Assembly (NCBI RefSeq): GCF_039729145.1 | Contig: NZ_CP155793.1 | Location: forward strand, 992,001-1,056,000 | Origin: Microbacterium sp. SY138 | GTDB taxonomy: Bacteria > Actinomycetota > Actinomycetes > Actinomycetales > Microbacteriaceae | Direction of reading: 5' to 3' | Length of the DNA: 64,000 nucleotides | Shown: piece after piece, positions 1 through 64,000 of the stretch | How the letters are laid out: each line of letters starts with the position of its first letter | How positions within the stretch are numbered: the first letter of the stretch is position 1 | Position numbers and translations under genes: made by a program | The notes under the pieces: model-generated | Database searches by the model: none | Told to the model about the DNA's origin: nothing | Seen by the model: the letters and a program-made list of their open reading frames with translations, nothing else

Positions 1-876
1 CAGCACGAGAAGCTGCGCACCCTGGTGGCGAACCTCAAGGTGAAAGCCTCGGCGAACGACGGTTTCGCGTCGCGGTATCAGGCGGCGCAGACCCGTCTGC
101 GCAAGTTCGAGGAAGCCGGCCCGCCTGAGGAGCGGCCGCCCGCGCAGGAGTTCGACATGCGACTGCGCGGCGCGCGCACGGGCAAGCGGGCGGTGGTCGC
201 GCAGCGGCTGGAGCTGACCGGGCTCATGCGTCCGTTCGATGCCGAGGTCTGGTACGGCGACCGGGTCGCCGTGCTGGGCTCGAACGGATCGGGGAAGTCG
301 CACTTCCTGCGGCTGTTGGCGCGCGGCGGCAGCGATCCCGATGCGACGCTCGGCCATGTCACCGCGACCGGCGAGCAGCTGAGCGCGGTGGAGCACACCG
401 GCACAGCCGCACTCGGTGCGCGCGTGGTACCCGGCCTGTTCGCGCAGACGCATGCGCATCCGGAGTTCGTCGGACGCACGCTGCTCGAGATCCTGCACCG
501 CGGCGACGATCGACGCGCCGGGATGCCGCGTGATGCCGCGAGCTCGGCGCTCGACCGGTACGGCCTCGTGCGGCAGGCTCAGCAGACGTTCGATTCGCTC
601 TCGGGTGGACAGCAGGCGCGGTTCCAGGTGCTGCTGCTGGAGCTCTCCGGGGCGACGCTGCTACTGCTTGACGAGCCGACAGACAACCTCGACCTGGAGT
701 CGGCCGAGGCGCTCGAACGGGCGCTCGCACGATTCGAGGGCACCGTGCTCGCCGTCACCCACGACCGCTGGTTCGCGCGGTCGTTCGACCGGTTCCTGGT
801 GTTCGGATCGGACGGGGACGTGTACGAATCCGACGAGCCGGTGTGGGACGAGAAGCGGGTGGCGCGCACACGCTGA
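1..876 (+). CDS. ABC-F family ATPase, C-terminal part (5' end outside window)
   Basis: The reading frame is open from base 1, so the start lies upstream and only the second nucleotide-binding domain is visible. It has a Walker A motif GSNGSGKS near bases 277-300, an ABC signature LSGGQQ near 598-615, Walker B LLLLDEPTDNLD at about 660 and the H-loop THDR. The segment before Walker A, rich in charged residues, fits the interdomain linker of ABC-F proteins. No membrane segment is present, as expected for this class of soluble, ribosome-associated translation factors or antibiotic-resistance proteins. Whether it is a housekeeping (EttA/Uup-like) or a resistance type cannot be told without the first half. 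It converges on the following minus-strand gene with a 13-base gap. Confidence 0.85.
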   Translation, partial: QHEKLRTLVANLKVKASANDGFASRYQAAQTRLRKFEEAGPPEERPPAQEFDMRLRGARTGKRAVVAQRLELTGLMRPFDAEVWYGDRVAVLGSNGSGKSHFLRLLARGGSDPDATLGHVTATGEQLSAVEHTGTAALGARVVPGLFAQTHAHPEFVGRTLLEILHRGDDRRAGMPRDAASSALDRYGLVRQAQQTFDSLSGGQQARFQVLLLELSGATLLLLDEPTDNLDLESAEALERALARFEGTVLAVTHDRWFARSFDRFLVFGSDGDVYESDEPVWDEKRVARTR

Positions 877-889
877 CGTCCGGCGCGGA

Positions 890-1975
890 TCAGGGCAACC
901 GGAAGGGCGCAGCGGCGCGCGCGGTGGGATCTATCGTGAGGTCGGCGAGGATCCCGCGGACGCCCGGGGCGAACTTGAAGCCATGACCGGAGAATCCGGC
1001 GCCCACCACGATCCGGCCTCGGCGATCCAGCACGAACGTCCCGTCGTCGGTCGAGGTGTACGTGCAGCTGATCGGCACGGCGGATGCGGCGTCGAGCCCC
1101 GGCATCCACTCGCGCACGTAGTCCGCCAGCGCGCGTTGATGCGTGGGCAGGTGCGGTCGGGCGTCCGGGTCGACCTCATCTCCCACGCGGTGGAAACCCA
1201 CCTTCACGCCTTCGCCGGGCGTCGGCATGCCGTAGACGGTGGCAGGGTATGCCGCGGGATCGACGTAGTGATTGAACGAGGGCCAGGTCGCGTCGGTCAG
1301 CGGCCGGAAGTGCGCCGGCGTCTCTTCGGTGACGGCGAGTCGCGGCAGGCCGAAGCGGGCGAGGAGCTTCTGCGTCCACGCGCCGGCGGTCACGATGACG
1401 ACCTCCGCACGCAGCTGGCTGCCGTCGGCGAGATCGACCGCGGCGCCGTCCCGGTGCTCGTCGATGTGCGCGACCGGCATGTTCCAGCGCACCTCTGCGC
1501 CCCCGGCGACGATCCGCCGTTCCAGCTCGCGGAGTGTTTCCGTCGCGCGCACGACCCCGGCGTCGGAGGACCACAGCACGTCGCCGTCGAAGCGCATCCC
1601 CGGCCACCGGGCGCTCGCCTCGGCGGGGGAGAGTACCGCGCTCGGGATGCCGCGAGCGTCGAGCCCCGCGTGCACCGCGGCGAGGTCGGGGTGGCCATGG
1701 GTGACGAGTCCGTGCAGGCGCAGGAGCGGCTCGCCGTCGACGTCGCCCAGTGCATCCCACCCGGCGCGGGCGCGCACGAGCAGATCGAGGTAGTGATCCT
1801 CGTCGTACGCGTTGTTGAAGTTGCGGGTCGCCCCGTGCGAAGCGCCCTCATGATGGCCGCGTGCGAACCGGTCGACCACGACGGGACGACGTCCTCGTCG
1901 CACCAGCTCCCACGCCGTCGCCAGCCCCATCACGCCGCCGCCCACCACAACGACGTCCACGGTCTCGGTCCTCAT
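890..1975 (-). CDS. FAD-dependent sarcosine oxidase / N-methyltryptophan oxidase-like protein
   Basis: A 361-residue DAO-superfamily flavoenzyme. The N-terminus carries the dinucleotide-binding motif VVVVGGGVMGLATAWEL at residues 7-23. Cys304 lies in SCTYTSTDDGTFVLD, which matches the region around the covalent flavin cysteine of monomeric sarcosine oxidase and N-methyltryptophan oxidase (established for that family). It probably oxidises an N-methyl or other secondary amino acid to aldehyde, amine and peroxide; the substrate is not identifiable. The ATG at 1975 is preferred over an upstream in-frame start because GGGAGGACG lies just ahead of it and the FAD motif then begins at the usual place. 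It is divergent from guaB3 across 68 bases. Confidence 0.85.
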   Translation of the reverse strand: MRTETVDVVVVGGGVMGLATAWELVRRGRRPVVVDRFARGHHEGASHGATRNFNNAYDEDHYLDLLVRARAGWDALGDVDGEPLLRLHGLVTHGHPDLAAVHAGLDARGIPSAVLSPAEASARWPGMRFDGDVLWSSDAGVVRATETLRELERRIVAGGAEVRWNMPVAHIDEHRDGAAVDLADGSQLRAEVVIVTAGAWTQKLLARFGLPRLAVTEETPAHFRPLTDATWPSFNHYVDPAAYPATVYGMPTPGEGVKVGFHRVGDEVDPDARPHLPTHQRALADYVREWMPGLDAASAVPISCTYTSTDDGTFVLDRRGRIVVGAGFSGHGFKFAPGVRGILADLTIDPTARAAAPFRLP

Positions 1976-2043
1976 GTCGTCCTCCCGGTCTCGGAGCCAG
2001 TCTTCCAGCACGGGCACGTCCGGCCGCCGGGTAGGCTGGTGGG

Positions 2044-3165
2044 GTGACCATGGAGATCGAGCTCGGCCGAGGAAAGCGTGCACGCCGCGCGTACACGTTC
2101 GATGACATCGCGGTGGTGCCCTCGCGGCGCACGCGTAACCCGGAGGACGTGTCCACCGCCTGGACGATCGACGCCTTCGGCTTCGAGATCCCGGTGCTCG
2201 GCGCGCCGATGGACTCGGTCGTGAGCCCGCAGACCGCGATCATGCTCGGTCAGCTCGGCGGACTCGGGGTCCTCGACCTCGAGGGCCTGTGGACGCGTTA
2301 CGAGAACCCCGAGCCGCTGCTCGCGGAGATCGCGGGTCTCGACGATGCCGGGGCGACGGTGCGGATGCAGGAGCTGTACTCCGAGCCGATCAAGCCCGAG
2401 CTCATCACCCGTCGCCTCGCCGAGGTCCGCGAAGCGGGCGTCACGGTCGCAGGGTCCCTCACCCCGCAGCGCACTCAGGAGTACTACGACACCGTCGCCG
2501 CCGCCGGCGTCGACCTCTTCGTGATCCGCGGCACCACGGTGTCGGCCGAGCACGTGTCGAGTGTCGCAGAGCCCCTCAACCTCAAGAAGTTCATCTACGA
2601 CCTCGACGTGCCCGTCATCGTCGGCGGTGCCGCGACCTACACCGCGGCCCTCCACCTGATGCGCACGGGCGCCGCCGGTGTGCTCGTCGGCTTCGGCGGG
2701 GGAGCGGCGTCGACCACGCGCGCCACCCTCGGCATCCACGCGCCGATGGCGACGGCAGTCTCCGACGTCGCCGCCGCTCGCCGTGACTACCTCGACGAGT
2801 CCGGCGGACGCTACGTGCACGTGATCGCCGACGGCGGCGTGGGCACCTCCGGCGACATCGTCAAGGCTCTCGCGATGGGCGCCGACGCGGTCATGCTCGG
2901 CGTCGCGCTCGCCCGTGCCACCGACGCACCGGGCCACGGTTTCCACTGGGGGCCCGAGGCGCATCACCCCAAGCTGCCGCGCGGCCACCGTGTCGAGGTC
3001 GGCGGCATCGGCACGCTCGAAGAGATCCTCTACGGCCCGGCGCCCGTGGCAGACGGCACCGCGAACCTCATCGGTGCGCTGCGCAAGTCGATGGCGACCA
3101 CCGGATACTCCGACCTCAAGGAGTTCCAGCGGGTCGAGGTCGTGCTCGCACCGTACGAGGCCTGA
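2044..3165 (+). CDS. guaB3: GuaB3-family IMP dehydrogenase-related protein
   Basis: A 373-residue TIM-barrel protein of the IMPDH/GMP reductase superfamily, matching the actinobacterial GuaB3 clade from its N-terminus (YTFDDIAVVPSRRT) and the phosphate-binding GGVGTSGDIVKALAMGADAVM. It lacks the CBS-domain insertion of true IMPDH. The catalytic loop reads GGGAASTTR where IMPDH has a cysteine (SICTTR), and the protein contains no cysteine anywhere, so thioimidate chemistry is excluded. Function of actinobacterial GuaB3 is unknown. GTG 2044 is chosen because TAGGCT ends 6 bases before it (leaderless start); ATG 2050 is the alternative. surF1 follows after 17 bases; guaA lies about 7 kb downstream. 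Confidence 0.9.
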   Translation: MTMEIELGRGKRARRAYTFDDIAVVPSRRTRNPEDVSTAWTIDAFGFEIPVLGAPMDSVVSPQTAIMLGQLGGLGVLDLEGLWTRYENPEPLLAEIAGLDDAGATVRMQELYSEPIKPELITRRLAEVREAGVTVAGSLTPQRTQEYYDTVAAAGVDLFVIRGTTVSAEHVSSVAEPLNLKKFIYDLDVPVIVGGAATYTAALHLMRTGAAGVLVGFGGGAASTTRATLGIHAPMATAVSDVAAARRDYLDESGGRYVHVIADGGVGTSGDIVKALAMGADAVMLGVALARATDAPGHGFHWGPEAHHPKLPRGHRVEVGGIGTLEEILYGPAPVADGTANLIGALRKSMATTGYSDLKEFQRVEVVLAPYEA

Positions 3166-3182
3166 GGGTCCTGCGCTCCACC

Positions 3183-3986
3183 GTGACCACTCCTGCTCTG
3201 TTCCCCCCGACTCTCCGCGAGGTCATGCTGCGGGGACGCTGGATCGGGATGCTCCTGCTCTGCCTCCTCGTCGCCGGGATCTTCGCCTGGCTCGGACAGT
3301 GGCAGCTGGAGCGCGCGATCGAGACCGATCCGCCCGCTCCCGGTGCCACCGAGCAGGTCCAGCAGCTCACCGACGTCCTCGAGCCGGGCGCCTATCTGCC
3401 CGAGCCGCTCGTGGGTCAGCGGGTCGAGACCACCGGCACCTGGGTTCCCGGGGACTTCATCGTGGTGTCGAGCCGCTTCAACGACGATGTCGAGGGCTAC
3501 TGGGTCACCGGTCAGCTGCGGGTCGCCGAGCGCACCTCCATCGCCGTCGCGATCGGCTGGGCTCCCGATCAGCAGACGGCTGACGCGGCCGTGGAAGAAC
3601 TGGAAGCCGGCGCCGACGGCTCCGAGGTCGAGGTCACCGGACGCATCATCTCGGACGAGGGTCCCCGTGTACCGCCGCACTCCGATCCGCAGCGGCTGGA
3701 TCGCATGTCGCCGGCCGCGCTCCTCAGCCGTTGGCACGATGTCGAGGAACTCGACGTCTACCGTCCCTACCTCGCCTCGACCACGGCGACGGCAGGATTG
3801 GTCGACATCTCCTCGCCGGCACCCGATGAGATGTCTCCCGTCAACTGGCTCAACGTCTTCTACGCGGTCGAGTGGGCCATCTTCGCCGGCTTCGCGTTCT
3901 ATCTCTGGTATCGCCTCGCGAAGGATGCCTGGGAGCGCGAGGTCGAGGAGTTCGAGGACGAGGCGCAGGGCGGCACCACCGCCTGA
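3183..3986 (+). CDS. SURF1 family cytochrome oxidase assembly protein
   Basis: A 267-residue membrane protein with the SURF1 layout: one transmembrane helix near the N-terminus (residues 19-39, WIGMLLLCLLVAGIFAWLGQ), an extracytoplasmic domain with the family's R-x-TGTW motif (RVETTGTWVPG), and a second helix at about 226-245. The tail is acidic. SURF1 proteins assist heme a insertion or assembly of aa3-type cytochrome c oxidase. The start is GTG, 17 bases after guaB3, so the two are probably co-transcribed. No oxidase genes are in the window. Confidence 0.85.
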   Translation: MTTPALFPPTLREVMLRGRWIGMLLLCLLVAGIFAWLGQWQLERAIETDPPAPGATEQVQQLTDVLEPGAYLPEPLVGQRVETTGTWVPGDFIVVSSRFNDDVEGYWVTGQLRVAERTSIAVAIGWAPDQQTADAAVEELEAGADGSEVEVTGRIISDEGPRVPPHSDPQRLDRMSPAALLSRWHDVEELDVYRPYLASTTATAGLVDISSPAPDEMSPVNWLNVFYAVEWAIFAGFAFYLWYRLAKDAWEREVEEFEDEAQGGTTA

Positions 3987-4006
3987 TCTCACGCGCATCC
4001 GCGCGC

Positions 4007-4039
4007 GTTCATGTGCGCAATTGTGCGCCATCGTGTGTG
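4007..4039. promoter_or_regulatory. Phased TGTGYG repeats upstream of the nuclease gene
   Basis: TGTGCG occurs at 4012 and 4022 and TGTGTG at 4034, about one helical turn apart, next to GTTCATGTGCG, which partly resembles an actinobacterial PHO-box unit. They lie about 70 bases upstream of the candidate -35. This could be an activator site; the assignment is tentative. Confidence 0.25.
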
Positions 4040-4108
4040 GGTAGTGACCTTCGTCAGGGGTCGTTCCGGCCATCCGGTGATCGCTCGATGACGAATCGGA
4101 AAACTCCG

Positions 4109-4137
4109 TTGAGGATGTCCGGACCGCTCCGTATGCT
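4109..4137 (+). promoter_or_regulatory. Candidate promoter of the secreted nuclease gene
   Basis: TTGAGG at 4109-4114 and TATGCT at 4132-4137 are separated by 17 bases, a good spacing for the housekeeping sigma factor. Transcription would start near 4144 and give a leader of about 80-110 bases. Confidence 0.45.
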
Positions 4138-4253
4138 CGCAACCATGTGAGCACGCTGGGAGTTTCCCCTGTGTGCCGTGACAGTCCTGAGAAGTGTCGA
4201 ACCCGACCGAGGAGACCGCACCGATGATGTCCGCTCCAGACGAGGGGAACCGC

Positions 4254-7200
4254 ATGGCTCCCGTCTCGCACCGTAGAAGTCGAGGGCGCATCGGCGCTCT
4301 CGCCGTGACCTGTGTCGCCGCGCTGAGCCTCGGCTCGCTGGCCGCCGTTCCCGCCACCGCCGACACCTCGGGCACAGGGGTGGTGATCAACGAGGCGTAT
4401 CTCTCCGGCGGCAGCGCGGGAGCGGCGTTCAAGAACAAGTTCGTCGAGCTGTACAACCCCACCTCGGCTCCGATCACCCTCGACGGCATGTCGCTGCAGT
4501 ACCGCTCGGCGAACGGGACGGCCGCGTTCAACGGCGTGGCTCCGCTCACCGGCGTCATCCCCGCCGGCGGCTACTACCTGGTGCAGGGCAACAGCAACGG
4601 CGCGAACGGTGCCGAGCTGCCCGCACCGGATGCCGTCAGCACCCTGACCCCGAGCGGGACCAACGGTACGCTCGCGCTCGTCGAGGGCACCGCGGCCGTG
4701 AGCCTCACGCCGGGCTCGGCCGTCGGCGTCGACGGCGTCGTCGACCTGCTGGGCTACGGCACCTCGAACACCTTCGAGGGCACGGCGGCCACCGCGCCCT
4801 CCGGCAACACCGACGTCAAGTCGCTCAACCGCACAGGCGGCGTCGACACCGACGTCAACAGCGCCGACTTCACGCTCTCGCCCACGATCACCCCGCAGAA
4901 CTCCGGCGACACCGACCCTGGCACCGGTCCGGGCACGGATCCGACCACGGCCACCATCGCCGAGGTCCAGGGCACGACCGACGTCTCGCCGCTGAACGGG
5001 CAGACCGTGCAGGTCGAGGGCGTGGTCACTGCCGACTACCGCACCGGCGGCTACAAGGGCATCGTCATCCAGACCCAGGGCTCCGGCGGCGCGACCGACG
5101 CGACGCCCGGTGCCTCGGATGGCGTCTTCGTCTTCCTGAACGCGCTGAACCCGACCCTCGCGATCGGCGACCTCGTCTCGGTGACGGGCTCTGTGAGCGA
5201 GTACTTCGGACAGACGCAGATCAACCCGGCCGCGGCCGCCGACGTCTCCGTCGTCACGGCAGGCGTCGGTGTTCCCGCCGTCACACCGCTGCCCGCCGCG
5301 GTGCAGGGAGCCGACCGCGAGCAGTTCGAGAACATGTACGTGGCTCCGGAGGGGACCTACCGTCTCGCCTCCAGCCACCAGCTCTTCAACTTCGGCACGC
5401 TCTGGCTGAATGCCGGTGACGCACTCGCCGTGAAGAGCACCGAAACCACGCGTCCCGGTGCCGAGGCTGCCGCGATCGCCGCGGCGAACCGGGCGAACCG
5501 CATCCTGCTGGACGACGGCTGGTCGATCCAGGTGTCCAACAGCGGCCACCCCGGCGAGCAGCCCTACTTCACGAAGGACACGGTGGTCCGCAACGGCGAC
5601 ACCGTCGACTTCGGCGACAACGGCTACGTGCTGCAGTGGGGCTTCAACGATTGGCGCCTGCAGCCGGTCGTGCCGATCGACGACTCCTCGTCGGCCGACC
5701 TCAAGGTCGGCTTCGAGGCGACGAACCCGCGGACGGACAGCGCGCCGTCCGTGGGCGGCGACGTCCAGGTCGCGTCCTTCAACGTCTACAACTACTTCAC
5801 GACGTTGAAGAGCGAGAACTCCAACGCCCGAGGTGCGGCGAACGCGGCGCAGTTCGCGATCCAGAAGTCCAAGATCGTCGCGGCGATCAACGGGCTCGAC
5901 GCCGAGATCGTCTCGCTCATGGAGATCGAGAACTCGGTCAAGCTGGGCAAGCCCATCGACACCGCCCTCAAGGACCTCGTCGCCGGCCTCAACGCCGACG
6001 CCGGCAGCGACGTGTGGGGCTACGTGCCCACTCCCGCCGCCTTGAACAACGCGGCGACGACCGACTTCATCACCAACGCGATCATCTACAAGAAGGATGC
6101 GGTCAAGCGGGTCGGAGACAGCGTCACCGTCACCGACGAGACCGTGTGGGGCAACGCCCGCGAGCCGATCGCGCAGGCGTTCGACATCGACGGCCGCGTC
6201 GTCACCGTCGTCGCGAACCATCTGAAGTCGAAGTCGCCGCCCGAGGGAGCAGGAGCGGAGCCGGCCGACGGACAGGGCTTCTTCAACGCCGACCGCGTGA
6301 AGCAGGCGAACGCCATCCTCGCCTTCACCGACCAGCTCGAGCAGACGACCGGCAGCGGTGACATGCTGCTGATCGGCGACTTCAACGCCTATGGCAAGGA
6401 AGATCCGATCGACGTGTTCACCTCGAACGGGTGGAGCGACCTGGTCGCCGACAAGGCCTCCGGCCAGTACACGTACGCGTTCGACGGCGAGCTCGGCTCG
6501 CTCGACCACGTGATCGCGTCGCCGTCGCTCGCCTCGTCGATCACCGGTGCGGGCGTGTGGGGCATCAACTCCCCGGAATGGAGCGACCGCGGCTACGCGT
6601 TCGGCGCCACCGAGCAGGGAACGCCCTACCGCTCCAGCGACCACGACCCCATCATCGTCGGCGTCTCCTCGGAGATCCCGCCGGTGAGCATCGACGTCGT
6701 CACGGTCAACGACTTCCACGGTCGGATCGAGGCCGACGGCGCTGCGGCGGGTGCGGCGGTCCTGGCCGGTGCGGTCAAGCAGTTCCGTGAGGCGAACCCG
6801 AACACGATCTTCGCCGGTGCCGGCGACCTGATCGGCGCGTCGACGTTCACCTCGTTCATCAACGACGACAACCCCACGATCGACGCGCTCAACGCGGCCG
6901 GCCTCGACGTCAGTGCGGCGGGCAACCACGAGTTCGATCAGGGCTGGGAAGACCTGCGTGATCGCGTGCAGGAGCGCGCGGACTGGGAGTACATCTCCTC
7001 GAACGTGTTCGTCACCGAGACCGGCGAGCCCGCGCTCGCACCGGCCTGGGTGAAGGAGCTCGACGGCGTGCGGGTCGGCTTCGTCGGTGCGGTCACCGAA
7101 GACCTCGATTCGCTCGTCTCGCCCGAGGGCATCAAGGACCTCGAGGTCCGCAGCATCGTCGATTCCGTGAACGCGGTGGCCGACGACCTGCGCGACGGCG

Positions 7201-8843
7201 ATGAGTCCAACGGCGAGGCGGATGTCGTCATCCTGCTCGTGCACGAAGGCGCGTCCAGCGTCGAGCTCTCCAGCATCACGCCGGACTCGCCCCTCGGCGA
7301 GATCGTCTACGGGGTCGATGACGACGTGGACGCCATCGTGTCGGCGCACACCCACCTCGCCTACAACCACGTGATCGACGGCCGCCCGGTCGTCTCCGCG
7401 GGGCAGTACGGCGAGAACCTGGGCCTGATGAACATCAAGGTCGACCCGAAGACGAAGGACCTGATCTCGATCACCAACGAGATCAAGCCCCTCACCGCTG
7501 CGGGCAAGCCGCTCTACCCGGCCGTCCCCGAGGTCGCGGACATCGTGGCCAAGGCGAAGGCCGAGGCCGATGTGCTGGGTGCGATCAAGGTCGGCGACAT
7601 CACGGCCGACTTCAACCGCGCGCGTCAGACGAACGGATCCGAGAACCGCGGTGGCGAGTCCACCATCGGAAACTTCGTCGCCGATGTGCAGAAGTGGTCC
7701 ACGGGCGCTGATGTGGCGATCATGAACCCAGGCGGCATCCGGGCGAACCTCACGTACGCGTCGGCCGGCGCGTCCGACCCCGACGGCAACGTCACCTACC
7801 GTGAGGCGGCGACGGTCCAGCCGTTCGCCAACACGCTCGTGACGCTGACGCTCACGGGGGCGCAGCTGAAGGGCGTGCTCGAGGAGCAGTGGCAGCCGGC
7901 AGGCTCGGCTCGTCCGTTCCTGAAGCTCGGAGTCTCGAAGGGATTGGTCTACACCTACGATCCCGCCGCAGCGCAGGGTTCGCGGATCACCTCGATCACC
8001 CTCGACGGTGCCCCGCTCGATCCGGCGAAGAACTACACGGTCGCCGCCAACTCGTTCCTCGCGGCCGGTGGAGACAACTTCTTCACCTTCAAGGAGGGCA
8101 CGGGCAAGCGTGACACCGGCAAGGTCGACCTGCAGTCCATGGTCGACTGGTTCGACGCGAACAAGACCGCGAGCCCCGACTACGCCCAGCGCGCGGTCGG
8201 TGTGGCGGTCAGCCCCGCAGATGCCGACGGCTACAGCGCCGGCGACCAGGTGACCGTGTCGCTCTCCTCGCTGGCCTTCAGCGCGGGCGAACCGGCTCCG
8301 GGTGAGGTGTCGCTGTCGCTCGGCGGCACGCAGCTCGCGGCCGGTGCGGTCGACCCGGCGGTCGTCGACACCACCGACGAGGGCGGGCGCGCCAGCCTGA
8401 CCTTCACGGTTCCGTCCGGTGTCTTCGGCGAGCAGGTGCTCACCGTGAACGTCGCCGGTACCGGAACCACGGTGCAGGTGCCGTTCACGATCGCGGGAGA
8501 AGCCGAGTTCGCCGGCACGATCGCCCTCGGCTCGTCCAAGGTGACCGCGGGCAAGAGCCTCAAGGTCACCGGTGAGGGCTACGTGCCCGGCGAGACCGTG
8601 TCGATCGAGCTGCGCCCGAAGAAGGGCAAGCCGGTGCAGGTCGGCACCGTCCAGGTCGGCGCCGACGGTACGTTCAGCACCTCGGTCACCGTGCCGAAGA
8701 GCGCCCCGTCGGGCAAGTACACCGTGGCGGCGTCGCAGGCCGATGGAGACGCGGCGACCGCCACGGTCACCGTCAACCGTGCCGGCGGCATCATCGGTGC
8801 GATCCTCGACTGGCTCTGGGAGTTGCTGACCCGGTGGTTCTGA
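4254..8843 (+). CDS. Secreted ExeM/NucH-type endonuclease fused to 5'-nucleotidase
   Basis: A 1529-residue exoprotein. Residues 1-35 form a signal peptide (basic start, hydrophobic ALAVTCVAALSLGSLAAV, cleavage near PATAD). Then come a lamin-tail domain (about 40-150), an OB-fold segment (about 230-345), an endonuclease/exonuclease/phosphatase domain (about 502-806; LMEIEN, LLIGDFNAYG, SSDHDP), a 5'-nucleotidase metallophosphatase domain (about 810-1095; NDFHGR, GNHEFDQG, SAHTH), the 5'-nucleotidase C-terminal domain (about 1105-1300; NPGGIRANL, AAGGDNFF) and Ig-like modules. It should degrade extracellular DNA and release nucleoside and phosphate. ATG 4254 follows GAGGGG and gives a normal signal peptide; ATG 4224 after GAGGAG and GTG 4194 are alternatives. 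The C-terminus is an amphipathic WLWELLTRWF with no sortase motif. Confidence 0.9.
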   Translation: MAPVSHRRSRGRIGALAVTCVAALSLGSLAAVPATADTSGTGVVINEAYLSGGSAGAAFKNKFVELYNPTSAPITLDGMSLQYRSANGTAAFNGVAPLTGVIPAGGYYLVQGNSNGANGAELPAPDAVSTLTPSGTNGTLALVEGTAAVSLTPGSAVGVDGVVDLLGYGTSNTFEGTAATAPSGNTDVKSLNRTGGVDTDVNSADFTLSPTITPQNSGDTDPGTGPGTDPTTATIAEVQGTTDVSPLNGQTVQVEGVVTADYRTGGYKGIVIQTQGSGGATDATPGASDGVFVFLNALNPTLAIGDLVSVTGSVSEYFGQTQINPAAAADVSVVTAGVGVPAVTPLPAAVQGADREQFENMYVAPEGTYRLASSHQLFNFGTLWLNAGDALAVKSTETTRPGAEAAAIAAANRANRILLDDGWSIQVSNSGHPGEQPYFTKDTVVRNGDTVDFGDNGYVLQWGFNDWRLQPVVPIDDSSSADLKVGFEATNPRTDSAPSVGGDVQVASFNVYNYFTTLKSENSNARGAANAAQFAIQKSKIVAAINGLDAEIVSLMEIENSVKLGKPIDTALKDLVAGLNADAGSDVWGYVPTPAALNNAATTDFITNAIIYKKDAVKRVGDSVTVTDETVWGNAREPIAQAFDIDGRVVTVVANHLKSKSPPEGAGAEPADGQGFFNADRVKQANAILAFTDQLEQTTGSGDMLLIGDFNAYGKEDPIDVFTSNGWSDLVADKASGQYTYAFDGELGSLDHVIASPSLASSITGAGVWGINSPEWSDRGYAFGATEQGTPYRSSDHDPIIVGVSSEIPPVSIDVVTVNDFHGRIEADGAAAGAAVLAGAVKQFREANPNTIFAGAGDLIGASTFTSFINDDNPTIDALNAAGLDVSAAGNHEFDQGWEDLRDRVQERADWEYISSNVFVTETGEPALAPAWVKELDGVRVGFVGAVTEDLDSLVSPEGIKDLEVRSIVDSVNAVADDLRDGDESNGEADVVILLVHEGASSVELSSITPDSPLGEIVYGVDDDVDAIVSAHTHLAYNHVIDGRPVVSAGQYGENLGLMNIKVDPKTKDLISITNEIKPLTAAGKPLYPAVPEVADIVAKAKAEADVLGAIKVGDITADFNRARQTNGSENRGGESTIGNFVADVQKWSTGADVAIMNPGGIRANLTYASAGASDPDGNVTYREAATVQPFANTLVTLTLTGAQLKGVLEEQWQPAGSARPFLKLGVSKGLVYTYDPAAAQGSRITSITLDGAPLDPAKNYTVAANSFLAAGGDNFFTFKEGTGKRDTGKVDLQSMVDWFDANKTASPDYAQRAVGVAVSPADADGYSAGDQVTVSLSSLAFSAGEPAPGEVSLSLGGTQLAAGAVDPAVVDTTDEGGRASLTFTVPSGVFGEQVLTVNVAGTGTTVQVPFTIAGEAEFAGTIALGSSKVTAGKSLKVTGEGYVPGETVSIELRPKKGKPVQVGTVQVGADGTFSTSVTVPKSAPSGKYTVAASQADGDAATATVTVNRAGGIIGAILDWLWELLTRWF

Positions 8844-8862
8844 TCGGGTAGGGGATGACACA

Positions 8863-8899
8863 GGCGAAGGCCGTCGGGACTCTCCCGGCGGCCTTCGCC
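8863..8899. terminator. Hairpin between convergent genes
   Basis: GGCGAAGGCCG (8863-8873) pairs perfectly with CGGCCTTCGCC (8889-8899), with GGGA/TCCC extending the stem inward. It lies just past the nuclease stop codon and just past the stop of the convergent VOC gene, so it can serve both. No U-tract. Confidence 0.7.
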
Positions 8900-8913
8900 A
8901 CGTCGTCCGGGAT

Positions 8914-9537
8914 TCAGGCGTCGACTGCGACGGGAGCCCACACGAATCCGTCGGGGTCGACCGCAGCGCCGAGCACGCCGTTGACCGTGATCCGATGCGA
9001 GCCGGATCCTTCGGCGGGCACGCCCGCGTCCTTCGCGAGGGATGCGTGCCGGTACAGGCCGAGGCCGATCGGGCCGGCTCCGGTGTCGAACTGCACATAG
9101 CTGCGGCCGAAGCTCTTGCCGACCGGGATGCCGCGCTCCGTGTAGAAGGTCTTCGATGCGACGACGTCGTCCGCTCCGAGCAGGAGGATGATCTCGTCGA
9201 CCGTCCGGCTCGGGGGAGCGGTGTCCTTCTTCGCCGAGGTCGCGACCTTCCATATAGCGCCGTCCGGGGCCTGGATCGTGCCGCCGACGCCCCACAGCGA
9301 CTTCGACACGGGCTTGATCACCGTGGCGCCGGCGGTGACCGCGGCATCCACGAGTGCACGCACATTCGCAGGCTGGGAGACGACGAGCGACAGGGTGTAG
9401 CCGCGGAAGCCGGTGGTGTCGGCATCCGCGGTGCGGAATCGCAGGCGATCGCCGAGGTCGAACGCGTGCGCGTAGAACGAGCGGGCGGCGTCCACGTCGG
9501 GGACGTCGAGGGTGAGGGAATCGATCGTGGTGTTCAT
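8914..9537 (-). CDS. VOC (glyoxalase/bleomycin resistance) family protein, two modules
   Basis: A 207-residue protein with two glyoxalase-like modules: residues 1-95 (LTLDVPDVDAARSFYAHAF...) and 105-207 (DEIILLLGADDVVASKTFYTERGI...). VOC proteins are metal-dependent isomerases, dioxygenases or resistance proteins; the substrate here is unknown. The ATG at 9537 starts directly before the first beta-strand, whereas the longer frame upstream encodes no domain. Confidence 0.75.
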   Translation of the reverse strand: MNTTIDSLTLDVPDVDAARSFYAHAFDLGDRLRFRTADADTTGFRGYTLSLVVSQPANVRALVDAAVTAGATVIKPVSKSLWGVGGTIQAPDGAIWKVATSAKKDTAPPSRTVDEIILLLGADDVVASKTFYTERGIPVGKSFGRSYVQFDTGAGPIGLGLYRHASLAKDAGVPAEGSGSHRITVNGVLGAAVDPDGFVWAPVAVDA

Positions 9538-9645
9538 GTCGACGACGCTACGAGCGCGTCTTCCCGCGTGCTTCTCGATTCCTGACCGATGCGCAGCGCT
9601 CTCTCCGCACGATGGTGCCCGGATTCGACACGATTTCCCGGCGGC

Positions 9646-9651
9646 TAGACT
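9646..9651 (+). promoter_or_regulatory. -10 element of a probable leaderless transcript
   Basis: TAGACT ends 6 bases before the ATG of the DUF3817-guaA operon. Transcription would start at or next to that ATG. Confidence 0.5.
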
Positions 9652-9657
9652 GGACGC

Positions 9658-10170
9658 ATGCCCGAACCGAAAGTCGCCAGCTTTCCGGCGATCCGCGGTG
9701 CGCTGAAGTTCTACCAGATCGCGTCGATCATCACAGGAGTCATGCTGCTCCTGCTGCTGACCGAGATGGTGCTCAAGTACACGCCGATCCACCTCGAGCT
9801 CTTCATGGGAGGCTCCGGAGGACCGCTCTGGTTCGCCGGCGTGCTCGCCGGGCCCGACTGCCAGTGGTGGTCGCTGTTCGCCCCGATGACCAACTCCTGC
9901 GAGATGACCTCGCTGGGCGACGGATTCAACCTGTCGCTGTTCATCCTCGTGGCGCACGGTTGGTTCTACGTCGTCTACCTCTTCGCGTGCTTCCGCATGT
10001 GGAGCCTGATGCGCTGGCGGTTCCCGCGCTTCATCCTGCTCGCGCTCGGCGGCGTCGTGCCGCTGCTGTCGTTCTTCATGGAGGCCGTCGTCGCCCGTGA
10101 AGTCAAGACCTATCTCGCCACCAGAGAGGCCGCCGAGGCCTCCGCCCCCGCCCCGGAAGGTGTCCGTTGA
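9658..10170 (+). CDS. DUF3817 family membrane protein
   Basis: A 170-residue integral membrane protein with three clear hydrophobic helices (about 19-39, 92-113, 124-145) and a short Pro/Ala-rich tail. The N-terminal pattern [20 protein letters not shown] is typical of DUF3817, a family of unknown function common in actinobacteria. Its TGA overlaps the TTG start of guaA by four bases (TTGA), so the two are translationally coupled. A link to purine synthesis is suggested only by this coupling. Confidence 0.8.
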
Positions 10171-11753
10171 CCGAACAGTCCGAGACCCAGCAGCGTCCTG
10201 CGCTCGTCGTCGACTTCGGCGCGCAGTACGCGCAGCTGATCGCCCGCCGCGTCCGCGAGGCGGGTGTGTACAGCGAGATCGTGCCGCACACCGCCACGGC
10301 TGAGGAGATCGCCGCCAAGAACCCGGTCGCGATCATCCTCTCCGGAGGCCCCTCGTCGGTGTACGAGGAGGGAGCGCCGAAGCTGGACCCGGCGGTCTTC
10401 GACCTCGGGGTGCCGACCCTCGGCATCTGCTACGGCTTCCAGTACATGGCCCAGACGCTGGGCGGCGAGGTCGCGAACACCGGTCTGCGCGAGTACGGCG
10501 CCACGGATGCCGTGATCACCGGCGACGGCGGGACGCTGCTCGGCGGTCAGCCGGCCGAGCAGAACGTCTGGATGAGCCACGGCGACCAGGTCGCCAAGGC
10601 CCCCGAGGGCTTCGACGTGCTCGCGACGACGGATGCGACCAAGGTCGCGGCGTTCGCGAACGAGGAGCGCGGCTTCTACGGCGTGCAGTGGCACCCCGAG
10701 GTCAAGCACTCGGACCACGGTCAGCGCGTGCTCGAGAACTTCCTGCACAAGGGCGCGGGCCTCGCGTCCGACTGGAACAGCGGCAACGTGATCGCCGAGC
10801 AGATCGAGCGCATCCGCGAGCAGGTGGGCGACGCTCGGGTCATCTCCGCGCTCTCCGGCGGTGTCGACTCCGCCGTCTCCACGGCACTGGTGCACAAGGC
10901 CATCGGCGACCAGCTCACCGCGGTCTTCGTCGATCACGGCCTCCTCCGCAAGGGCGAGCGCGAGCAGGTCGAGAAGGATTACGTCGAGTCCACCGGCGTG
11001 CGTCTGATCACGGTCGACGCGGCAGAGACCTTCCTCGGCCACCTCCAGGGGGTGACCGACCCGGAAGAGAAGCGCAAGATCATCGGACGCGAGTTCATCC
11101 GTGCGTTCGAGAAGGTGCAGCTCGACCTGGTCGCCGAGGCCAAGGCTTCGGGCGGCGCTCCCGTGAAGTTCCTCGTGCAGGGCACGCTCTACCCCGACGT
11201 CGTCGAGTCCGGCGGTGGTGCGGGCACGGCGAACATCAAGTCGCACCACAACGTGGGCGGCCTTCCCGACGACCTCGACTTCGAGCTGATCGAGCCGCTG
11301 CGCGCCCTGTTCAAGGACGAGGTCCGCGCGATCGGTCGCGAGCTCGGCATCCCCGAGGCGATCGTCGGACGCCAGCCGTTTCCGGGGCCCGGCCTCGGTA
11401 TCCGGATCATCGGTGAGGTCACCGCTGACCGTCTCGAGATTCTGCGTGAGGCCGACGCCATCGCCCGCGAGGAGCTGACCAAGGCCGGCCTCGACCAGGA
11501 GATCTGGCAGTGCCCCGTCGTGCTGCTCGCCGACGTGCGCTCGGTGGGTGTGCAGGGCGACGGCCGCACCTACGGCCACCCGATCGTGCTGCGCCCGGTG
11601 TCGAGCGAAGACGCCATGACCGCCGACTGGACGCGTCTGCCGTATGACGTGCTGTCGAAGATCTCGAACCGCATCACGAACGGCGTGCGCGACGTCAACC
11701 GCGTCGTGCTCGATGTCACGTCGAAGCCGCCGGGAACGATCGAGTGGGAGTAG
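10167..11753 (+). CDS. guaA: GMP synthase (glutamine-hydrolysing)
   Basis: A 528-residue two-domain amidotransferase. The class I glutaminase domain has the nucleophile Cys88 in LGICYGFQ and the His-Glu pair in GVQWHPE at about 176. The ATP pyrophosphatase domain has the P-loop [10 protein letters not shown] from about residue 230, and the C-terminus ends in the dimerisation domain KPPGTIEWE. It converts XMP, ATP and glutamine to GMP. Length is normal. Start TTG 10167 overlaps the DUF3817 stop. Confidence 0.97.
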
Positions 11754-11761
11754 GGAGCGCC

Positions 11762-13150
11762 ATGCTCCCCGGTGCGGCGCCGGTGCTTCCCGACGCCGAG
11801 TACGTGGTGCTGTCCAGTCGGTTGATCCCGGGCATGGACGGCGGCTACACGATCGCGACGCTCACACGTGCCCGGCAGCTCGCCGAGGCCGGGGTCGCGG
11901 AGGGGGCGGGTCCGCAGCTGCTCACGTTCGACCCGGGAACGGCTGCCGATCATGCCGCGCAACGTCGGACGTTCGCGGAGCAGGGGGCGCTCGTCGACCC
12001 CTCACGCATGCGCAACCTGTTCGACGAGGCCACGGATTCCGGTGGGGGAGCGGCCGATTGGCTGCGCGCTGCCGCCGACCCCGCGGTGACCGCCGACCCC
12101 GACGTCGAGTACCGCGTGCTGACGGATGTCGACGGCCGGCCGTTCGCCGCGCTACCGATCATCCCCGGCAATCCGGACTGGCATCTGACCGAGGAACCCG
12201 TTCTCGTCCACGACGCCGCAGGCGAGGTGGTCGGGGCGCTGCACGGGTTCCGCGGGCTCTACCGGGCCTGGCTCGAGCACGTCGCGGACGCGTTCGGTGA
12301 TCGTCTCATCGTCGTGATCTGCGAATCCCGGCAGCTCGGCGAGCTCATCGCCGACTGGTCCGATCCGCGTGTGCGCATCGTCCACCCGATCCACACCATG
12401 CACATGGAGGCGCCGTACACCCCGGATGCTCCGATGAACACGCTCTGGACGCGCTGGTTCCGGCTGACCGACCGTTTCGACGCCGTCATCTGGCCGACCA
12501 CCACCCAGCGCGACGATGTCGTGGCGCGTTTCGGCTCCGCGGCTTCTCATGTCGTGGTGCCGAACCCGATCGCCCCGGTGGAGCATCGGGACGACCTCCG
12601 CGAAGACGGGCTCGTCGTCGTGCTCGGTCGTCTCGCGCCAGGCAAGCGCATCGATCAGGCGATCCGGGCGTTCCTCGCCGCGGACGTCGCCGGAACCCGG
12701 ATGGAGATCTGGGGCGGCGGGCCCGAAGAGGATCGGCTGCGCGCGCTGATCGAGGAGCTCGGCGCGGGGGACCGCGTGCTGCTCGCGGGTTACACCGATT
12801 CGCCCGGCACCGTGCTCGATCGGGCGTCGATGATCGTCACGGCCACCGCCTTCGAGGGCCAGCCGTTGTCGATCGTCGAGGCACTCCTGCATGGGACCCC
12901 TGTCGTGTCATACGACGCCCGCTACGGCATCCGTGACGTGCTGGAACAGGGCGGTGGCGTCCTGGTCCCGAGCGGCGACGTCGAGGCGCTGGGCGAGGCG
13001 ATCCGCGCGCTGCTGACCGACCCCGATCGGCTCGCGGCGCTGAGCGCCGAGGCCCCGTCGGTTGCTGCGGCCTGGAGCCCGCAGCGTTCGCTCGACGCCC
13101 TGACCGCGGCGATCGCCGACGTCGCCGCGCGCCCGTCCCGTCGCGTCTGA
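11762..13150 (+). CDS. GT4-type glycosyltransferase
   Basis: A 462-residue GT-B fold glycosyltransferase. The C-terminal half has the family 1/4 features: VVVLGRLAPGKRIDQAIRAF, GGGPEEDRL, and the E-x7-E motif in FEGQPLSIVEALLHGTPVV, followed by DVLEQGGGVLVPSGD. The N-terminal region (YVVLSSRLIPGMDGGYTIATL) and central VHPIHTMHMEAPYTPD resemble cell-wall polymer (teichoic-acid type) glucosyltransferases, but donor and acceptor cannot be assigned. ATG 11762 is chosen because GGAGTAGGGA precedes it; this ribosome-binding site includes the guaA stop codon, so it may be read through from guaA. Confidence 0.85.
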   Translation: MLPGAAPVLPDAEYVVLSSRLIPGMDGGYTIATLTRARQLAEAGVAEGAGPQLLTFDPGTAADHAAQRRTFAEQGALVDPSRMRNLFDEATDSGGGAADWLRAAADPAVTADPDVEYRVLTDVDGRPFAALPIIPGNPDWHLTEEPVLVHDAAGEVVGALHGFRGLYRAWLEHVADAFGDRLIVVICESRQLGELIADWSDPRVRIVHPIHTMHMEAPYTPDAPMNTLWTRWFRLTDRFDAVIWPTTTQRDDVVARFGSAASHVVVPNPIAPVEHRDDLREDGLVVVLGRLAPGKRIDQAIRAFLAADVAGTRMEIWGGGPEEDRLRALIEELGAGDRVLLAGYTDSPGTVLDRASMIVTATAFEGQPLSIVEALLHGTPVVSYDARYGIRDVLEQGGGVLVPSGDVEALGEAIRALLTDPDRLAALSAEAPSVAAAWSPQRSLDALTAAIADVAARPSRRV

Positions 13151-13190
13151 CCGGGTCGCCTGACCGCGTCGCCTGACCGCTCCGGCTGAC

Positions 13191-13253
13191 CGCTCCGGTC
13201 GCACTTTCTGTCGCCTCACGGCGGCCCGCGCGGCAGGAACTGCGACCGGAGCG
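13191..13253. repeat. Long-armed intergenic palindrome (element A, CCGGTCGCA family)
   Basis: CGCTCCGGTCGCA (13191-13203) and TGCGACCGGAGCG (13241-13253) are perfect inverted repeats around a 37-base loop that holds a smaller CGCC/GGCG stem. Just upstream, TGACCGCKYCGSC-like units are tandemly repeated at about 13160-13198. It lies between the convergent glycosyltransferase and alkD genes and may act as a bidirectional terminator. The arms recur at 21353-21413. Confidence 0.7.
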
Positions 13254-13257
13254 TGAT

Positions 13258-13923
13258 CTAGAGCAGCTTGAGCGCCTCGCGGCGGGAGAGCGGCGACAGC
13301 TCGTGCGACTCGACGAAGGCTCGCACCCACGCCGGGTCGGTCTTGCCGAGCTCGCGCAGCGCCCAGCCGATGGCCTTGCGGATGAAGAACTCGGTGTCGG
13401 CGAGGTTCGGTTCGATCACAGTGGCGAGCAGCTCGCGATCGGTGGCACCTCTGCGTCCGAGCTGGGAGATGATGCTCGCCCGGCGCACCCAGAAGTCGTC
13501 GTCGCGCGACCACGTCCGCAGCACCGGCGTCATCTCGGCAGGGTGCGCATCGAGCGTCTCGGTGAGCCGATGCGAGACCTCGTCGACGTGATCCCACCAC
13601 GCTCCTGTGCGGATCATCTCCTCATGCACATCGAGCATGTCGAGTCGGGCTCGCACCGGACGCAGAGCCATCAGAGCACTGGCGGCGTAGCGCTCCTCGC
13701 GAAATGCCGCCTCCCGCCACAGCACGAGTGCCGTACCGCGCAACACCGCCGTGTCCGTCACCTCGCGCGCGAGCCCACGCGTCACGGCTCGCACCCCGGG
13801 AACACGTACGCCGAGGAAGGGCAGCGCCGACTTCATGTACGCCTGCTGCGCGGGTGCCAGCTCCGGATCGGCCTCATCACGGAGCGCGGATCGGATGCTC
13901 TGCACGAGGTCTGCGGCGGTCAC
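13258..13923 (-). CDS. AlkD-like DNA alkylation repair protein
   Basis: A 221-residue, wholly alpha-helical HEAT-repeat-like protein of the DNA alkylation repair (AlkD) family. It has the conserved block TGAWWDHVDEVSHR, where family members carry the aromatic and aspartate residues used to excise alkylated bases, and FWVRRASIISQL and FFIRKAIGWALRELGK repeats. AlkD glycosylases remove bulky N3/N7-alkyl purines. The start is GTG 13923; on the minus strand TAGACT ends seven bases upstream, pointing to a leaderless transcript. Confidence 0.87.
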   Translation of the reverse strand: MTAADLVQSIRSALRDEADPELAPAQQAYMKSALPFLGVRVPGVRAVTRGLAREVTDTAVLRGTALVLWREAAFREERYAASALMALRPVRARLDMLDVHEEMIRTGAWWDHVDEVSHRLTETLDAHPAEMTPVLRTWSRDDDFWVRRASIISQLGRRGATDRELLATVIEPNLADTEFFIRKAIGWALRELGKTDPAWVRAFVESHELSPLSRREALKLL

Positions 13924-13977
13924 GGGAGCGAGTCTACGACCGCCCCGAGAAGTTCTTCAGAGAGAATTCCGAGATGA

Positions 13978-14004
13978 TGTCGATCCGGGCCGTTCCCGTT
14001 CGAC
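13978..14004 (+). promoter_or_regulatory. Candidate ECF42 sigma-factor promoter
   Basis: TGTCGA (13978-13983), 17 bases, then CGAC (14001-14004). As I recall, ECF42 promoters carry TGTCGA at -35 and CGA/TC at -10. It lies about 50 bases upstream of the YCII gene that partners the ECF42 gene, so it probably drives autoregulation. Confidence 0.6.
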
Positions 14005-14053
14005 GTCATTGATGAGAGGGTCGAGAGACGGCCCTTCGAACAAGGAGAACATC

Positions 14054-14482
14054 ATGAAGTTCATGCTCATCATGCGCGCGACCGACGAGGCCGTCGAGGC
14101 CTACAAGGACATGCCCTTCGAGCAGGTCATCGAGGCCATGGGCAAGTACAACGAGTCGATGATCAAGGCCGGAGTGCTCGTCGCGGGCGAGGGCCTGACC
14201 GATGCGGCCGAGGGTTTCGTGGTCGACTTCAGCACCGAGAAGCCGCTCATCACCGACGGCCCCTACGGCGAGACGAAGGAGTTGTTCAACGGCTTCTGGA
14301 TCATCGAGGTCCCCACGCGCGAAGAGGCGGCGGAGTGGGCCAGCCGTGCGCCTCTCGGACGTGGGTCGTACCTCGAGGTGCGTCGCGTGACCGGCGTCGA
14401 GGACTTCCCGGCGGACAACGAGTGGATCCAGAAGGAAGAGGGCTGGCGCGAGGAAGCAGCTCAGCGCGCGGCACGGCAGTGA
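14054..14482 (+). CDS. YCII-related (DGPF domain) protein, ECF42 partner
   Basis: A 142-residue YCII-related protein with the DGPYGETKELFNGFWIIE block that gives the DGPF family its name. YCII proteins have a dimeric alpha-beta barrel related to muconolactone isomerase; the DGPF branch has no proven reaction. ATG 14054 has the ribosome-binding site AAGGAGA at the right distance. It is followed by the ECF42 gene after 24 bases, the conserved arrangement for this sigma-factor group, and it is the expected target of that sigma factor. Confidence 0.88.
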   Translation: MKFMLIMRATDEAVEAYKDMPFEQVIEAMGKYNESMIKAGVLVAGEGLTDAAEGFVVDFSTEKPLITDGPYGETKELFNGFWIIEVPTREEAAEWASRAPLGRGSYLEVRRVTGVEDFPADNEWIQKEEGWREEAAQRAARQ

Positions 14483-14511
14483 TGGCACAGCAGTGACGGC
14501 ACAGCAGTGAC
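14470..14511 (+). repeat. Three tandem 14-base repeats at a gene junction
   Basis: GGCACRGCAGTGAY occurs at 14470-14483, 14484-14497 and 14498-14511. The array covers the stop codon of the YCII gene and the GTG start of the sigma-factor gene; each unit contains GTGA, so it creates alternative starts and stops. Confidence 0.8.
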
Positions 14512-15805
14512 GGACTCTTCCCCACACAGCGAGACGGCGCGTTCCGCTCCCGATACCGGGTCTGCCGAGCGCGCCGTCGCCGCCGTGTGGCGCATCGAGT
14601 CCGCCCGCATCGTCGGAGCTCTGACGCGTATGGTCGGTGACTTCGGCCTCGCGGAGGACCTGGCTCAGGAGGCGCTGGTGGATGCGTTGCGGCAGTGGCC
14701 GGTCGACGGCGTCCCGCGCAAGGCCGGGGCCTGGCTGACCGCGGTCGCGAAACGCAAGGCCATCGATCGGTGGCGTCGACAGGAGCGTCTGGACGGGCGG
14801 GTCGCCCTTCTCGCACACGACCTGGAGCAGGAGCAGCGGGAGGGGCGAGACCTGCTGTGGGATCCGGACGCCGTCGATGATGACGTGCTGCGCCTGATCT
14901 TCATCTCCTGCCACCCTGTGCTCTCGAAAGAGGCGCAGGTCGCCCTGACGCTGCGGGTGGTGGGTGGGCTTTCCAGCGAGGAGATCGCCCGCGCGTTCCT
15001 CGTGCCGACCGCCACCGTGCAGCAGCGCATCGTGCGGGCGAAGAAGACGCTCTCCGCCGCCAACGTCCCGTTCGAGGTGCCTTCCCGCGAGGAGCGTGCG
15101 CCGCGCATCGGTGCGATCCTCGGCGTGCTGTATCTGATCTTCAACGAGGCCCACGCCGCGAGCAGCGGGCCCGACTGGATGCGCCCCGAGCTGAGTGACG
15201 AGGCCATCCGTCTCGGGCGCGTGCTCGCCGCGCTGATGCCGCAGGAACCCGAGGTGCACGGCCTGCTGGCGCTGATGGAGCTGACGGCCGCGCGATTCGG
15301 GGCGCGCGTTGATCGACACGGCGACCCGGTGCTGCTTGCCGATCAGGACCGTCGGCGCTGGGATCGTGGCCGCATCTCGCGTGGACGTGCATCGCTGGCG
15401 ACCGCCGATGCTCTCGGACGCGGGCGCGGTGCCTATGGGCTGCAGGCGGCGATCGCCGAGTGCCATGCCGTGGCGGCGTCTGTCGAGGAGACCGACTGGG
15501 AACGGATCGTGCTGCTCTACGAGGCGCTCGGGCGGCTCGCTCCGTCGCCGGTGGTCGAGCTCAACCGAGCGGCTGCGGTGGCGATGGGGACCGGGCCGGC
15601 GTCCGCTCTGCTCATCATCGACCAGCTGTCGAGTTCGGGCGCCTTGCGCGGCTACCACCTGCTGCCCGCGACGCGCGGCGAACTGTTGCGTCGGCTCGGG
15701 CGCGAGGAGGAAGCCCGGAGCGAGTTCACCGTCGCCGCCGGACTCGCCGGCAATGATCGGGAGAGATCGCTGCTGGAGCGGAAGGCACGAGGGGCACAGA
15801 AATGA
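14507..15805 (+). CDS. ECF42-type RNA polymerase sigma factor
   Basis: A 432-residue sigma factor. The N-terminal half has sigma-2 (VWRIESARIVGALTRMVGDFGLAEDLAQEALVDALRQW, quoted in parts by position: about residues 26-65) and sigma-4 (LTLRVVGGLSSEEIARAFLVP, about 146-166). The long C-terminal half is an alpha-helical, TPR-like extension (DUF6596 type) with YLIFNEAHAASSGP and ELNRAAAVAMGTGPASALLI, the hallmark of ECF42. No anti-sigma gene is adjacent, so activity is probably controlled through the extension or by expression. Start GTG 14507 lies in the 14-base repeat; translation may be coupled to the upstream gene. Confidence 0.9.
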   Translation: MTDSSPHSETARSAPDTGSAERAVAAVWRIESARIVGALTRMVGDFGLAEDLAQEALVDALRQWPVDGVPRKAGAWLTAVAKRKAIDRWRRQERLDGRVALLAHDLEQEQREGRDLLWDPDAVDDDVLRLIFISCHPVLSKEAQVALTLRVVGGLSSEEIARAFLVPTATVQQRIVRAKKTLSAANVPFEVPSREERAPRIGAILGVLYLIFNEAHAASSGPDWMRPELSDEAIRLGRVLAALMPQEPEVHGLLALMELTAARFGARVDRHGDPVLLADQDRRRWDRGRISRGRASLATADALGRGRGAYGLQAAIAECHAVAASVEETDWERIVLLYEALGRLAPSPVVELNRAAAVAMGTGPASALLIIDQLSSSGALRGYHLLPATRGELLRRLGREEEARSEFTVAAGLAGNDRERSLLERKARGAQK

Positions 15806-15846
15806 CCCGCCCCCTTCGGGTGCGCGAGGCATCCGAAGGGGACGGG
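15806..15846. terminator. Bidirectional terminator hairpin
   Basis: CCCGCCCCCTTCGG (15806-15819) pairs with CCGAAGGGGACGGG (15833-15846) with one mismatch. It begins directly after the sigma-factor stop codon and lies downstream of the convergent GlsB-like gene. Confidence 0.75.
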
Positions 15847-15884
15847 CATCAGGGTGACGCGCGTGGCGTCGACGGCGGATGCCG

Positions 15885-16157
15885 TCAGCTGCGCGCCTTC
15901 TGGCCGCGACCGGCGATCAGGCCGTAGATCAGGAGCACGATGATGGAACCGGCGATGGCGAGGAGCCAGGTGCCGAGGTCCCAGAACTCGGTGAGCGGAC
16001 GGTTGAGGATCAGACTGCCGAGCCAGCCGCCGAGCAGTGCGCCCACGACGCCGAGGAGCAGCGTGATGAACCAGCCGCCGCCCTGCTTGCCGGGAAGGAT
16101 CAGCTTGGCGATGGCTCCGGCGATGAGGCCGAGAAGAAGAAAGCCGAGAAAACTCAT
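15885..16157 (-). CDS. GlsB/YeaQ/YmgE family stress-response membrane protein
   Basis: A 90-residue, glycine-rich membrane protein with three hydrophobic segments: FLGFLLLGLIAGAIAKLILPG at the N-terminus, GGWFITLLLGVVGALLGGWLG, and a C-terminal LLAIAGSIIVLLIYGLIAG. The GxxxG-rich pattern and length are typical of the transglycosylase-associated (GlsB/YeaQ) family, linked to general stress. ATG 16157 has AGGAG at the right distance. A GC-rich hairpin (about 16178-16199) lies in its upstream region. Confidence 0.85.
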   Translation of the reverse strand: MSFLGFLLLGLIAGAIAKLILPGKQGGGWFITLLLGVVGALLGGWLGSLILNRPLTEFWDLGTWLLAIAGSIIVLLIYGLIAGRGQKARS

Positions 16158-16269
16158 GGTCAGCTCCTGTGGATCGGGAGCCCCGGGGTGCCGGGGCTTC
16201 TGGTATCCAGAGTGCCGACATCGCTGCTCGCGTGCCAACCCCTTGCGCACACATGCCTGGATGTGCGAA

Positions 16270-16300
16270 GAGGCCCGCCTCCCCAGGGGAGACGGGCCTC
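16270..16300 (-). terminator. Hairpin downstream of the Bax-inhibitor gene
   Basis: GAGGCCCGCCTCCCC (16270-16284) pairs with GGGGAGACGGGCCTC (16286-16300) with one mismatch, 26 bases past the stop codon. Confidence 0.65.
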
Positions 16301-16325
16301 TCGACGCGGTCGGATCGGTGCGCGG

Positions 16326-17252
16326 TCAGTTGTTGCCGCGGACGATCGCGATGATGCGCAGGATCTCGACGTAGAGCCAGACGACCGTGACCATGATGCC
16401 GAAGGCGCCGAGCCAGCCGTACTTGCGGGGAGCACCGTTGCGGACGCCCTGCTGGATCTGATCGAAGTCGAGCACGAGCGAGTACGCCGCCATGATGACG
16501 ACGAGCACGCCGATGATGACACCGAGCGGGATGCCGAAGATGTTGGCGCTCAGCAGGCCGAAGGCCTGGCCCTGGGGCAGCACGCCGGTCCACATGAGGA
16601 CCAGGTTCAGCAGCGAGAAGACCAGGTAGCCGATCATCGCGATCATGAAGATCTTCGTCGCCTTCTTCGACGCGCGGATCTTGCCGCTCGCGAAGAGAGC
16701 CAGGGTCACCCCGACGACCGAGACGGTCGCGAGCGTCGCCTGGAAGACGATGCCGGGGTAGATGACCTCGAAGAACGCCGAGATGCCACCGATGAAGAGG
16801 CCCTCGAACGCCGCGTAGGCGAAGATCAGCGCGGGCCGGACCTTCTTGCGCGACGTGAAGGTGATGACCATCGCGAGCACGAAGCCGCCGAGCGCGCCGA
16901 CGATCCACGGCAGCATGCTGACGGGCGCGGGGTTGTACGGGTCATATCGCGGCACGTCCAGGCCGCCGAGCGTCAGCACCCAGCCGATCGCGGCGGTGAC
17001 GAGCAGGATGCCGAACAGGCCGGCCGTCTTCCAGACCGTGTCCTCGACCGACATGCGGTCGGTCTCGATCGCTCCGGCCGGCGGGGCGGCGTACATGCCC
17101 TCGAGCTGTGCGTTGGCCGCAGCGTCCATCGCCCCGTGCTGGAGCGAGGCGTTCTGCGCGCCCTGGGCAGCCTGAGGTCCGCCCGGGTACGTCGCGACGT
17201 TGCGCGGGTCCTGCTGCTGGAAAGCAGGGTTGTTGAAAGCGAAGTTGCTCAT
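16326..17252 (-). CDS. Bax inhibitor-1/YccA family membrane protein
   Basis: A 308-residue protein. About 95 N-terminal residues are hydrophilic and rich in Gln, Pro and Ala. The rest holds seven hydrophobic helices, starting TAGLFGILLVTAAIGWVLTL, and ends in YVEILRIIAIVRGNN. The block YAAFEGLFIGGISAFFE is characteristic of the actinobacterial branch (DUF4870-free, BI-1 type). Family members are pH-sensitive calcium-leak proteins in some bacteria; the role in actinobacteria is not established. Start ATG 17252. It is divergent from the GDPD gene. Confidence 0.85.
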   Translation of the reverse strand: MSNFAFNNPAFQQQDPRNVATYPGGPQAAQGAQNASLQHGAMDAAANAQLEGMYAAPPAGAIETDRMSVEDTVWKTAGLFGILLVTAAIGWVLTLGGLDVPRYDPYNPAPVSMLPWIVGALGGFVLAMVITFTSRKKVRPALIFAYAAFEGLFIGGISAFFEVIYPGIVFQATLATVSVVGVTLALFASGKIRASKKATKIFMIAMIGYLVFSLLNLVLMWTGVLPQGQAFGLLSANIFGIPLGVIIGVLVVIMAAYSLVLDFDQIQQGVRNGAPRKYGWLGAFGIMVTVVWLYVEILRIIAIVRGNN

Positions 17253-17331
17253 TGGTGGGCCTCACTCCAAAAGGGGGGTAGTAGGTCTCTTTCCTCCACG
17301 ATACTCGGGAGGGCGCATCGCCGGGGTGTTC

Positions 17332-17337
17332 TACGCT
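17332..17337 (+). promoter_or_regulatory. -10 element of a probable leaderless transcript
   Basis: TACGCT ends six bases before the GTG start of the GDPD gene. Confidence 0.5.
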
Positions 17338-17343
17338 GAGAGC

Positions 17344-18330
17344 GTGCCCAGGAAATCACCCCTCGTCATCGGGCACCGCGGTGCGCCCGGCTATCGCCCG
17401 GAGCACAGCCGCTCCTCCTATGAGCTCGCTCTCGCCATGGGGGTGGATGCGGTCGAACCCGACGTCGTGGCGACCAAGGACGGCGTGCTCATCGTGCGGC
17501 ACGAGAACGAGATCTCGGGCACGACCGACGTCGCGGAACATTCGGAGTTCGCCGACCGCAAGACGACGAAGCGCGTCGACGGGCAGGCGCTGACGGGATG
17601 GTTCAGCGAGGACTTCACGTGGGACGAGTTGTCGACCCTGCGCATCCGCGAGCGGCTGCCCGAGGTGCGGGCATCGAGCGCGAGCTTCGACGGCGCCCAG
17701 CAGATCCTGCGCCTGCGCGATGTGCTCGACATCGTGCGCGACGGATCGGCGGAGCATGGACGCGAGATCGGCGTGGTGCTCGAGGTCAAGCACGCCACGT
17801 ACTTCGCGAGCATCGGCCTCGACCTGGCCCCCCTCATCGACCGCGAGCTGCGCGACGCCGGATGGGCCGAGGGGGAGCTGCCGCTGGTGATCGAGTGCTT
17901 CGAGTCGACCGTGCTCGGGCAGCTGCGGGAACGCGGGATCTCCGCATCGTACATCTACCTGATCGAGGCGTCGGGGCGTCCGTACGACCTCCTGGTGGCC
18001 GAGGGCACGCACGCCCGCACGTACAGGGAGACCGTCACCCCGGAGGGGCTCGACGCCCTCGTCGGACAGGTCGACGGCATCAGCGTGAGCAAGAAGATGC
18101 TGCTCGACCGGGGCAACACGATCGTCGCGGATGCGCATGCACGAGGTCTGCAGGTCTTCACATGGACGTGCCGGCCGGAGAACGCCTTCCTCGCGGCGGA
18201 GTTCCGCGGCCGGGGTGGGCGCGGCGCCTACGGCGACTACGAGGCGGAGTGGGGCGTCATCGCACGTCAGGGCGTGGACGGCGTGTTCGTCGATCATCCG
18301 GATCTGGGCGTCGCCTTCTTCCGCAGCTGA
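17344..18330 (+). CDS. Glycerophosphodiester phosphodiesterase family protein
   Basis: A 328-residue protein. The catalytic start HRGAPGYRPEHS and the metal-binding EPDVVATKDGVLIVRHE match GDPD enzymes (UgpQ/GlpQ type), with VLEVKHATYF as the next conserved strand. It should release sn-glycerol 3-phosphate from deacylated phospholipids. No signal peptide is seen, which suggests cytoplasmic action, although the N-terminus PRKSPLVIGHRG is short. GTG 17344 is chosen because an upstream in-frame extension is non-conserved and TACGCT lies six bases ahead. Confidence 0.9.
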   Translation: MPRKSPLVIGHRGAPGYRPEHSRSSYELALAMGVDAVEPDVVATKDGVLIVRHENEISGTTDVAEHSEFADRKTTKRVDGQALTGWFSEDFTWDELSTLRIRERLPEVRASSASFDGAQQILRLRDVLDIVRDGSAEHGREIGVVLEVKHATYFASIGLDLAPLIDRELRDAGWAEGELPLVIECFESTVLGQLRERGISASYIYLIEASGRPYDLLVAEGTHARTYRETVTPEGLDALVGQVDGISVSKKMLLDRGNTIVADAHARGLQVFTWTCRPENAFLAAEFRGRGGRGAYGDYEAEWGVIARQGVDGVFVDHPDLGVAFFRS

Positions 18331-18353
18331 TGCGGTCGCGCAGGTCCGCGGCG

Positions 18354-18815
18354 TCAGAGCGGTCCGAGCACGCTCTGCACGTCGCTCTCGAGCATCAGGG
18401 CGCGCAGGGGCTCGAGGATCTCGCGTTCCTCGAAACGGAAGTGGGATTCCATGATCGCGGCGATCCCGTCGAGGTGACCGCCGATCGCGGTCGCATCGTC
18501 GCCGCGCTCGGCTGCACCGCGCAGCGAGTCGAGCAGGTGGGCGAGCATCGAGTGATCCTGCATCAGCTTGTCGATGATCCCGCCGAGCTCCGGATGCTCC
18601 GCGCGCAGAGCAGGGAAGAGCTGCCGATCCTCGGCGCCGTGGTGGCCGTCGAGGGCGGCGCAGAATCCGACGCAGTAGAGCACGAGTTCCGATGCGGCAT
18701 CGGGGACGTCCGTGCCGTGGTCGAGGGCGTCGCGCGTGGCGGCGAGCGCGGCGCGCAGACGCGAATGCGCCGATCGGAGCTCCTGATCCCACGCGATCAG
18801 ACGGGCGGCATCCAT
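18354..18815 (-). CDS. Hemerythrin HHE-domain protein
   Basis: A 153-residue four-helix protein with candidate di-iron ligands His17, His58/His59-x-x-Glu62, His88 and His125-x-x-x-Glu129, spaced as in hemerythrin-like HHE domains. Such proteins bind oxygen, nitric oxide or iron; the role here is unknown. On the minus strand TACACT ends six bases before the ATG, suggesting a leaderless transcript. Confidence 0.85.
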   Translation of the reverse strand: MDAARLIAWDQELRSAHSRLRAALAATRDALDHGTDVPDAASELVLYCVGFCAALDGHHGAEDRQLFPALRAEHPELGGIIDKLMQDHSMLAHLLDSLRGAAERGDDATAIGGHLDGIAAIMESHFRFEEREILEPLRALMLESDVQSVLGPL

Positions 18816-18869
18816 CGGGCCAGTGTAGAGGGGCCGGTGCAGAGCGGGCCCGTGTCGGCGGATTCCCGC

Positions 18870-19268
18870 TCAGAGGGTGCGGTCGAAGGCGCCGCGGCGG
18901 GTGGAGACGATCTCCTTGCCCAGCGGCATGAGCGAGATCGGGACCATCTTGAAGTCGGCGATGCCCATCGGGATGCCGATGATCGTGATGCAGAGCAGGA
19001 TTCCGGACACGATGTGTCCGATCGCGAGCCACCAGCCGGCCAGGATCACCCACAGCACGTTGCCGAGGAACGACCCGACACCCGCGGTGGGCTTGCTGAT
19101 GACCTCGCGGCCGAACGGCCAGATCGCGTAGGCGGCGATGCGGAACGAGGCGATCGCCCAGGGGATCGTGATGATCGGGATGCACAGCAGGATGCCGGCG
19201 AGGACGTACCCGAGGAACAGGGCCCAGCCGGCGAGGATGACCCAGATGATGTTGAGGATCGTGCGCAT
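18870..19268 (-). CDS. YccF domain membrane protein with internal duplication
   Basis: A 132-residue membrane protein made of two similar halves: IIWVILAGWALFLGYVLAGI...PWAIASFRIA (about 7-47) and VLWVILAGWWLAIGHIVSGI...PMGIADFKMV (about 71-109). Each is followed by PFGREV or PLGKEIV. This is the YccF family, of unknown function. The gene may share transcription with neighbours poorly: it has its own short intergenic region divergent from the ABC operon. Confidence 0.85.
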   Translation of the reverse strand: MRTILNIIWVILAGWALFLGYVLAGILLCIPIITIPWAIASFRIAAYAIWPFGREVISKPTAGVGSFLGNVLWVILAGWWLAIGHIVSGILLCITIIGIPMGIADFKMVPISLMPLGKEIVSTRRGAFDRTL

Positions 19269-19357
19269 GAGCTGATTGTGTCACCCCTCTGCTGCCGGGC
19301 CTGAGCATCCGCCCCGAGGTCCCGGAGGCGACGGACTCCGGATGCCAGACTGACCGC

Positions 19358-20317
19358 ATGACCGGAATCGTGGTGCAAGACGTCAGCAGAGCGTTCGGGA
19401 CGGTGCAGGCGGTGAGGGGCGCCACTCTCCGAGCCGAGCCCGGCCGCGTCACCGGCCTCGTGGGGCCGAACGGAGCAGGCAAGACCACTCTGCTGCTGAT
19501 GCTCGCCTCCCTCCTCGCTCCCGACACCGGGACGATCAGCATCGGAGGCGTCGACCCCTCCGTCGATCCGCTCGCCGCACGACGCCTGCTCGGATGGATG
19601 CCGGACGCTCTCGGTGCGTGGCCGTCGCTCACCGCACGGGAGACCATCGTCACGACCGCCCGCCTGTACGGCATCGAGAAGCCGCAGGCCGCGGTCCGTG
19701 CGGAGCAGCTGCTCGCCCTCGTCGGGCTGACCGAACTCGCCGACTCCCCGGCCAAGGTGCTGTCGCGAGGGCAGAAGCAGAAGCTGGGCCTGGCACGCGC
19801 ATTGGTGAATGACCCGCAGGTGCTGCTCCTCGACGAACCGGCTTCCGGTCTCGACCCGGAGGCGCGGGTGCAGCTGCGGGTGCTGCTGCGCCGTTTCGCG
19901 GCGGAGGGGCGCACCGTGCTGATCTCGAGCCACATCCTCTCGGAGCTCGAAGAGGTCGTCGACGACGCGGTCTTCCTCGTCGCCGGTGCCGTCGTCGATG
20001 CCGCACCGGCGCGGAGCATGCTGCGCGCGTGGCGGGTGCGTCTCGCCGGTGCGACCGAGGATCGGATGAAGGCCGATGCCTGGCAGGTGGCCTCGAATCT
20101 CGGCATCGCCCCCGAATCCCTCTCGCAGGATCGCGGAGCGGTGCTCGTCGGATTCGAGGGAGAGGATGCCGCAGCACAGGCCCTTCGGCATCTGATCGAG
20201 GCGGGGCTCCCGGTCGTGGAGTTCGCTCCGGCGCAGAACCAGTTGGAGCACACGTTCCTGAACCTGCATCATGCGACACCACCCCAGGCATCCACCGGAA
20301 CGGAGGCGGGCGCATGA
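19358..20317 (+). CDS. ABC transporter ATP-binding protein
   Basis: A 319-residue ATPase with Walker A GPNGAGKTT (about residues 36-44), Q-loop region, signature LSRGQKQKL, Walker B VLLLDEPASGLD and H-loop SSH. The C-terminal 100 residues are a variable domain. Sequence type (CcmA/NatA-like) fits ABC-2 exporters. Its TGA overlaps the permease ATG by four bases (ATGA), so they form one exporter. CAGACT lies six bases before the ATG. Confidence 0.9.
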   Translation: MTGIVVQDVSRAFGTVQAVRGATLRAEPGRVTGLVGPNGAGKTTLLLMLASLLAPDTGTISIGGVDPSVDPLAARRLLGWMPDALGAWPSLTARETIVTTARLYGIEKPQAAVRAEQLLALVGLTELADSPAKVLSRGQKQKLGLARALVNDPQVLLLDEPASGLDPEARVQLRVLLRRFAAEGRTVLISSHILSELEEVVDDAVFLVAGAVVDAAPARSMLRAWRVRLAGATEDRMKADAWQVASNLGIAPESLSQDRGAVLVGFEGEDAAAQALRHLIEAGLPVVEFAPAQNQLEHTFLNLHHATPPQASTGTEAGA

Positions 20318-21333
20318 GCCTCGCGAACATCGGCATCATCGCCCGACTCGAACTGACCCAGCGCCTGCGCAGCGTGGGCTGGTATGTGCTGCTCGGGGTC
20401 TTCGCCCTGGTGCTGCTCGGGGTCACGGGGCTCTCGTTCGCCGTGTACTCCTGGGGCGATGCGGTCGGTGCCGGCGTCTACTCGATCGTCGTCAACATCG
20501 TGCTGCTGCTGGTCGTGCTGGTGTCGCCGACGCTCAGCGGCAACGCGATCAACGGGGATCGCGATGCCGCGACGCTCGCGGCCGTGCAGGTGACCGCCGC
20601 GTCGACCGGCGACATCATGCTCGGCAAGCTCGTCGCGGCCGTGGCGACCGGCGGCGCCTTCCTGGTGGTCGCGGTGCCGTTCCTGGCCCTGTCGTTGCTG
20701 GGTGGGGGAGCGAACCCGGCCGTGCTGCTCATCTCCCTGCTCGTGCTCGCGGCCGAGATCATCATCGTGGCCGCGATCGGAGTGGGGTTGAGCGGACTCA
20801 TCGCGCGTCCGCTGTTCTCGGTCGCGACGACCTACCTGGTCGTCGCCGCGCTCGTGTTCGGAACGCTCATCGTGTTCGGACTCGGCGGCATGGCGGTGCG
20901 CAGCGAAGCGACCGTGTACTCGCGCCCGTACGACGCGAACGGCACGCCGGACTGTGATCGCTGGGAGGTGAACAGCACCCAGGATGTGCCTCGGTTCGAT
21001 CTGGTGTGGTGGACGCTCGCCGCGAACCCGTTCGTCGTGCTCGCCGACGCGACCCCGACCGAGTACGCGACGGGGGGTTATCCCGTCGACATGTTCGGTC
21101 AGATCAAGTACGGATTGCGCAGCGCGCAGCTCTCGCCCTTGGAACAGCGCTGGGACGAGTGCGACCCCGGTGGCGGGTACCGCACACCCCAAGAGGTGAT
21201 CGACTCGACGGTGCCGAGCTGGTTCGTCGGCCTGGGGGTGCAGATCGTCATCGCGGGTTCGCTGTTCGCGGGGGCATGGGCGCGCACGCGGACGCCGGCT
21301 CGCCGGCTGCCCCCGGGCACGCGCATCGCCTGA
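20314..21333 (+). CDS. ABC-2 type permease
   Basis: A 339-residue membrane protein with about six helices: VGWYVLLGVFALVLLGVTGL near the N-terminus, IVVNIVLLLVVLVSPTL, GGAFLVVAVPFLALSLLGGG, ISLLVLAAEIIIVAAIGVGL, YLVVAALVFGTLIVFGL and a final WFVGLGVQIVIAGSLFAG. An extracytoplasmic loop of about 100 residues with two cysteines (TPDCDRWE and WDECDPGG) lies before the last helix and may be disulfide-linked. Partner of the preceding ATPase; substrate unknown. Confidence 0.85.
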   Translation: MSLANIGIIARLELTQRLRSVGWYVLLGVFALVLLGVTGLSFAVYSWGDAVGAGVYSIVVNIVLLLVVLVSPTLSGNAINGDRDAATLAAVQVTAASTGDIMLGKLVAAVATGGAFLVVAVPFLALSLLGGGANPAVLLISLLVLAAEIIIVAAIGVGLSGLIARPLFSVATTYLVVAALVFGTLIVFGLGGMAVRSEATVYSRPYDANGTPDCDRWEVNSTQDVPRFDLVWWTLAANPFVVLADATPTEYATGGYPVDMFGQIKYGLRSAQLSPLEQRWDECDPGGGYRTPQEVIDSTVPSWFVGLGVQIVIAGSLFAGAWARTRTPARRLPPGTRIA

Positions 21334-21352
21334 GGCTCTTCCCCTCGGGCAC

Positions 21353-21413
21353 GTTCCGGTCGCACCACCCGCCGTTCCGGACGCTCTGATGCGGCGGCAA
21401 GTGCGACCGGGAC
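21353..21413. repeat. Long-armed intergenic palindrome (element B, CCGGTCGCA family)
   Basis: GTTCCGGTCGCAC (21353-21365) and GTGCGACCGGGAC (21401-21413) form 13-base arms with one mismatch around 35 bases that include an inner CGCCG/CGGCG stem. Same arm core as the element at 13191-13253. It is 20 bases past the permease stop and may terminate that operon. Confidence 0.7.
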
Positions 21414-21459
21414 GGGAACCGGGAACGGCGAAGGCGTGGGCAGCGGATGGCCACCTTCC

Positions 21460-21481
21460 GTTCATCTGCCGTGCACTCGGC
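21460..21481 (+). promoter_or_regulatory. Candidate PHO-box-like direct repeat
   Basis: GTTCATCTGCC (21460-21470) followed by GTGCACTCGGC (21471-21481) forms two adjacent 11-base units resembling the PhoP direct repeat of actinobacteria (GTTCAYYYRGG-like). The second unit is degenerate. The downstream gene encodes a phytase-like surface protein. The rest of the 262-base gap holds element B and a CGGGTACCCG palindrome at 21518-21527. Confidence 0.3.
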
Positions 21482-21595
21482 GGATCCTCTGCGGCCACGT
21501 GGGGTCGGTGGTCTGGGCGGGTACCCGACTGAGTCCCCCCTCCGGTCCGGCCCTGCACCCTGGGGTCTGCCGGCCCAGCCACCCAGGAGTCCTCC

Positions 21596-24500
21596 ATGCC
21601 CCGCCTGCACCGTGCAGCGGCGGTCACGGCGGTGTGCGCCTTGAGCGCCGCCGCCCTGCTCGCCACTCCCATCGCCGCGATCGGCGCCGACCCCGGCATC
21701 CGCCCGTCCGTGGCGACGTCGACCGCTCCGAGTCTCGTCCTGAACGAGATCGTCTACGACGACGCGGCGACCGGCCTCGCCGACCAGGTCGAGATCTACA
21801 ACGCCGGGACCGAGGTGGTCGATCTCGCGGGGTGGAAGATCGCGGACGAGAAGCGCGACACCTTCGGCGCGGCCCCGGATGGCACGTCGCTCGCCCCGGG
21901 GGAGTTCCTGGTGCTGGTGAAGGACGTCGACTTCGCGTTCGGGCTCGGCAAGGGCGACGAGGTCGTGCTCTTCGACCCGGACGGCACCGAGGTCGACTCC
22001 TATGCCTATGCGAACACCGCGCCGCTGTCGGTGTGGGCGCGCTGCCCTGACGGCACGGGTACCTGGGCGCCGGCGACGCAGGTGACGCCCGGCGCTGCGA
22101 ACGATTGCGAGGTTGCTCCTGTCGCCGGTTCCATCGTGATCAACGAGGTCGACTCGCAGCCGGCCGACTGGGTGGAGTTCTACAACCCCGGCACCGCTGC
22201 GCTCGACATCTCGGGCTACGAGATCCGGGACAACTCGGACGATCACCGCTGGCAGTTCCTCCCGGGAACGCAGATCGGCGCGGGACAGTTCCTCGTGGTC
22301 GAAGAGGGTACGGTCGGGGTCTCCGGAGGCGTCGAGGCCGCATTCCGCGAGCCGATCGGCATCGGCAGCGCCGACCGCATCCGCCTCTACGACACCTCGG
22401 GCGCGATGATCGACGACACGCTCCCGTGGCAGGGGCACGCGGCGATCGACGGCGACTTCGCCGCGGCCACCCTGGCGCGCTGCCCTGACGGCGTCGGCTC
22501 CTTCGTGCTCGCGCACCCGACCCCGGGCGCCACGAACTCGTGCGTCATGCCCGACGTCGTGATCAACGAGATCGAGTCGAACGGCGACACCACAGATTGG
22601 GTCGAGGTCGTCAACACCGGCAGCACGGCGGTCGACCTCTCCGGCTGGACCGTGATGGACAGCGACCCCGTCGGCCACGCCGGTGAAACCACTCCGTTGC
22701 CCGCAGGCACGATCCTGCAGCCCGGAGGCTACTTCGTCTTCGACCAGCCCACGAACTTCGTCTTCGGTCTCGGCAACGGCGATACCGTGTCGATCCGCGA
22801 CGCGAACGGCAACACGGTCGATGAGCACGTGTACGCCGCGCATGCCGCAGGGGTCCTCGCGCGTTGCGCTGATGCCACCGGCGACTTCGTCGACATCGCG
22901 GTCTCGACCAAGGGGCTGCGCAACGCCTGCGGCAACCCCGTGCGCATCAACGAGGTCGAATCCGACGGCGGCTCGCCCGACGACTGGGTGGAGCTCGTGA
23001 ACCCGACGAGCACGGCGCTCGATGTGTCGGGCATCGTGGTGAAGGACGACGACGACACCCACGCGTACGCGATCCCGGCCGGTACGTCGATCGGTGCGGG
23101 GGAGTACCTCGTGATCGAGCGGGCGCAGCTCGGCTTCGGCCTCGGCGCTGGCGATGCGGTGCGGGTGTTCGACGGCGACCTGCTCGTGGACGAGACCACC
23201 TGGGGTGCGGGCCACGCCGCCACCACCTGGGGGCGTTGCCCCGACACGAGCGGCGCGTTCGCCGTCACCGCAGCGCCCACGAAGGGCACCGCGAACGTGT
23301 GCACCGGTGAGGTCGCCGTGTCGCCGTGGCCCGGCTCTGCCGAGGTGCGCGTGGTGGACAGCATCCCGACGTTCCTCGAGGACAGCTCGGGGCTCGACGT
23401 GCAGGAGACCGCCGACGGCGCGTTCCTCTGGGCGGTCGACAACGGACAAGGCCGTATCTGGAAGCTCGAGGCGCACGCCGACGGCTCGGTCGAGAAGGTC
23501 GACGGCTGGGATGCGGGCAAGCGTGTGCGCTTCCAGAAGGACGCCGCGAACCCGGGCGCCGCGGGCCCCGACACCGAAGGCATCACGGTCGACGGAGACG
23601 GCTTCGTCTACGTGGCGTCCGAACGCGACAACAGCGCCAAGGGCGTGAACCAGAACGTGGTGCTGAAGGTCGACCCCGAGGCCTCGGACGGCGATCTCGT
23701 CGCCCAGCAGGAATGGGATCTGACCGCGTTGCTTCCTGCCGTCGGGGCGAACCTCGGCATGGAGGCCGTGCAGTGGGTGCCGGATGCCGCGCTCGCCGGA
23801 AAGCTCTTCGATGACAGGACGGGTGCGGCGTACGACCCGAAGGACTACGCCGGTCACGGTGACGGGCTGTTCTTCGTCGCGGTCGAGGACAACGGTCACG
23901 TCTACGCATTCGCCCTCGGGGCCGACGGCTCCGCGACGCTCGTGTCGGAGATCGCTCCCGGTCTCACCGGAGTCATGGCGCTCGACTACGACACCGTGCG
24001 TAACACCCTGTGGGCCGTGTGCGACGACGGCTGCCAGGGCCGCTCCGCCGAGATCACGCTGAACGGCACCGGGCAGCCGAGCCTCGTGCACTACGCCCGC
24101 CCTGCCGGGATGCCCGACATCAACAACGAGGGCTTCGCGACCGCGCCGGCCTCGCTGTCGGTCGACGGACAGCGCCCGGTGTGGTGGTTCGCCGACGGGT
24201 TCGCCTCCGAGGCGCTGCGCACGGGAACGCTGCCGGGAGTCGACGACGGCACCCCCGGCGGCGAGACCCCGCCGCTCCCGGGCACCGGCCTCGTCGACGA
24301 CAATCGCCACGGTCTGACGGTGGACCCGTCGGTCGCGACCCGCGGGCAGAAGGTCACGATCACGGTCGGGGCCGGCGGCACGGGAACGGACGTGTCGGTG
24401 TGGATGTACTCCGACCCGACGCGGATCGCGTCGGGGACGCTCACGGACGCGGGCACCATCTCGGTGACCGTCCCGGCGAACGCTCCGCTCGGCGCGCACA

Positions 24501-24712
24501 GGATCGCGGTGTTCGACGCGAGCGGCGCGCTCCTCGGTTGGGCGGACCTCCGCGTCGCGGCGGGTAGCGGGGCCGGGGCCGGGGGAGAGGCCGGGGCAGG
24601 GGTCGGTGGGCTGGCGACGACCGGTGCGGAACTCCCCGTCGCCGCCGTCGCACTGGCGCTGATGCTGCTCACCGCCGGTGCGGTGGCCGTGCGGCGCAAG
24701 CGCACGGCATGA
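21596..24712 (+). CDS. Cell-wall-anchored protein: four lamin-tail domains plus phytase-like domain
   Basis: A 1038-residue exported protein. A signal peptide covers about residues 1-30 (RLHRAAAVTAVCALSAAALL). Four lamin-tail domains follow, each opening with a [VI]xINE-like motif: about 45-165 (LVLNEIVYDD), 178-316 (IVINEVDSQ), 320-446 (VVINEIESNG) and 449-575 (VRINEVESDG), each with a paired-cysteine ending. A phytase-like esterase domain lies at about 585-880 (DSSGLDV, DTEGITVDGDGFVYVASERD). A linker and an Ig-like module lead to LATTG at 1006-1010, a hydrophobic helix and RRKRTA, a class E (LAxTG) sortase signal. Probably a surface phosphatase-like or adhesive protein; no sortase gene is in the window. 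Confidence 0.88.
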   Translation: MPRLHRAAAVTAVCALSAAALLATPIAAIGADPGIRPSVATSTAPSLVLNEIVYDDAATGLADQVEIYNAGTEVVDLAGWKIADEKRDTFGAAPDGTSLAPGEFLVLVKDVDFAFGLGKGDEVVLFDPDGTEVDSYAYANTAPLSVWARCPDGTGTWAPATQVTPGAANDCEVAPVAGSIVINEVDSQPADWVEFYNPGTAALDISGYEIRDNSDDHRWQFLPGTQIGAGQFLVVEEGTVGVSGGVEAAFREPIGIGSADRIRLYDTSGAMIDDTLPWQGHAAIDGDFAAATLARCPDGVGSFVLAHPTPGATNSCVMPDVVINEIESNGDTTDWVEVVNTGSTAVDLSGWTVMDSDPVGHAGETTPLPAGTILQPGGYFVFDQPTNFVFGLGNGDTVSIRDANGNTVDEHVYAAHAAGVLARCADATGDFVDIAVSTKGLRNACGNPVRINEVESDGGSPDDWVELVNPTSTALDVSGIVVKDDDDTHAYAIPAGTSIGAGEYLVIERAQLGFGLGAGDAVRVFDGDLLVDETTWGAGHAATTWGRCPDTSGAFAVTAAPTKGTANVCTGEVAVSPWPGSAEVRVVDSIPTFLEDSSGLDVQETADGAFLWAVDNGQGRIWKLEAHADGSVEKVDGWDAGKRVRFQKDAANPGAAGPDTEGITVDGDGFVYVASERDNSAKGVNQNVVLKVDPEASDGDLVAQQEWDLTALLPAVGANLGMEAVQWVPDAALAGKLFDDRTGAAYDPKDYAGHGDGLFFVAVEDNGHVYAFALGADGSATLVSEIAPGLTGVMALDYDTVRNTLWAVCDDGCQGRSAEITLNGTGQPSLVHYARPAGMPDINNEGFATAPASLSVDGQRPVWWFADGFASEALRTGTLPGVDDGTPGGETPPLPGTGLVDDNRHGLTVDPSVATRGQKVTITVGAGGTGTDVSVWMYSDPTRIASGTLTDAGTISVTVPANAPLGAHRIAVFDASGALLGWADLRVAAGSGAGAGGEAGAGVGGLATTGAELPVAAVALALMLLTAGAVAVRRKRTA

Positions 24713-24718
24713 GCCATG

Positions 24719-24754
24719 GGAGGGGGCGCGCGCGTGCGCTCGTGTGCCCCCTCC
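24719..24754 (+). terminator. Terminator hairpin
   Basis: GGAGGGGGC (24719-24727) pairs perfectly with GCCCCCTCC (24746-24754), a few bases past the stop codon of the surface-protein gene. Confidence 0.7.
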
Positions 24755-24877
24755 GGCGGCCGGACGGTCACGTGCCCGCCGCTCCGCGTGAATCATCTGC
24801 AGCGGAGGATGCGCGCAGGGCACCGGCACCGCTAGACATGGGGGAGGCGCGGAAGGACCGCGCGCGGAGGGCCGTCG

Positions 24878-25489
24878 ATGAGCATCGCATTCCTGCTGAC
24901 CACCCTGGTGATCGTCGCGACGCCGGGGACCGGTGCCGTCTACTCGATAGCGGCGGGCATCTCGCGAGGTCGCCGAGCCGGAGTCATCGCCGCGTTCGGC
25001 TGCACCCTCGGTGTCATCCCGCACATGATCGCCGCGATCACGGGGCTCGCAGCGATCCTGAACGCCTCCGCGATCGCGTTCGAGACCATCAAGTGGCTCG
25101 GCATCGCCTATCTGCTGTTCCTCGCCTGGCAGACCATGAGGGACAAGTCGTTGATCCAGGCCGACGAGAGCGTCGCCCCGCTGTCGTCCTGGCGAGTGAT
25201 CCGCACCGCTGTCCTCATCAACGTGCTCAATCCCAAGCTCACGATCTTCTTCTTCGCCTTCCTGCCCCAGTTCGTCCCGGCCCAGACGCCGAACGGCACC
25301 TGGCAGATGGTCGGGCTCAGCCTGGTGTTCATGGCGCTCACGTTCGTGGTCTTCGCGCTGTACGGCGTCTTCGCGGCCACCATGCGCGCCCAGGTGCTGG
25401 GGCGACCGAGGGTCATGACGTGGCTGCGCCGCTCCTTCGCCGCGACGTACGTGCTCCTGGCCGGACGTCTCGCGCTGGAGACCCGGTAG
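24878..25489 (+). CDS. LysE/RhtB family amino-acid exporter
   Basis: A 203-residue membrane protein with the LysE family start FLLTTLVIVATPGTGAVYSI, the GxxxG-rich first helix, and LNPKLTIFFFAFLPQFV as the central conserved motif. Six helices are expected. Family members export amino acids or homoserine lactones; substrate not inferable. Start ATG 24878 has GGAGGG upstream; a TAGACA hexamer at 24833-24838 may be its -10. Confidence 0.88.
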   Translation: MSIAFLLTTLVIVATPGTGAVYSIAAGISRGRRAGVIAAFGCTLGVIPHMIAAITGLAAILNASAIAFETIKWLGIAYLLFLAWQTMRDKSLIQADESVAPLSSWRVIRTAVLINVLNPKLTIFFFAFLPQFVPAQTPNGTWQMVGLSLVFMALTFVVFALYGVFAATMRAQVLGRPRVMTWLRRSFAATYVLLAGRLALETR

Positions 25490-25519
25490 CCTGCTCGGGA
25501 CGCCGCGTCGTGAGCAGGC
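25489..25519 (+). terminator. Hairpin after the LysE gene
   Basis: GCCTGCTC (25489-25496) pairs with GAGCAGGC (25512-25519) across a 15-base loop; it starts at the last base of the stop codon. Confidence 0.5.
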
Positions 25520-25578
25520 CTCCGGACGGCGCGAGGCCGTGCCGCGGTGTCGGTGCCGACGCCTAGACTCATAGGGCC

Positions 25579-28053
25579 ATGACCGAAGCTCCTCTCATCG
25601 TCCCCTCCTCCGCCGGTCCTCGCTCGTCGGGAGCCCCGGGGCAGGACGATCTCCTCGCCGGCCTCAACCCTCAGCAGCTCGAGGCCGTCACCTACCGCGG
25701 CCCGGCGCTGCTCATCGTCGCGGGCGCCGGATCGGGCAAGACGAGCGTGCTCACCCGCCGCATCGCCTCGCTGTTGCGGGCCCGAGAGGCATGGCCGAGC
25801 CAGATCCTCGCGATCACCTTCACCAACAAGGCCGCGGGCGAGATGCGCGAGCGTGTCGAAGGGCTGATCGGCGATGCCGCCCGTGGCATGTGGATCTCCA
25901 CGTTCCACTCCGCGTGCGTGCGCATCCTGCGTCGCGAGGCCGAGCAGTTCGGGTACACGAAGTCGTTCACCATCTACGATTCGGGCGATTCGCGGGCTCT
26001 CCTCAAGCGCCTGGTCAAAGAGCACGAGGCCGATGCCTACGGGCTCACACCCGCGTCCGTGCAGTCGCGCATCTCGAAGCTGAAGAACGAGCTGTCCGAT
26101 GCCGAGTCGTATGCGCGTCAGGCCAACATGAGCGACCCAGCCGAGCGCGTCTTCGTCGAGGTCTTCGCCGACTACCAACGGCAGCTGCAGAAGGCCAACG
26201 CCTTCGACTTCGATGACCTCATCGGGCAGACCGTGTATCTGTTCCGAGCGTTCCCGCAGGTCGCCGACACCTACCGTCGTCGTTTCCGTCACATCCTGGT
26301 CGACGAGTACCAGGACACGAACCACGCGCAGTACTCGCTGATCCACGAGCTCACGCGCCCCGTGTCCGGTGCTGCCGGTGCCGCGCCGGATCCGTATGCC
26401 TCCAACGGCATGATGATCTTCGAGCCCGATCCCGCCCCCACGGCAGACGCCGGCGAACCCGGTGCCTCGCTCACCGTGGTCGGCGACTCCGATCAATCGA
26501 TCTACGCGTTCCGCGGCGCGGACATCCGCAACATCAGCGAGTTCGAGCGTGACTTCCCCGGCGCCCGCGTCGTGCTGCTCGAGCAGAACTACCGCTCGAC
26601 GCAGAACATCCTGTCGGCGGCGAACGCGGTGATCGGCAACAACTTCGATCGCAAGGACAAGAAGCTCTGGAGCGACAAGGGCGACGGCGATCCCATCATC
26701 GGTTTCACCGGCTACTCGCAGCACGACGAGGCGCAGTTCGTGGCTGACGAGGTCGAGGCCCTGCACCGCGCCGGCATGCCCTACTCCGAGATGGCGGTGT
26801 TCTACCGCACCAACTCGCAGTCCCGTGCGCTGGAGGAGATCTTCATCCGCTCGGCGGTGCCGTACAAGATCATGGGCGGCACCAAGTTCTACGATCGCGC
26901 CGAGATCAAGGACGCGCTCGCCTACCTCGTCGCCGTCGCGAACCCGGCCGACGAGATGTCGGTGCGCCGCATCCTGAACAAGCCCAGGCGCGGCATCGGC
27001 GACGTCACGGAGACGGCCATCGCACGGTTCGCCGAGGAGCACGGGATCAGCTTCCGCGATGCACTGTCGATGCCGGGTCAGCTCGGGGTCGGGCCGAAGA
27101 TCCAGACGGCGATCGGGCAGCTCGACGCGGTGCTCGCCGAAGCCGCCGCCATCCTGACCCCCGCGAGCGGCGAGCTGCCTCCCCCCACCGCGGTGGCCGA
27201 CGGCCTGAGCCTGTTGCTGGGCAAGAGCGGATACCTCGACGCCCTGCGTGCGAGCCGCGACCCTCAGGACGAGGCGCGCGTGGAGAACCTCGACGAATTC
27301 GTCGCGGTGGCTCGTGATTTCGCGCGCAACAACCCGGAGGGCACGATCGTCGACTTCCTCACCGAGGTCGCTCTGGTCTCCGATGCCGATGACCTCGACG
27401 ACGAGTCGGGCTCGGTCTCGCTCATGACCATGCACACGGCGAAGGGCCTGGAGTATGACGCCGTGTTCGTCACGGGCGTCGAGGAAGATCTCATCCCGCA
27501 CCGCATCTCGGCCGGCGAGCCCGGGGGACCGCAGGAGGAACGCCGTCTCTTCTACGTGGGCATCACGCGTGCGCGCAAGCGTCTGCACCTCTCTCTCGCG
27601 ATGACGAGGGCGCAGTTCGGCGAGGTCACGGTGGCGATGCCCAGCCGCTTCCTGCAGGAGATCCCGGCGGGCCTGATCGACTGGCGACAGTCTCCGGGCG
27701 ACGTGAACTCGCGCGGGGGGATGCAGTCGCGCGCACTGAACGCGCGTCGCCAGGGCGGCTTCGGCGGCTCGGGCTCGGGCGATCGTTTCGCGGTGAAGTC
27801 GCTGCCGGGTCGAGACTCCCTGAAGCCGCTGTCGACGGCGATGGACAAGTTCCCCAACCGGGTCACGGCCAAGATGCGCGACAACGGTGATCTCGAGCTC
27901 GCCGCCGGCGACCGCATCCGTCACGTCGACTTCGGCGACGGGCGGGTGGATGCGGTGACGGGCGAGGGTGCCAAGCGCATCGCTCACGTGCGATTCGACT
28001 CGGCGGGGCAGAAGAAGCTCCTCATCAAGGTCGCGCCGATCGAGAAGATCTAG
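25579..28053 (+). CDS. pcrA: UvrD/PcrA-type ATP-dependent DNA helicase
   Basis: An 824-residue superfamily 1A helicase. Motif I AGAGSGKTSVLTRR (about 55), motif II VDEYQDTNHAQY, motif III GDSDQSIYAFRGAD, motif IV QNYRSTQNIL, motif V TMHTAKGLEYDAVF and motif VI YVGITRARKRL are all intact. A linker of about 40 residues, rich in Pro and Ala, is inserted between motifs II and III. The C-terminus (IRHVDFGDGRVDAV...) is the PcrA-type Tudor-like domain that contacts RNA polymerase. Roles: nucleotide excision repair, replication-fork and R-loop processing. TAGACT lies nine bases before the ATG. Confidence 0.95.
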   Translation: MTEAPLIVPSSAGPRSSGAPGQDDLLAGLNPQQLEAVTYRGPALLIVAGAGSGKTSVLTRRIASLLRAREAWPSQILAITFTNKAAGEMRERVEGLIGDAARGMWISTFHSACVRILRREAEQFGYTKSFTIYDSGDSRALLKRLVKEHEADAYGLTPASVQSRISKLKNELSDAESYARQANMSDPAERVFVEVFADYQRQLQKANAFDFDDLIGQTVYLFRAFPQVADTYRRRFRHILVDEYQDTNHAQYSLIHELTRPVSGAAGAAPDPYASNGMMIFEPDPAPTADAGEPGASLTVVGDSDQSIYAFRGADIRNISEFERDFPGARVVLLEQNYRSTQNILSAANAVIGNNFDRKDKKLWSDKGDGDPIIGFTGYSQHDEAQFVADEVEALHRAGMPYSEMAVFYRTNSQSRALEEIFIRSAVPYKIMGGTKFYDRAEIKDALAYLVAVANPADEMSVRRILNKPRRGIGDVTETAIARFAEEHGISFRDALSMPGQLGVGPKIQTAIGQLDAVLAEAAAILTPASGELPPPTAVADGLSLLLGKSGYLDALRASRDPQDEARVENLDEFVAVARDFARNNPEGTIVDFLTEVALVSDADDLDDESGSVSLMTMHTAKGLEYDAVFVTGVEEDLIPHRISAGEPGGPQEERRLFYVGITRARKRLHLSLAMTRAQFGEVTVAMPSRFLQEIPAGLIDWRQSPGDVNSRGGMQSRALNARRQGGFGGSGSGDRFAVKSLPGRDSLKPLSTAMDKFPNRVTAKMRDNGDLELAAGDRIRHVDFGDGRVDAVTGEGAKRIAHVRFDSAGQKKLLIKVAPIEKI

Positions 28054-28062
28054 CCCACCGCA

Positions 28063-28087
28063 GGTGTTTCCGCCTCGGCGAAACACC
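28063..28087 (+). terminator. Terminator hairpin after pcrA
   Basis: GGTGTTTCCGCC (28063-28074) pairs with GGCGAAACACC (28077-28087) with one bulged base. Confidence 0.65.
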
Positions 28088-28102
28088 GACCGGATTGCCG
28101 GT

Positions 28103-28108
28103 TAGGCT
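28103..28108 (+). promoter_or_regulatory. -10 element of a probable leaderless transcript
   Basis: TAGGCT ends seven bases before the ATG of the SseB-like gene. Confidence 0.5.
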
Positions 28109-28115
28109 GGCTCAT

Positions 28116-29321
28116 ATGGCCCTCTTCTCCCGCCGCAAGAAGTCCGGTGACGATGTCGTCGCCCCCACCGCCGAGGCTGTCGCGAGCGATAGCGCGCCGA
28201 ACGACACCACGCCGAACGACACCACGCAGAACGGTGCGGGCGCGGTCGCCGGAGAGCACACGACATCAGAGAGCCCGACCGCCGAGCAGCCCGTCGAAGC
28301 GCCCTCGATCGGGATCTCGGTGCAGGCGTTCCGGGGCGTCGGTGCCGAGGCGGGCCCCGAGGTCTCCCTTCCGACGTCCGACGGCACTTCGAACTCCGAC
28401 GCCTCGTCCGCCTCTGCGGCGCCCGCCGCGCCGCAGGCTTCTCCCTCTCCGCCCGTTCAGCCCGAGACGCCCCAGGAGCGGCGCCTGCCTCTGGCCTCCG
28501 TGCTGCCGCCGGAGCAGACCGAGACCGTCGCCGGCATGAAGGACAATGTCCTCCTGCGTGAGGCCCTCAGCGAGATCGAGGCGGGCGCGACCAACGACCA
28601 GCTCCTCGGCGTCATGCGTCAGGCGCTTCAGGGACACCTCTACATCCGCGTGAACGGCGATGCGCGTGCCCAGATCAGCGAAGGGAAGGCGCTCTCCGTC
28701 GCCGTCGTCCGCGACAGTGAAGACAACCAGTACATGCTGGCGTTCAGCTCGGCCGGCGCGGTACGTGATTCCGTGCAGCTCGAAGCGGACCCGTCGTCGA
28801 CCTCGGCGGTCGCCCAGCCGGTCACCTCGGTGCTGCAGCAGGTCGTGTCCGGAGATTTCGCCGGCCTCATCGTCGACAACGCGTCGGCCCCGCATCGGGT
28901 GGTGTTCCCGACGGAGCTGCTGCAGAAGACGCTCGAGCAGGCCGATGTCGACATGACGGTGAAGAGCATCCTCGCCGCTCCCCGGGAACAGGATTCCGTC
29001 GTCAAGGTCGGCGAAGCCCTTGCGACCACGCGGATGTGGGTCGCGGTCAACGACGGCTCCGGCGGTGGCCCCGTCGGCATCGCCGAAGCGCAGACGACCG
29101 ACGGACGTCGGTTCCTGCAGCTGTTCTCGCACCCGCTCGAGGTCATCGCGCTCGGACGCGGTGACCGTCCGCTCCCGTTCGCGCCGGAGCAGCTGGCGAA
29201 GGTCCTCACGAGCCACGCCGACATCGCCGGAGTGATCGTGGACTCGGCCGGTCCGTCGATCGTCGTCGAGCGGGCTGCGCTCACGCCGGTCCTCGTGCTC
29301 GCGGTCGACCTCGGCGACTGA
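28116..29321 (+). CDS. SseB-domain protein
   Basis: A 401-residue soluble protein. Residues 1-120 are low-complexity (Asn/Asp/Thr, then Ser/Ala/Pro) with repeated NDTTPNDTTQN and are probably disordered. Two SseB N-terminal-like modules follow: about 140-260 (NVLLREALSEIEAG...LYIRVNGD) and 280-400 (SVVKVGEALATTRMWVAVND...). SseB proteins in enterobacteria modulate rhodanese activity; in actinobacteria the function is unknown. ATG 28116 agrees with the TAGGCT-N7 leaderless pattern. Confidence 0.78.
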   Translation: MALFSRRKKSGDDVVAPTAEAVASDSAPNDTTPNDTTQNGAGAVAGEHTTSESPTAEQPVEAPSIGISVQAFRGVGAEAGPEVSLPTSDGTSNSDASSASAAPAAPQASPSPPVQPETPQERRLPLASVLPPEQTETVAGMKDNVLLREALSEIEAGATNDQLLGVMRQALQGHLYIRVNGDARAQISEGKALSVAVVRDSEDNQYMLAFSSAGAVRDSVQLEADPSSTSAVAQPVTSVLQQVVSGDFAGLIVDNASAPHRVVFPTELLQKTLEQADVDMTVKSILAAPREQDSVVKVGEALATTRMWVAVNDGSGGGPVGIAEAQTTDGRRFLQLFSHPLEVIALGRGDRPLPFAPEQLAKVLTSHADIAGVIVDSAGPSIVVERAALTPVLVLAVDLGD

Positions 29322-29397
29322 ACCGACCCGGACACGGACGATCCGGACTCCGCGCACTGTCCGCGTCGGCAGGGTTCCGTCTGTCCGGGCGGCGCTC

Positions 29398-29403
29398 TAG
29401 GGT
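29398..29403 (+). promoter_or_regulatory. -10 element of a probable leaderless transcript
   Basis: TAGGGT ends six bases before the ATG of the polymerase gene. Confidence 0.45.
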
Positions 29404-29409
29404 CGGAGC

Positions 29410-30483
29410 ATGGCCTCAGAACGCGTGACCCTGACCGTCGCCGACTCCGATGGAGAACGCGAGGTCGCGCTGTCCAGCCCGAACCGCGTGGTCTGGCCCG
29501 ACCTCGGCATCACCAAGGCGGAGCTGGCCGAGTATGTGCAGCTCGTCGCGGTGCCGTTCCTGGCGGCGAACGGCAACCGCCCGGTCTCGCTCGAGCGGTT
29601 CCGTGACGGCATCGGACCCGCAGGCGGGGCGCGGGCCGAGGGCTTCTTCTCGAAGAACCCGCCCAAAGGTACCCCGGACTTCGTCGACGCGGTGACGGTG
29701 ACGTACAACAGCGGGCGCCAGCATCCGCAGATCGTGTTGAACCGTGCGAGCGCGATCGTGTGGGCCGTGCAGATGAACACGATCGTCTTCCACCCCTGGG
29801 CGTCGCTCGCCACTGACGCGGACAACCCCGTCGAGCTGCGCATCGACCTCGATCCGCAGCCCGGTACCGACTTCGCAGATGCGGTCACGGCCGCGCACAC
29901 CCTGCGGGAGGTGCTGCGCGAGGCGGGTCTGGAGGCGTTCGCCAAGACCAGCGGCAACAGAGGATTGCACGTGTTCGCGCCGATCGAACCGACCCACGAG
30001 TTCCTGGAGGTGCGGCACGCCGTGATCGCCGCCGGGCGTGAGCTGGAGCGACGGATGCCGGAGCAGGTCACGACGAACTGGTGGAAGGAGGAGCGGGGCG
30101 CGCGCATCTTCGTCGACTTCAACCAGGCCAACCGCGACCGCACGATGGCCGGTGCCTACAGTCCTCGCGCGCTTCCCGGAGCGACCGTGTCGACGCCGGT
30201 GGCCTGGGACGAGCTCGACGGTCTCGATCCGAAGGTGTTCACGGTGCGCAGCATCCCGAAGCGTCTGGGCGAGGTCGGCGACCCGTGGGCGTCAATGCCG
30301 CACAACCCTGGCCGCATCGACACGCTGCTGGAGTGGTGGGAGCGTGACACGCAGAACGGTCTCGGCGAACTGCCTTTCCCGCCGGAGTTCCCGAAGATGC
30401 CGGGTGAGCCGCCGCGCGTGCAGCCGAGCAAGAAGGTCGCAGCGAATTGGGACGAGGACGGCACCCCGCCCGAGAAGGAGTGA
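29410..30483 (+). CDS. LigD-type polymerase (PrimPol-like) domain protein
   Basis: A 357-residue stand-alone archaeo-eukaryotic primase-type polymerase. The catalytic acidic pair sits in LRIDLDPQPGTDF, with the other family blocks KTSGNRGLHVFAPI, FVDFNQANRDRTMAGAYSPRALPGATVSTPV and HPWAS (given here in part). It lacks ligase and nuclease domains. Its convergent neighbour, 10 bases away, is an ATP-dependent DNA ligase; this pair mirrors mycobacterial PrimPol-C and LigC, which act in gap filling and ribonucleotide-tolerant excision repair. No Ku gene is visible, so an end-joining role is less likely but not excluded. Confidence 0.88.
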   Translation: MASERVTLTVADSDGEREVALSSPNRVVWPDLGITKAELAEYVQLVAVPFLAANGNRPVSLERFRDGIGPAGGARAEGFFSKNPPKGTPDFVDAVTVTYNSGRQHPQIVLNRASAIVWAVQMNTIVFHPWASLATDADNPVELRIDLDPQPGTDFADAVTAAHTLREVLREAGLEAFAKTSGNRGLHVFAPIEPTHEFLEVRHAVIAAGRELERRMPEQVTTNWWKEERGARIFVDFNQANRDRTMAGAYSPRALPGATVSTPVAWDELDGLDPKVFTVRSIPKRLGEVGDPWASMPHNPGRIDTLLEWWERDTQNGLGELPFPPEFPKMPGEPPRVQPSKKVAANWDEDGTPPEKE

Positions 30484-30493
30484 GGGCTCCCGC

Positions 30494-31537
30494 TCAGCTC
30501 AGGACATCGGCGAGGTCGTAGCCCTCGACGGTGTCCAGCTGCTCATAGGTGCATGAGCGGGCGTCGCGATCGGGGCGCCAGCGTTCGAACTGCACGGTGT
30601 GGCGGAACCGCGCGCCTTCGAGTTGGTCGTATCGCACCTCGAGCACCCGCTCCGGGCGCAGCCGCACGAACGACACATCCTTCGATCCGCTGAATCGCGA
30701 CCGCTCGCCCTCGGCGGTCACGGCGTCGCCCGACTCGTCGCGCTCGACCAGCGGGGAGAGCTCTTCGACGAGCTCCTGCCGACGGGCATCGCTCCACGCG
30801 GCCACGCCGCCGACCTGGTGGAGCTCCCCGTCGTCGCCGTACAGCCCGACCAGCAGGGAACCCACTCCCGATCCGGACTTGTGGATGCGATAGCCGAGCG
30901 CGACGACGTCGGCGGTGCGGGCGTGCTTGATCTTGAACAGAGTGCGCTTTCCCGGCGCGTAAGGCTGGTCGAGCGGCTTCGCGACGACACCGTCGAGCCC
31001 TGCCCCTTCGAACTCGGCGAGCCAGCGCACCGCGGCCTCGCGATCGCGGGTCGTGCGGGTGATGTGCAGCGGGTGTCCGACGCCCTCCATGAGGGTCTCG
31101 AGGCGTGCGCGCCTCGTCTCGAACGACTGTGCGAGCAGGTCGTCGATTCCGACGGCGAGCAGATCGAACGCGATGAACATGGCTGGGGTCTCGACGGCGA
31201 GCTTCGCGACGCGTGAGGCGGCGGGGTGGATGCGCTGGCTGAGGGCCTCCCAGTCCAGGCGCTGTGAGCCGTCCGGCCCGGTGGCGACGACGATCTCGCC
31301 GTCGAGCAGGCACGGTTCCGGAAGCAGCTGGGGGATCACGTCGACCAGTTCGGGGAAGTAGCGGGTCAGCGGCCTGGCGCCTCGTGACCCGATCTCCACC
31401 GTCTCCCCGTCCCAGGCGATGAGTCCACGGAAGCCGTCCCACTTCGGCTCGTACAGCAGTCCGCCCGGCGTCTTCGCGGGGTCGGGGACGGCCGGCGCCG
31501 CCTTGGCGAGCATCGGCGCGGGGATGTCGTAGCGCAT
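30494..31537 (-). CDS. ATP-dependent DNA ligase, LigC type
   Basis: A 347-residue ligase. The adenylated lysine is Lys32 in YEPKWDGFRG; other nucleotidyltransferase motifs are LLDGEIVV (III), FIAFDLLAVG (IIIa), GLDGVVAK (IV) and RTLFKIKH (V). A C-terminal OB domain follows (VGSLLVGLYGDDGELHQVGG). Its size and lack of extra domains match actinobacterial LigC. It seals nicks in double-stranded DNA. It is convergent with the PrimPol-like gene and probably works with it. AGGATAGGAG precedes the ATG. Confidence 0.9.
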   Translation of the reverse strand: MRYDIPAPMLAKAAPAVPDPAKTPGGLLYEPKWDGFRGLIAWDGETVEIGSRGARPLTRYFPELVDVIPQLLPEPCLLDGEIVVATGPDGSQRLDWEALSQRIHPAASRVAKLAVETPAMFIAFDLLAVGIDDLLAQSFETRRARLETLMEGVGHPLHITRTTRDREAAVRWLAEFEGAGLDGVVAKPLDQPYAPGKRTLFKIKHARTADVVALGYRIHKSGSGVGSLLVGLYGDDGELHQVGGVAAWSDARRQELVEELSPLVERDESGDAVTAEGERSRFSGSKDVSFVRLRPERVLEVRYDQLEGARFRHTVQFERWRPDRDARSCTYEQLDTVEGYDLADVLS

Positions 31538-31583
31538 GCTCCTATCCTGGCCGCCGATGATCCGCGGCGGAAGGGGAGGACGA

Positions 31584-33035
31584 TCAGCCGAAGAGGTCGG
31601 TCAAGGTGGCGGGTTCTCCGGCATCCCGCAGCGCCGTGCGGGCGGCATGCCAACCGGCCATCCCGTTCACGGAGGGGCCGGGGGGTGTCGAGGCGGACGC
31701 CAGGTACACGCCACGCATCGGCGTGCGCCACGGGGAGGGGGAGAGAACCGGGCGCCGGAGCGCCTGGCGCATGTCGAAGACGCCACCGGAGATGTCGCCA
31801 CCGATCTCCGTGGGGTTGATCGCCTCGCGCGACGACGCCGGGACGGCGTGGTGCGCGAGGACGAGGTCGCGGAAGCCCGGAGCGAAGCGCTCGACCTGGG
31901 CGGTGATCAGCTCGGTCGGGTCGAGGTCCGAGCCCGGGGGCACGTGGATGTACGCCCAGAGCACGGCCTTCCCCGCGGGGGCGCGTGAGTCGTCCAGTAC
32001 CGATGGCTGCACGGCGAGCACGTACGGGCGCTCATCCACGCGTCCGGCGGCGACGGCGTTCTCACTCGCCCACACCTCGGCACGGGTGCCGCCCAGATGC
32101 ACGGTCGGCGCCGCTGCCACGTCGGCGTTCGTCCACGGGATCGGGCCGTCGAGGGCGAAGTCGACCTTCGCGGCTCCGGGCCCGTACCGGTACGAGCGGA
32201 GGGCCCGTGCGTAGCCGGCGGGCACGTCGGGATGCGTGAGGGCGAGGCGCGGCGAGGTGTTGAGCAGCAGCAGGTCGTCCTGCTGCGGGTCGCCCCAGTC
32301 CAGGGCGCCGAGATCGGAGACGGGGGTGCCCGCCTCGATCGTTCCGCCGTGCTGCTCGATGTCGGCGACCATCGCGTCGGCGATGCGCTGCGCACCTCCG
32401 CGCGGGTACGGCCAGCCGCCTGCGTGTCCGAGCGCGGCCAGCAGCAGCCCGGCCGCCGCACCCGCGAGGGAGGGCTGCGGCGAGTTGGCGTGCGCGACCA
32501 CCCCGGAGATGAGCGCCGCCGCCTCCTCCGTGCGGAAGGCGCGAGCCGCCAGGGGAGTGCCCTGGTCCAGCATCCGGATCGCGAAGCGCGCGGCGGTCAA
32601 CGGATCGCGGGGGATGCGGAGCAGCTGGTTGCCGGTGAAGTCGACCACGCCGTCGATGTGGCTGCTGAGCGGACGCAGACGCGAGGTCCAGGCGGATCCG
32701 TCGACTCCGAGGTCCGCCGCCGTGCGCTCGATGTCGCGCCAGGCGATCGCTGCGCGCCCGTCATCGAGCGGATGCGCGTACGAGGCGTCGGGACGGATCC
32801 ACTCGATCCGCCGGTCGAGGCCGAACGCCTGGAAGAACGGGGAGGAGAGGGCGGCCGGATGCACGGCGGAGCAGAGGTCGTGCCGGAACCCCGGAAGCGT
32901 GGATTCGCGTGTGCGCACCCCGCCGCCGATGGTGTCGGCGCCCTCCAGAACTCGCACCCGATAGCCGGCGCGCGCGAGCGTCACTGCGGCAGCGAGCCCG
33001 TTCGGGCCGGAGCCGATGATCGTCGCCTGGGCCAT
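31584..33035 (-). CDS. Phytoene-desaturase-like NAD(P)/FAD-dependent oxidoreductase
   Basis: A 483-residue flavoprotein. The N-terminus has the dinucleotide-binding IIGSGPNGLAAAVTLARAGY with the acidic end VLEGADTIGGG, and the C-terminus has the family motif YLASASTPPGPSVNGMAGWHAA. GGWPYPRGGAQRIADAM is typical of the CrtI/retinol-saturase-like branch. No carotenoid genes are nearby, so the substrate is unknown. ATG 33035 is chosen over an upstream extension because it is directly followed by the FAD motif; CAAACT lies six bases before it on the minus strand. Confidence 0.82.
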   Translation of the reverse strand: MAQATIIGSGPNGLAAAVTLARAGYRVRVLEGADTIGGGVRTRESTLPGFRHDLCSAVHPAALSSPFFQAFGLDRRIEWIRPDASYAHPLDDGRAAIAWRDIERTAADLGVDGSAWTSRLRPLSSHIDGVVDFTGNQLLRIPRDPLTAARFAIRMLDQGTPLAARAFRTEEAAALISGVVAHANSPQPSLAGAAAGLLLAALGHAGGWPYPRGGAQRIADAMVADIEQHGGTIEAGTPVSDLGALDWGDPQQDDLLLLNTSPRLALTHPDVPAGYARALRSYRYGPGAAKVDFALDGPIPWTNADVAAAPTVHLGGTRAEVWASENAVAAGRVDERPYVLAVQPSVLDDSRAPAGKAVLWAYIHVPPGSDLDPTELITAQVERFAPGFRDLVLAHHAVPASSREAINPTEIGGDISGGVFDMRQALRRPVLSPSPWRTPMRGVYLASASTPPGPSVNGMAGWHAARTALRDAGEPATLTDLFG

Positions 33036-33107
33036 GACGTCAGTTTGGCACGTATATGAACCGAAAACGGTCGGACGTACCCCTCGGAGCGTGCGATCCT
33101 GGAAAGG

Positions 33108-33596
33108 ATGAAAGAAGTACAGGGGCCGACCCCCGCAGGCACCTCCCGTCCATACCGTTCGCTCCCGGAGGCGTTGCGCGCCCACCGCATCGACCCGTCC
33201 AACCACGCGTTCATCACCGCCATCGTCGAAGAGATCGGGATCAGCTCGTTCATCGACCGCGGTCGCTACATCGAAGCGATCCGTCGAGGTGAGGGCGCCC
33301 CTCTGCACATCGGGCGCACCTACACGAACGGCTTCACCGAGGACGAGCGCCTCGTCGTCGGTTCCGCTCCGCTGCGTCTGCAGCCGAGCGAAGGCCGGGC
33401 GCCGTACTTCTACGTGAGCCACCCCAGCGAGTTCATCCCGCTCGCCCCGCCGCGCGGGGCCAAGCGCACGACGACTCCTCGCGTCTCCGCCCCGCGGGCC
33501 GACAAAGCTCCGAAGCCGGTCGAGGATCGCGACTACGGCGTGTGCGACGTGTGCTTCATGGTGAAGACGCCGTCCGGCGGCTGCGGCTGCGACTGA
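33108..33596 (+). CDS. Hypothetical protein with a C-terminal four-cysteine cluster
   Basis: A 162-residue soluble protein I do not recognise. The N-terminal 110 residues look like a compact alpha-beta domain (ITAIVEEIGISSFIDRGRYIEAI...YFYVSHPSEFIPLAPP). A basic Pro/Ala linker leads to a tail, VCDVCFMVKTPSGGCGC, with two Cys pairs that could bind zinc. GGAAAGG precedes the ATG. The next gene begins three bases after its stop, so the two are likely co-expressed. Confidence 0.7.
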   Translation: MKEVQGPTPAGTSRPYRSLPEALRAHRIDPSNHAFITAIVEEIGISSFIDRGRYIEAIRRGEGAPLHIGRTYTNGFTEDERLVVGSAPLRLQPSEGRAPYFYVSHPSEFIPLAPPRGAKRTTTPRVSAPRADKAPKPVEDRDYGVCDVCFMVKTPSGGCGCD

Positions 33597-33598
33597 CC

Positions 33599-34123
33599 GT
33601 GAGCGCCGAGGCGGGATCCGGGCTCGACCGACCGTCGATCCGGCTCGCCGACCTGACCGGACCCGACGCACTCGAGGTCGGTGCGGCTGTGCGTGCGTAT
33701 CTGCTGCAGACCGAGCGGGAGAAGAGTCTGCAGGAACACGGATCCGAGCGCGATCCCGCCGTGCCGCTACCCGACCGCTATCTCCGCGAGGTCGATGACC
33801 CGGCCGACGCGTACGCCGCGCATCGAGTGCGGGTCGCGCAGTTCGACGAACGCATCGTCGGGGTCGTGGTGCTGTCCGTGCACGACGGTGTGGCGGAGAT
33901 CAAGCGATTGTGGGCGCAGCCCGACGTGCGCGGCCGCGGGGTGGGTTCGGCGCTGTTGGACGCGGCGGTGGCCGATGCGGTCGATCTCGGTGCGTCGCAG
34001 GTGCGGCTGTCGGTGTGGGAATGGCGGGACGGCCCCGTGCGTCTCTACGAATCGCGATGCTTCGAGCGGGTGCCCTCATGGGACGATCGCGAACGCCTCG
34101 TATGCATGGCGCGCGTGGTCTGA
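33599..34123 (+). CDS. GNAT family N-acetyltransferase
   Basis: A 174-residue protein with a GNAT fold: beta-strand IVGVVVLSVHDGVAEIKRLWAQP and the acetyl-CoA-binding motif RGRGVGSALLDAAV, then VRLSVWEWRDGPVRLYES and the closing CMARVV. Substrate unknown. The GTG at 33599 is the first start after the upstream stop and avoids a 19-residue extension in a different gene's sequence. Confidence 0.82.
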   Translation: MSAEAGSGLDRPSIRLADLTGPDALEVGAAVRAYLLQTEREKSLQEHGSERDPAVPLPDRYLREVDDPADAYAAHRVRVAQFDERIVGVVVLSVHDGVAEIKRLWAQPDVRGRGVGSALLDAAVADAVDLGASQVRLSVWEWRDGPVRLYESRCFERVPSWDDRERLVCMARVV

Positions 34124-34149
34124 GCCGACCGCAGTCGTGGTCCTTCCCC

Positions 34150-34950
34150 TCACGCGGTCGGTTGTGACAGCCGGTATCGGCCGGGGGTCATCCCGACGAG
34201 CGGTGTGAACTGCTCGATGAACTGACTGGTCGTGGCCCACCCGCATGCGGAGGCCGTGTCGGTCACCGTGGCGCCGTCGGCGAGCAGGACGAGTGCCCGA
34301 TGCACGCGCAGTTGCAGGCGCCACTGCCGGTATCCCATGCCGGTCTCCTGTTGGAACAGGCGGCTCAGCGTCCGCTCGGCGGTGCCGGTGCGTGCGCCGA
34401 GTTCCCCGAGCGGCACGGGCAGGGCGAGGTCATCCTCGACGATGCGTGCGGCACGGCGCAGGCGCGGATCGTGGGGCTCCGGGAGATGGAGTGGCTGCTC
34501 GGGCGCGGTCACGACTTCGTCGACGACCACGCGGCGCAGGTGGTCCAGGGCTTCGTCGCTGCGTGTGCGGTCGGACGTCAACGCCAGCACGGCTTCGCGC
34601 GCGAGTGGCGTCGCGACAAGCACCGCAGGGGAGGCAGGGAGCAATGTGGCGAGCTCGTCGGTCAGATGGACGATGCGCATGTCCGTGCGCCCGTGCGCGC
34701 GATGACGATGCTCGGCGCCGGCGGGCACCCAGGCCATGCGGGTCGACGGCGCGATCCAGGCGCCTTCGTCGGTGAGCAGCGACAGCACTCCGGAAGCGGC
34801 ATGCACCAGGTGTCCGAGCGGGTGGGCGTGGCGGGGGGAGGTCTCGGCGTGCGCGAACCGGTAGGCCCCCTCCATGGGCAGGGCCGCGAGGGAATCGAAG
34901 TCGACCAGATTCAGGTCGACCATTCGCGAGGATTGGCGGGTATTCGACAT
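34150..34950 (-). CDS. AraC family regulator (NimR-like)
   Basis: A 266-residue regulator. The N-terminal cupin-like sensor region has AETSPRHAHPLGHLVHAASG and WIAPSTRMAWVPAGAEHRH. The C-terminal HTH domain has ARTGTAERTLSRLFQQETG and TDTASACGWATTSQFIEQF. This layout (short cupin plus AraC HTH) and its position divergent from a CynX/NimT-type transporter match E. coli NimR/NimT. It probably controls that transporter from the shared 54-base region. Confidence 0.85.
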   Translation of the reverse strand: MSNTRQSSRMVDLNLVDFDSLAALPMEGAYRFAHAETSPRHAHPLGHLVHAASGVLSLLTDEGAWIAPSTRMAWVPAGAEHRHRAHGRTDMRIVHLTDELATLLPASPAVLVATPLAREAVLALTSDRTRSDEALDHLRRVVVDEVVTAPEQPLHLPEPHDPRLRRAARIVEDDLALPVPLGELGARTGTAERTLSRLFQQETGMGYRQWRLQLRVHRALVLLADGATVTDTASACGWATTSQFIEQFTPLVGMTPGRYRLSQPTA

Positions 34951-34992
34951 CAAGATGCAGTGTACGTGTTTCCTGACATCCCGGGGCGATGC

Positions 34993-34998
34993 TGGACT
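34993..34998 (+). promoter_or_regulatory. -10-like element ahead of the MFS gene
   Basis: TGGACT lies six bases before the ATG, the same spacing as the TAGRCT elements elsewhere. The 54-base divergent region also has direct repeats GATGC at 34954 and 34988. Confidence 0.3.
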
Positions 34999-35004
34999 CG
35001 GTGC

Positions 35005-36288
35005 ATGACCACGATGCAGGAACCGTTCGACACCGCGCCGACCCCGTTGACCACGCCGTCCACCCGGCGCGGCGGCATCCTCACCGGGATCTACGTGGGC
35101 ACCGGCCTGCTGCTGATCGCGCTGAACCTGCGCATGGGCGTCGCTTCCGTCGGACCCGTCCTCCCCGCGATCGAGCAGGACCTGGGGACCCCTGCAGCCG
35201 CGGCAGGGCTCCTGACGACGATCCCCGTGTTCGCCTTCGGCGCCTTCGCGTTCATGACGCCCGCGCTGACACGCTGGATCGGACTGCATCGGCTGCTTGC
35301 GCTGACGATGGTCGTGGTGGCACTCGGCATCGGCGTCCGCCTGCTTCCCTCACCCGTGGCTCTCTTCGGCGGCACGGTGTTGGTGGGGGCGGGCATCGCG
35401 GTCGCGAACGTCTGCATGCCCGCCGTGATCAAGCAGGACTTCGCGCACCGTCTCGGTCTGATGATGGGGCTGTACTCCACATCGCTGTTCCTGGGTGCCG
35501 CCGCGGCGGCCGCATTCACGGTGCCGTTCATGATCGCCCTGGACGGGTCGTGGCGTGGCGCGCTGGGGGTCTGGGCGATTCCCGCCGCACTCGCCCTGGT
35601 GATCTGGCTGCCTCGGGCGATGCGTCGGGTCGTCAGCTCCCCGGCCGTGGCGGGTGTTCCCGTCGATGCGATCACGGAGCCCCTCGACGAGCCGCGGATG
35701 TCGGCGCTGTTGGGGAACCCGGTCGCGTGGGCGGTCACCGCGTTCATGGGGTTGCAGAGCCTGAGCTACTACGCGGCCCTGACCTGGATTCCGACGATGC
35801 TGCAGGACGGCGGGGTCTCGGTGTCGGATGCCGGGGTGCTGCTGTCGTACTCCAGTTTTCCCGGGATCGCGGCGGCGCTCCTCGTGCCGACGATGATGCG
35901 CCGCATGCGGCCGACGTGGCTCCCCGTCGTGCTCTCCGCGCTGCTCTGCGCGGCGGGGCTGATCGGCCTCCTCGTCGCGCCCGGTGGAGCCGCGCCCTGG
36001 CTCTGGATGACGCTGCTCGGTCTCGGGCAGGGGGCCGCCATCTCGCTGTCGCTGACGTACATCGTGCTCCGCGCGCCGGATGCGAGGCACACGGCGCACC
36101 TGTCGACGATGGCGCAGGGAGTCGGCTACCTGCTGGCCGGCTTCGGTCCGCTCGGCCTCGGCATCCTGCACGCCGCGGTCGGTGGGTGGGTCGTCCCGGT
36201 CCTGGCGCTCGTGCTGCTCCTCGCGGTGCAGGCGGTCGCGGGGTCGGCGGCGAGTCGAGAGCGCCACGTGAGCGCCCGACGCCGGTGA
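35005..36288 (+). CDS. MFS transporter, CynX/NimT family
   Basis: A 427-residue transporter with about 12 helices. The opening LLLIALNLRMGVASVGPVLP and the central AGLLTTIPVFAFGAFAFMTP are the CynX/NimT (cyanate / 2-nitroimidazole) family signatures; GLGQGAAISLSLTYIVLRA lies in the second half. Export of a toxic compound is the likely role, by analogy with NimT. ATG 35005 is chosen since it follows the divergent promoter region; the longer upstream frame overlaps the araC-type gene. Confidence 0.85.
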   Translation: MTTMQEPFDTAPTPLTTPSTRRGGILTGIYVGTGLLLIALNLRMGVASVGPVLPAIEQDLGTPAAAAGLLTTIPVFAFGAFAFMTPALTRWIGLHRLLALTMVVVALGIGVRLLPSPVALFGGTVLVGAGIAVANVCMPAVIKQDFAHRLGLMMGLYSTSLFLGAAAAAAFTVPFMIALDGSWRGALGVWAIPAALALVIWLPRAMRRVVSSPAVAGVPVDAITEPLDEPRMSALLGNPVAWAVTAFMGLQSLSYYAALTWIPTMLQDGGVSVSDAGVLLSYSSFPGIAAALLVPTMMRRMRPTWLPVVLSALLCAAGLIGLLVAPGGAAPWLWMTLLGLGQGAAISLSLTYIVLRAPDARHTAHLSTMAQGVGYLLAGFGPLGLGILHAAVGGWVVPVLALVLLLAVQAVAGSAASRERHVSARRR

Positions 36289-36309
36289 GTCGACTCCGGG
36301 GATCCGCCC

Positions 36310-37545
36310 TCAGGCGAACGCGCTCATCCCGGTGATGTCGCGCCCGAGCAGCAGGGCCTGAACGCTCTCGGTTCCCTCGTAGGTGTGGATGGCCTCGATG
36401 TCGGCCATGTGCTGCATTACGCCGTTCTCGAGCAGGATGCCGTTGCCGCCGAGCAGATCGCGGGCGGTCGAGGCGATGCGGCGCGCGGCACGCGTGTTGT
36501 GGAACTTCGCCAGCGAGGCCTGGGTCGGGCGCAGTTCACCGGCGGTCTCGAGGTCTGCCATCCGCCGGCAGTACAGCTGCATGGCGGTGAGGTCTTCGAG
36601 CATGTGGGTCAGACGCTCCTGGACCATCTGGAATTTGGCGAGGGGCTTTCCGAACTGCACCCGCTGGGTGGCGTAGGCGAGGGCGGCCTCGTAGCAGGCG
36701 GTCGCGTGTCCGAGCGCCGACCAGGCGACACCGGAACGGGTCGCGTACAGCACGATCGAGGCGTCCTTGAAGCTCTTGGTCCCCGGCAGCACCGCATCGA
36801 GGGGCACCCGCACGTCGTCGAGCACGATGTGTGCCTGGTGGATCGCGCGCAGCGAGGCCTTTCCGCGGATGACGCTGCCTGTGTAGCCCGGGGTCTCCTG
36901 CTCCACGAGGAAGCAGCGCACGGCGCCATGCTCTTCGGCGCCCTCGTCGTCGATGCGCGCCCAGACGAAGGTGATGCCGCCGGAGGCGCCGTTGCCGATC
37001 CACTTCTTCGTTCCGCGGAGGATCCAGCCGTCGCCGTCGCGGCGGGCCACGGTCTCCAGCGAGACGGAGTCGGAACCGTGATCGGGCTCGGTCAGGGCGA
37101 ACGATCCCAGCACCGAGCCGTCGGCGAGGCCCGTCAGCCACTTCTCCTGCTGCGCGGGGGAGCCGAACAGGGCCAGGGTGCGCAGGGCGAGTCCGCCCTG
37201 CACCGCGAGGATCGTGCCCAGGGAGCCGTCGCCGCGGGAGATCTCCATGTTCACCAGTCCTGCGGCCAGTGGCGACAGGCTCGTGAGCGACGGGTGCTGC
37301 ACCCCGTCGACGACGAGGTCCATCTCGCCCATCCGACGCGCGGCATCGAGCGGATACTCCGCACGGTCCCAGGCGTCGGCCATCTGCGGGGCGACCTCGT
37401 CGACGTAGGCCTTCGCGCGGTCCCACGCCTCCCGATCGGCGGCGGGGATGTCGGTGAAGACGGCGTAGTAGTCGCTGTCCTGACGTCCGGTGATGTCGTA
37501 CGACGAGACGCGCTCGCCGGGGAAGGGGGAGGCTGCAGTGCTCAT
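36310..37545 (-). CDS. Acyl-CoA dehydrogenase, glutaryl-CoA dehydrogenase-like
   Basis: A 411-residue flavoprotein. FAD/substrate motifs FALTEPDHGSDS and WILRGTKKWIGNG are present. The catalytic base is the Glu in IHTYEGTESVQALLLGRDITG, which matches the arrangement in glutaryl-CoA dehydrogenases (YEGTHDIHALILGRAITG is the known form); substrate remains inferred. AAGGAG lies ahead of ATG 37545. A TetR-type operator sits in the 69-base gap between it and the upstream regulator gene, so it is probably that regulator's target. Confidence 0.88.
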   Translation of the reverse strand: MSTAASPFPGERVSSYDITGRQDSDYYAVFTDIPAADREAWDRAKAYVDEVAPQMADAWDRAEYPLDAARRMGEMDLVVDGVQHPSLTSLSPLAAGLVNMEISRGDGSLGTILAVQGGLALRTLALFGSPAQQEKWLTGLADGSVLGSFALTEPDHGSDSVSLETVARRDGDGWILRGTKKWIGNGASGGITFVWARIDDEGAEEHGAVRCFLVEQETPGYTGSVIRGKASLRAIHQAHIVLDDVRVPLDAVLPGTKSFKDASIVLYATRSGVAWSALGHATACYEAALAYATQRVQFGKPLAKFQMVQERLTHMLEDLTAMQLYCRRMADLETAGELRPTQASLAKFHNTRAARRIASTARDLLGGNGILLENGVMQHMADIEAIHTYEGTESVQALLLGRDITGMSAFA

Positions 37546-37565
37546 GGGACTCCTTCGTGGCACCA

Positions 37566-37586
37566 AGTATCGTACTCCTCGATACT
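37566..37586. promoter_or_regulatory. Candidate TetR operator
   Basis: AGTATCG (37566-37572) and CGATACT (37580-37586) are perfect 7-base inverted repeats with a 7-base spacer. On the minus strand they overlap a possible -10 (TACGAT) about 20-40 bases upstream of the acyl-CoA dehydrogenase start. Confidence 0.6.
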
Positions 37587-37614
37587 CGGTTCCACGACCC
37601 GACCGCACGCCGAG

Positions 37615-38274
37615 CTAGTCGAGCTGTGACTGCAGCCTGCGGCTGACCTCGGCGATCGGCATGGACCGGGGGAACACCGCGACCACCATGTCATCCGGGG
37701 CGGTGGCCGCCTCGCCCGCAACCCCGTAGCGACGGCGGACGTCGGCCAGCGCCGTCTGCAGTGTCGCCAGCGGCACCTTCTTGCGGCCACGCAGCAGCTG
37801 GCGCAGCACATGGTTGTGCACGGCCGTCACCAAGGCGGCGAAGCCGACCGCGTCCAGGGGATCCACGCCGGGGAGTGCCCCGCGCAGGTAGTCGTCGAAC
37901 AGTCGCTCGTAGCGGAAGACCGTGATGATCTCGCGCTCGCGCAGCACGGGGACCTGTCGCACGATCTGATAGCGGCGCCTGGCGAGTTCCGGGTCGTGCG
38001 CGAAGTGGGCGAAGACCGACTCCGAAGCCGCGCACACCGCGCCCCACGGGTCATCGTGCCCCTCGTCGAGGAACTCCCTGAGCTGTTCCAGAAGCACCTC
38101 GTGATCCGCGAAGACCACGTCCTCCTTGCCGCCGAACTGGCGGAAGAAGGTCGAGCGGGAGACGCCGGCGGCCTTGGCGATCTGCTCCACCGACGTCTGG
38201 TCGAACCCCTGGGCGCTGAAGAGTTCGAGCGCTGCGGCGACGACGCCGGTGCGCAGTTCTGCGGATTCGTGCAT
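37615..38274 (-). CDS. TetR family regulator
   Basis: A 219-residue regulator with an N-terminal TetR HTH (ALELFSAQGFDQTSVEQIAKAAGVSRSTFFRQFGGKED, about residues 15-50) and a helical ligand-binding domain. It is upstream of, and in the same direction as, the acyl-CoA dehydrogenase, with a perfect inverted repeat between them; it probably represses that gene in response to an acyl-CoA or related ligand. On the minus strand TAGGCT ends six bases before the ATG. Confidence 0.88.
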   Translation of the reverse strand: MHESAELRTGVVAAALELFSAQGFDQTSVEQIAKAAGVSRSTFFRQFGGKEDVVFADHEVLLEQLREFLDEGHDDPWGAVCAASESVFAHFAHDPELARRRYQIVRQVPVLREREIITVFRYERLFDDYLRGALPGVDPLDAVGFAALVTAVHNHVLRQLLRGRKKVPLATLQTALADVRRRYGVAGEAATAPDDMVVAVFPRSMPIAEVSRRLQSQLD

Positions 38275-38334
38275 GGCGAAAGCCTAGACCTCGCCGGGCG
38301 GAGAAGCCGAGGCGTCGCCGTCATACTGAGGAGC

Positions 38335-38688
38335 GTGAGAGATGACGGGATTCCGGCCGGCTGGTTCGACACGCGGCGGCGCGGGACGCGGCGCTGGTGG
38401 GACGGCACGCGATGGACCTCGCACATCTCGGTGCGCGGGCGCGAGACGACCATGGCCGAGGACAGCGCATCGGTGCGCCGCCAGCTCCTCGTGTGCGAAC
38501 TGGTGCTCGGTGCCGTCATGATCGGCGCGATCCTCATCGCCCTGTGGGGCTCGTTGCCGGTGGTCGTGGTGCGCCCCGTGATCGTCGCCACGGGCACGGC
38601 CCTGGTGGTCATGCCGTTCCTGATCACCCGACAGCTTCGACGGGTCGCCCTCCCCGCGCGTCGAGCCGGAGTGCCGACTCGACGCTGA
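38335..38688 (+). CDS. DUF2510 membrane protein
   Basis: A 117-residue protein. The N-terminal DUF2510 motif [21 protein letters not shown] is followed by two hydrophobic helices ([17 protein letters not shown] and [16 protein letters not shown]). DUF2510 is a short Trp-rich domain found in actinobacterial membrane proteins, function unknown. GTG 38335 follows GAGGAG. Confidence 0.75.
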
Positions 38689-38732
38689 GCGGTCGAGGTG
38701 CCGGGGCCGCAGGAGCGCTCAGTTCGGGGTAG

Positions 38733-38738
38733 TAGGCT
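38733..38738 (+). promoter_or_regulatory. Candidate -10 of the sucCD operon
   Basis: TAGGCT lies 65 bases before the sucC start, so this transcript has a leader; AAGGAAC serves as ribosome-binding site. No clear -35. Confidence 0.35.
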
Positions 38739-38803
38739 GGGGGACTGGTCGATGTCTCGACATCGAGAGAATTACCAGACAGCAGCCCAGTGAAGGAACC
38801 ACA

Positions 38804-39970
38804 GTGGATCTGTACGAGTACCAGGCACGAGACGTTTTCGAAAAGTACGGAGTGCCGGTCCTCGCCGGCATCGTCGCGGACACCCCTGAAGAGGTGAGGG
38901 CGGCTGCCGAGAAGATCGGCGGAGTGGTCGTCGTCAAGGCTCAGGTGAAGACCGGCGGCCGTGGAAAGGCGGGCGGCGTCAAGGTCGCCAAGACGCCCGA
39001 CGAGGCGTACGAAGCAGCGAAGGCCATCCTCGGCCTCGACATCAAGGGCCACATCGTCAAGCGCGTCATGGTCGCGCAGGGTGCGCGCATCGCCGAGGAG
39101 TTCTACTTCTCCGTGCTGCTCGACCGCGCCAACCGCTCCTACCTGAGCCTCTGCTCGGTCGAGGGCGGCATGGAGATCGAAGAGCTCGCCGTCGAACGCC
39201 CCGAGGCGCTCGCACGCGTCGAGGTCAACCCGCTCACGGGCATCGACAAGGAGAAAGCCGTCGAGATCGCTCGCGCGGCGAACTTCCCCGAAGACCTCAT
39301 CGAGAAGGTCTCCGATGTCTTCGTGAAGCTCTACGACGTGTACAAGGGCGAGGACGCGACGCTGGTCGAGGTCAACCCGCTGGTGCGCACCGAAGAGGGC
39401 GACATCATCGCGCTCGACGGCAAGGTCACGCTCGACGACAACGCCTCCGAGATCCGTCACCCCGAGCACGAAGCGCTCGAGGACAAGGATGCAGCCGACC
39501 CGCTCGAGGCCAAGGCCAAGGAGTCGGGCCTCAACTACGTGAAGCTCGACGGCGAGGTCGGGATCATCGGCAACGGCGCGGGTCTGGTCATGTCGACGCT
39601 CGACGTGGTCGCCTACGCGGGCGAGAACCACAACGGCGTGAAGCCTGCCAACTTCCTCGACATCGGCGGCGGCGCCTCGGCCGAGGTCATGGCCGCCGGC
39701 CTCGACGTCATCCTCGGCGACCCGCAGGTCAAGAGCGTGTTCGTCAACGTCTTCGGCGGCATCACGGCGTGCGACGCCGTCGCCAACGGCATCAAGGGTG
39801 CTCTCGAGACGCTGGGCGCCACGGCCTCCAAGCCGCTCGTCGTGCGCCTGGACGGCAACCGCGTCGACGAGGGTCGCGCGATCCTCGCCGAGTACGCACA
39901 CCCGCTTGTGACCCTGGCCGCCACCATGGACGAGGGCGCCGACAAGGCCGCCGAGCTCGCCAACGCCTGA
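38804..39970 (+). CDS. sucC: Succinyl-CoA synthetase (ADP-forming) beta subunit
   Basis: A 388-residue ATP-grasp protein. The start [35 protein letters not shown] and [17 protein letters not shown] blocks are standard SucC. It catalyses succinyl-CoA + ADP + Pi to succinate + ATP + CoA with SucD in the citric acid cycle. GTG start with AAGGAAC at good spacing. sucD follows after 18 bases. Confidence 0.97.
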
Positions 39971-39976
39971 GACTGA

Positions 39977-40891
<915 letters not shown>

Positions 40892-40910
40892 TCTGAGCTA
40901 CGCTTGATCT

Positions 40911-40940
40911 GAAGGCCCCGGACTCCACTCCGGGGCCTTC
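40911..40940 (+). terminator. Rho-independent terminator of sucCD
   Basis: GAAGGCCCCGGA (40911-40922) pairs with TCCGGGGCCTTC (40929-40940), loop of six, followed by TTTC. It also serves the convergent DinB gene. Confidence 0.85.
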
Positions 40941-40942
40941 TT

Positions 40943-41452
40943 TCATGCCCGTTCGGTCGGTCCGGCGGCTCGGCGGCGGGCAGCGAGGATCGCTGCCCTC
41001 AGGATGTCGAGCTGTCCGGTGTTCCAGCCCAGCTCACTCAACACGTGGACGTAGATCGCGAGCAGGCTGCGCCGGTTCTCGCCGACGTCGTCGTCGAGCC
41101 CGCGATCGGTCAGATTGCTGTCAGCGAGGGCGCTGATGCGTCGACACTCTGCCGTGACGGAGGCGATATCGTCGGTGCGCCGCACTTTCCAGGAGTTGGC
41201 GGTGGCCACCGGCAGGCCGATCTCGGCCCGGGGGCGCCCGGTGATCCTCTCGTCGAACCAGACGCCCTCCACGTACGCCGTGTGACGCACGACTCCCAGC
41301 AGACTCGGAGCGCCGGGGATCGGCGCGGACCGCGCCTCCTCTTCGGTGAGGCCTTCGAGGCTGGCCAGAATGAGCTCCCGGTACTCGAGGAGGCGCCGGT
41401 CGACGTCCCGTCTCAGGTCGAACGGGTGGTCGTCGCGGTGTCGGTGATGCAC
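40943..41452 (-). CDS. DinB family protein (DUF664)
   Basis: A 169-residue four-helix protein with the DinB/DUF664 pattern: ILASLEGLTEEEARSAP, LLGVVRHTAYVEGVWF, and SLLAIYVHVLSELGWNTGQLDILR. Three His (in VRHTAYVE, YVHVLSE and the N-terminal region) could bind a metal, as known for the family. Role is probably thiol-linked detoxification (DinB/mycothiol transferase superfamily); not proven. GTG 41452 follows GAGGAG. Confidence 0.8.
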   Translation of the reverse strand: MHHRHRDDHPFDLRRDVDRRLLEYRELILASLEGLTEEEARSAPIPGAPSLLGVVRHTAYVEGVWFDERITGRPRAEIGLPVATANSWKVRRTDDIASVTAECRRISALADSNLTDRGLDDDVGENRRSLLAIYVHVLSELGWNTGQLDILRAAILAARRRAAGPTERA

Positions 41453-41526
41453 GGGATCTCCTCAGGGTCGGGACTCCACCCTCGACGCCGGTCGGTGCGC
41501 TGCGCCGTCGGCGCGCCGCATCGCAC

Positions 41527-42105
41527 TCAGCTAAGCGGGACCACGGCATCCAGGATGCGCTCGAGTGCCATGTGCGCTTCCGACCGCGCGTCGGCGTCAT
41601 CGGGGTGCGCGGCGAGCCACAGCGCGAGCTCGTTCATCGCTCCGGAGAGTGCGGCGGTGAGCGGATCCACGAGCGCGGGGGAGACGCCGGCTTCGCGTAG
41701 GCCCGTGCGCAGCTCCTGCTCCGGTCCCTCCGCGTCGAGTCGGCGCCACTGCTCCCCGCCGAGCACGGCGGGACCGTCGACGAGCAGCACGCGTGACGCC
41801 GCTCCCCGGGTGATCGCGTCGAGGAACGCGTGACTGCCGTCGCGGAGAGCGGCATCCGGAGCACTGTCTTCCGTGGCGTCGCGGATCGCGTCGGCCACGG
41901 ACTGCTGCTGGGCGGCCGCGACGTCGCGGAAGAGCAGCGGCTTCGACGTGTAGTGGTGGTAGACCGCACCTCGTGTGACTCCGGCAAGGCGGGCGATCTC
42001 GTCCACGGATGCGGTGGCGTACCCGTGCGCGGCGAAGTGGGTCGTGGCGGTCTCGAGAATTCGTCGCGCGGTCTCGGCGGCGTCGGCCGCGGATGCTCGG
42101 GGCAT
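41527..42105 (-). CDS. TetR family regulator
   Basis: A 192-residue regulator with the HTH TTHFAAHGYATASVDEIARLAGVTRGAVYHHYTSKPLLF near the N-terminus (about residues 22-60) and an alpha-helical C-terminal domain. It is divergent from a VOC gene, and two matching operators flank the shared region. It probably represses both itself and the VOC gene. Confidence 0.9.
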   Translation of the reverse strand: MPRASAADAAETARRILETATTHFAAHGYATASVDEIARLAGVTRGAVYHHYTSKPLLFRDVAAAQQQSVADAIRDATEDSAPDAALRDGSHAFLDAITRGAASRVLLVDGPAVLGGEQWRRLDAEGPEQELRTGLREAGVSPALVDPLTAALSGAMNELALWLAAHPDDADARSEAHMALERILDAVVPLS

Positions 42106-42116
42106 GACTCTTTCCT

Positions 42117-42135
42117 TACGTACAGGTTGTATGTA
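42117..42135. promoter_or_regulatory. TetR operator 1
   Basis: TACGTACA (42117-42124), GGT, TGTATGTA (42128-42135): 8-3-8 arms with one mismatch. It lies just downstream of a minus-strand -10 candidate (TATTCT, 42153 to 42148), 12 bases from the tetR start. Confidence 0.65.
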
Positions 42136-42151
42136 TCCTAGTCACGCAGAA

Positions 42152-42170
42152 TACAAACATGCTGTATGTA
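42152..42170. promoter_or_regulatory. TetR operator 2
   Basis: TACAAACA (42152-42159), TGC, TGTATGTA (42163-42170): same 8-3-8 design with an identical right arm. It lies downstream of the plus-strand -10 candidate TATCCT (42134-42139) of the VOC gene. Confidence 0.65.
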
Positions 42171-42182
42171 AAGGAGAGACGA

Positions 42183-42584
42183 ATGCGGATCACGAGCTTC
42201 TACCCGGTGCTGATGGTCGAAGACGTCGCAGCGAGCGCGCGGTTCTATCGAGAGGAGTTCGACTTCGAGGTGGTGTTCGAGGCCGACTGGTACGTGAGCC
42301 TGCGCTTCGATGGCGGTGAGCTCGCGATCCTCGACCGTTCGCACGAGACCATCCCCAAGGGATTTCGTGAGCCCGTGCGCGGGCTGCTGCTCAACGTCGA
42401 GGTGCCGGATGCCGCTGCCGAGCATGCGCGCCTGGTGGGGGAGCGGGGTCTGTCGGAACGGCTGCCGCTCCGCGACGAGGCCTTCGGTCAGCGCCACTTC
42501 ATCGTCGAGGCGCCCGGCGGTGTGCTGATCGACGTGATCGAGCCGATCGAGCCGTCGCCGGAGTTCGCCGCTGCCTACGCCTGA
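42183..42584 (+). CDS. VOC family protein (glyoxalase-like)
   Basis: A 133-residue single VOC module: [26 protein letters not shown] at the N-terminus (given up to the second strand) and [20 protein letters not shown] at the end. ATG 42183 follows AAAGGAG. Divergent from the TetR gene, probably its regulatory target; substrate unknown, perhaps an antibiotic or aldehyde. Confidence 0.85.
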
Positions 42585-42610
42585 GCCGCGCGAGGTGGCC
42601 GTCTTCGTCA

Positions 42611-42685
42611 GATGCATGACCTCTCAGCGGATGCATGGCCGCTCGGGGCGTGTGTTCCTGCATCCGGCCGATGCACATGCATGTG
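42611..42685. repeat. GATGCAT repeats in an intergenic region
   Basis: GATGCATG occurs at 42611 and 42630, with further TGCATC, GATGCA and ATGCATG copies to about 42685. The 177-base gap between the convergent VOC and permease genes holds these and the terminator, with no gene visible. Confidence 0.5.
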
Positions 42686-42708
42686 ACGGCCGCGGCGGCG
42701 GAGGTACG

Positions 42709-42744
42709 GAAGAGGGGCGGATGCCGCAGCACCCGCCCTCTTTC
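42709..42744. terminator. Hairpin between VOC and permease genes
   Basis: GAAGAGGGGCGG (42709-42720) pairs with CCCGCCCTCTTTC (42732-42744) imperfectly; near the stop of the convergent permease gene at 42762. Confidence 0.6.
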
Positions 42745-42761
42745 GTGATCTCGGATCGGCG

Positions 42762-44237
42762 TCAGATCCCGACGCCGAAGAGCGCTTCGATCGGACCTCG
42801 GGCGAAGAAGATCAAGAAGCCGGCGCCGACGACCCACAGCAGCGGGCTGATGGACTTGGCTTTGCCGGAGAACGCGTGGATGAGCACCCAGCTGACGAAG
42901 CCCGCGCCGATGCCGTTCGCGATCGAGTAGGTCAGCGGCATGACCGAGACGGTGAGGAACACCGGCAGCAGAACGCGGAAATCGCTGAAGTCGATGTAGC
43001 GGATCTGCGCCATCATCATCGCACCGACGATGATCAGCGCGGCAGCGGCGATCTCGGTCGGGACGATCGACGTCAGCGGGGTCAGGAACATCGCGATCAG
43101 GAACACGACGCCGGTGACCACGTTCGCGAGTCCGGTGCGCGCACCCTCGCCGATACCGGCGCCCGACTCGATGAAGACCGTGCTCGAAGACGAGGAGGTC
43201 GCGCCACCGGCGATCGCGCCGACACCCTCGACGACCAGCGCCGACTTGATGCGGGGGAAGTCGCCGTTGTCGTCGGCGAGGTTCGCCTCCTTCGCGAGGC
43301 CCGTCATGGTGCCCATGGCGTCGAAGAAGTTCGTGAAGAGCAGCGTGAAGACGATCATCACGATCGCGACGAGGCTGACCTTGCTCAGGTCGAAGCTGAA
43401 GTCGACGGCGCCGATCAGGCTGAGGTCGGGCACACCCACGGGGGAGCCGTCGAGCGCGGGAACCGTGAGCCCCCAGCCGCCCGGGTTGACCACGTTGCCC
43501 TCGTCGTCGAAGCCGCGGGCCCCGATGTGCCAGATCGCCTCGACGATGACCGCGAGCACGGTCCCGCCGATGAGTCCGATCAGCATGCCGCCCTTGATCT
43601 TGAGGGCGACGAGGATGCCGGTGAGGAGGAGGGTGATGACGAACAGCAGGGTCGGAACGGTCGCGACCGATCCGTTCACGCCGAGGCCGACCGGAGGAGA
43701 CGAGGCGCCGGTCGCCGTGACGAAGCCGGAGTTGACGAAGCCGATGAACGCGATGAAGAGGCCGATACCGACCGTGATCGCGATCTTCAGCTGGAACGGC
43801 ACCGCGTCGAAGATCGCCTTCCGCAGCCCGGTGGCGGCGAGCAGCACGATGACGACACCGTTGATCATCACCAGCGCCATGGCCTCGGGCCAGGTCACCT
43901 GGCCGACGACCGAGAACGCGACGAAGGCGTTGATGCCGAGGCCGGCGGCGAAACCGAACGGGAGGCGCGTGACCAGTCCGAACAGGATCGTCATCACACC
44001 GGCGGTCAGCGCGGTGGCGGCGCCCACGGCGTTGAAGCTGAGCATGTCTCCGGCGACATCGGGCTTGCCGGAGAGGATGATCGGGTTCAGGATCACGATG
44101 TAGGCCATCGTGACGAATGTCACCAGACCCCCTCGGATCTCGGTGCCGATCGTGGATCCGCGCTTGCTGATCTCGAAGAAGCGGTCCAGGGAGTTCTTGG
44201 GTTCGGTGGATGCCGGGGCGGGCGGGGCAGTTGTCAT
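42762..44237 (-). CDS. NCS2 family purine permease (AzgA type)
   Basis: A 491-residue permease with about 12 to 14 helices. LVTFVTMAYIVILNPIIL near the N-terminus, GLGINAFVAFSVV and the FFDAMGTMTGLAKEA block, with FIESGAGIGEGARTGLA, are AzgA-family (adenine/guanine/hypoxanthine) features. A purine substrate fits the neighbouring purN-purH. ATG 44237 follows GGAGG. Confidence 0.9.
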   Translation of the reverse strand: MTTAPPAPASTEPKNSLDRFFEISKRGSTIGTEIRGGLVTFVTMAYIVILNPIILSGKPDVAGDMLSFNAVGAATALTAGVMTILFGLVTRLPFGFAAGLGINAFVAFSVVGQVTWPEAMALVMINGVVIVLLAATGLRKAIFDAVPFQLKIAITVGIGLFIAFIGFVNSGFVTATGASSPPVGLGVNGSVATVPTLLFVITLLLTGILVALKIKGGMLIGLIGGTVLAVIVEAIWHIGARGFDDEGNVVNPGGWGLTVPALDGSPVGVPDLSLIGAVDFSFDLSKVSLVAIVMIVFTLLFTNFFDAMGTMTGLAKEANLADDNGDFPRIKSALVVEGVGAIAGGATSSSSSTVFIESGAGIGEGARTGLANVVTGVVFLIAMFLTPLTSIVPTEIAAAALIIVGAMMMAQIRYIDFSDFRVLLPVFLTVSVMPLTYSIANGIGAGFVSWVLIHAFSGKAKSISPLLWVVGAGFLIFFARGPIEALFGVGI

Positions 44238-44327
44238 CGGGAAACCTCCGGAGAAACGCTATCGTGTCGCCGACCCCACGCGCGCCCCCAGGCCTTCGTC
44301 GGCAACTCGTCGTAGTCTCGAAACGCT

Positions 44328-45704
44328 ATGCAACGCCTCCTCGTCGCGCTCCTCGCCGCCTTCGACGCCGCCATCGCTGCGGCCGTCGGTCTCGTCGTGC
44401 TGCTCGCGCCGCTGACGCTGCTGTGGACGCTCGCCTTCGGGGTCACGGCCGACTGGGGCGCGCTCTGGCCGCTCACCGGCACGCTCTGGGAGTTCGGCCA
44501 CGGCGTGCCCCTCGAGGTCACGATCCCGGACGAGCTGCTGGTCGCTCTCGCGATCCCCCCGCAGGCGGCCTCGTTCGCGGTCTCGATCACTCCACTGGCG
44601 TTCCTGCTCTTCACCCTGCTTTTCGCCGCCCGCTCGGGTGCCAGGGCCGCGGCAGCCGGAACGTGGCTGCTCGGCTCAGTGTCAGGGACGGTGGTGTTTG
44701 CCGCCATCTCCACCGGCGTCGCTTTGACCGCGCGACTGGATGCCGTGCAGACCCCTCTGGCCCTCGCGATCGGGCTCCCCACCGCCGTCTACCTCGTCGG
44801 TGCGGTGTGCGGGGCTGTCCGGGTCGCATGGGAAGAGGGGGATGGCGGAGTCCTCGACCGTCTGCACGACCGCATCGACGCCCGCGAGGATTGGGCGCCC
44901 GTCCCCGTCGCGATCGTGCGCGGCACAGCCTTCACCCTGGTCGGCGTGATCGGAGCGGCCGCTCTGGCCCTCGCCGTCATGACGCTGTTCCGCGGTGGCG
45001 AGGTCGTGGCGCTGTTCCAGGCTGCCCGTGTCGATGCGCTCGGCGCGACCGTGATGACGCTGGCGCAGCTCGTGTATCTCCCGACCCTGATCGTGTGGGC
45101 GGCGTCCTGGCTCGCCGGCCCCGGCTTCGGCGTCGGCGTCGGAACCGCGGTCTCGCCCGCCGGTACGCAGTTGGGAGTCGTTCCGGGCATCCCGGTGTTC
45201 GGGCTGCTGCCCGAGAACAGTTCGATGTGGATGCTGATCGTGGTGCTCGTCCCGATCGCCGCCGGTGCTTTCGCCGGCTGGGCGGTGCGTTCGCGCCTCG
45301 TCTGGGAGGGCACGCCGTTGGGGACGATGCAGCGGGCGGCGATCGCGGTGGGGATCGCCGTCGTCAGCGCAGGGGTCGCGGGCCTCGCCGCGGTGCTCGC
45401 GAACGGCTCGATGGGTCCGGGAAAGCTCGCCGATGTCGGTCCCGCGGCTCTTCCGTTCATGCTGGCCCTCGGACTGGAGGTGCTCGTCGGCGCCGCGATC
45501 CTGCTGTTGTCACCGCGTCACCGCGATGAGCTGGCCGAGGAGCGTACGGACCGCTGGATCGCCGAGATGACCGAGTTCGACCCGAGCCTCGCATCGGCGC
45601 GGACAGCGCCCGGTATCCCCTTCTCCGAGACGCCGACGTTCGACGACACGGCGCCCCTGGACGATGTCCGCGGCTTCGCCCCGCCGCGTCACGAGCGCGA
45701 TTGA
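44328..45704 (+). CDS. PerM-like (DUF6350) multi-helix membrane protein
   Basis: A 458-residue integral membrane protein with about nine to ten helices and a charged C-terminal tail (HRDELAEERTDRWIAEMTEFD). It matches the DUF6350/PerM family, and its position just upstream of purN and purH, with sucCD nearby, is the same as Rv0955 (PerM) in M. tuberculosis, a protein needed for cell division under stress. TAGTCT lies nine bases before the ATG. Confidence 0.75.
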   Translation: MQRLLVALLAAFDAAIAAAVGLVVLLAPLTLLWTLAFGVTADWGALWPLTGTLWEFGHGVPLEVTIPDELLVALAIPPQAASFAVSITPLAFLLFTLLFAARSGARAAAAGTWLLGSVSGTVVFAAISTGVALTARLDAVQTPLALAIGLPTAVYLVGAVCGAVRVAWEEGDGGVLDRLHDRIDAREDWAPVPVAIVRGTAFTLVGVIGAAALALAVMTLFRGGEVVALFQAARVDALGATVMTLAQLVYLPTLIVWAASWLAGPGFGVGVGTAVSPAGTQLGVVPGIPVFGLLPENSSMWMLIVVLVPIAAGAFAGWAVRSRLVWEGTPLGTMQRAAIAVGIAVVSAGVAGLAAVLANGSMGPGKLADVGPAALPFMLALGLEVLVGAAILLLSPRHRDELAEERTDRWIAEMTEFDPSLASARTAPGIPFSETPTFDDTAPLDDVRGFAPPRHERD

Positions 45705-45755
45705 CGTCCACCGCCCGTGAGCGGAAGCCGGGCGGAAGAGGGCTTCGCGCCCCGG

Positions 45756-45761
45756 TAGACT
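45756..45761 (+). promoter_or_regulatory. -10 element of a probable leaderless transcript
   Basis: TAGACT ends six bases before the GTG of purN. Confidence 0.55.
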
Positions 45762-45767
45762 GGGCGC

Positions 45768-46355
45768 GTGCTCACGGTCGCCGTTCTCATCTCGGGCACC
45801 GGCTCGAATCTTCGCGCCCTCCTCGAGGCCGCTCGTCACCCCGATTTCCCCGCCAGGGTGATCGTCGTCGGTGCTGACCGTGAGGCGGACGGACTCGCCC
45901 ACGCCGAGGAATTCGGCATCCCCAGCTTCACCGTGCCCTGGCATGAGCACGAGAGCCGCGAAGCCTGGGGGGAGGAGGTCGCCCGCCAGCTCGCCGTCTG
46001 GGCCCCCGATCTCGTGGTGCTCAGCGGCCTCATGCGTCTGCTTCCTCCGTCGCTCGTCGCGCAGTACTCGCCACGCCTCATCAACACCCACCCCGCGTAC
46101 CTTCCCGAGTTCCCCGGGGCACACGGCGTCCGTGACGCCCTCGCCTCCGGCGCGGCCGAGACCGGTGCCAGCGTGATCGTGGTCGACGACGGTGTCGACA
46201 CCGGGCCGATCCTGGCGCAGGAACGTGTCGCGATCCTCGAGGGCGACACCGAGTACAGCCTGCACGAACGGATCAAACCCGTCGAACGTCGACTCCTCAT
46301 CGACGTCGTCCGCGGGATCGCCACCGGCGCGCTCGTCCTCGACCCCTCTTCCTGA
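45768..46355 (+). CDS. purN: Phosphoribosylglycinamide formyltransferase
   Basis: A 195-residue [19 protein letters not shown] binds phosphoribosylglycinamide; [13 protein letters not shown] and [20 protein letters not shown] include the catalytic Asn-His pair, with [13 protein letters not shown] the catalytic Asp region. It transfers the formyl group of 10-formyl-THF in step three of purine synthesis. purH follows after 39 bases. GTG start; leaderless signature. Confidence 0.96.
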
Positions 46356-46394
46356 CCCCCTCCACCCGACGCCCCCCGCACGAAGGAGCCCATC

Positions 46395-48002
46395 ATGGCC
46401 GGCCCCCGCCACGACCCCACGCTCTACCGCGATCGCGACACCGTGCCGATCCGGCGCGCTCTCGTCTCGGTGAGCGACAAGACCGATCTCCTGGTCCTCG
46501 CCGAGGCTCTCGCCGACGCGGGCGTCGAGATCGTCTCGACCGGCTCGACGGCATCGACCATCCGCGATGCGGGTTTCCCCGTCACCGACGTCGCCTCCGT
46601 CACGGGGGTCGCCGAGATGCTCGACGGTCGCGTCAAGACGCTGCACCCGAAGATCCACGGCGGTCTGCTCGCCGATCTGCGCCTCGAGGATCACGAGCGC
46701 CAGCTCGCCGAACTCGACATCACCCCGTTCGAGCTCGTCGTCGTGAATCTCTACCCCTTCGTCGAGACCGTCGCCTCGGGCGCCGTCGGCGATGATGTCG
46801 TCGAGCAGATCGACATCGGCGGGCCCGCGATGGTGCGTGCCGCCGCGAAGAATCATGCCAACGTGGCGATCGTGGTCTCACCGCAGTCGTACCCCGGCAT
46901 CATCTCGGCCCTCGCCGACGGTGGCACATCGGTGTCGCAGCGCCGCGAACTGGCCGCCCGCGCCTTCGCGCACACGGCGGCCTACGACACGGCGGTCGCG
47001 TCGTGGTTCGCCGAGGGGACGCTGCAGGATGACGGCGACCTCCCGACCCACCTGACGATCCAGGCCGAGCGCCTTGCCACGCTCCGCTACGGCGAGAACT
47101 CGCACCAGCGCGGCGCGATCTACACCCGTGCCGGTGGCCACGGCATCGCCCAGGCGACGCAGCTGCAGGGCAAGGAGATGTCGTACAACAACTACGTCGA
47201 CGCCGACGCCGCGCTGCGTGCCGCCTACGACATGGTCAAGCCGGCGGTCGCGATCATCAAGCACGCCAATCCGTGCGGCATCGCGACCACCGCGCCGAAC
47301 GCTCTCGACCCGATCGCCAGCGCCCACCTGCGCGCGCACGAGTGCGACCCGGTCTCCGCATACGGCGGGGTGATCGCGGCCAACGGTACGGTTACCCTCA
47401 AGATGGCCGAGAACCTCAAGGACATCTTCACCGAGGTCATCGTCGCGCCGTCGTTCGAGCCGGCCGCGCTCGAGGTGTTCAAGGCGAAGAAGAACCTGCG
47501 TCTGCTGCAGCTGCCCGAGGACTGGCAGCAGGAGCGCATGGATGTGCGTCTCGTCTCCGGTGGACTGCTGCTGCAGGACGCCGACCGCTTCCCCGACGAC
47601 ATCGTCTCCGTCGCGAAGAACTGGGAGCTCGTCTCCGGCGAGCGTCCGAGCGACGAGGAGATGGAGAACCTCATCTTCGCGTGGAAGGCGTGCCGCGCGG
47701 TGAAGTCGAACGCGATCGTGCTCGCGAAGGACAACGCCACGGTCGGCGTCGGCATGGGCCAGGTCAACCGTGTCGACTCGTGCCGGCTGGCGGTCGAGCG
47801 CGCAGGCGACCGCGCCGCCGGATCGGTCGCGTCTTCCGATGCGTTCTTCCCCTTCGCGGACGGCGCCCAGGTCCTGATCGACGCCGGAGTCACGGCGATC
47901 GTGCAGCCGGGCGGATCCGTGCGTGATGAGGAGGTCGTCGACGCGGCTCGCAAGGCCGGCGTCACGATGTTCTTCACAGGGGAGCGCCACTTCTTCCACT
48001 GA
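46395..48002 (+). CDS. purH: Bifunctional AICAR transformylase / IMP cyclohydrolase
   Basis: A 535-residue protein. The N-terminal cyclohydrolase domain has [15 protein letters not shown] and [14 protein letters not shown]; the transformylase domain has [26 protein letters not shown] (catalytic Lys-His) and the C-terminal [14 protein letters not shown]. It makes the last two steps to IMP. ATG 46395 follows GAAGGAG. Operon with purN. Confidence 0.97.
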
Positions 48003-48023
48003 GTGCTCTCCGCGCTCGCACCT

Positions 48024-48099
48024 CGAGACCCACTCTCCACGTCGAGACCCGCACGCGCCGCTCCGGCGACGTGGGGGTGGACGAGGCGGGTGGGTCTCG
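48024..48099. repeat. Nested intergenic palindrome (element C, TCGAGACC family)
   Basis: Outer arms CGAGACCCAC (48024-48033) and GTGGGTCTCG (48090-48099); inner arms CCACGTCG (48037-48044) and CGACGTGG (48067-48074). It fills much of the gap between purH and the Ada gene and may terminate purNH. No gene is visible there. Confidence 0.65.
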
Positions 48100-48169
48100 G
48101 CGTTCCCGACTCGACAGCCGTGTCCGATTTCCGCCAGTCGGCGTCGAGGGAGCGTGACAGAGTGGAGGC

Positions 48170-49690
48170 ATGAGCTTCCCCCTGACCGACTTCGACGAGC
48201 GCTACCGCGCGATCAGCGCGCGCGACACCCGCTTCGACGGGCAGTTCGTGACCGCCGTCCGCTCGACCGGGATCTACTGTCGTCCGAGCTGCCCCGCCCG
48301 CACGCCCAAGCCGCAGAACGTCACCTTCTATCCGACGAGCGCCGCGGCTCACGAGGCCGGGTATCGGGCGTGCAAGCGATGCCTGCCCGAGGCGGCGCCC
48401 GGTTCTCCCGCGTGGGACATCCGCGGTGACACCGCCGCGCGGGCGATGCGCCTGATCTCGGATGGCGTGGTGGAGCGCGAGGGCGTTCCCGGGCTGGCTG
48501 CGCGCCTCGGATACTCCAGCCGGCACCTCACGCGGCTGCTGACCACCGAACTCGGCGCCGGGCCGCTCGCACTGGCGCGAGCACACAGGGCGCACACCGC
48601 GCGCATGCTCCTCGTCGGCACCGACATGCCGATTTCCGATGTCGCGTTCTCCGCCGGATTCGCCAGCATCCGACAATGCAACGACACGATCCGCGAGGTC
48701 TTCGGACTCACCCCGGGCGAGCTCAGGGCCCGACGAAGGCTTCCGGCGTCCGCGGTTCCCGGCGCGATCGACCTCGTGCTGCCCTACCGCGGCCCGCTCG
48801 ACGCGAGCGGCATCTTCGCCTGGATGGCGGCACGCGCCGTTCCCGGTATCGAGGAGACGACGTCGACGTCGTTCTCCCGGCATCTGCGGATGTCGGGAGG
48901 ACCCGCATGGTTCGACGTGCGTCAGGACGATGCGTCTCGTCTGCACCTGCGCGCCCGGGTCGCGCGGCTGGGAGACCTGGCCCCGCTCGTGTCGATCGTG
49001 CGGCGCATCTTCGACCTCGATGCCGATCCGCAGGCGATCGACGAGGCGCTCTCCGCGCACACCGAACTCGCCCCGCTCGTCGCGCGCACCCCCGGCATCC
49101 GGGTGCCGGGTTCGGCCGATCCGCATGAGATGCTCATCCGCGCCATGGTCGGTCAGCAGATCACCGTGGTCGCCGCCCGGACCGCGCTCACAGCGCTCGC
49201 CGAGGCGTTGGGGGAGCGCACCGAGAACGGGCTGCTCTTCCCGACGATGACCGCGATCGCCGCCCACGGAGCCGAGGTGCTGCGAGGGCCGGCCGCCCGC
49301 ATCCGCGCCATCACCGGCGCTGCGGCCGCTCTCGCCGACGGCTCCCTGACGCTCACGGTCGGAGACGACGGTGTCGACCAGCGCGCTGCTCTGCTCGCGA
49401 TGCCGGGAATCGGACCCTGGACAGCCGACTACGTGCGCATGCGTGTGCTCGGCGATCCCGATGTGCTGCTCCCGGGAGACGTCGCGCTGCGCGCCGGCGC
49501 TGCGGCCTCCGGCCTGCCGGGCGAACCACGTGCGCTCACCGCCTGGGCCGAGCGCACCGCCCCCTGGCGGAGCTATCTCAGCGCGCACCTGTGGCGCGCA
49601 GCACCTGTACGCCCCGTGGGTCCTCGACGCGCCTCGGCTGCGGCACGTCCCACCCCCGCGGAAGACACGACGACGAAGGAGACCTCATGA
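48170..49690 (+). CDS. Ada/AlkA fusion: methylphosphotriester-sensing regulator and 3-methyladenine glycosylase
   Basis: A 506-residue fusion. An Ada zinc domain at residues 1-80 has Cys37, Cys41, Cys68 and Cys71 ([16 protein letters not shown]); the first is the methyl acceptor in Ada proteins. An AraC-type HTH follows ([38 protein letters not shown]). The AlkA glycosylase part ends in the HhH-GPD motif [15 protein letters not shown], with LLPGDVALR containing the catalytic Asp. It lacks the Ada methyltransferase domain, which is supplied by the next gene. ATG 48170 has GGAGG close by. Confidence 0.93.
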
Positions 49691-50184
49691 CCGCCCTCAT
49701 CCAGACCATCGAGACGCCGGACGGCGCGTTCACGATCCTTGCCGACGACCGGCAGCGCGTACTGTCTTCCGGATGGACCTCAGACGTCGAGGCGATCCTC
49801 GGCAGGCTGTCCGCGGCGCACCGACCGGAAGATCTCCGAGACGGTGAGACCGAGGCCGCCGAGGCAGCGCTCGCTTACTACGCCGGCGACCTCTCCGCGA
49901 TCGACGATGTCGCCGTGAAGCAGACCGGAACAGTCCTCCAACTCGCCGGCTGGTCGGCGCTGCGGTCGATCGAGCCGGGCGAGCCTCTGACGTACACCGG
50001 TTTCGCGACGCGGCTCGACAATCCCCGCGCCGTGCGAGCGGCGGCATCCATCTGCGCGCGCAACGCACCGGCGCTGTTCGTCCCGTGCCACAGGGTGTTG
50101 CGCACCGACGGCACCCTCGGCGGATTCGCCTGGGGGATCGATGTCAAGGAGAGCCTGCTCGCGCGCGAGAGTCGCGCGGGTTGA
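49687..50184 (+). CDS. ogt: Methylated-DNA-protein cysteine methyltransferase
   Basis: A 165-residue O6-alkylguanine transferase. The acceptor is Cys134 in [12 protein letters not shown], with the helix-turn-helix block [21 protein letters not shown] ahead of it. Start ATG overlaps the Ada/AlkA stop by four bases (ATGA), so they are translationally coupled as an adaptive-response operon. Confidence 0.93.
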
Positions 50185-50251
50185 GTCGCCGGCACCACGA
50201 CGGGCGGTCGACATGGTGCCCGTCGACGAAGCATCCCGACCGACGCGGCCA

Positions 50252-50257
50252 TAGGCT
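50252..50257 (+). promoter_or_regulatory. -10 element of a probable leaderless transcript
   Basis: TAGGCT ends six bases before the GTG of the dipeptidase gene. Confidence 0.5.
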
Positions 50258-50263
50258 CGTGCC

Positions 50264-51313
50264 GTGACCGCCAACGATGCACTCGCCCTCCACCGCCGCG
50301 CCGTCGTCGCCGACGCACACAACGATCTGCTCTGCTCGGTGGCGAGCCGCCCCGCGGACGAGTGGTCGGACTACTTCCGCGCCCAGTGGCTTCCCCAGCT
50401 GCACGAAGGCGGTGTCGGGCTGCAGGTGCTGCCCGTGTTCATCGATGACGTGTATCGCCCGGAGGGGGCGCTGCGTCGCACCCTCCGCATGATCGAGGCC
50501 GCGCATCGGCTGGCGGAGGGCAACGCAGACACCGTCGGTCTGTGCCGGGATGGCGACGACATCGATCGGGTGATCGGCGAGGGCCGCATCGCGCTGGTGC
50601 TCGCCCTGGAGGGGATGCCCGGCATCGCCGACGACGTCGAGCTCCTCGAGACCGTGCATCGCCTCGGGGTGCGGATCGGCTCGGTGGCGCACTTCGGGCG
50701 CAGCGCGTTCGCCGACGGCAGCGGCGAAGACGCCGCAGGCAGCAGGCTGACGCGGACCGGGGTCCGAGCGCTCGCCGAGATGGAGCGCATCGGCATGATC
50801 TTCGACATCAGCCACCTCGGAGCGGGCGGGGTCGACCACGTGCTCGAGCTCGCCACGCGCCCGGTCATGGCCACGCATTCCTCGGCCCGTGCGCTGTTCG
50901 ACCACCACCGCAACCTCACCGATGCCCAGATCGCCGGGGTCGCCGAGAGCGGGGGAGTCGTGTGCGTCAACTTCTTCGCTCCGTACCTGCATGAGAGCGC
51001 GTACACGATCGACACACTGATCGACCACTTCGAACGCGTGGTGTCGGTCGCCGGAATCGAACACGTCGGGATGGGGCCGGACTTCGTCCGCGAAGTGCTG
51101 GAAGACACCACGGCACCGTGCTGCGTGCAGACGACGATCGAGGGCGTGCCGGCCGATCGGTACCTGCCGGGCCTCGAGGGCCCGGCAGGTCTCCCGCTCG
51201 TGACCGAGGCGCTGATGCGTCGTGGCTGGCGGGAAGAGGAGATCCTCGCCGTCCTCGGCGGCAACCTGCAGCGGTTCCTCCGATCCGGGCTCGGAGCCGC
51301 AGCCCTCGCCTGA
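50264..51313 (+). CDS. Peptidase M19 family membrane-type dipeptidase
   Basis: A 349-residue zinc enzyme. Metal ligands are in VVADAHNDLL (His19, Asp21), LALEG, FDISHLG and ATHSSARAL, in the order of renal-dipeptidase-like M19 enzymes. No signal peptide. It hydrolyses dipeptides, often with a D- or dehydro-amino acid. GTG 50264 with the leaderless TAGGCT. Confidence 0.9.
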   Translation: MTANDALALHRRAVVADAHNDLLCSVASRPADEWSDYFRAQWLPQLHEGGVGLQVLPVFIDDVYRPEGALRRTLRMIEAAHRLAEGNADTVGLCRDGDDIDRVIGEGRIALVLALEGMPGIADDVELLETVHRLGVRIGSVAHFGRSAFADGSGEDAAGSRLTRTGVRALAEMERIGMIFDISHLGAGGVDHVLELATRPVMATHSSARALFDHHRNLTDAQIAGVAESGGVVCVNFFAPYLHESAYTIDTLIDHFERVVSVAGIEHVGMGPDFVREVLEDTTAPCCVQTTIEGVPADRYLPGLEGPAGLPLVTEALMRRGWREEEILAVLGGNLQRFLRSGLGAAALA

Positions 51314-51374
51314 GGCTCCCGGCGTCCCCCTCCGCGGTCTTCGAGAGCCGCGGTCGACGAATCGGGAATGACTC

Positions 51375-51404
51375 TTGCTTTCAGCTGGTTCACAGCAATA
51401 GGCT
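51375..51404 (+). promoter_or_regulatory. Promoter of the leader-peptide / ABC exporter operon
   Basis: TTGCTT (51375-51380), 18 bases, TAGGCT (51399-51404). Transcription would start near 51411, giving a leader of about 215 bases before the first exporter gene. Confidence 0.5.
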
Positions 51405-51457
51405 GGTGGGCTGTCGCGCCAACCGGACGACATCGCCGAGCCCCTGAGGAGGACACC

Positions 51458-51523
51458 ATGACCACGATCGCCACCGCGCGGATCGCAGCTCTCGGCTCGA
51501 CCCCGGCGCGTCCGCTCTCCTAG
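51458..51523 (+). CDS. Probable regulatory leader peptide (21 residues)
   Basis: The ORF MTTIATARIAALGSTPARPL+S starts with ATG, six bases after a strong ribosome-binding site (GAGGAGG, 51446-51452), and stops at TAG 51521-51523. It sits in an otherwise gene-free 312-base gap between a promoter candidate and an ABC exporter. Its last codons repeat a 10-base sequence, GTCCGCTCTC (51510-51519), found again inside the downstream hairpin (51565-51574). The short length, strong translation signal and downstream structure suggest a regulatory peptide whose translation reports on ribosome stalling, as for bmrB ahead of bmrCD in Bacillus subtilis. Confidence 0.6.
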   Translation: MTTIATARIAALGSTPARPLS

Positions 51524-51545
51524 AGCCACCCCGCCCCTTCTTCGT

Positions 51546-51616
51546 CGGATACCGGACTCCACGAGTCCGCTCTCGTATCCGTCCCCCTCCGCAATCGCTT
51601 TCCATACGAAACTCGT
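51546..51616 (+). promoter_or_regulatory. Mutually exclusive RNA hairpins (candidate attenuator)
   Basis: Hairpin 1: CGGATAC (51546-51552) with GTATCCG (51575-51581), and GGACTC (51554-51559) with GAGTCC (51563-51568). Hairpin 2: ACGAGT (51561-51566) with ACTCGT (51611-51616), and TCGTAT (51573-51578) with ATACGA (51604-51609). They share bases so only one can form. Hairpin 2 ends next to the ribosome-binding region of the first exporter gene (start 51626). Confidence 0.55.
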
Positions 51617-51625
51617 CTGAGAGAC

Positions 51626-53557
51626 ATGTCTTCCTCGCCTTCCGTGCAGAATCCCTCGCCTTCATCGACCCTTTCCACTCCGGCCGCACTGTGGCGCCTG
51701 AAGCCCTTCGTGAAGCCCGTCATCTGGCGGCTCGCCGGCGGTGCCGCCAGCGCGCTCATCGCCGCCGTCATCGCCCTGATGATCCCGATCGTGCTCGAGC
51801 AGATCATCAGCGGACCCGTTCGCTCCGGTGAGATCAGCGCCATCGTCTGGGGTGCCGTCGCCGTCTTCGCTCTCGCCCTCGGCGAGGCCCTGATGGTGTG
51901 GCTGCGACGCCAGTTCGTGCTCAACCCCTCGACCGAGGTCGAGTACAAGATGCGCACCGAGCTCTACTCGCGCCTGCAGACCCTTCCGGTGTCGTTCCAC
52001 GACCGGTGGGGCTCCGGACAGCTGCTCAGCCGCATGATGCAGGACATCGGCCTCATCCGCCGCTGGCTCGCGTTCGGCCTCGTGCTGCTGGTCGTCAACA
52101 TCCTCACGATCATCATCGGCTCCGTGCTGCTGTTCCGCTGGCACTGGCTGCTGGGCACGATCTTCCTGGTGACCGCGATCCCGCTGTGGATCCGCGGTTA
52201 CCTGTTCGAGAAGCGCTACGGCGCGCTCACCCGTCGCAGCCAGGACCAGGCCGGCGACCTCGCCACGAGTGTCGAGGAGAGCGTGCACGGCATCCGCGTG
52301 CTCAAGGCGTTCGGTCGTGGCAAGCACGCTCTCAGCCGCTTCAGCCGCCAGGCCGAGACGCTGCGCGAGACCGAGATGAGCAAGGCCGGCGCGATCGCGT
52401 CGATCTGGTTCTGGCTCGACCTCATGCCGCAGATCGCCTTCGGTCTCAGCCTGATGTCCGGCATCTGGCTGATCTCCGTGGGGCAGATCGACGAGGCACA
52501 GCTGTTCGCCTTCTTCGCGATGGCGGTCGTGCTGCGGTGGCCCATCGAGTCGATCGGCTTCCTGTTCTCGTTCATGCTGGATGCGCGCACGGCGACCGAC
52601 CGCGTGTTCGACATCTTCTCGGAGACCAACACCATCACCGACCCGGAGAACCCGGTGCACATCGAGAACCCGCGTGGGGAGCTCGCGTTCCAGAACGCGC
52701 ACTTCCGCTATCAGGACGCCGGTGCCCACGAGCGGGATCTGCTCGACGGTATCGACCTGGTGCTGCGCCCGGGTGAGACCATGGCGCTGGTGGGCCTGAC
52801 CGGCAGCGGCAAGACCACTCTCACCACGCTGCCCACGCGTCTGTACGACGTGACGGGCGGCAAGGTGACGCTCGACGGTGTCGATGTGCGGGATCTCCCT
52901 CTCGCCGAGCTCCGTCAGCACATCGCCATGGCGTTCGAGGACGCGACACTGTTCTCGGCGACGGTCCGTGAGAACGTGCTGCTCGGACGTGCCGAACTCG
53001 ATGTGCACAGCGACGAAGGCGAGCGCGTGCTCCGCGAGGCCCTCGACGTCGCCCAGGCGTCGTTCGTCGACGCGCTGCCCGACGGCGTCGAGACGGTGAT
53101 CGGTGAAGAGGGGCTCAGCCTCTCCGGCGGCCAGCGTCAGCGGCTCGCCCTCGCCCGTGCGGTCGCGGCGAAGCCGAAGGTGCTCGTGCTCGACGACCCG
53201 CTGTCGGCTCTCGATGTCGACACCGAGGCCCTCGTGGAGGAGGCCCTGCGACACGTGCTCGCCGACACCACGGCCATGATCGTGGCGCACCGGCCCTCGA
53301 CCGTCGCCCTCGCCGACCGCGTCGCCCTGCTCGAGGCGGGTCGTGTGACGGCGGTGGGGACGCACTCCGAGCTGCTCAAGTCGAGCCGGCACTACCGCCA
53401 CGTCATCTCGAGCCTGGAGGCCGAGGAAGCGGCGCGCACCGGCGCGATCCCCGTGATCCGCGATGAGCAGGCCGAGATCGACGAAGAGGTCCGCGAGGGC
53501 CTCGGGATGCAGGCCGCCGACGAAGACCCGATCACCGAGAAGGAGGTGCAGCGATGA
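51626..53557 (+). CDS. Heterodimeric ABC exporter subunit with degenerate Walker B
   Basis: A 643-residue half-transporter: a six-helix membrane domain (about 30-320), then an ATPase domain with Walker [10 protein letters not shown], signature [14 protein letters not shown] and Walker [13 protein letters not shown]. The catalytic glutamate is Asp here, as in the degenerate-site subunit of exporters such as BmrCD and TM287/288. The gene overlaps the next by four bases (ATGA). It lies behind a leader peptide and hairpins, and is probably a multidrug exporter. Confidence 0.92.
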
Positions 53558-55368
53558 GCTCCGCCGTCACCGGAACCCAGAACGAGGATCGTTCCGAGTA
53601 CACCCGCGAAGAGAGCCGGGAGATCCGTCGTCGATCCCTCCGACTCCTCGGATCCCTGGTCAGCCCGTTGAAGCCGAGGATCGTCCTCGCCGCCGCGGTG
53701 CTGATCGTGTCGACCGCCCTCCAGGTCGCCGGCCCTATCCTCATCAGCATCGGCCTCGATCGCGCGCTGCCGGCGGCCATCGATCGGGCCGACTGGATGC
53801 CGACGTTCATGATCGGCGGCATCTATCTGCTGGCGGGTGCGCTCGCCGCCGTGCTGATCGCGTGGTACGTGATCATCGCGGCCAAGCTCACCCAGGCGGT
53901 GCTGCTCGATCTGCGCAAACGCATCTTCCTGCACACCCAGCGCCTGAGCCTGGAGTTCCACGAGTCGTACACGTCCGGGCGCATCATCTCGCGCCAGACG
54001 AGTGACCTCGACTCGATCAAAGAGCTCCTCGACGGCGGTCTGAACGAGCTCGTCTCCGGCGTGCTCTTCGGGCTCTTCACCTTCATCGCGCTGTGCTTCT
54101 GGGACTGGCAGTCGGGTCTCATTCTGGCGATCGGCGGCGTGCCGCTGTTCTTCCTGATGAAGTGGTTCTACTCGCGCTCGCAGTTGGTCTACCGCGAGTC
54201 GCGGGTGATCAGCGCGAAGGTGATCGTGCAGTTCGTCGAGACGATGACCGGCATCCGGGCCGTGAAGGCCTTCCGCAAGGAGCCGCGCAACGACAAGGCG
54301 TTCCAGGAGATCGCCGGTGACTATCGCGACGTCAACCGTCGCTCGATGCTGCTGTTCGGCACGTTCGAGCCCGGGCTCATGGGTGTCGCGGCCCTCGTGC
54401 TCGGAATCGTCGTGCTGTGGGGTGGTATCCGCGTCTCAGAGGGGGCGCTGACCGTCGGCGTGCTGCTGTCGGCGGTGCTGTATGTGCGCAACTTCTTCGC
54501 CCCGATGCAGGAGATCGCGATGTTCCTGAACTCCTACCAGTCGGCCACGGCCGCGCTGGAGAAGGTGTCGGGCGTGCTCGAGGAGGTGCCGACTGTTCCG
54601 GATCCCGAGAAGCCGATCGACCTCTGGGAAGCCCGCGGGCACGTGGAGTTCGACGAGGTGACGTTCGGCTACAACGGAGAGAAGACGATCCTCCCGAACT
54701 TCTCCCTCGACATCCCGGCCGGGCAGACGATCGCTCTGGTGGGCACGACCGGCGCGGGCAAGTCGACACTCGCCAAGCTCATCTCCCGGTTCTACGACCC
54801 CTCCGATGGGCGGGTCACCCTCGACGGCGTCGACCTGCGCTCGCTGCACCCGAAGGACCTCCGCCGCGCGATCGTCATGGTCACGCAGGAGGCCTACCTG
54901 TTCAGCGGGACCGTCGCCGACAACATCGCCCTCGGCAAGCCGGAGGCGACGCTCGACGAGATCAAGGCGGCGGCGCGGGCCGTGGGCGCCGACGGGTTCA
55001 TCTCGTCGCTCCCCGACGGCTACGGCACCGATGTGAACAAGCGCGGCGGTCGGGTCTCGGCCGGTCAGCGTCAGCTCATCTCGTTCGCCCGGGCCTTCCT
55101 CGCCGACCCGGCGGTGCTGATCCTGGACGAGGCCACGGCGTCGCTGGACATCCCGTCGGAGCGACTGATCCAGGATGCCCTGCAGACCCTTCTCAAGGAC
55201 CGCACGGCGATCATCATCGCGCACCGCCTGTCGACGGTCGCGATCGCCGACCGGGTTCTCGTGATGGAGCACGGACGCATCATCGAGGATGACACCCCTG
55301 CCGCGCTCATCGGCGGAACAGGCAAGTTCGCCCAGCTGCACGCGGCGTGGCAGGAGACGCTCGTCTGA
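53554..55368 (+). CDS. Heterodimeric ABC exporter subunit, catalytically competent
   Basis: A 604-residue half-transporter with six helices and an ATPase domain: Walker [14 protein letters not shown], signature [14 protein letters not shown], Walker [13 protein letters not shown] with the canonical glutamate. Its signature is altered (VSAGQ), so paired with the first subunit it gives one consensus and one degenerate ATP site, the classic asymmetric heterodimer. Followed by element D, a probable terminator. Confidence 0.92.
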
Positions 55369-55374
55369 TCGCCC

Positions 55375-55441
55375 TCTCGACTGCTGCGACCACGCCCGCC
55401 TCATCGTCCCGGCGAGGCGATCACGGCCGCAGCAGTCGAGA
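55375..55441. repeat. Long-armed intergenic palindrome (element D)
   Basis: TCTCGACTGCTGCG (55375-55388) and CGCAGCAGTCGAGA (55428-55441), perfect 14-base arms, 39-base loop with an inner CGCCTC/GAGGCG stem (55397-55402, 55414-55419). Six bases past the exporter stop; likely terminator. Confidence 0.7.
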
Positions 55442-55486
55442 CCTCGGGCGAACGTCCGGGGGCGCGCATCGAGCGCGGTGCGTGGG

Positions 55487-55492
55487 TAGCAT
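55487..55492 (+). promoter_or_regulatory. -10 element of a probable leaderless transcript
   Basis: TAGCAT ends six bases before the ATG at 55499. Confidence 0.45.
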
Positions 55493-55498
55493 CGAGGT

Positions 55499-56320
55499 AT
55501 GGACCCGTTGCTGCTCGTTGCCGAGTGGTGGTGGATCGCGCCGAGTGCGGTTGCCGCGGGGACGGTGGGGGTGATGGGAATGCGTCGTCGCAACAGCACG
55601 GTGAGCGGACGCCGCCTCGCAGTCGATGCTGCGCGTCATGATCTCAGGGAGGCGCAACTGGCCGCGGCCGAGAGGCGCACCGCCTGGAAGATCGCACGCG
55701 CCGACCTGGCTCGCGTCACCGCTGAGCGGGCGGCGCAGCGGGCGACGGCCGAACAGGTGGCCGGTGCGCGACGGATGCTGAAGGAGCGGGAGCGTGATGC
55801 GAAGGCCGCCTCGGCCGATGTCCGCGCGCGTCAGGTGCGTCTCAATGCGGCGCGGGCCGCGGTGCCCTCGGCATCGGAGCCCCGCCCCTTGGAGCGGTTG
55901 CACGCCGCTCACGATGCTGTGACGGCGCGGTGGATGCGGTACGAGACCGATCCGGCACTGCAGATCTCCTATCCGGCGATGACCGACGTCAAGAGTCCCG
56001 AGACGGCGGCCTACTTCCGTGCTGCCGGCCACGCGACGGACATGCGCCGCGCGGCGGCAGGGCGCATCACCCCGGCGGAGTTCGCCGCCTATCGCGATGC
56101 CGTCGCCGAGCTCGAGCGCGCGTTCGAAGCGGCCGAGCACGCCGCGAAGGTGCAGGCGGGGGAGGCGCCGACCACGGCAGCGTGGCAGGACGCTGCGCAG
56201 GACATGCTCAGCCGCTCCGCGGAAGCCCTCGACCGGGCGGCCGGTGCGGCTGCGGCCGCCCTCACGTCATGGACGAATCGGCGCAAGCCCGGCGGTGGCA
56301 AGCCGGACGAACGCCCCTGA
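55499..56320 (+). CDS. Hypothetical membrane-anchored coiled-coil protein
   Basis: A 273-residue protein I do not recognise. One N-terminal helix (WWWIAPSAVAAGTVGVMGM) is followed by RRRN, then long alanine-rich helices with heptad-like charge patterns (about 40-125 and 185-260), so coiled coil is likely. A central segment (ISYPAMTDVKSPETAAYFRAA, trimmed) may be globular. It is between the exporter operon and a convergent GNAT gene; no functional hint. Confidence 0.65.
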   Translation: MDPLLLVAEWWWIAPSAVAAGTVGVMGMRRRNSTVSGRRLAVDAARHDLREAQLAAAERRTAWKIARADLARVTAERAAQRATAEQVAGARRMLKERERDAKAASADVRARQVRLNAARAAVPSASEPRPLERLHAAHDAVTARWMRYETDPALQISYPAMTDVKSPETAAYFRAAGHATDMRRAAAGRITPAEFAAYRDAVAELERAFEAAEHAAKVQAGEAPTTAAWQDAAQDMLSRSAEALDRAAGAAAAALTSWTNRRKPGGGKPDERP

Positions 56321-56401
56321 GTCACGAGGGGACGCCACGACAGTGCGTCACGTGAGGAGGTCGTGAGAGCGCTCCCCCGGAACCCCGTGAAAGGGCGACG
56401 A

Positions 56402-56430
56402 GGTCTCGATGGGGGAGGGGATTCGAGACC
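56402..56430. repeat. Short palindrome (element E, TCGAGACC family)
   Basis: GGTCTCGA (56402-56409) and TCGAGACC (56423-56430), perfect 8-base arms, 13-base loop, between convergent genes; possible bidirectional terminator. Confidence 0.6.
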
Positions 56431-56442
56431 CCGCCGCCCGGC

Positions 56443-56901
56443 CTAGGTCGTGACCCGGATCTCGGCGATGACCTCGCCGTAGGCGGTCTCGCCCACAGGG
56501 GTGAAGCCGACGCGGTGGAAGAAGGTCTCCGGACCGCCTTCGCCCGCCTCGTAGATCACGTTGACGTGGTCGACGCCGCGCGCGCGGGCCTCATCGACGA
56601 GCGCCTCGACGGCGTACCGGCCGACACCGCGGCCCTGGTCGTCGGCATCGACGTTGATGCGCCACAGCACTGAACGGAAGTGCTCTTCCGGTGCCTCCGC
56701 GTCGAAGTTGGCGCTGACGAAGCCCACGACCTCGTTGCGGTCCAGGATCACCCGCTGCCAGGAGGTCTGCGGGTTGATGACGGTCGCTGCGATCCCGTAC
56801 GAGACCGGAGCGAGGAACTGCTCCTGCCCGGGCTTGAGCGACAGGTTGTTCACGGCGACGATCGTCGCAGCGGAGAGTTCGACCATGCGCAGTTCGGACA
56901 T
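56443..56901 (-). CDS. GNAT family N-acetyltransferase
   Basis: A 152-residue protein with the acetyl-CoA motif DQGRGVGRYAVEALVDEA and a preceding strand VLWRINVDAD; the C-terminus HVNVIYEAGEGGPETFFHRVGF completes the GNAT fold (quoted in part). Substrate unknown; the N-terminal layout is like Spermine/BltD-type acetyltransferases. On the minus strand TAGCCT ends six bases before the ATG. Confidence 0.82.
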   Translation of the reverse strand: MSELRMVELSAATIVAVNNLSLKPGQEQFLAPVSYGIAATVINPQTSWQRVILDRNEVVGFVSANFDAEAPEEHFRSVLWRINVDADDQGRGVGRYAVEALVDEARARGVDHVNVIYEAGEGGPETFFHRVGFTPVGETAYGEVIAEIRVTT

Positions 56902-57030
56902 GGACCCAGGCTAACCCCTCCCGGCAGGCGCGACACCTTTCCGGACAACATTTCGCTGCGCTCTGGCCGTTCGTCGATATGGGGTGGCCACCGGTCGTGG
57001 GCCGAGGCCGCAGGGCCAGACCGGCTCAGG

Positions 57031-57036
57031 TATCTT
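57031..57036 (+). promoter_or_regulatory. Candidate -10 upstream of icd
   Basis: TATCTT lies 40 bases upstream of the GTG start in a 175-base gap that holds no gene. A second similar TATCGA follows at 57040. No clear -35. Confidence 0.25.
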
Positions 57037-57076
57037 GGTATCGAGACAAATTTCCCCGCGAACGGAGTACCTCCCG

Positions 57077-59296
<2,220 letters not shown>

Positions 59297-59316
59297 GCAG
59301 TCGACGCATAAGTCGA

Positions 59317-59354
59317 CAGAAGGGGGCGGACGCCGCGGCGTCCGCCCCCTTCTG
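59317..59354. terminator. Perfect 38-base palindrome, bidirectional terminator
   Basis: CAGAAGGGGGCGGACGCCG (59317-59335) is followed directly by its reverse complement (59336-59354), with no spacer. It lies 20 bases past the icd stop. Confidence 0.8.
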
Positions 59355-59372
59355 CGTACCCGCGCGTCCGCC

Positions 59373-59418
59373 GCGTCGTGTCCGCGCGGAAGCCCGCGTC
59401 GTGTCCGCGCGGAATCCC
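59373..59418. repeat. Two tandem 23-base repeats
   Basis: GCGTCGTGTCCGCGCGGAA-plus-GCCC (59373-59395) and the same with TCCC (59396-59418), one mismatch, followed by a partial copy. The rest of the gap 59297-59557 holds only the two terminator hairpins. Confidence 0.75.
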
Positions 59419-59523
59419 GCGTCGGGCGTACGGGTGCGCGGGTGGCGCGTCCTGTCTCCGGACTCGACCTGATCGCGTGATGCCGGAGCGCGACGATGCG
59501 GTCGTCGGCAGCGGGGGACGCGT

Positions 59524-59551
59524 CTGTCCCTCCACGTGCGCAGAGGGACAG
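59524..59551 (-). terminator. Terminator of the L,D-transpeptidase gene
   Basis: CTGTCCCTC (59524-59532) pairs perfectly with GAGGGACAG (59543-59551), six bases past the minus-strand stop. Confidence 0.7.
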
Positions 59552-59557
59552 CGCTCG

Positions 59558-61048
59558 TCAGTAGTGGACGGAGACCTCGAGGCCCTTCGGGGACCAGTCG
59601 TAGACGTACTTGGCGAGGTCGATCGGCAGGTTGACGCAACCGTGGCTCATCCGCTGGCCGAAGTTGTTGTGCCAGTAGGTGCCGTGGAAGCCGATGTTCG
59701 GGGCGAACCAGGTGATCCAGGGCACGTCCTTGGTGCAGTACGGGGCACCTTCGTAGCAGCCCATGTCCTGGATACGGGTGTGCGCGAAGACCGTGAAGTT
59801 GCCGGTGGGCGTCAGCGTTCCGGGAAGGCCGGTCGACACGGCCCACGAGTTCACGACCACGTTGTTCTCGTAGAGAACGGCGCGCTGGGAGCTCAGGTTG
59901 ATGTCGATGCGGCGGAACAGGCTCACCGTCTCGAACGGGGTCTCGGTGACCGAAAGCGCGAAGGCGCCGTTGCCGGCGGCGAGCTGGTCGGCGAACTTCT
60001 CCGCGATGCCGGAGGTGTCTCCGAGCGCTCGCCCCGCGACGCCCTCCTGCTCTGCGCGCAGCACGGTGCCGGCGGAGTTGACGATGTTGGTCGCATTGAC
60101 CGGCGCGCGGTCGACGAGAGCGGGAAGACCGTCGACGGTCGCCTGGATCGCCTGCGGATCGGCGTCGATGCGCAGCTGACCGTCGTCGTCCGAGACCGTG
60201 AGCCAGGTGGCGACGACGGCGGGGTCCACCGGCACGGTGCGCTCCTCGCCGACATAGAACCCGACGGTGGGGAGCATGGTGTTGAGAGCCGTGGCCGTGG
60301 CGGTGGCATCGTCGTCCGAGACGGCGGGCAGGGCCTCGGCCGCGTCGCCCGAGTACTCGAGCGTGGTACGGCCTTCGCCGACCGCCTCGGTGAAGGCGGC
60401 GTTGAGCGCGGTGAGGTCGATGCCGGTTCCGGTTTCGGCCGGGGTGATGACGAAGGTGCCGCTCGCGGCATCGAAGACGACACCCGCGTCCACGGGGTCG
60501 TCGAAGCTGGTCGGTACCGCGTCGCGCAGTGCGGTGGTCGCCTTCTCGGCGTCGAATGCGATCTCCGCCGGCACGGGCTCGCCCATCCACGCGCCGAGGT
60601 TCCACAGCGGGTGCTCGGCGAAGGCCTTGTCGGCGAGAGCGGTCGCGTCGACGGTGACGCCGAGGTCGGCGCCGGTCAGGACAGTGCCGTCTCCGTCTCC
60701 CGTGAGAGTGATCTCGGTCTCGGCCAGGTGGGAGTCGATGGCGTCGGCTGCGGCTCCAGGTGTCATCCATCCGACGGGAATTCCCGCGACCGTGGTGCCC
60801 GGTGCGATGAGGATCATGGATGCGGCGCCGGCGCCGAGTGCGACGACCCCCAGGCCCAGTCCGATCCAGAGGCCGAGGCGGCGCTTCTTGGGAGACGGCT
60901 CGATGGGTGCCCAGGCCAGGGGCTGGTCGCCTGTGGTCGGTGGAACGGTCTCGGTGGGAGCGTCCGTGGGAGTGAGCACTGCAGTGGGCGCGGAGTCGTC
61001 TCCACGCGCCTCGGCTGCTGCGCCCGGCGCAGAAATCAGATCGGTCAC
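59558..61048 (-). CDS. L,D-transpeptidase with peptidoglycan-binding repeats
   Basis: A 496-residue cell-wall enzyme. A cytoplasmic N-terminal tail of about 70 residues is followed by one helix (LGLWIGLGLGVVALGAGAAS, about 75-95), then two putative peptidoglycan-binding modules (PG_binding_4 type, about 100-330) and the YkuD catalytic domain with IGFHGTYWHNNF and MSHGCVNLP (catalytic Cys). It forms 3-3 cross-links. GTG 61048 is preferred as GGGGGGTGAAG sits ahead of it; GTG 61057 is the alternative. Confidence 0.88.
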   Translation of the reverse strand: MTDLISAPGAAAEARGDDSAPTAVLTPTDAPTETVPPTTGDQPLAWAPIEPSPKKRRLGLWIGLGLGVVALGAGAASMILIAPGTTVAGIPVGWMTPGAAADAIDSHLAETEITLTGDGDGTVLTGADLGVTVDATALADKAFAEHPLWNLGAWMGEPVPAEIAFDAEKATTALRDAVPTSFDDPVDAGVVFDAASGTFVITPAETGTGIDLTALNAAFTEAVGEGRTTLEYSGDAAEALPAVSDDDATATATALNTMLPTVGFYVGEERTVPVDPAVVATWLTVSDDDGQLRIDADPQAIQATVDGLPALVDRAPVNATNIVNSAGTVLRAEQEGVAGRALGDTSGIAEKFADQLAAGNGAFALSVTETPFETVSLFRRIDINLSSQRAVLYENNVVVNSWAVSTGLPGTLTPTGNFTVFAHTRIQDMGCYEGAPYCTKDVPWITWFAPNIGFHGTYWHNNFGQRMSHGCVNLPIDLAKYVYDWSPKGLEVSVHY

Positions 61049-61156
61049 GAACTTCACCCCCCGGTTCTCAAACGTGTCCTGACGTCCAATGGTACGGGAT
61101 GGGAGGTAACGGGGAGGCAACGGTCCGTGATAGCGTTCCTCCCCGCTTCGCCCCGG

Positions 61157-61567
61157 TCAGTCGACGATGGCGATGCCGTCGATCTCGACCAGCATCTCCT
61201 CGCGCGGCAGGCCGGTGAAGACGGTGGTGCGCGAGGGCAGCACCCCGTTCGTGGTGTGCGCGGTCACGAACTCCCCGTAGGCGTCGTTCATGATCGGGAA
61301 GTCTTCGCGCTTGGTCAGGTAGACGCGCAGCATCACGACATCGTCGAACGTCGCGCCCGAGGCTTCGACGATCGCCTTCACGTTCTCGAGCGTGCGGGTG
61401 GTCTGGGCGGCCACGTCGCCGGGGAACAGGTACTCGTTCGTCGTCGGATCGACGGGCCCCTGACCGGACACCTGCACGAACGGGCCCTTGCGGATCCCCT
61501 GCGAGAACGTGTGGGCGGGGGCGGGGGCGGGGGCGGCATCGGTGGAAACGCGGATCTTCTCGGTCAT
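61157..61567 (-). CDS. RidA family protein
   Basis: A 136-residue YjgF/YER057c/UK114-type protein with FVQVSGQGPVDP, AAQTTRTLENVKAIVEASG, RVYLTKREDFP and the C-terminal SRTTVFTGLPREEMLVEID. The Arg in LPSRTT corresponds to the conserved active-site arginine. RidA hydrolyses reactive enamine/imine intermediates from amino-acid dehydratases. It is divergent from a D-amino-acid enzyme gene, a common partner. Confidence 0.9.
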   Translation of the reverse strand: MTEKIRVSTDAAPAPAPAHTFSQGIRKGPFVQVSGQGPVDPTTNEYLFPGDVAAQTTRTLENVKAIVEASGATFDDVVMLRVYLTKREDFPIMNDAYGEFVTAHTTNGVLPSRTTVFTGLPREEMLVEIDGIAIVD

Positions 61568-61574
61568 GCCGTCA

Positions 61575-61587
61575 AGCCTAGTAGCAT
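61575..61587. promoter_or_regulatory. Back-to-back divergent -10 elements
   Basis: Minus strand TAGGCT (61580 to 61575) ends seven bases before the ridA ATG; plus strand TAGCAT (61582-61587) ends six bases before the ATG at 61594. Only one base lies between them. Confidence 0.5.
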
Positions 61588-61593
61588 TGTTAG

Positions 61594-62811
61594 ATGCCTC
61601 TACAAATTCCGGATCCCGTTATCGGCGCCTGGACGAAGGGCTTCCCGGCGCATGCTGCGGGACTGCGTCTCGCCGAGGTGGCCGAGGCCGGCCTGCACCT
61701 CTCCGATCTGGTCACCCCGGTCCTGACGGTCCATGAGGGTGCCCTCGCGCACAACGAGGAGACCGTCTTCACCTGGGCGAAAGACCGTGGCGTGCTGCTC
61801 GCTCCACACGGCAAGACCACCATGGCGCCGGCCCTGTGGCAGCGGCTGCTCGACGCGGGCGCGTGGGGGATCTCGGTCGCGACGCCCTGGCAGGCCGAAG
61901 TGGCCGTGGATGCCGGCGTCTCGACCGTGCTCATCGCGAACGCCGTCACCGATCCCGCGGCGGTGCGCCGACTGGGCTCCCTGCTCGGTGCGGACGACGG
62001 GCTGCGTGTGCTGTGCTGGGCCGACTCCCTCGACGGCGTCATGATCCTCGCGAACGGCATGCGCGATGCGTCGCGTCCGCTGGACGTGCTGGTCGAGCTG
62101 GGCGGCGCACACGGTCGAACCGGCGCGCGCACGGTGGCGGAGGGGGAGCGCATCGCGCAGGCCATCGCCGCCGCCCCGGGACTGCGCCTCGCGGGCGTCA
62201 CCGGATACGAGGGGCCGTTCGGACCGGACCGCAGCGATACCTCCGTGGCCGCGGTCGACGCCTACCTGGAGACGCTCATCGAGCTGCACACGCGGCTGGA
62301 GTACCCGGACGACGTGCGCCCTGTGCTGAGCGCCGGCGGCAGTTCCTTCCCCGACCGGGCGGCGGCGGTGCTCGGGACGGTGGGCGCCGAGGCGGATGTC
62401 GTGCTGCGCTCCGGCGCCTTCCAGATCCACGACGACGGCTTCTATTCCCGCATGTCGCCTTTCGGACCGCTCACCGGGACCGCACCGCTGCGTTCTGCGA
62501 TGCACGCCTGGTCGCGCGTGGTGTCGCAGCCTGAGGACGGTCTCGCGCTGCTCGATGCCGGTCGTCGCGACGTGCCCTTCGATCTCGACCTGCCCGTTCC
62601 GCAGAGCGTCGCGGGCGCGATCACCGCGCTGAACGACCAGCACGCGTTCCTGAGTCTCGCGGATGACGTGACCCTCGCGGTCGGCGATGTCGTGCGGCTG
62701 GGGCTCTCACACCCCTGCACGGCGTTCGACAAATGGCGGGTGGTCGCGGTGATCGACGATCCGGACGCCGCCGACCCTCGGGTGATCGGAGCGGTGGCGA
62801 CATGCTTCTGA
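61594..62811 (+). CDS. D-threonine aldolase/D-serine dehydratase-like PLP enzyme
   Basis: A 405-residue alanine-racemase-fold protein. PLP-lysine region is HGKTTMAPALWQRLL, with VATPWQAEVAVDAGVSTVLIA and VELGGAHGRTGAR, and the C-terminal D-serine dehydratase-like domain with VGDVVRLGLSHPCTAFDKW (His and Cys are the usual metal ligands). It cleaves or deaminates D-hydroxy-amino acids. It overlaps the next gene by 10 bases and diverges from ridA, which would remove the imine products. Confidence 0.85.
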   Translation: MPLQIPDPVIGAWTKGFPAHAAGLRLAEVAEAGLHLSDLVTPVLTVHEGALAHNEETVFTWAKDRGVLLAPHGKTTMAPALWQRLLDAGAWGISVATPWQAEVAVDAGVSTVLIANAVTDPAAVRRLGSLLGADDGLRVLCWADSLDGVMILANGMRDASRPLDVLVELGGAHGRTGARTVAEGERIAQAIAAAPGLRLAGVTGYEGPFGPDRSDTSVAAVDAYLETLIELHTRLEYPDDVRPVLSAGGSSFPDRAAAVLGTVGAEADVVLRSGAFQIHDDGFYSRMSPFGPLTGTAPLRSAMHAWSRVVSQPEDGLALLDAGRRDVPFDLDLPVPQSVAGAITALNDQHAFLSLADDVTLAVGDVVRLGLSHPCTAFDKWRVVAVIDDPDAADPRVIGAVATCF

Positions 62812-64000
62812 GCGCGGAGAAGGCGGCCGCCGGCCTGGTCCGGGTCTATCGCGGAGCCACCGTCATCGACGGGACGGGCGCGCCGAGGTATGTCGCCGAC
62901 GTCGCCGTGGAGGGGAAGAGGGTGGTGGCGATCATCCCCGAAGGGGCATCGGAGCCGGTGCTCGCGCTTCCCGACGGAGCTGTGGAGGTCGGAGCCGACG
63001 GCCTCGTGCTGGCCCCCGGATTCATCGACATGCATGCGCACAGCGAACTCGCCGTGTTGAGCGGCGCGGCGCACGACGCGAAGATCCGTCAGGGAGTCAC
63101 GACCGAGGTGCTCGGTCAGGACGGCCTCGGGTACGCGCCCCTCGATGATGCGGCGGCCGCGGTCATCCCCGCGCAGATCGCCGGATGGAACGGCATGCCT
63201 GCCGAGGTGCCGTGGCGGACGATGGACGATCTGCTCGCGGCGATCGACGCCGCAGCGGTCGCGAACGCCGCCGTCCTCGTACCGCAGGGGAACCTGCGGA
63301 TGATGGTCGTCGGTCATGAGAACCGTCCGGCGACGTCGGCCGAGATGTCCGCCATGGCCGACCTCCTGGGCGAAGCGCTGGATGCGGGAGCGTTCGGGAT
63401 GTCGAGCGGACTCACCTACACGCCGGGGATGTACGCCGACACCGCCGAGCTCGAGGCGCTGTGCCGCGTCGTCGCCGAACGCGGCGGCTACTGGGCGCCG
63501 CACACCCGCAGCTACGGGGGAGGGGCGCTCGAGGCGTACCGCGAAGCGCTCGACATCGGCCGTCGCACGGGATGCCCCGTGCATCTGACCCATGCCACCA
63601 TGAACTTCGCTCCGAACCGGGGGCGCGCGCGTGACCTGCTGACTCTGGTCGACGAGGCGATCGCGGATGGCGTGGACGTCACGCTCGACACGTATCCCTA
63701 TCTTCCCGGCGCCACCACCCTCTCCGCACTGCTGCCCAGCAGGCTCGCAGCCACCGGCGATCTGCTCGGTGCCATCGCCGGGCTCGACAGTGCCGGCCGA
63801 GAGGCCGTGCGCGTGGAGCTCGAGGAGGTCGGCTGCGACGGCTTCCACGGTGAGAAGGCCGATTGGACGCAGATCCAGATCTCCGGCACCGCCGATCCGG
63901 CCCTGGCCGATCTCGTCGGACGCACCATCGCCGAGATCTCCACCACGACCGGCCGCCGCGCCGTCGATGTGGTGCTCGACACGATCCTCGACGATGCCGG
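62802..64000 (+). CDS. D-aminoacylase (N-acyl-D-amino-acid deacylase), 3' end outside window
   Basis: An amidohydrolase frame open to the window end (399 codons seen). GFIDMHAHSE is the first metal motif, then EVLGQDG, GNLRMMVVGHE, SSGLTYTPGMYADTAEL, PHTRSYG, HLTHATM and LDTYPYLPGATT. These are typical of the D-aminoacylase/NDAD family, which releases D-amino acids from N-acyl forms. The ATG at 62802 overlaps the preceding stop by 10 bases, so it is translationally coupled to the aldolase-like gene. Confidence 0.9.
   Translation, partial: MLLSAEKAAAGLVRVYRGATVIDGTGAPRYVADVAVEGKRVVAIIPEGASEPVLALPDGAVEVGADGLVLAPGFIDMHAHSELAVLSGAAHDAKIRQGVTTEVLGQDGLGYAPLDDAAAAVIPAQIAGWNGMPAEVPWRTMDDLLAAIDAAAVANAAVLVPQGNLRMMVVGHENRPATSAEMSAMADLLGEALDAGAFGMSSGLTYTPGMYADTAELEALCRVVAERGGYWAPHTRSYGGGALEAYREALDIGRRTGCPVHLTHATMNFAPNRGRARDLLTLVDEAIADGVDVTLDTYPYLPGATTLSALLPSRLAATGDLLGAIAGLDSAGREAVRVELEEVGCDGFHGEKADWTQIQISGTADPALADLVGRTIAEISTTTGRRAVDVVLDTILDDA

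Follow-up and report, generated by a model that had tools for sequence, protein, structure and literature searches.

A putative ribosome-coupled leader ahead of a core heterodimeric ABC exporter in Microbacterium and other Microbacteriaceae

A short open reading frame (ORF) with a strong Shine-Dalgarno (SD) sequence lies between a promoter and the genes of a heterodimeric ABC exporter in Microbacterium sp. SY138, and the presence of such a leader ORF ahead of an actinobacterial exporter of this kind is well supported by sequence comparison. We consider it probable, at roughly 0.6, that the ORF belongs to a cis-acting, ribosome-coupled leader of this core exporter, with a mechanism as proposed below. 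Comparison of upstream regions shows a conserved promoter, an SD-led ORF, a covarying hairpin (hairpin 1), a C-rich spacer and, in one clade, complementarity between the leader SD and the exporter start. From these features we infer that the ORF is translated and controls the exporter, that a held ribosome would raise expression, and that Rho and an antibiotic cue may be involved. Throughout, the window is the whole stretch of DNA that was analysed, 64,000 nucleotides from a host genome of 3.92 Mb in a single contig, and the promoter, leader features and exporter genes described here all lie on its + strand.

The two exporter genes, subunit 1 (51626-53557) and subunit 2 (53554-55368), overlap by four bases and each encodes a PF00664 (ABC_membrane) and a PF00005 (ABC_tran) domain, in agreement with the heterodimeric ABC exporter claimed in the first-pass annotation. 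Walker B of subunit 1 is degenerate; read from the sequence, an Asp follows its Walker B Asp and subunit 2 has a VSAGQ signature, which together indicate one degenerate site. Subunit 1 is 100% identical to a protein of Microbacterium maritypicum MF109, and PDB 8wcw is a sequence relative of it (E 3.8e-75). Subunit 2 also gives a weak Zeta_toxin (PF06414) match (24.6 bits against a cut-off of 22.3), which falls on the P-loop at the beginning of the ABC domain and is regarded as an artefact. An orthologue of the exporter was found in 291 of 295 genomes of the genus (E<=1e-180) and a match in 171 of the 199 genomes of the Microbacteriaceae draw (E<=1e-150); judged by these matches, the exporter is a core gene of genus and family. 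The upstream neighbour (50264-51313) carries a membrane dipeptidase M19 domain. Measured per 25-nt block, identity of the close clade to the window rises from about 0.3 upstream to 0.78-0.93 from the promoter onward, a jump which indicates that promoter, leader and exporter form one unit.

Upstream regions were analysed at 199 loci, 112 from the genus (of its 291 matches) and 87 from other Microbacteriaceae. The latter were drawn from 168 non-genus matches, three of the 171 family-draw matches being in the genus, and distant members are under-sampled because the 199 loci came mainly from the tops of the score lists. All locus counts are of related, non-independent sequences. Exporter start codons were assigned by script and were shifted from the BLAST-based position in 37 of the 199 loci; promoters, and hence UTR lengths, were also assigned by script, and short-UTR loci were not individually checked by eye. 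The alignment of the close clade has 50 rows and omits L044, which is identical to another close locus in the leader region.

The promoter candidate proposed earlier is present at 51375-51404, with a -35 hexamer TTGCTT (51375-51380), an 18-nt spacer and a -10 hexamer TAGGCT (51399-51404), followed by a conserved GGGCTG. Its pattern is conserved across genus and family: TTG-N18-21-TAnnnT occurs in 108 of 112 genus loci and 74 of 87 other family loci (shuffles 1.8 and 3.8). A sigma-70 consensus scan did not report the 51375-51404 promoter (0 found). Overlapping this sigma-A-like promoter is a second pattern, GGGAAT-N18-GTT at 51364-51390, which we take to resemble a sigma-R/sigma-H (disulfide stress) promoter; the form GGAA[TC]-N18-19-GTT is present at all 51 close loci, at 11 of 58 other genus loci and at 1 of 81 outside loci, with 0.25, 0.25 and 0.15 in shuffles. 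Other Microbacterium loci have an A/T-rich spot 6-8 bases upstream of the -35 TTG (0.65-0.72 A/T over three positions), a geometry presumably like that of WhiB7 sites. A PF02467 profile search of the genome found two WhiB loci, neither of them an ORF with an AT-hook, which we take as the criterion for WhiB7, and gave no recognisable WhiB7; to us the two genes look WhiB1- and WhiB2-type instead. Control by WhiB7 was rejected, as the regulator was not found in the genome.

The leader ORF (MTTIATARIAALGSTPARPLS) occupies 51458-51523 with 21 codons and a TAG stop, and is preceded by the SD region GAGGAGGACA (51446-51455), whose core GAGGAGG is at 51446-51452. The 21-codon frame and its strong SD are thus as first described, and they are conserved. 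Conservation of the frame was a check that the first-pass annotation had itself proposed, and all 50 close rows retain ATG, TAG and frame and have an invariant SD region, with a spacer that ranges from 94 to 156 nt. Among loci with a called promoter, a short ORF of this kind (12-50 codons, a strict SD and a position downstream of that promoter) was found at 101 of 109 in Microbacterium and at 59 of 81 in other Microbacteriaceae, as against 1.9 and 2.1 in dinucleotide shuffles. Pooled, an SD-led ORF lies between promoter and exporter in 160 of 190 promoter-called loci (3.9 in shuffles), a count that excludes nine loci (3 genus, 6 other family) at which no promoter was called. Leader codon statistics alone do not show translation. 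Of the alternative frames in the 50 close rows one is open in a single row and the other in all 50, and the leader has no third-position excess of the type found in normal coding sequence; given the second open frame and the missing excess, the case for translation rests on the SD, the start, the stop and persistence across the family.

Presence of the leader follows the length of the UTR. It was found in 158 of 166 loci with a UTR of at least 180 nt (101 of 106 in the genus, 57 of 60 elsewhere) compared with 2 of 24 shorter ones (0 of 3 and 2 of 21), and in these two, L076 and L079, the starts are possibly misplaced. Eight long-UTR loci have no strict leader; seven of them have an ORF under a relaxed SD or length rule, and one, L149, has none even so. 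Because the leader is tied to long UTRs and rare in short ones, it seems to be a cassette that is kept or lost in its entirety. At L069, L088, L090, L093, L172, L183, L187, L230 and other short-UTR loci the called promoter lies directly before the exporter; these leaderless orthologues are probable natural losses and useful controls. Outside the family, 22 of 41 non-family matches in the order had loci, 4 of which carry a strict-rule ORF at distances of 74-297 nt (the shuffle figure of 2.2 is for all 27 loci of that set). A leader in other families of the order is not accepted, since these distances are unlike those in the family and the promoter pattern was found in 0 of the 22.

The encoded peptides are diverse. 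Among 160 leader peptides little is shared except that the first codons are rich in Thr and Ile and that the second half is basic (Arg/Lys 0.146, against 0.058 in the first half). In 30 close leaders, pairwise divergence is 0.12, 0.177 and 0.13 at the first, second and third codon position, and codon differences between pairs number 682 synonymous to 2179 non-synonymous; no purifying selection on the peptide was seen in these 30 leaders. A conserved arrest peptide was rejected on that ground, and ribosome position may therefore outweigh one arrest peptide as the signal. A basic +X+ motif, which we take to be known from macrolide arrest peptides, occurs in 49 of the 160 peptides against 31.1 (sd 4.2) in shuffled peptides, relatedness not corrected; since the peptides are related and the leader in the window has no such motif, it is only a lead. 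It is very improbable that the leader senses charged tRNA in the manner of an amino-acid attenuator. Codons 2-5 often encode Thr or Ile, as such a device might require, but the window's leader has no series of regulatory codons for a single amino acid, the peptides differ among clades, and the target is an exporter and not a biosynthetic gene.

Leader nucleotides are nevertheless constrained, in a pattern unlike that of a conserved protein: third positions of the exporter diverge by 0.279-0.35, above all three leader positions, and this even, lower divergence of the leader indicates a constraint at the RNA level. The conserved segment could accordingly be read as a structured RNA, riboswitch-like or an sRNA, in which the ORF is incidental. 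Besides the similar divergence of the three codon positions, complementarity within the transcript speaks for such a reading. Twenty-one segment pairs were screened for complementarity in the close clade and two stand out; the counts of 49 of 51 loci given here and below are each nearer to one observation, because the sequences are related. The 5' UTR at 51405-51440 is complementary over 24 pairs to the 3' half of the leader (51491-51520) in the close clade (mean z -2.64; below -1.5 in 49 of 51 close loci), with one covarying pair, 51418-51507 (GC 30, GU 9, AU 10, AC 1), at which AU arises at three places in the tree. This pairing competes with a 5' hairpin (51408-51443; GGGC/GCCC and TGTCG/CGACA) just upstream of the leader SD, in which about 97% of cells are paired over 50 sequences with little variation. 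Folding of the 5' UTR gives a mean z of -1.40 over 101 genus loci, and the segment 51411-51640 is mildly more stable than its shuffles (z -1.32). Against a structured RNA, SD-led ORFs persist at loci where the sequence and structure do not, and Rfam 15 gave no match over the 64 kb at gathering thresholds or over 51350-51700 at E<=1; a known structured RNA family was rejected for want of a match, and we regard this reading as quite unlikely.

Downstream of the ORF, the first-pass annotation had drawn two mutually exclusive hairpins, of which only one is upheld by comparison. Hairpin 1 (51546-51581; CGGATAC..GTATCCG outside, CGGACTC..GAGTCCG inside) begins 22 nt past the leader stop, ranks first among 36-nt hairpins in the spacer (z -4.3 relative to shuffled sequence) and, instead of hairpin 2, is contained in the minimum-energy fold of the spacer. 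Over 50 rows 95.7% of its cells are paired, and changes on both sides of a pair occur in 22 cells compared with 5.7 (sd 2.0) in shuffled columns, a value reached in 0 of 500 shuffles; slid versions of the hairpin gave at most 5. Weaker measures, 5 pairs against 2.8 and 16 pair types against 13.7, were each matched by 17 of 500 shuffles. Parsimony on a tree from which the hairpin columns were left out assigns 15 double and 15 single changes that preserve pairing, and 26 that break it. Compensatory change, which had been named as a check on both stems, was thus found in hairpin 1 and not in hairpin 2. The letters of hairpin 2 are present (CGAGT/ACTCG and CGTAT/ATACG), but only 73.4% of its cells are paired over the 50 sequences, 497 of 500 shuffles pair equally or better, and one of its pairs fails to form in 47 of the 50; as an alternative structure it was rejected, its pairing not being conserved. 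Strong spacer hairpins (z below -2) occur at 54 of 101 genus loci against 6 of 57 other loci, a frequency which shows that they are not family-wide.

The earlier proposal was that of ribosome-mediated attenuation, in which the end of the leader competes for a partner inside hairpin 1. Its short leader ORF ahead of the exporter stands, while the switch by competition with hairpin 2 finds no support in covariation. The repeat GTCCGCTCTC on which the competition was based is present, with GTCCG at 51510 and 51565 and CTCTC at 51515 and 51570. Pairing of GTCCG (51510-51514) with CGGAC (51553-51557), however, is no better than in shuffles: 86.8% of cells are paired, the second pair is broken in 26 of 50 rows, and covariation lies within the shuffled range. 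Complementarity between the 3' half of the leader and the spacer is likewise at chance in the close clade (mean z -0.06), and competition between leader end and hairpin 1 is supported by neither measure. No intrinsic terminator was found by the standard pattern in 51000-52000, and hairpin 1 lacks a U-tract by that standard; a canonical intrinsic terminator in the window was rejected. T-rich stretches after the hairpin are at chance in the window's clade (at least 4 T in 6 of 51 loci, window included, against 5.0; at least 5 in 1 against 1.3) and near chance outside the genus (8 of 57 against 5.3). Other Microbacterium clades have at least 5 T in 7 of 50 loci against 0.3 in shuffles, and at least 4 in 19 of 50 against 5.4.

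These results bear on attenuation of the BmrB type, in which a stalled ribosome would let the leader end pair with the left arm of hairpin 1, so that hairpin 2 is freed and the exporter is spared termination. The layout resembles bmrB-bmrCD as far as the accessible part of its description goes (PMC4191407), the pairings can be drawn in the window, hairpin 1 is conserved, and hairpins in some sister clades are terminator-like; set against this are the unconserved hairpin 2, the leader-hairpin pairing no better than shuffles and the absent U-tract. Judged by sequence, the leader thus fails two defining features of the type, a terminator in the window's clade and a supported antiterminator, and we consider BmrB-type attenuation unlikely.

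A different pairing appears to mark the window's clade. The exporter start region TGTCTTCCTC (51627-51636, codons 1-4) is complementary over 10 bases to the leader SD at 51446-51455, and in the close rows 99.8% of cells of this 10-bp helix are paired. For the window, the minimum-energy fold and the centroid fold each contain this helix; over the close clade the mean z of the complementarity is -2.48 (below -1.5 in 49 of 51 loci). Exporter codons 2-4 read TC[T/C]-TCC-TCG in 49 of 50 rows, and codon 6 uses several synonymous codons; because the paired segments hardly vary, they show almost no covariation. Local sequestration of the exporter SD was not found in the consensus fold. When the 51 close loci were folded, mean openness of the exporter start was 0.326 against 0.466 with the upstream sequence shuffled, and was lower in 50 of 51. 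A mask representing a ribosome at the leader start raised openness to 0.484, with a gain above 0.1 in 37 of 51 loci, compared with 0.339 and 0.328 for masks at the leader middle and stop, neither of which gave such a gain at any of the 51. The modelled gain of the window itself is small (0.292 to 0.350), and it is not among the 37. For the non-close groups every second locus was entered, and 24 other genus loci and 19 outside loci were kept after length filters; openness was 0.488 and 0.505, with a gain above 0.1 at 6 loci and at none, respectively, and in these models the exporter start is not closed to begin with. Complementarity between SD and start is absent or weak in the other clades, whether measured with one choice of segments (mean z -0.23 and 0.30) or with that of the 21-pair screen (-0.79, with 11 of 50 below -1.5, and 0.16), and so it cannot be a family-wide mechanism.

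The spacer between leader and exporter (51524-51625) is C-rich and G-poor, with a skew, (C-G)/(C+G), of 0.387; of 6390 overlapping 102-nt windows across the 64 kb, 0.2% have at least as strong a skew of either sign. Spacer skew exceeds 0.2 at 94 of 101 loci in the genus and at 47 of 57 others, compared with 1 of 29 intergenic control regions as delimited by a crude ORF caller, and the first 120 nt of the exporter are similarly C-rich (0.245 and 0.247). Over the last 60 nt of the UTR, skew is 0.322 in the 166 long-UTR loci against 0.159 in the 24 short-UTR loci. Such a spacer would suit Rho, although composition is not proof of Rho action. The ORF might then do nothing more than shield the C-rich spacer from Rho or expose it, with no RNA switch, and any slowing of translation would alter Rho loading. 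Promoter, uORF and C-rich spacer are indeed the only family-wide features, the leader peptide drifts, and the higher skew of long-UTR loci fits. Shielding by itself does not account for the retention of hairpin 1 by compensatory change in the close clade, and the skew on which it draws does not by itself show Rho at work; we hold this account possible, if on balance doubtful.

The ribosome-coupled leader that we favour would work as follows. From the sigma-A-type promoter a transcript would be made with a leader of about 220 nt before the exporter, and the strong SD would load ribosomes so that the short ORF is translated, its peptide sequence being largely free to drift. The position of the ribosome on the ORF would set exporter expression. 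With no ribosome at the leader start, the SD in the window's clade would pair with the first codons of the exporter and close its start, and the untranslated C-rich spacer and early coding region would then favour Rho-dependent termination; in some sister clades, a hairpin standing where hairpin 1 does may cause intrinsic termination. A translation inhibitor that holds the ribosome at or near the leader start would open the exporter start and raise expression, a scheme like that reported for toiL of Escherichia coli (PMC12121999). That antibiotics are the actual cue we propose tentatively, at somewhat less than even odds. A broader reading, speculative and rather doubtful, is that of a translation-stress sensor across the Microbacteriaceae that operates without WhiB7: a sequence-agnostic uORF of which the position is kept and on which any stalled ribosome would be the signal driving the core exporter, with a read-out that is swapped between clades and a cassette that certain lineages have lost in one piece. 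The swapped read-outs would be an intrinsic-terminator hairpin in some Microbacterium, SD-to-start sequestration in the M. maritypicum clade, and Rho over the C-rich spacer throughout.

If the ribosome-coupled leader is borne out, it would extend the short list of multidrug-type ABC exporters under leader control by an actinobacterial, family-wide case, in a genome seemingly without WhiB7. The comparison also points to a short ORF upstream of the exporter in its many host genomes, and the loci at which the cassette is present, altered or lost form a natural series on the evolution of leader control when the peptide is not conserved. A search of open-licence papers found no description of this Microbacteriaceae exporter leader.

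Ribosome-coupled leaders are themselves a known kind, to judge from the accessible parts of the papers on BmrB (PMC4191407) and the whiB7 uORF (PMC11550727, PMC13236596). The whiB7/wblC uORF is, like the present one, an actinobacterial uORF upstream of a resistance function, and differs in that it controls a transcription factor (PMC11550727, PMC13236596, in the portions available). The mycobacterial MsRv1273c/72c is an actinobacterial heterodimeric ABC exporter with one degenerate site, as here; the available parts of that paper, which names PDB 8wcw, describe no leader control (PMC12038006). In bmrB-bmrCD of Bacillus subtilis, as here, a short leader ORF precedes a heterodimeric ABC exporter, a multidrug one in that case, and a hairpin lies in the leader region; according to the accessible text, bmrB has 53 codons, a terminator inside its 3' part and a demonstrated drug response (PMC4191407), whereas the present leader has 21 codons, a hairpin 22 nt past the stop, no U-tract and an unsupported antiterminator. 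For Escherichia coli toiL, the available part of its report describes how retention of a ribosome in the uORF frees the target start and thereby averts Rho-dependent termination (PMC12121999). The target of toiL-topAI is a toxin-antitoxin operon and Rho-dependent termination is reported for it, whereas here the predicted pairing is of the leader SD with exporter codons 1-4, clear in one clade only, and the composition is Rho-friendly. The two systems may be alike in that a region of the uORF would pair with the downstream start and, in our folding models, a ribosome held at the start of the uORF would open it.
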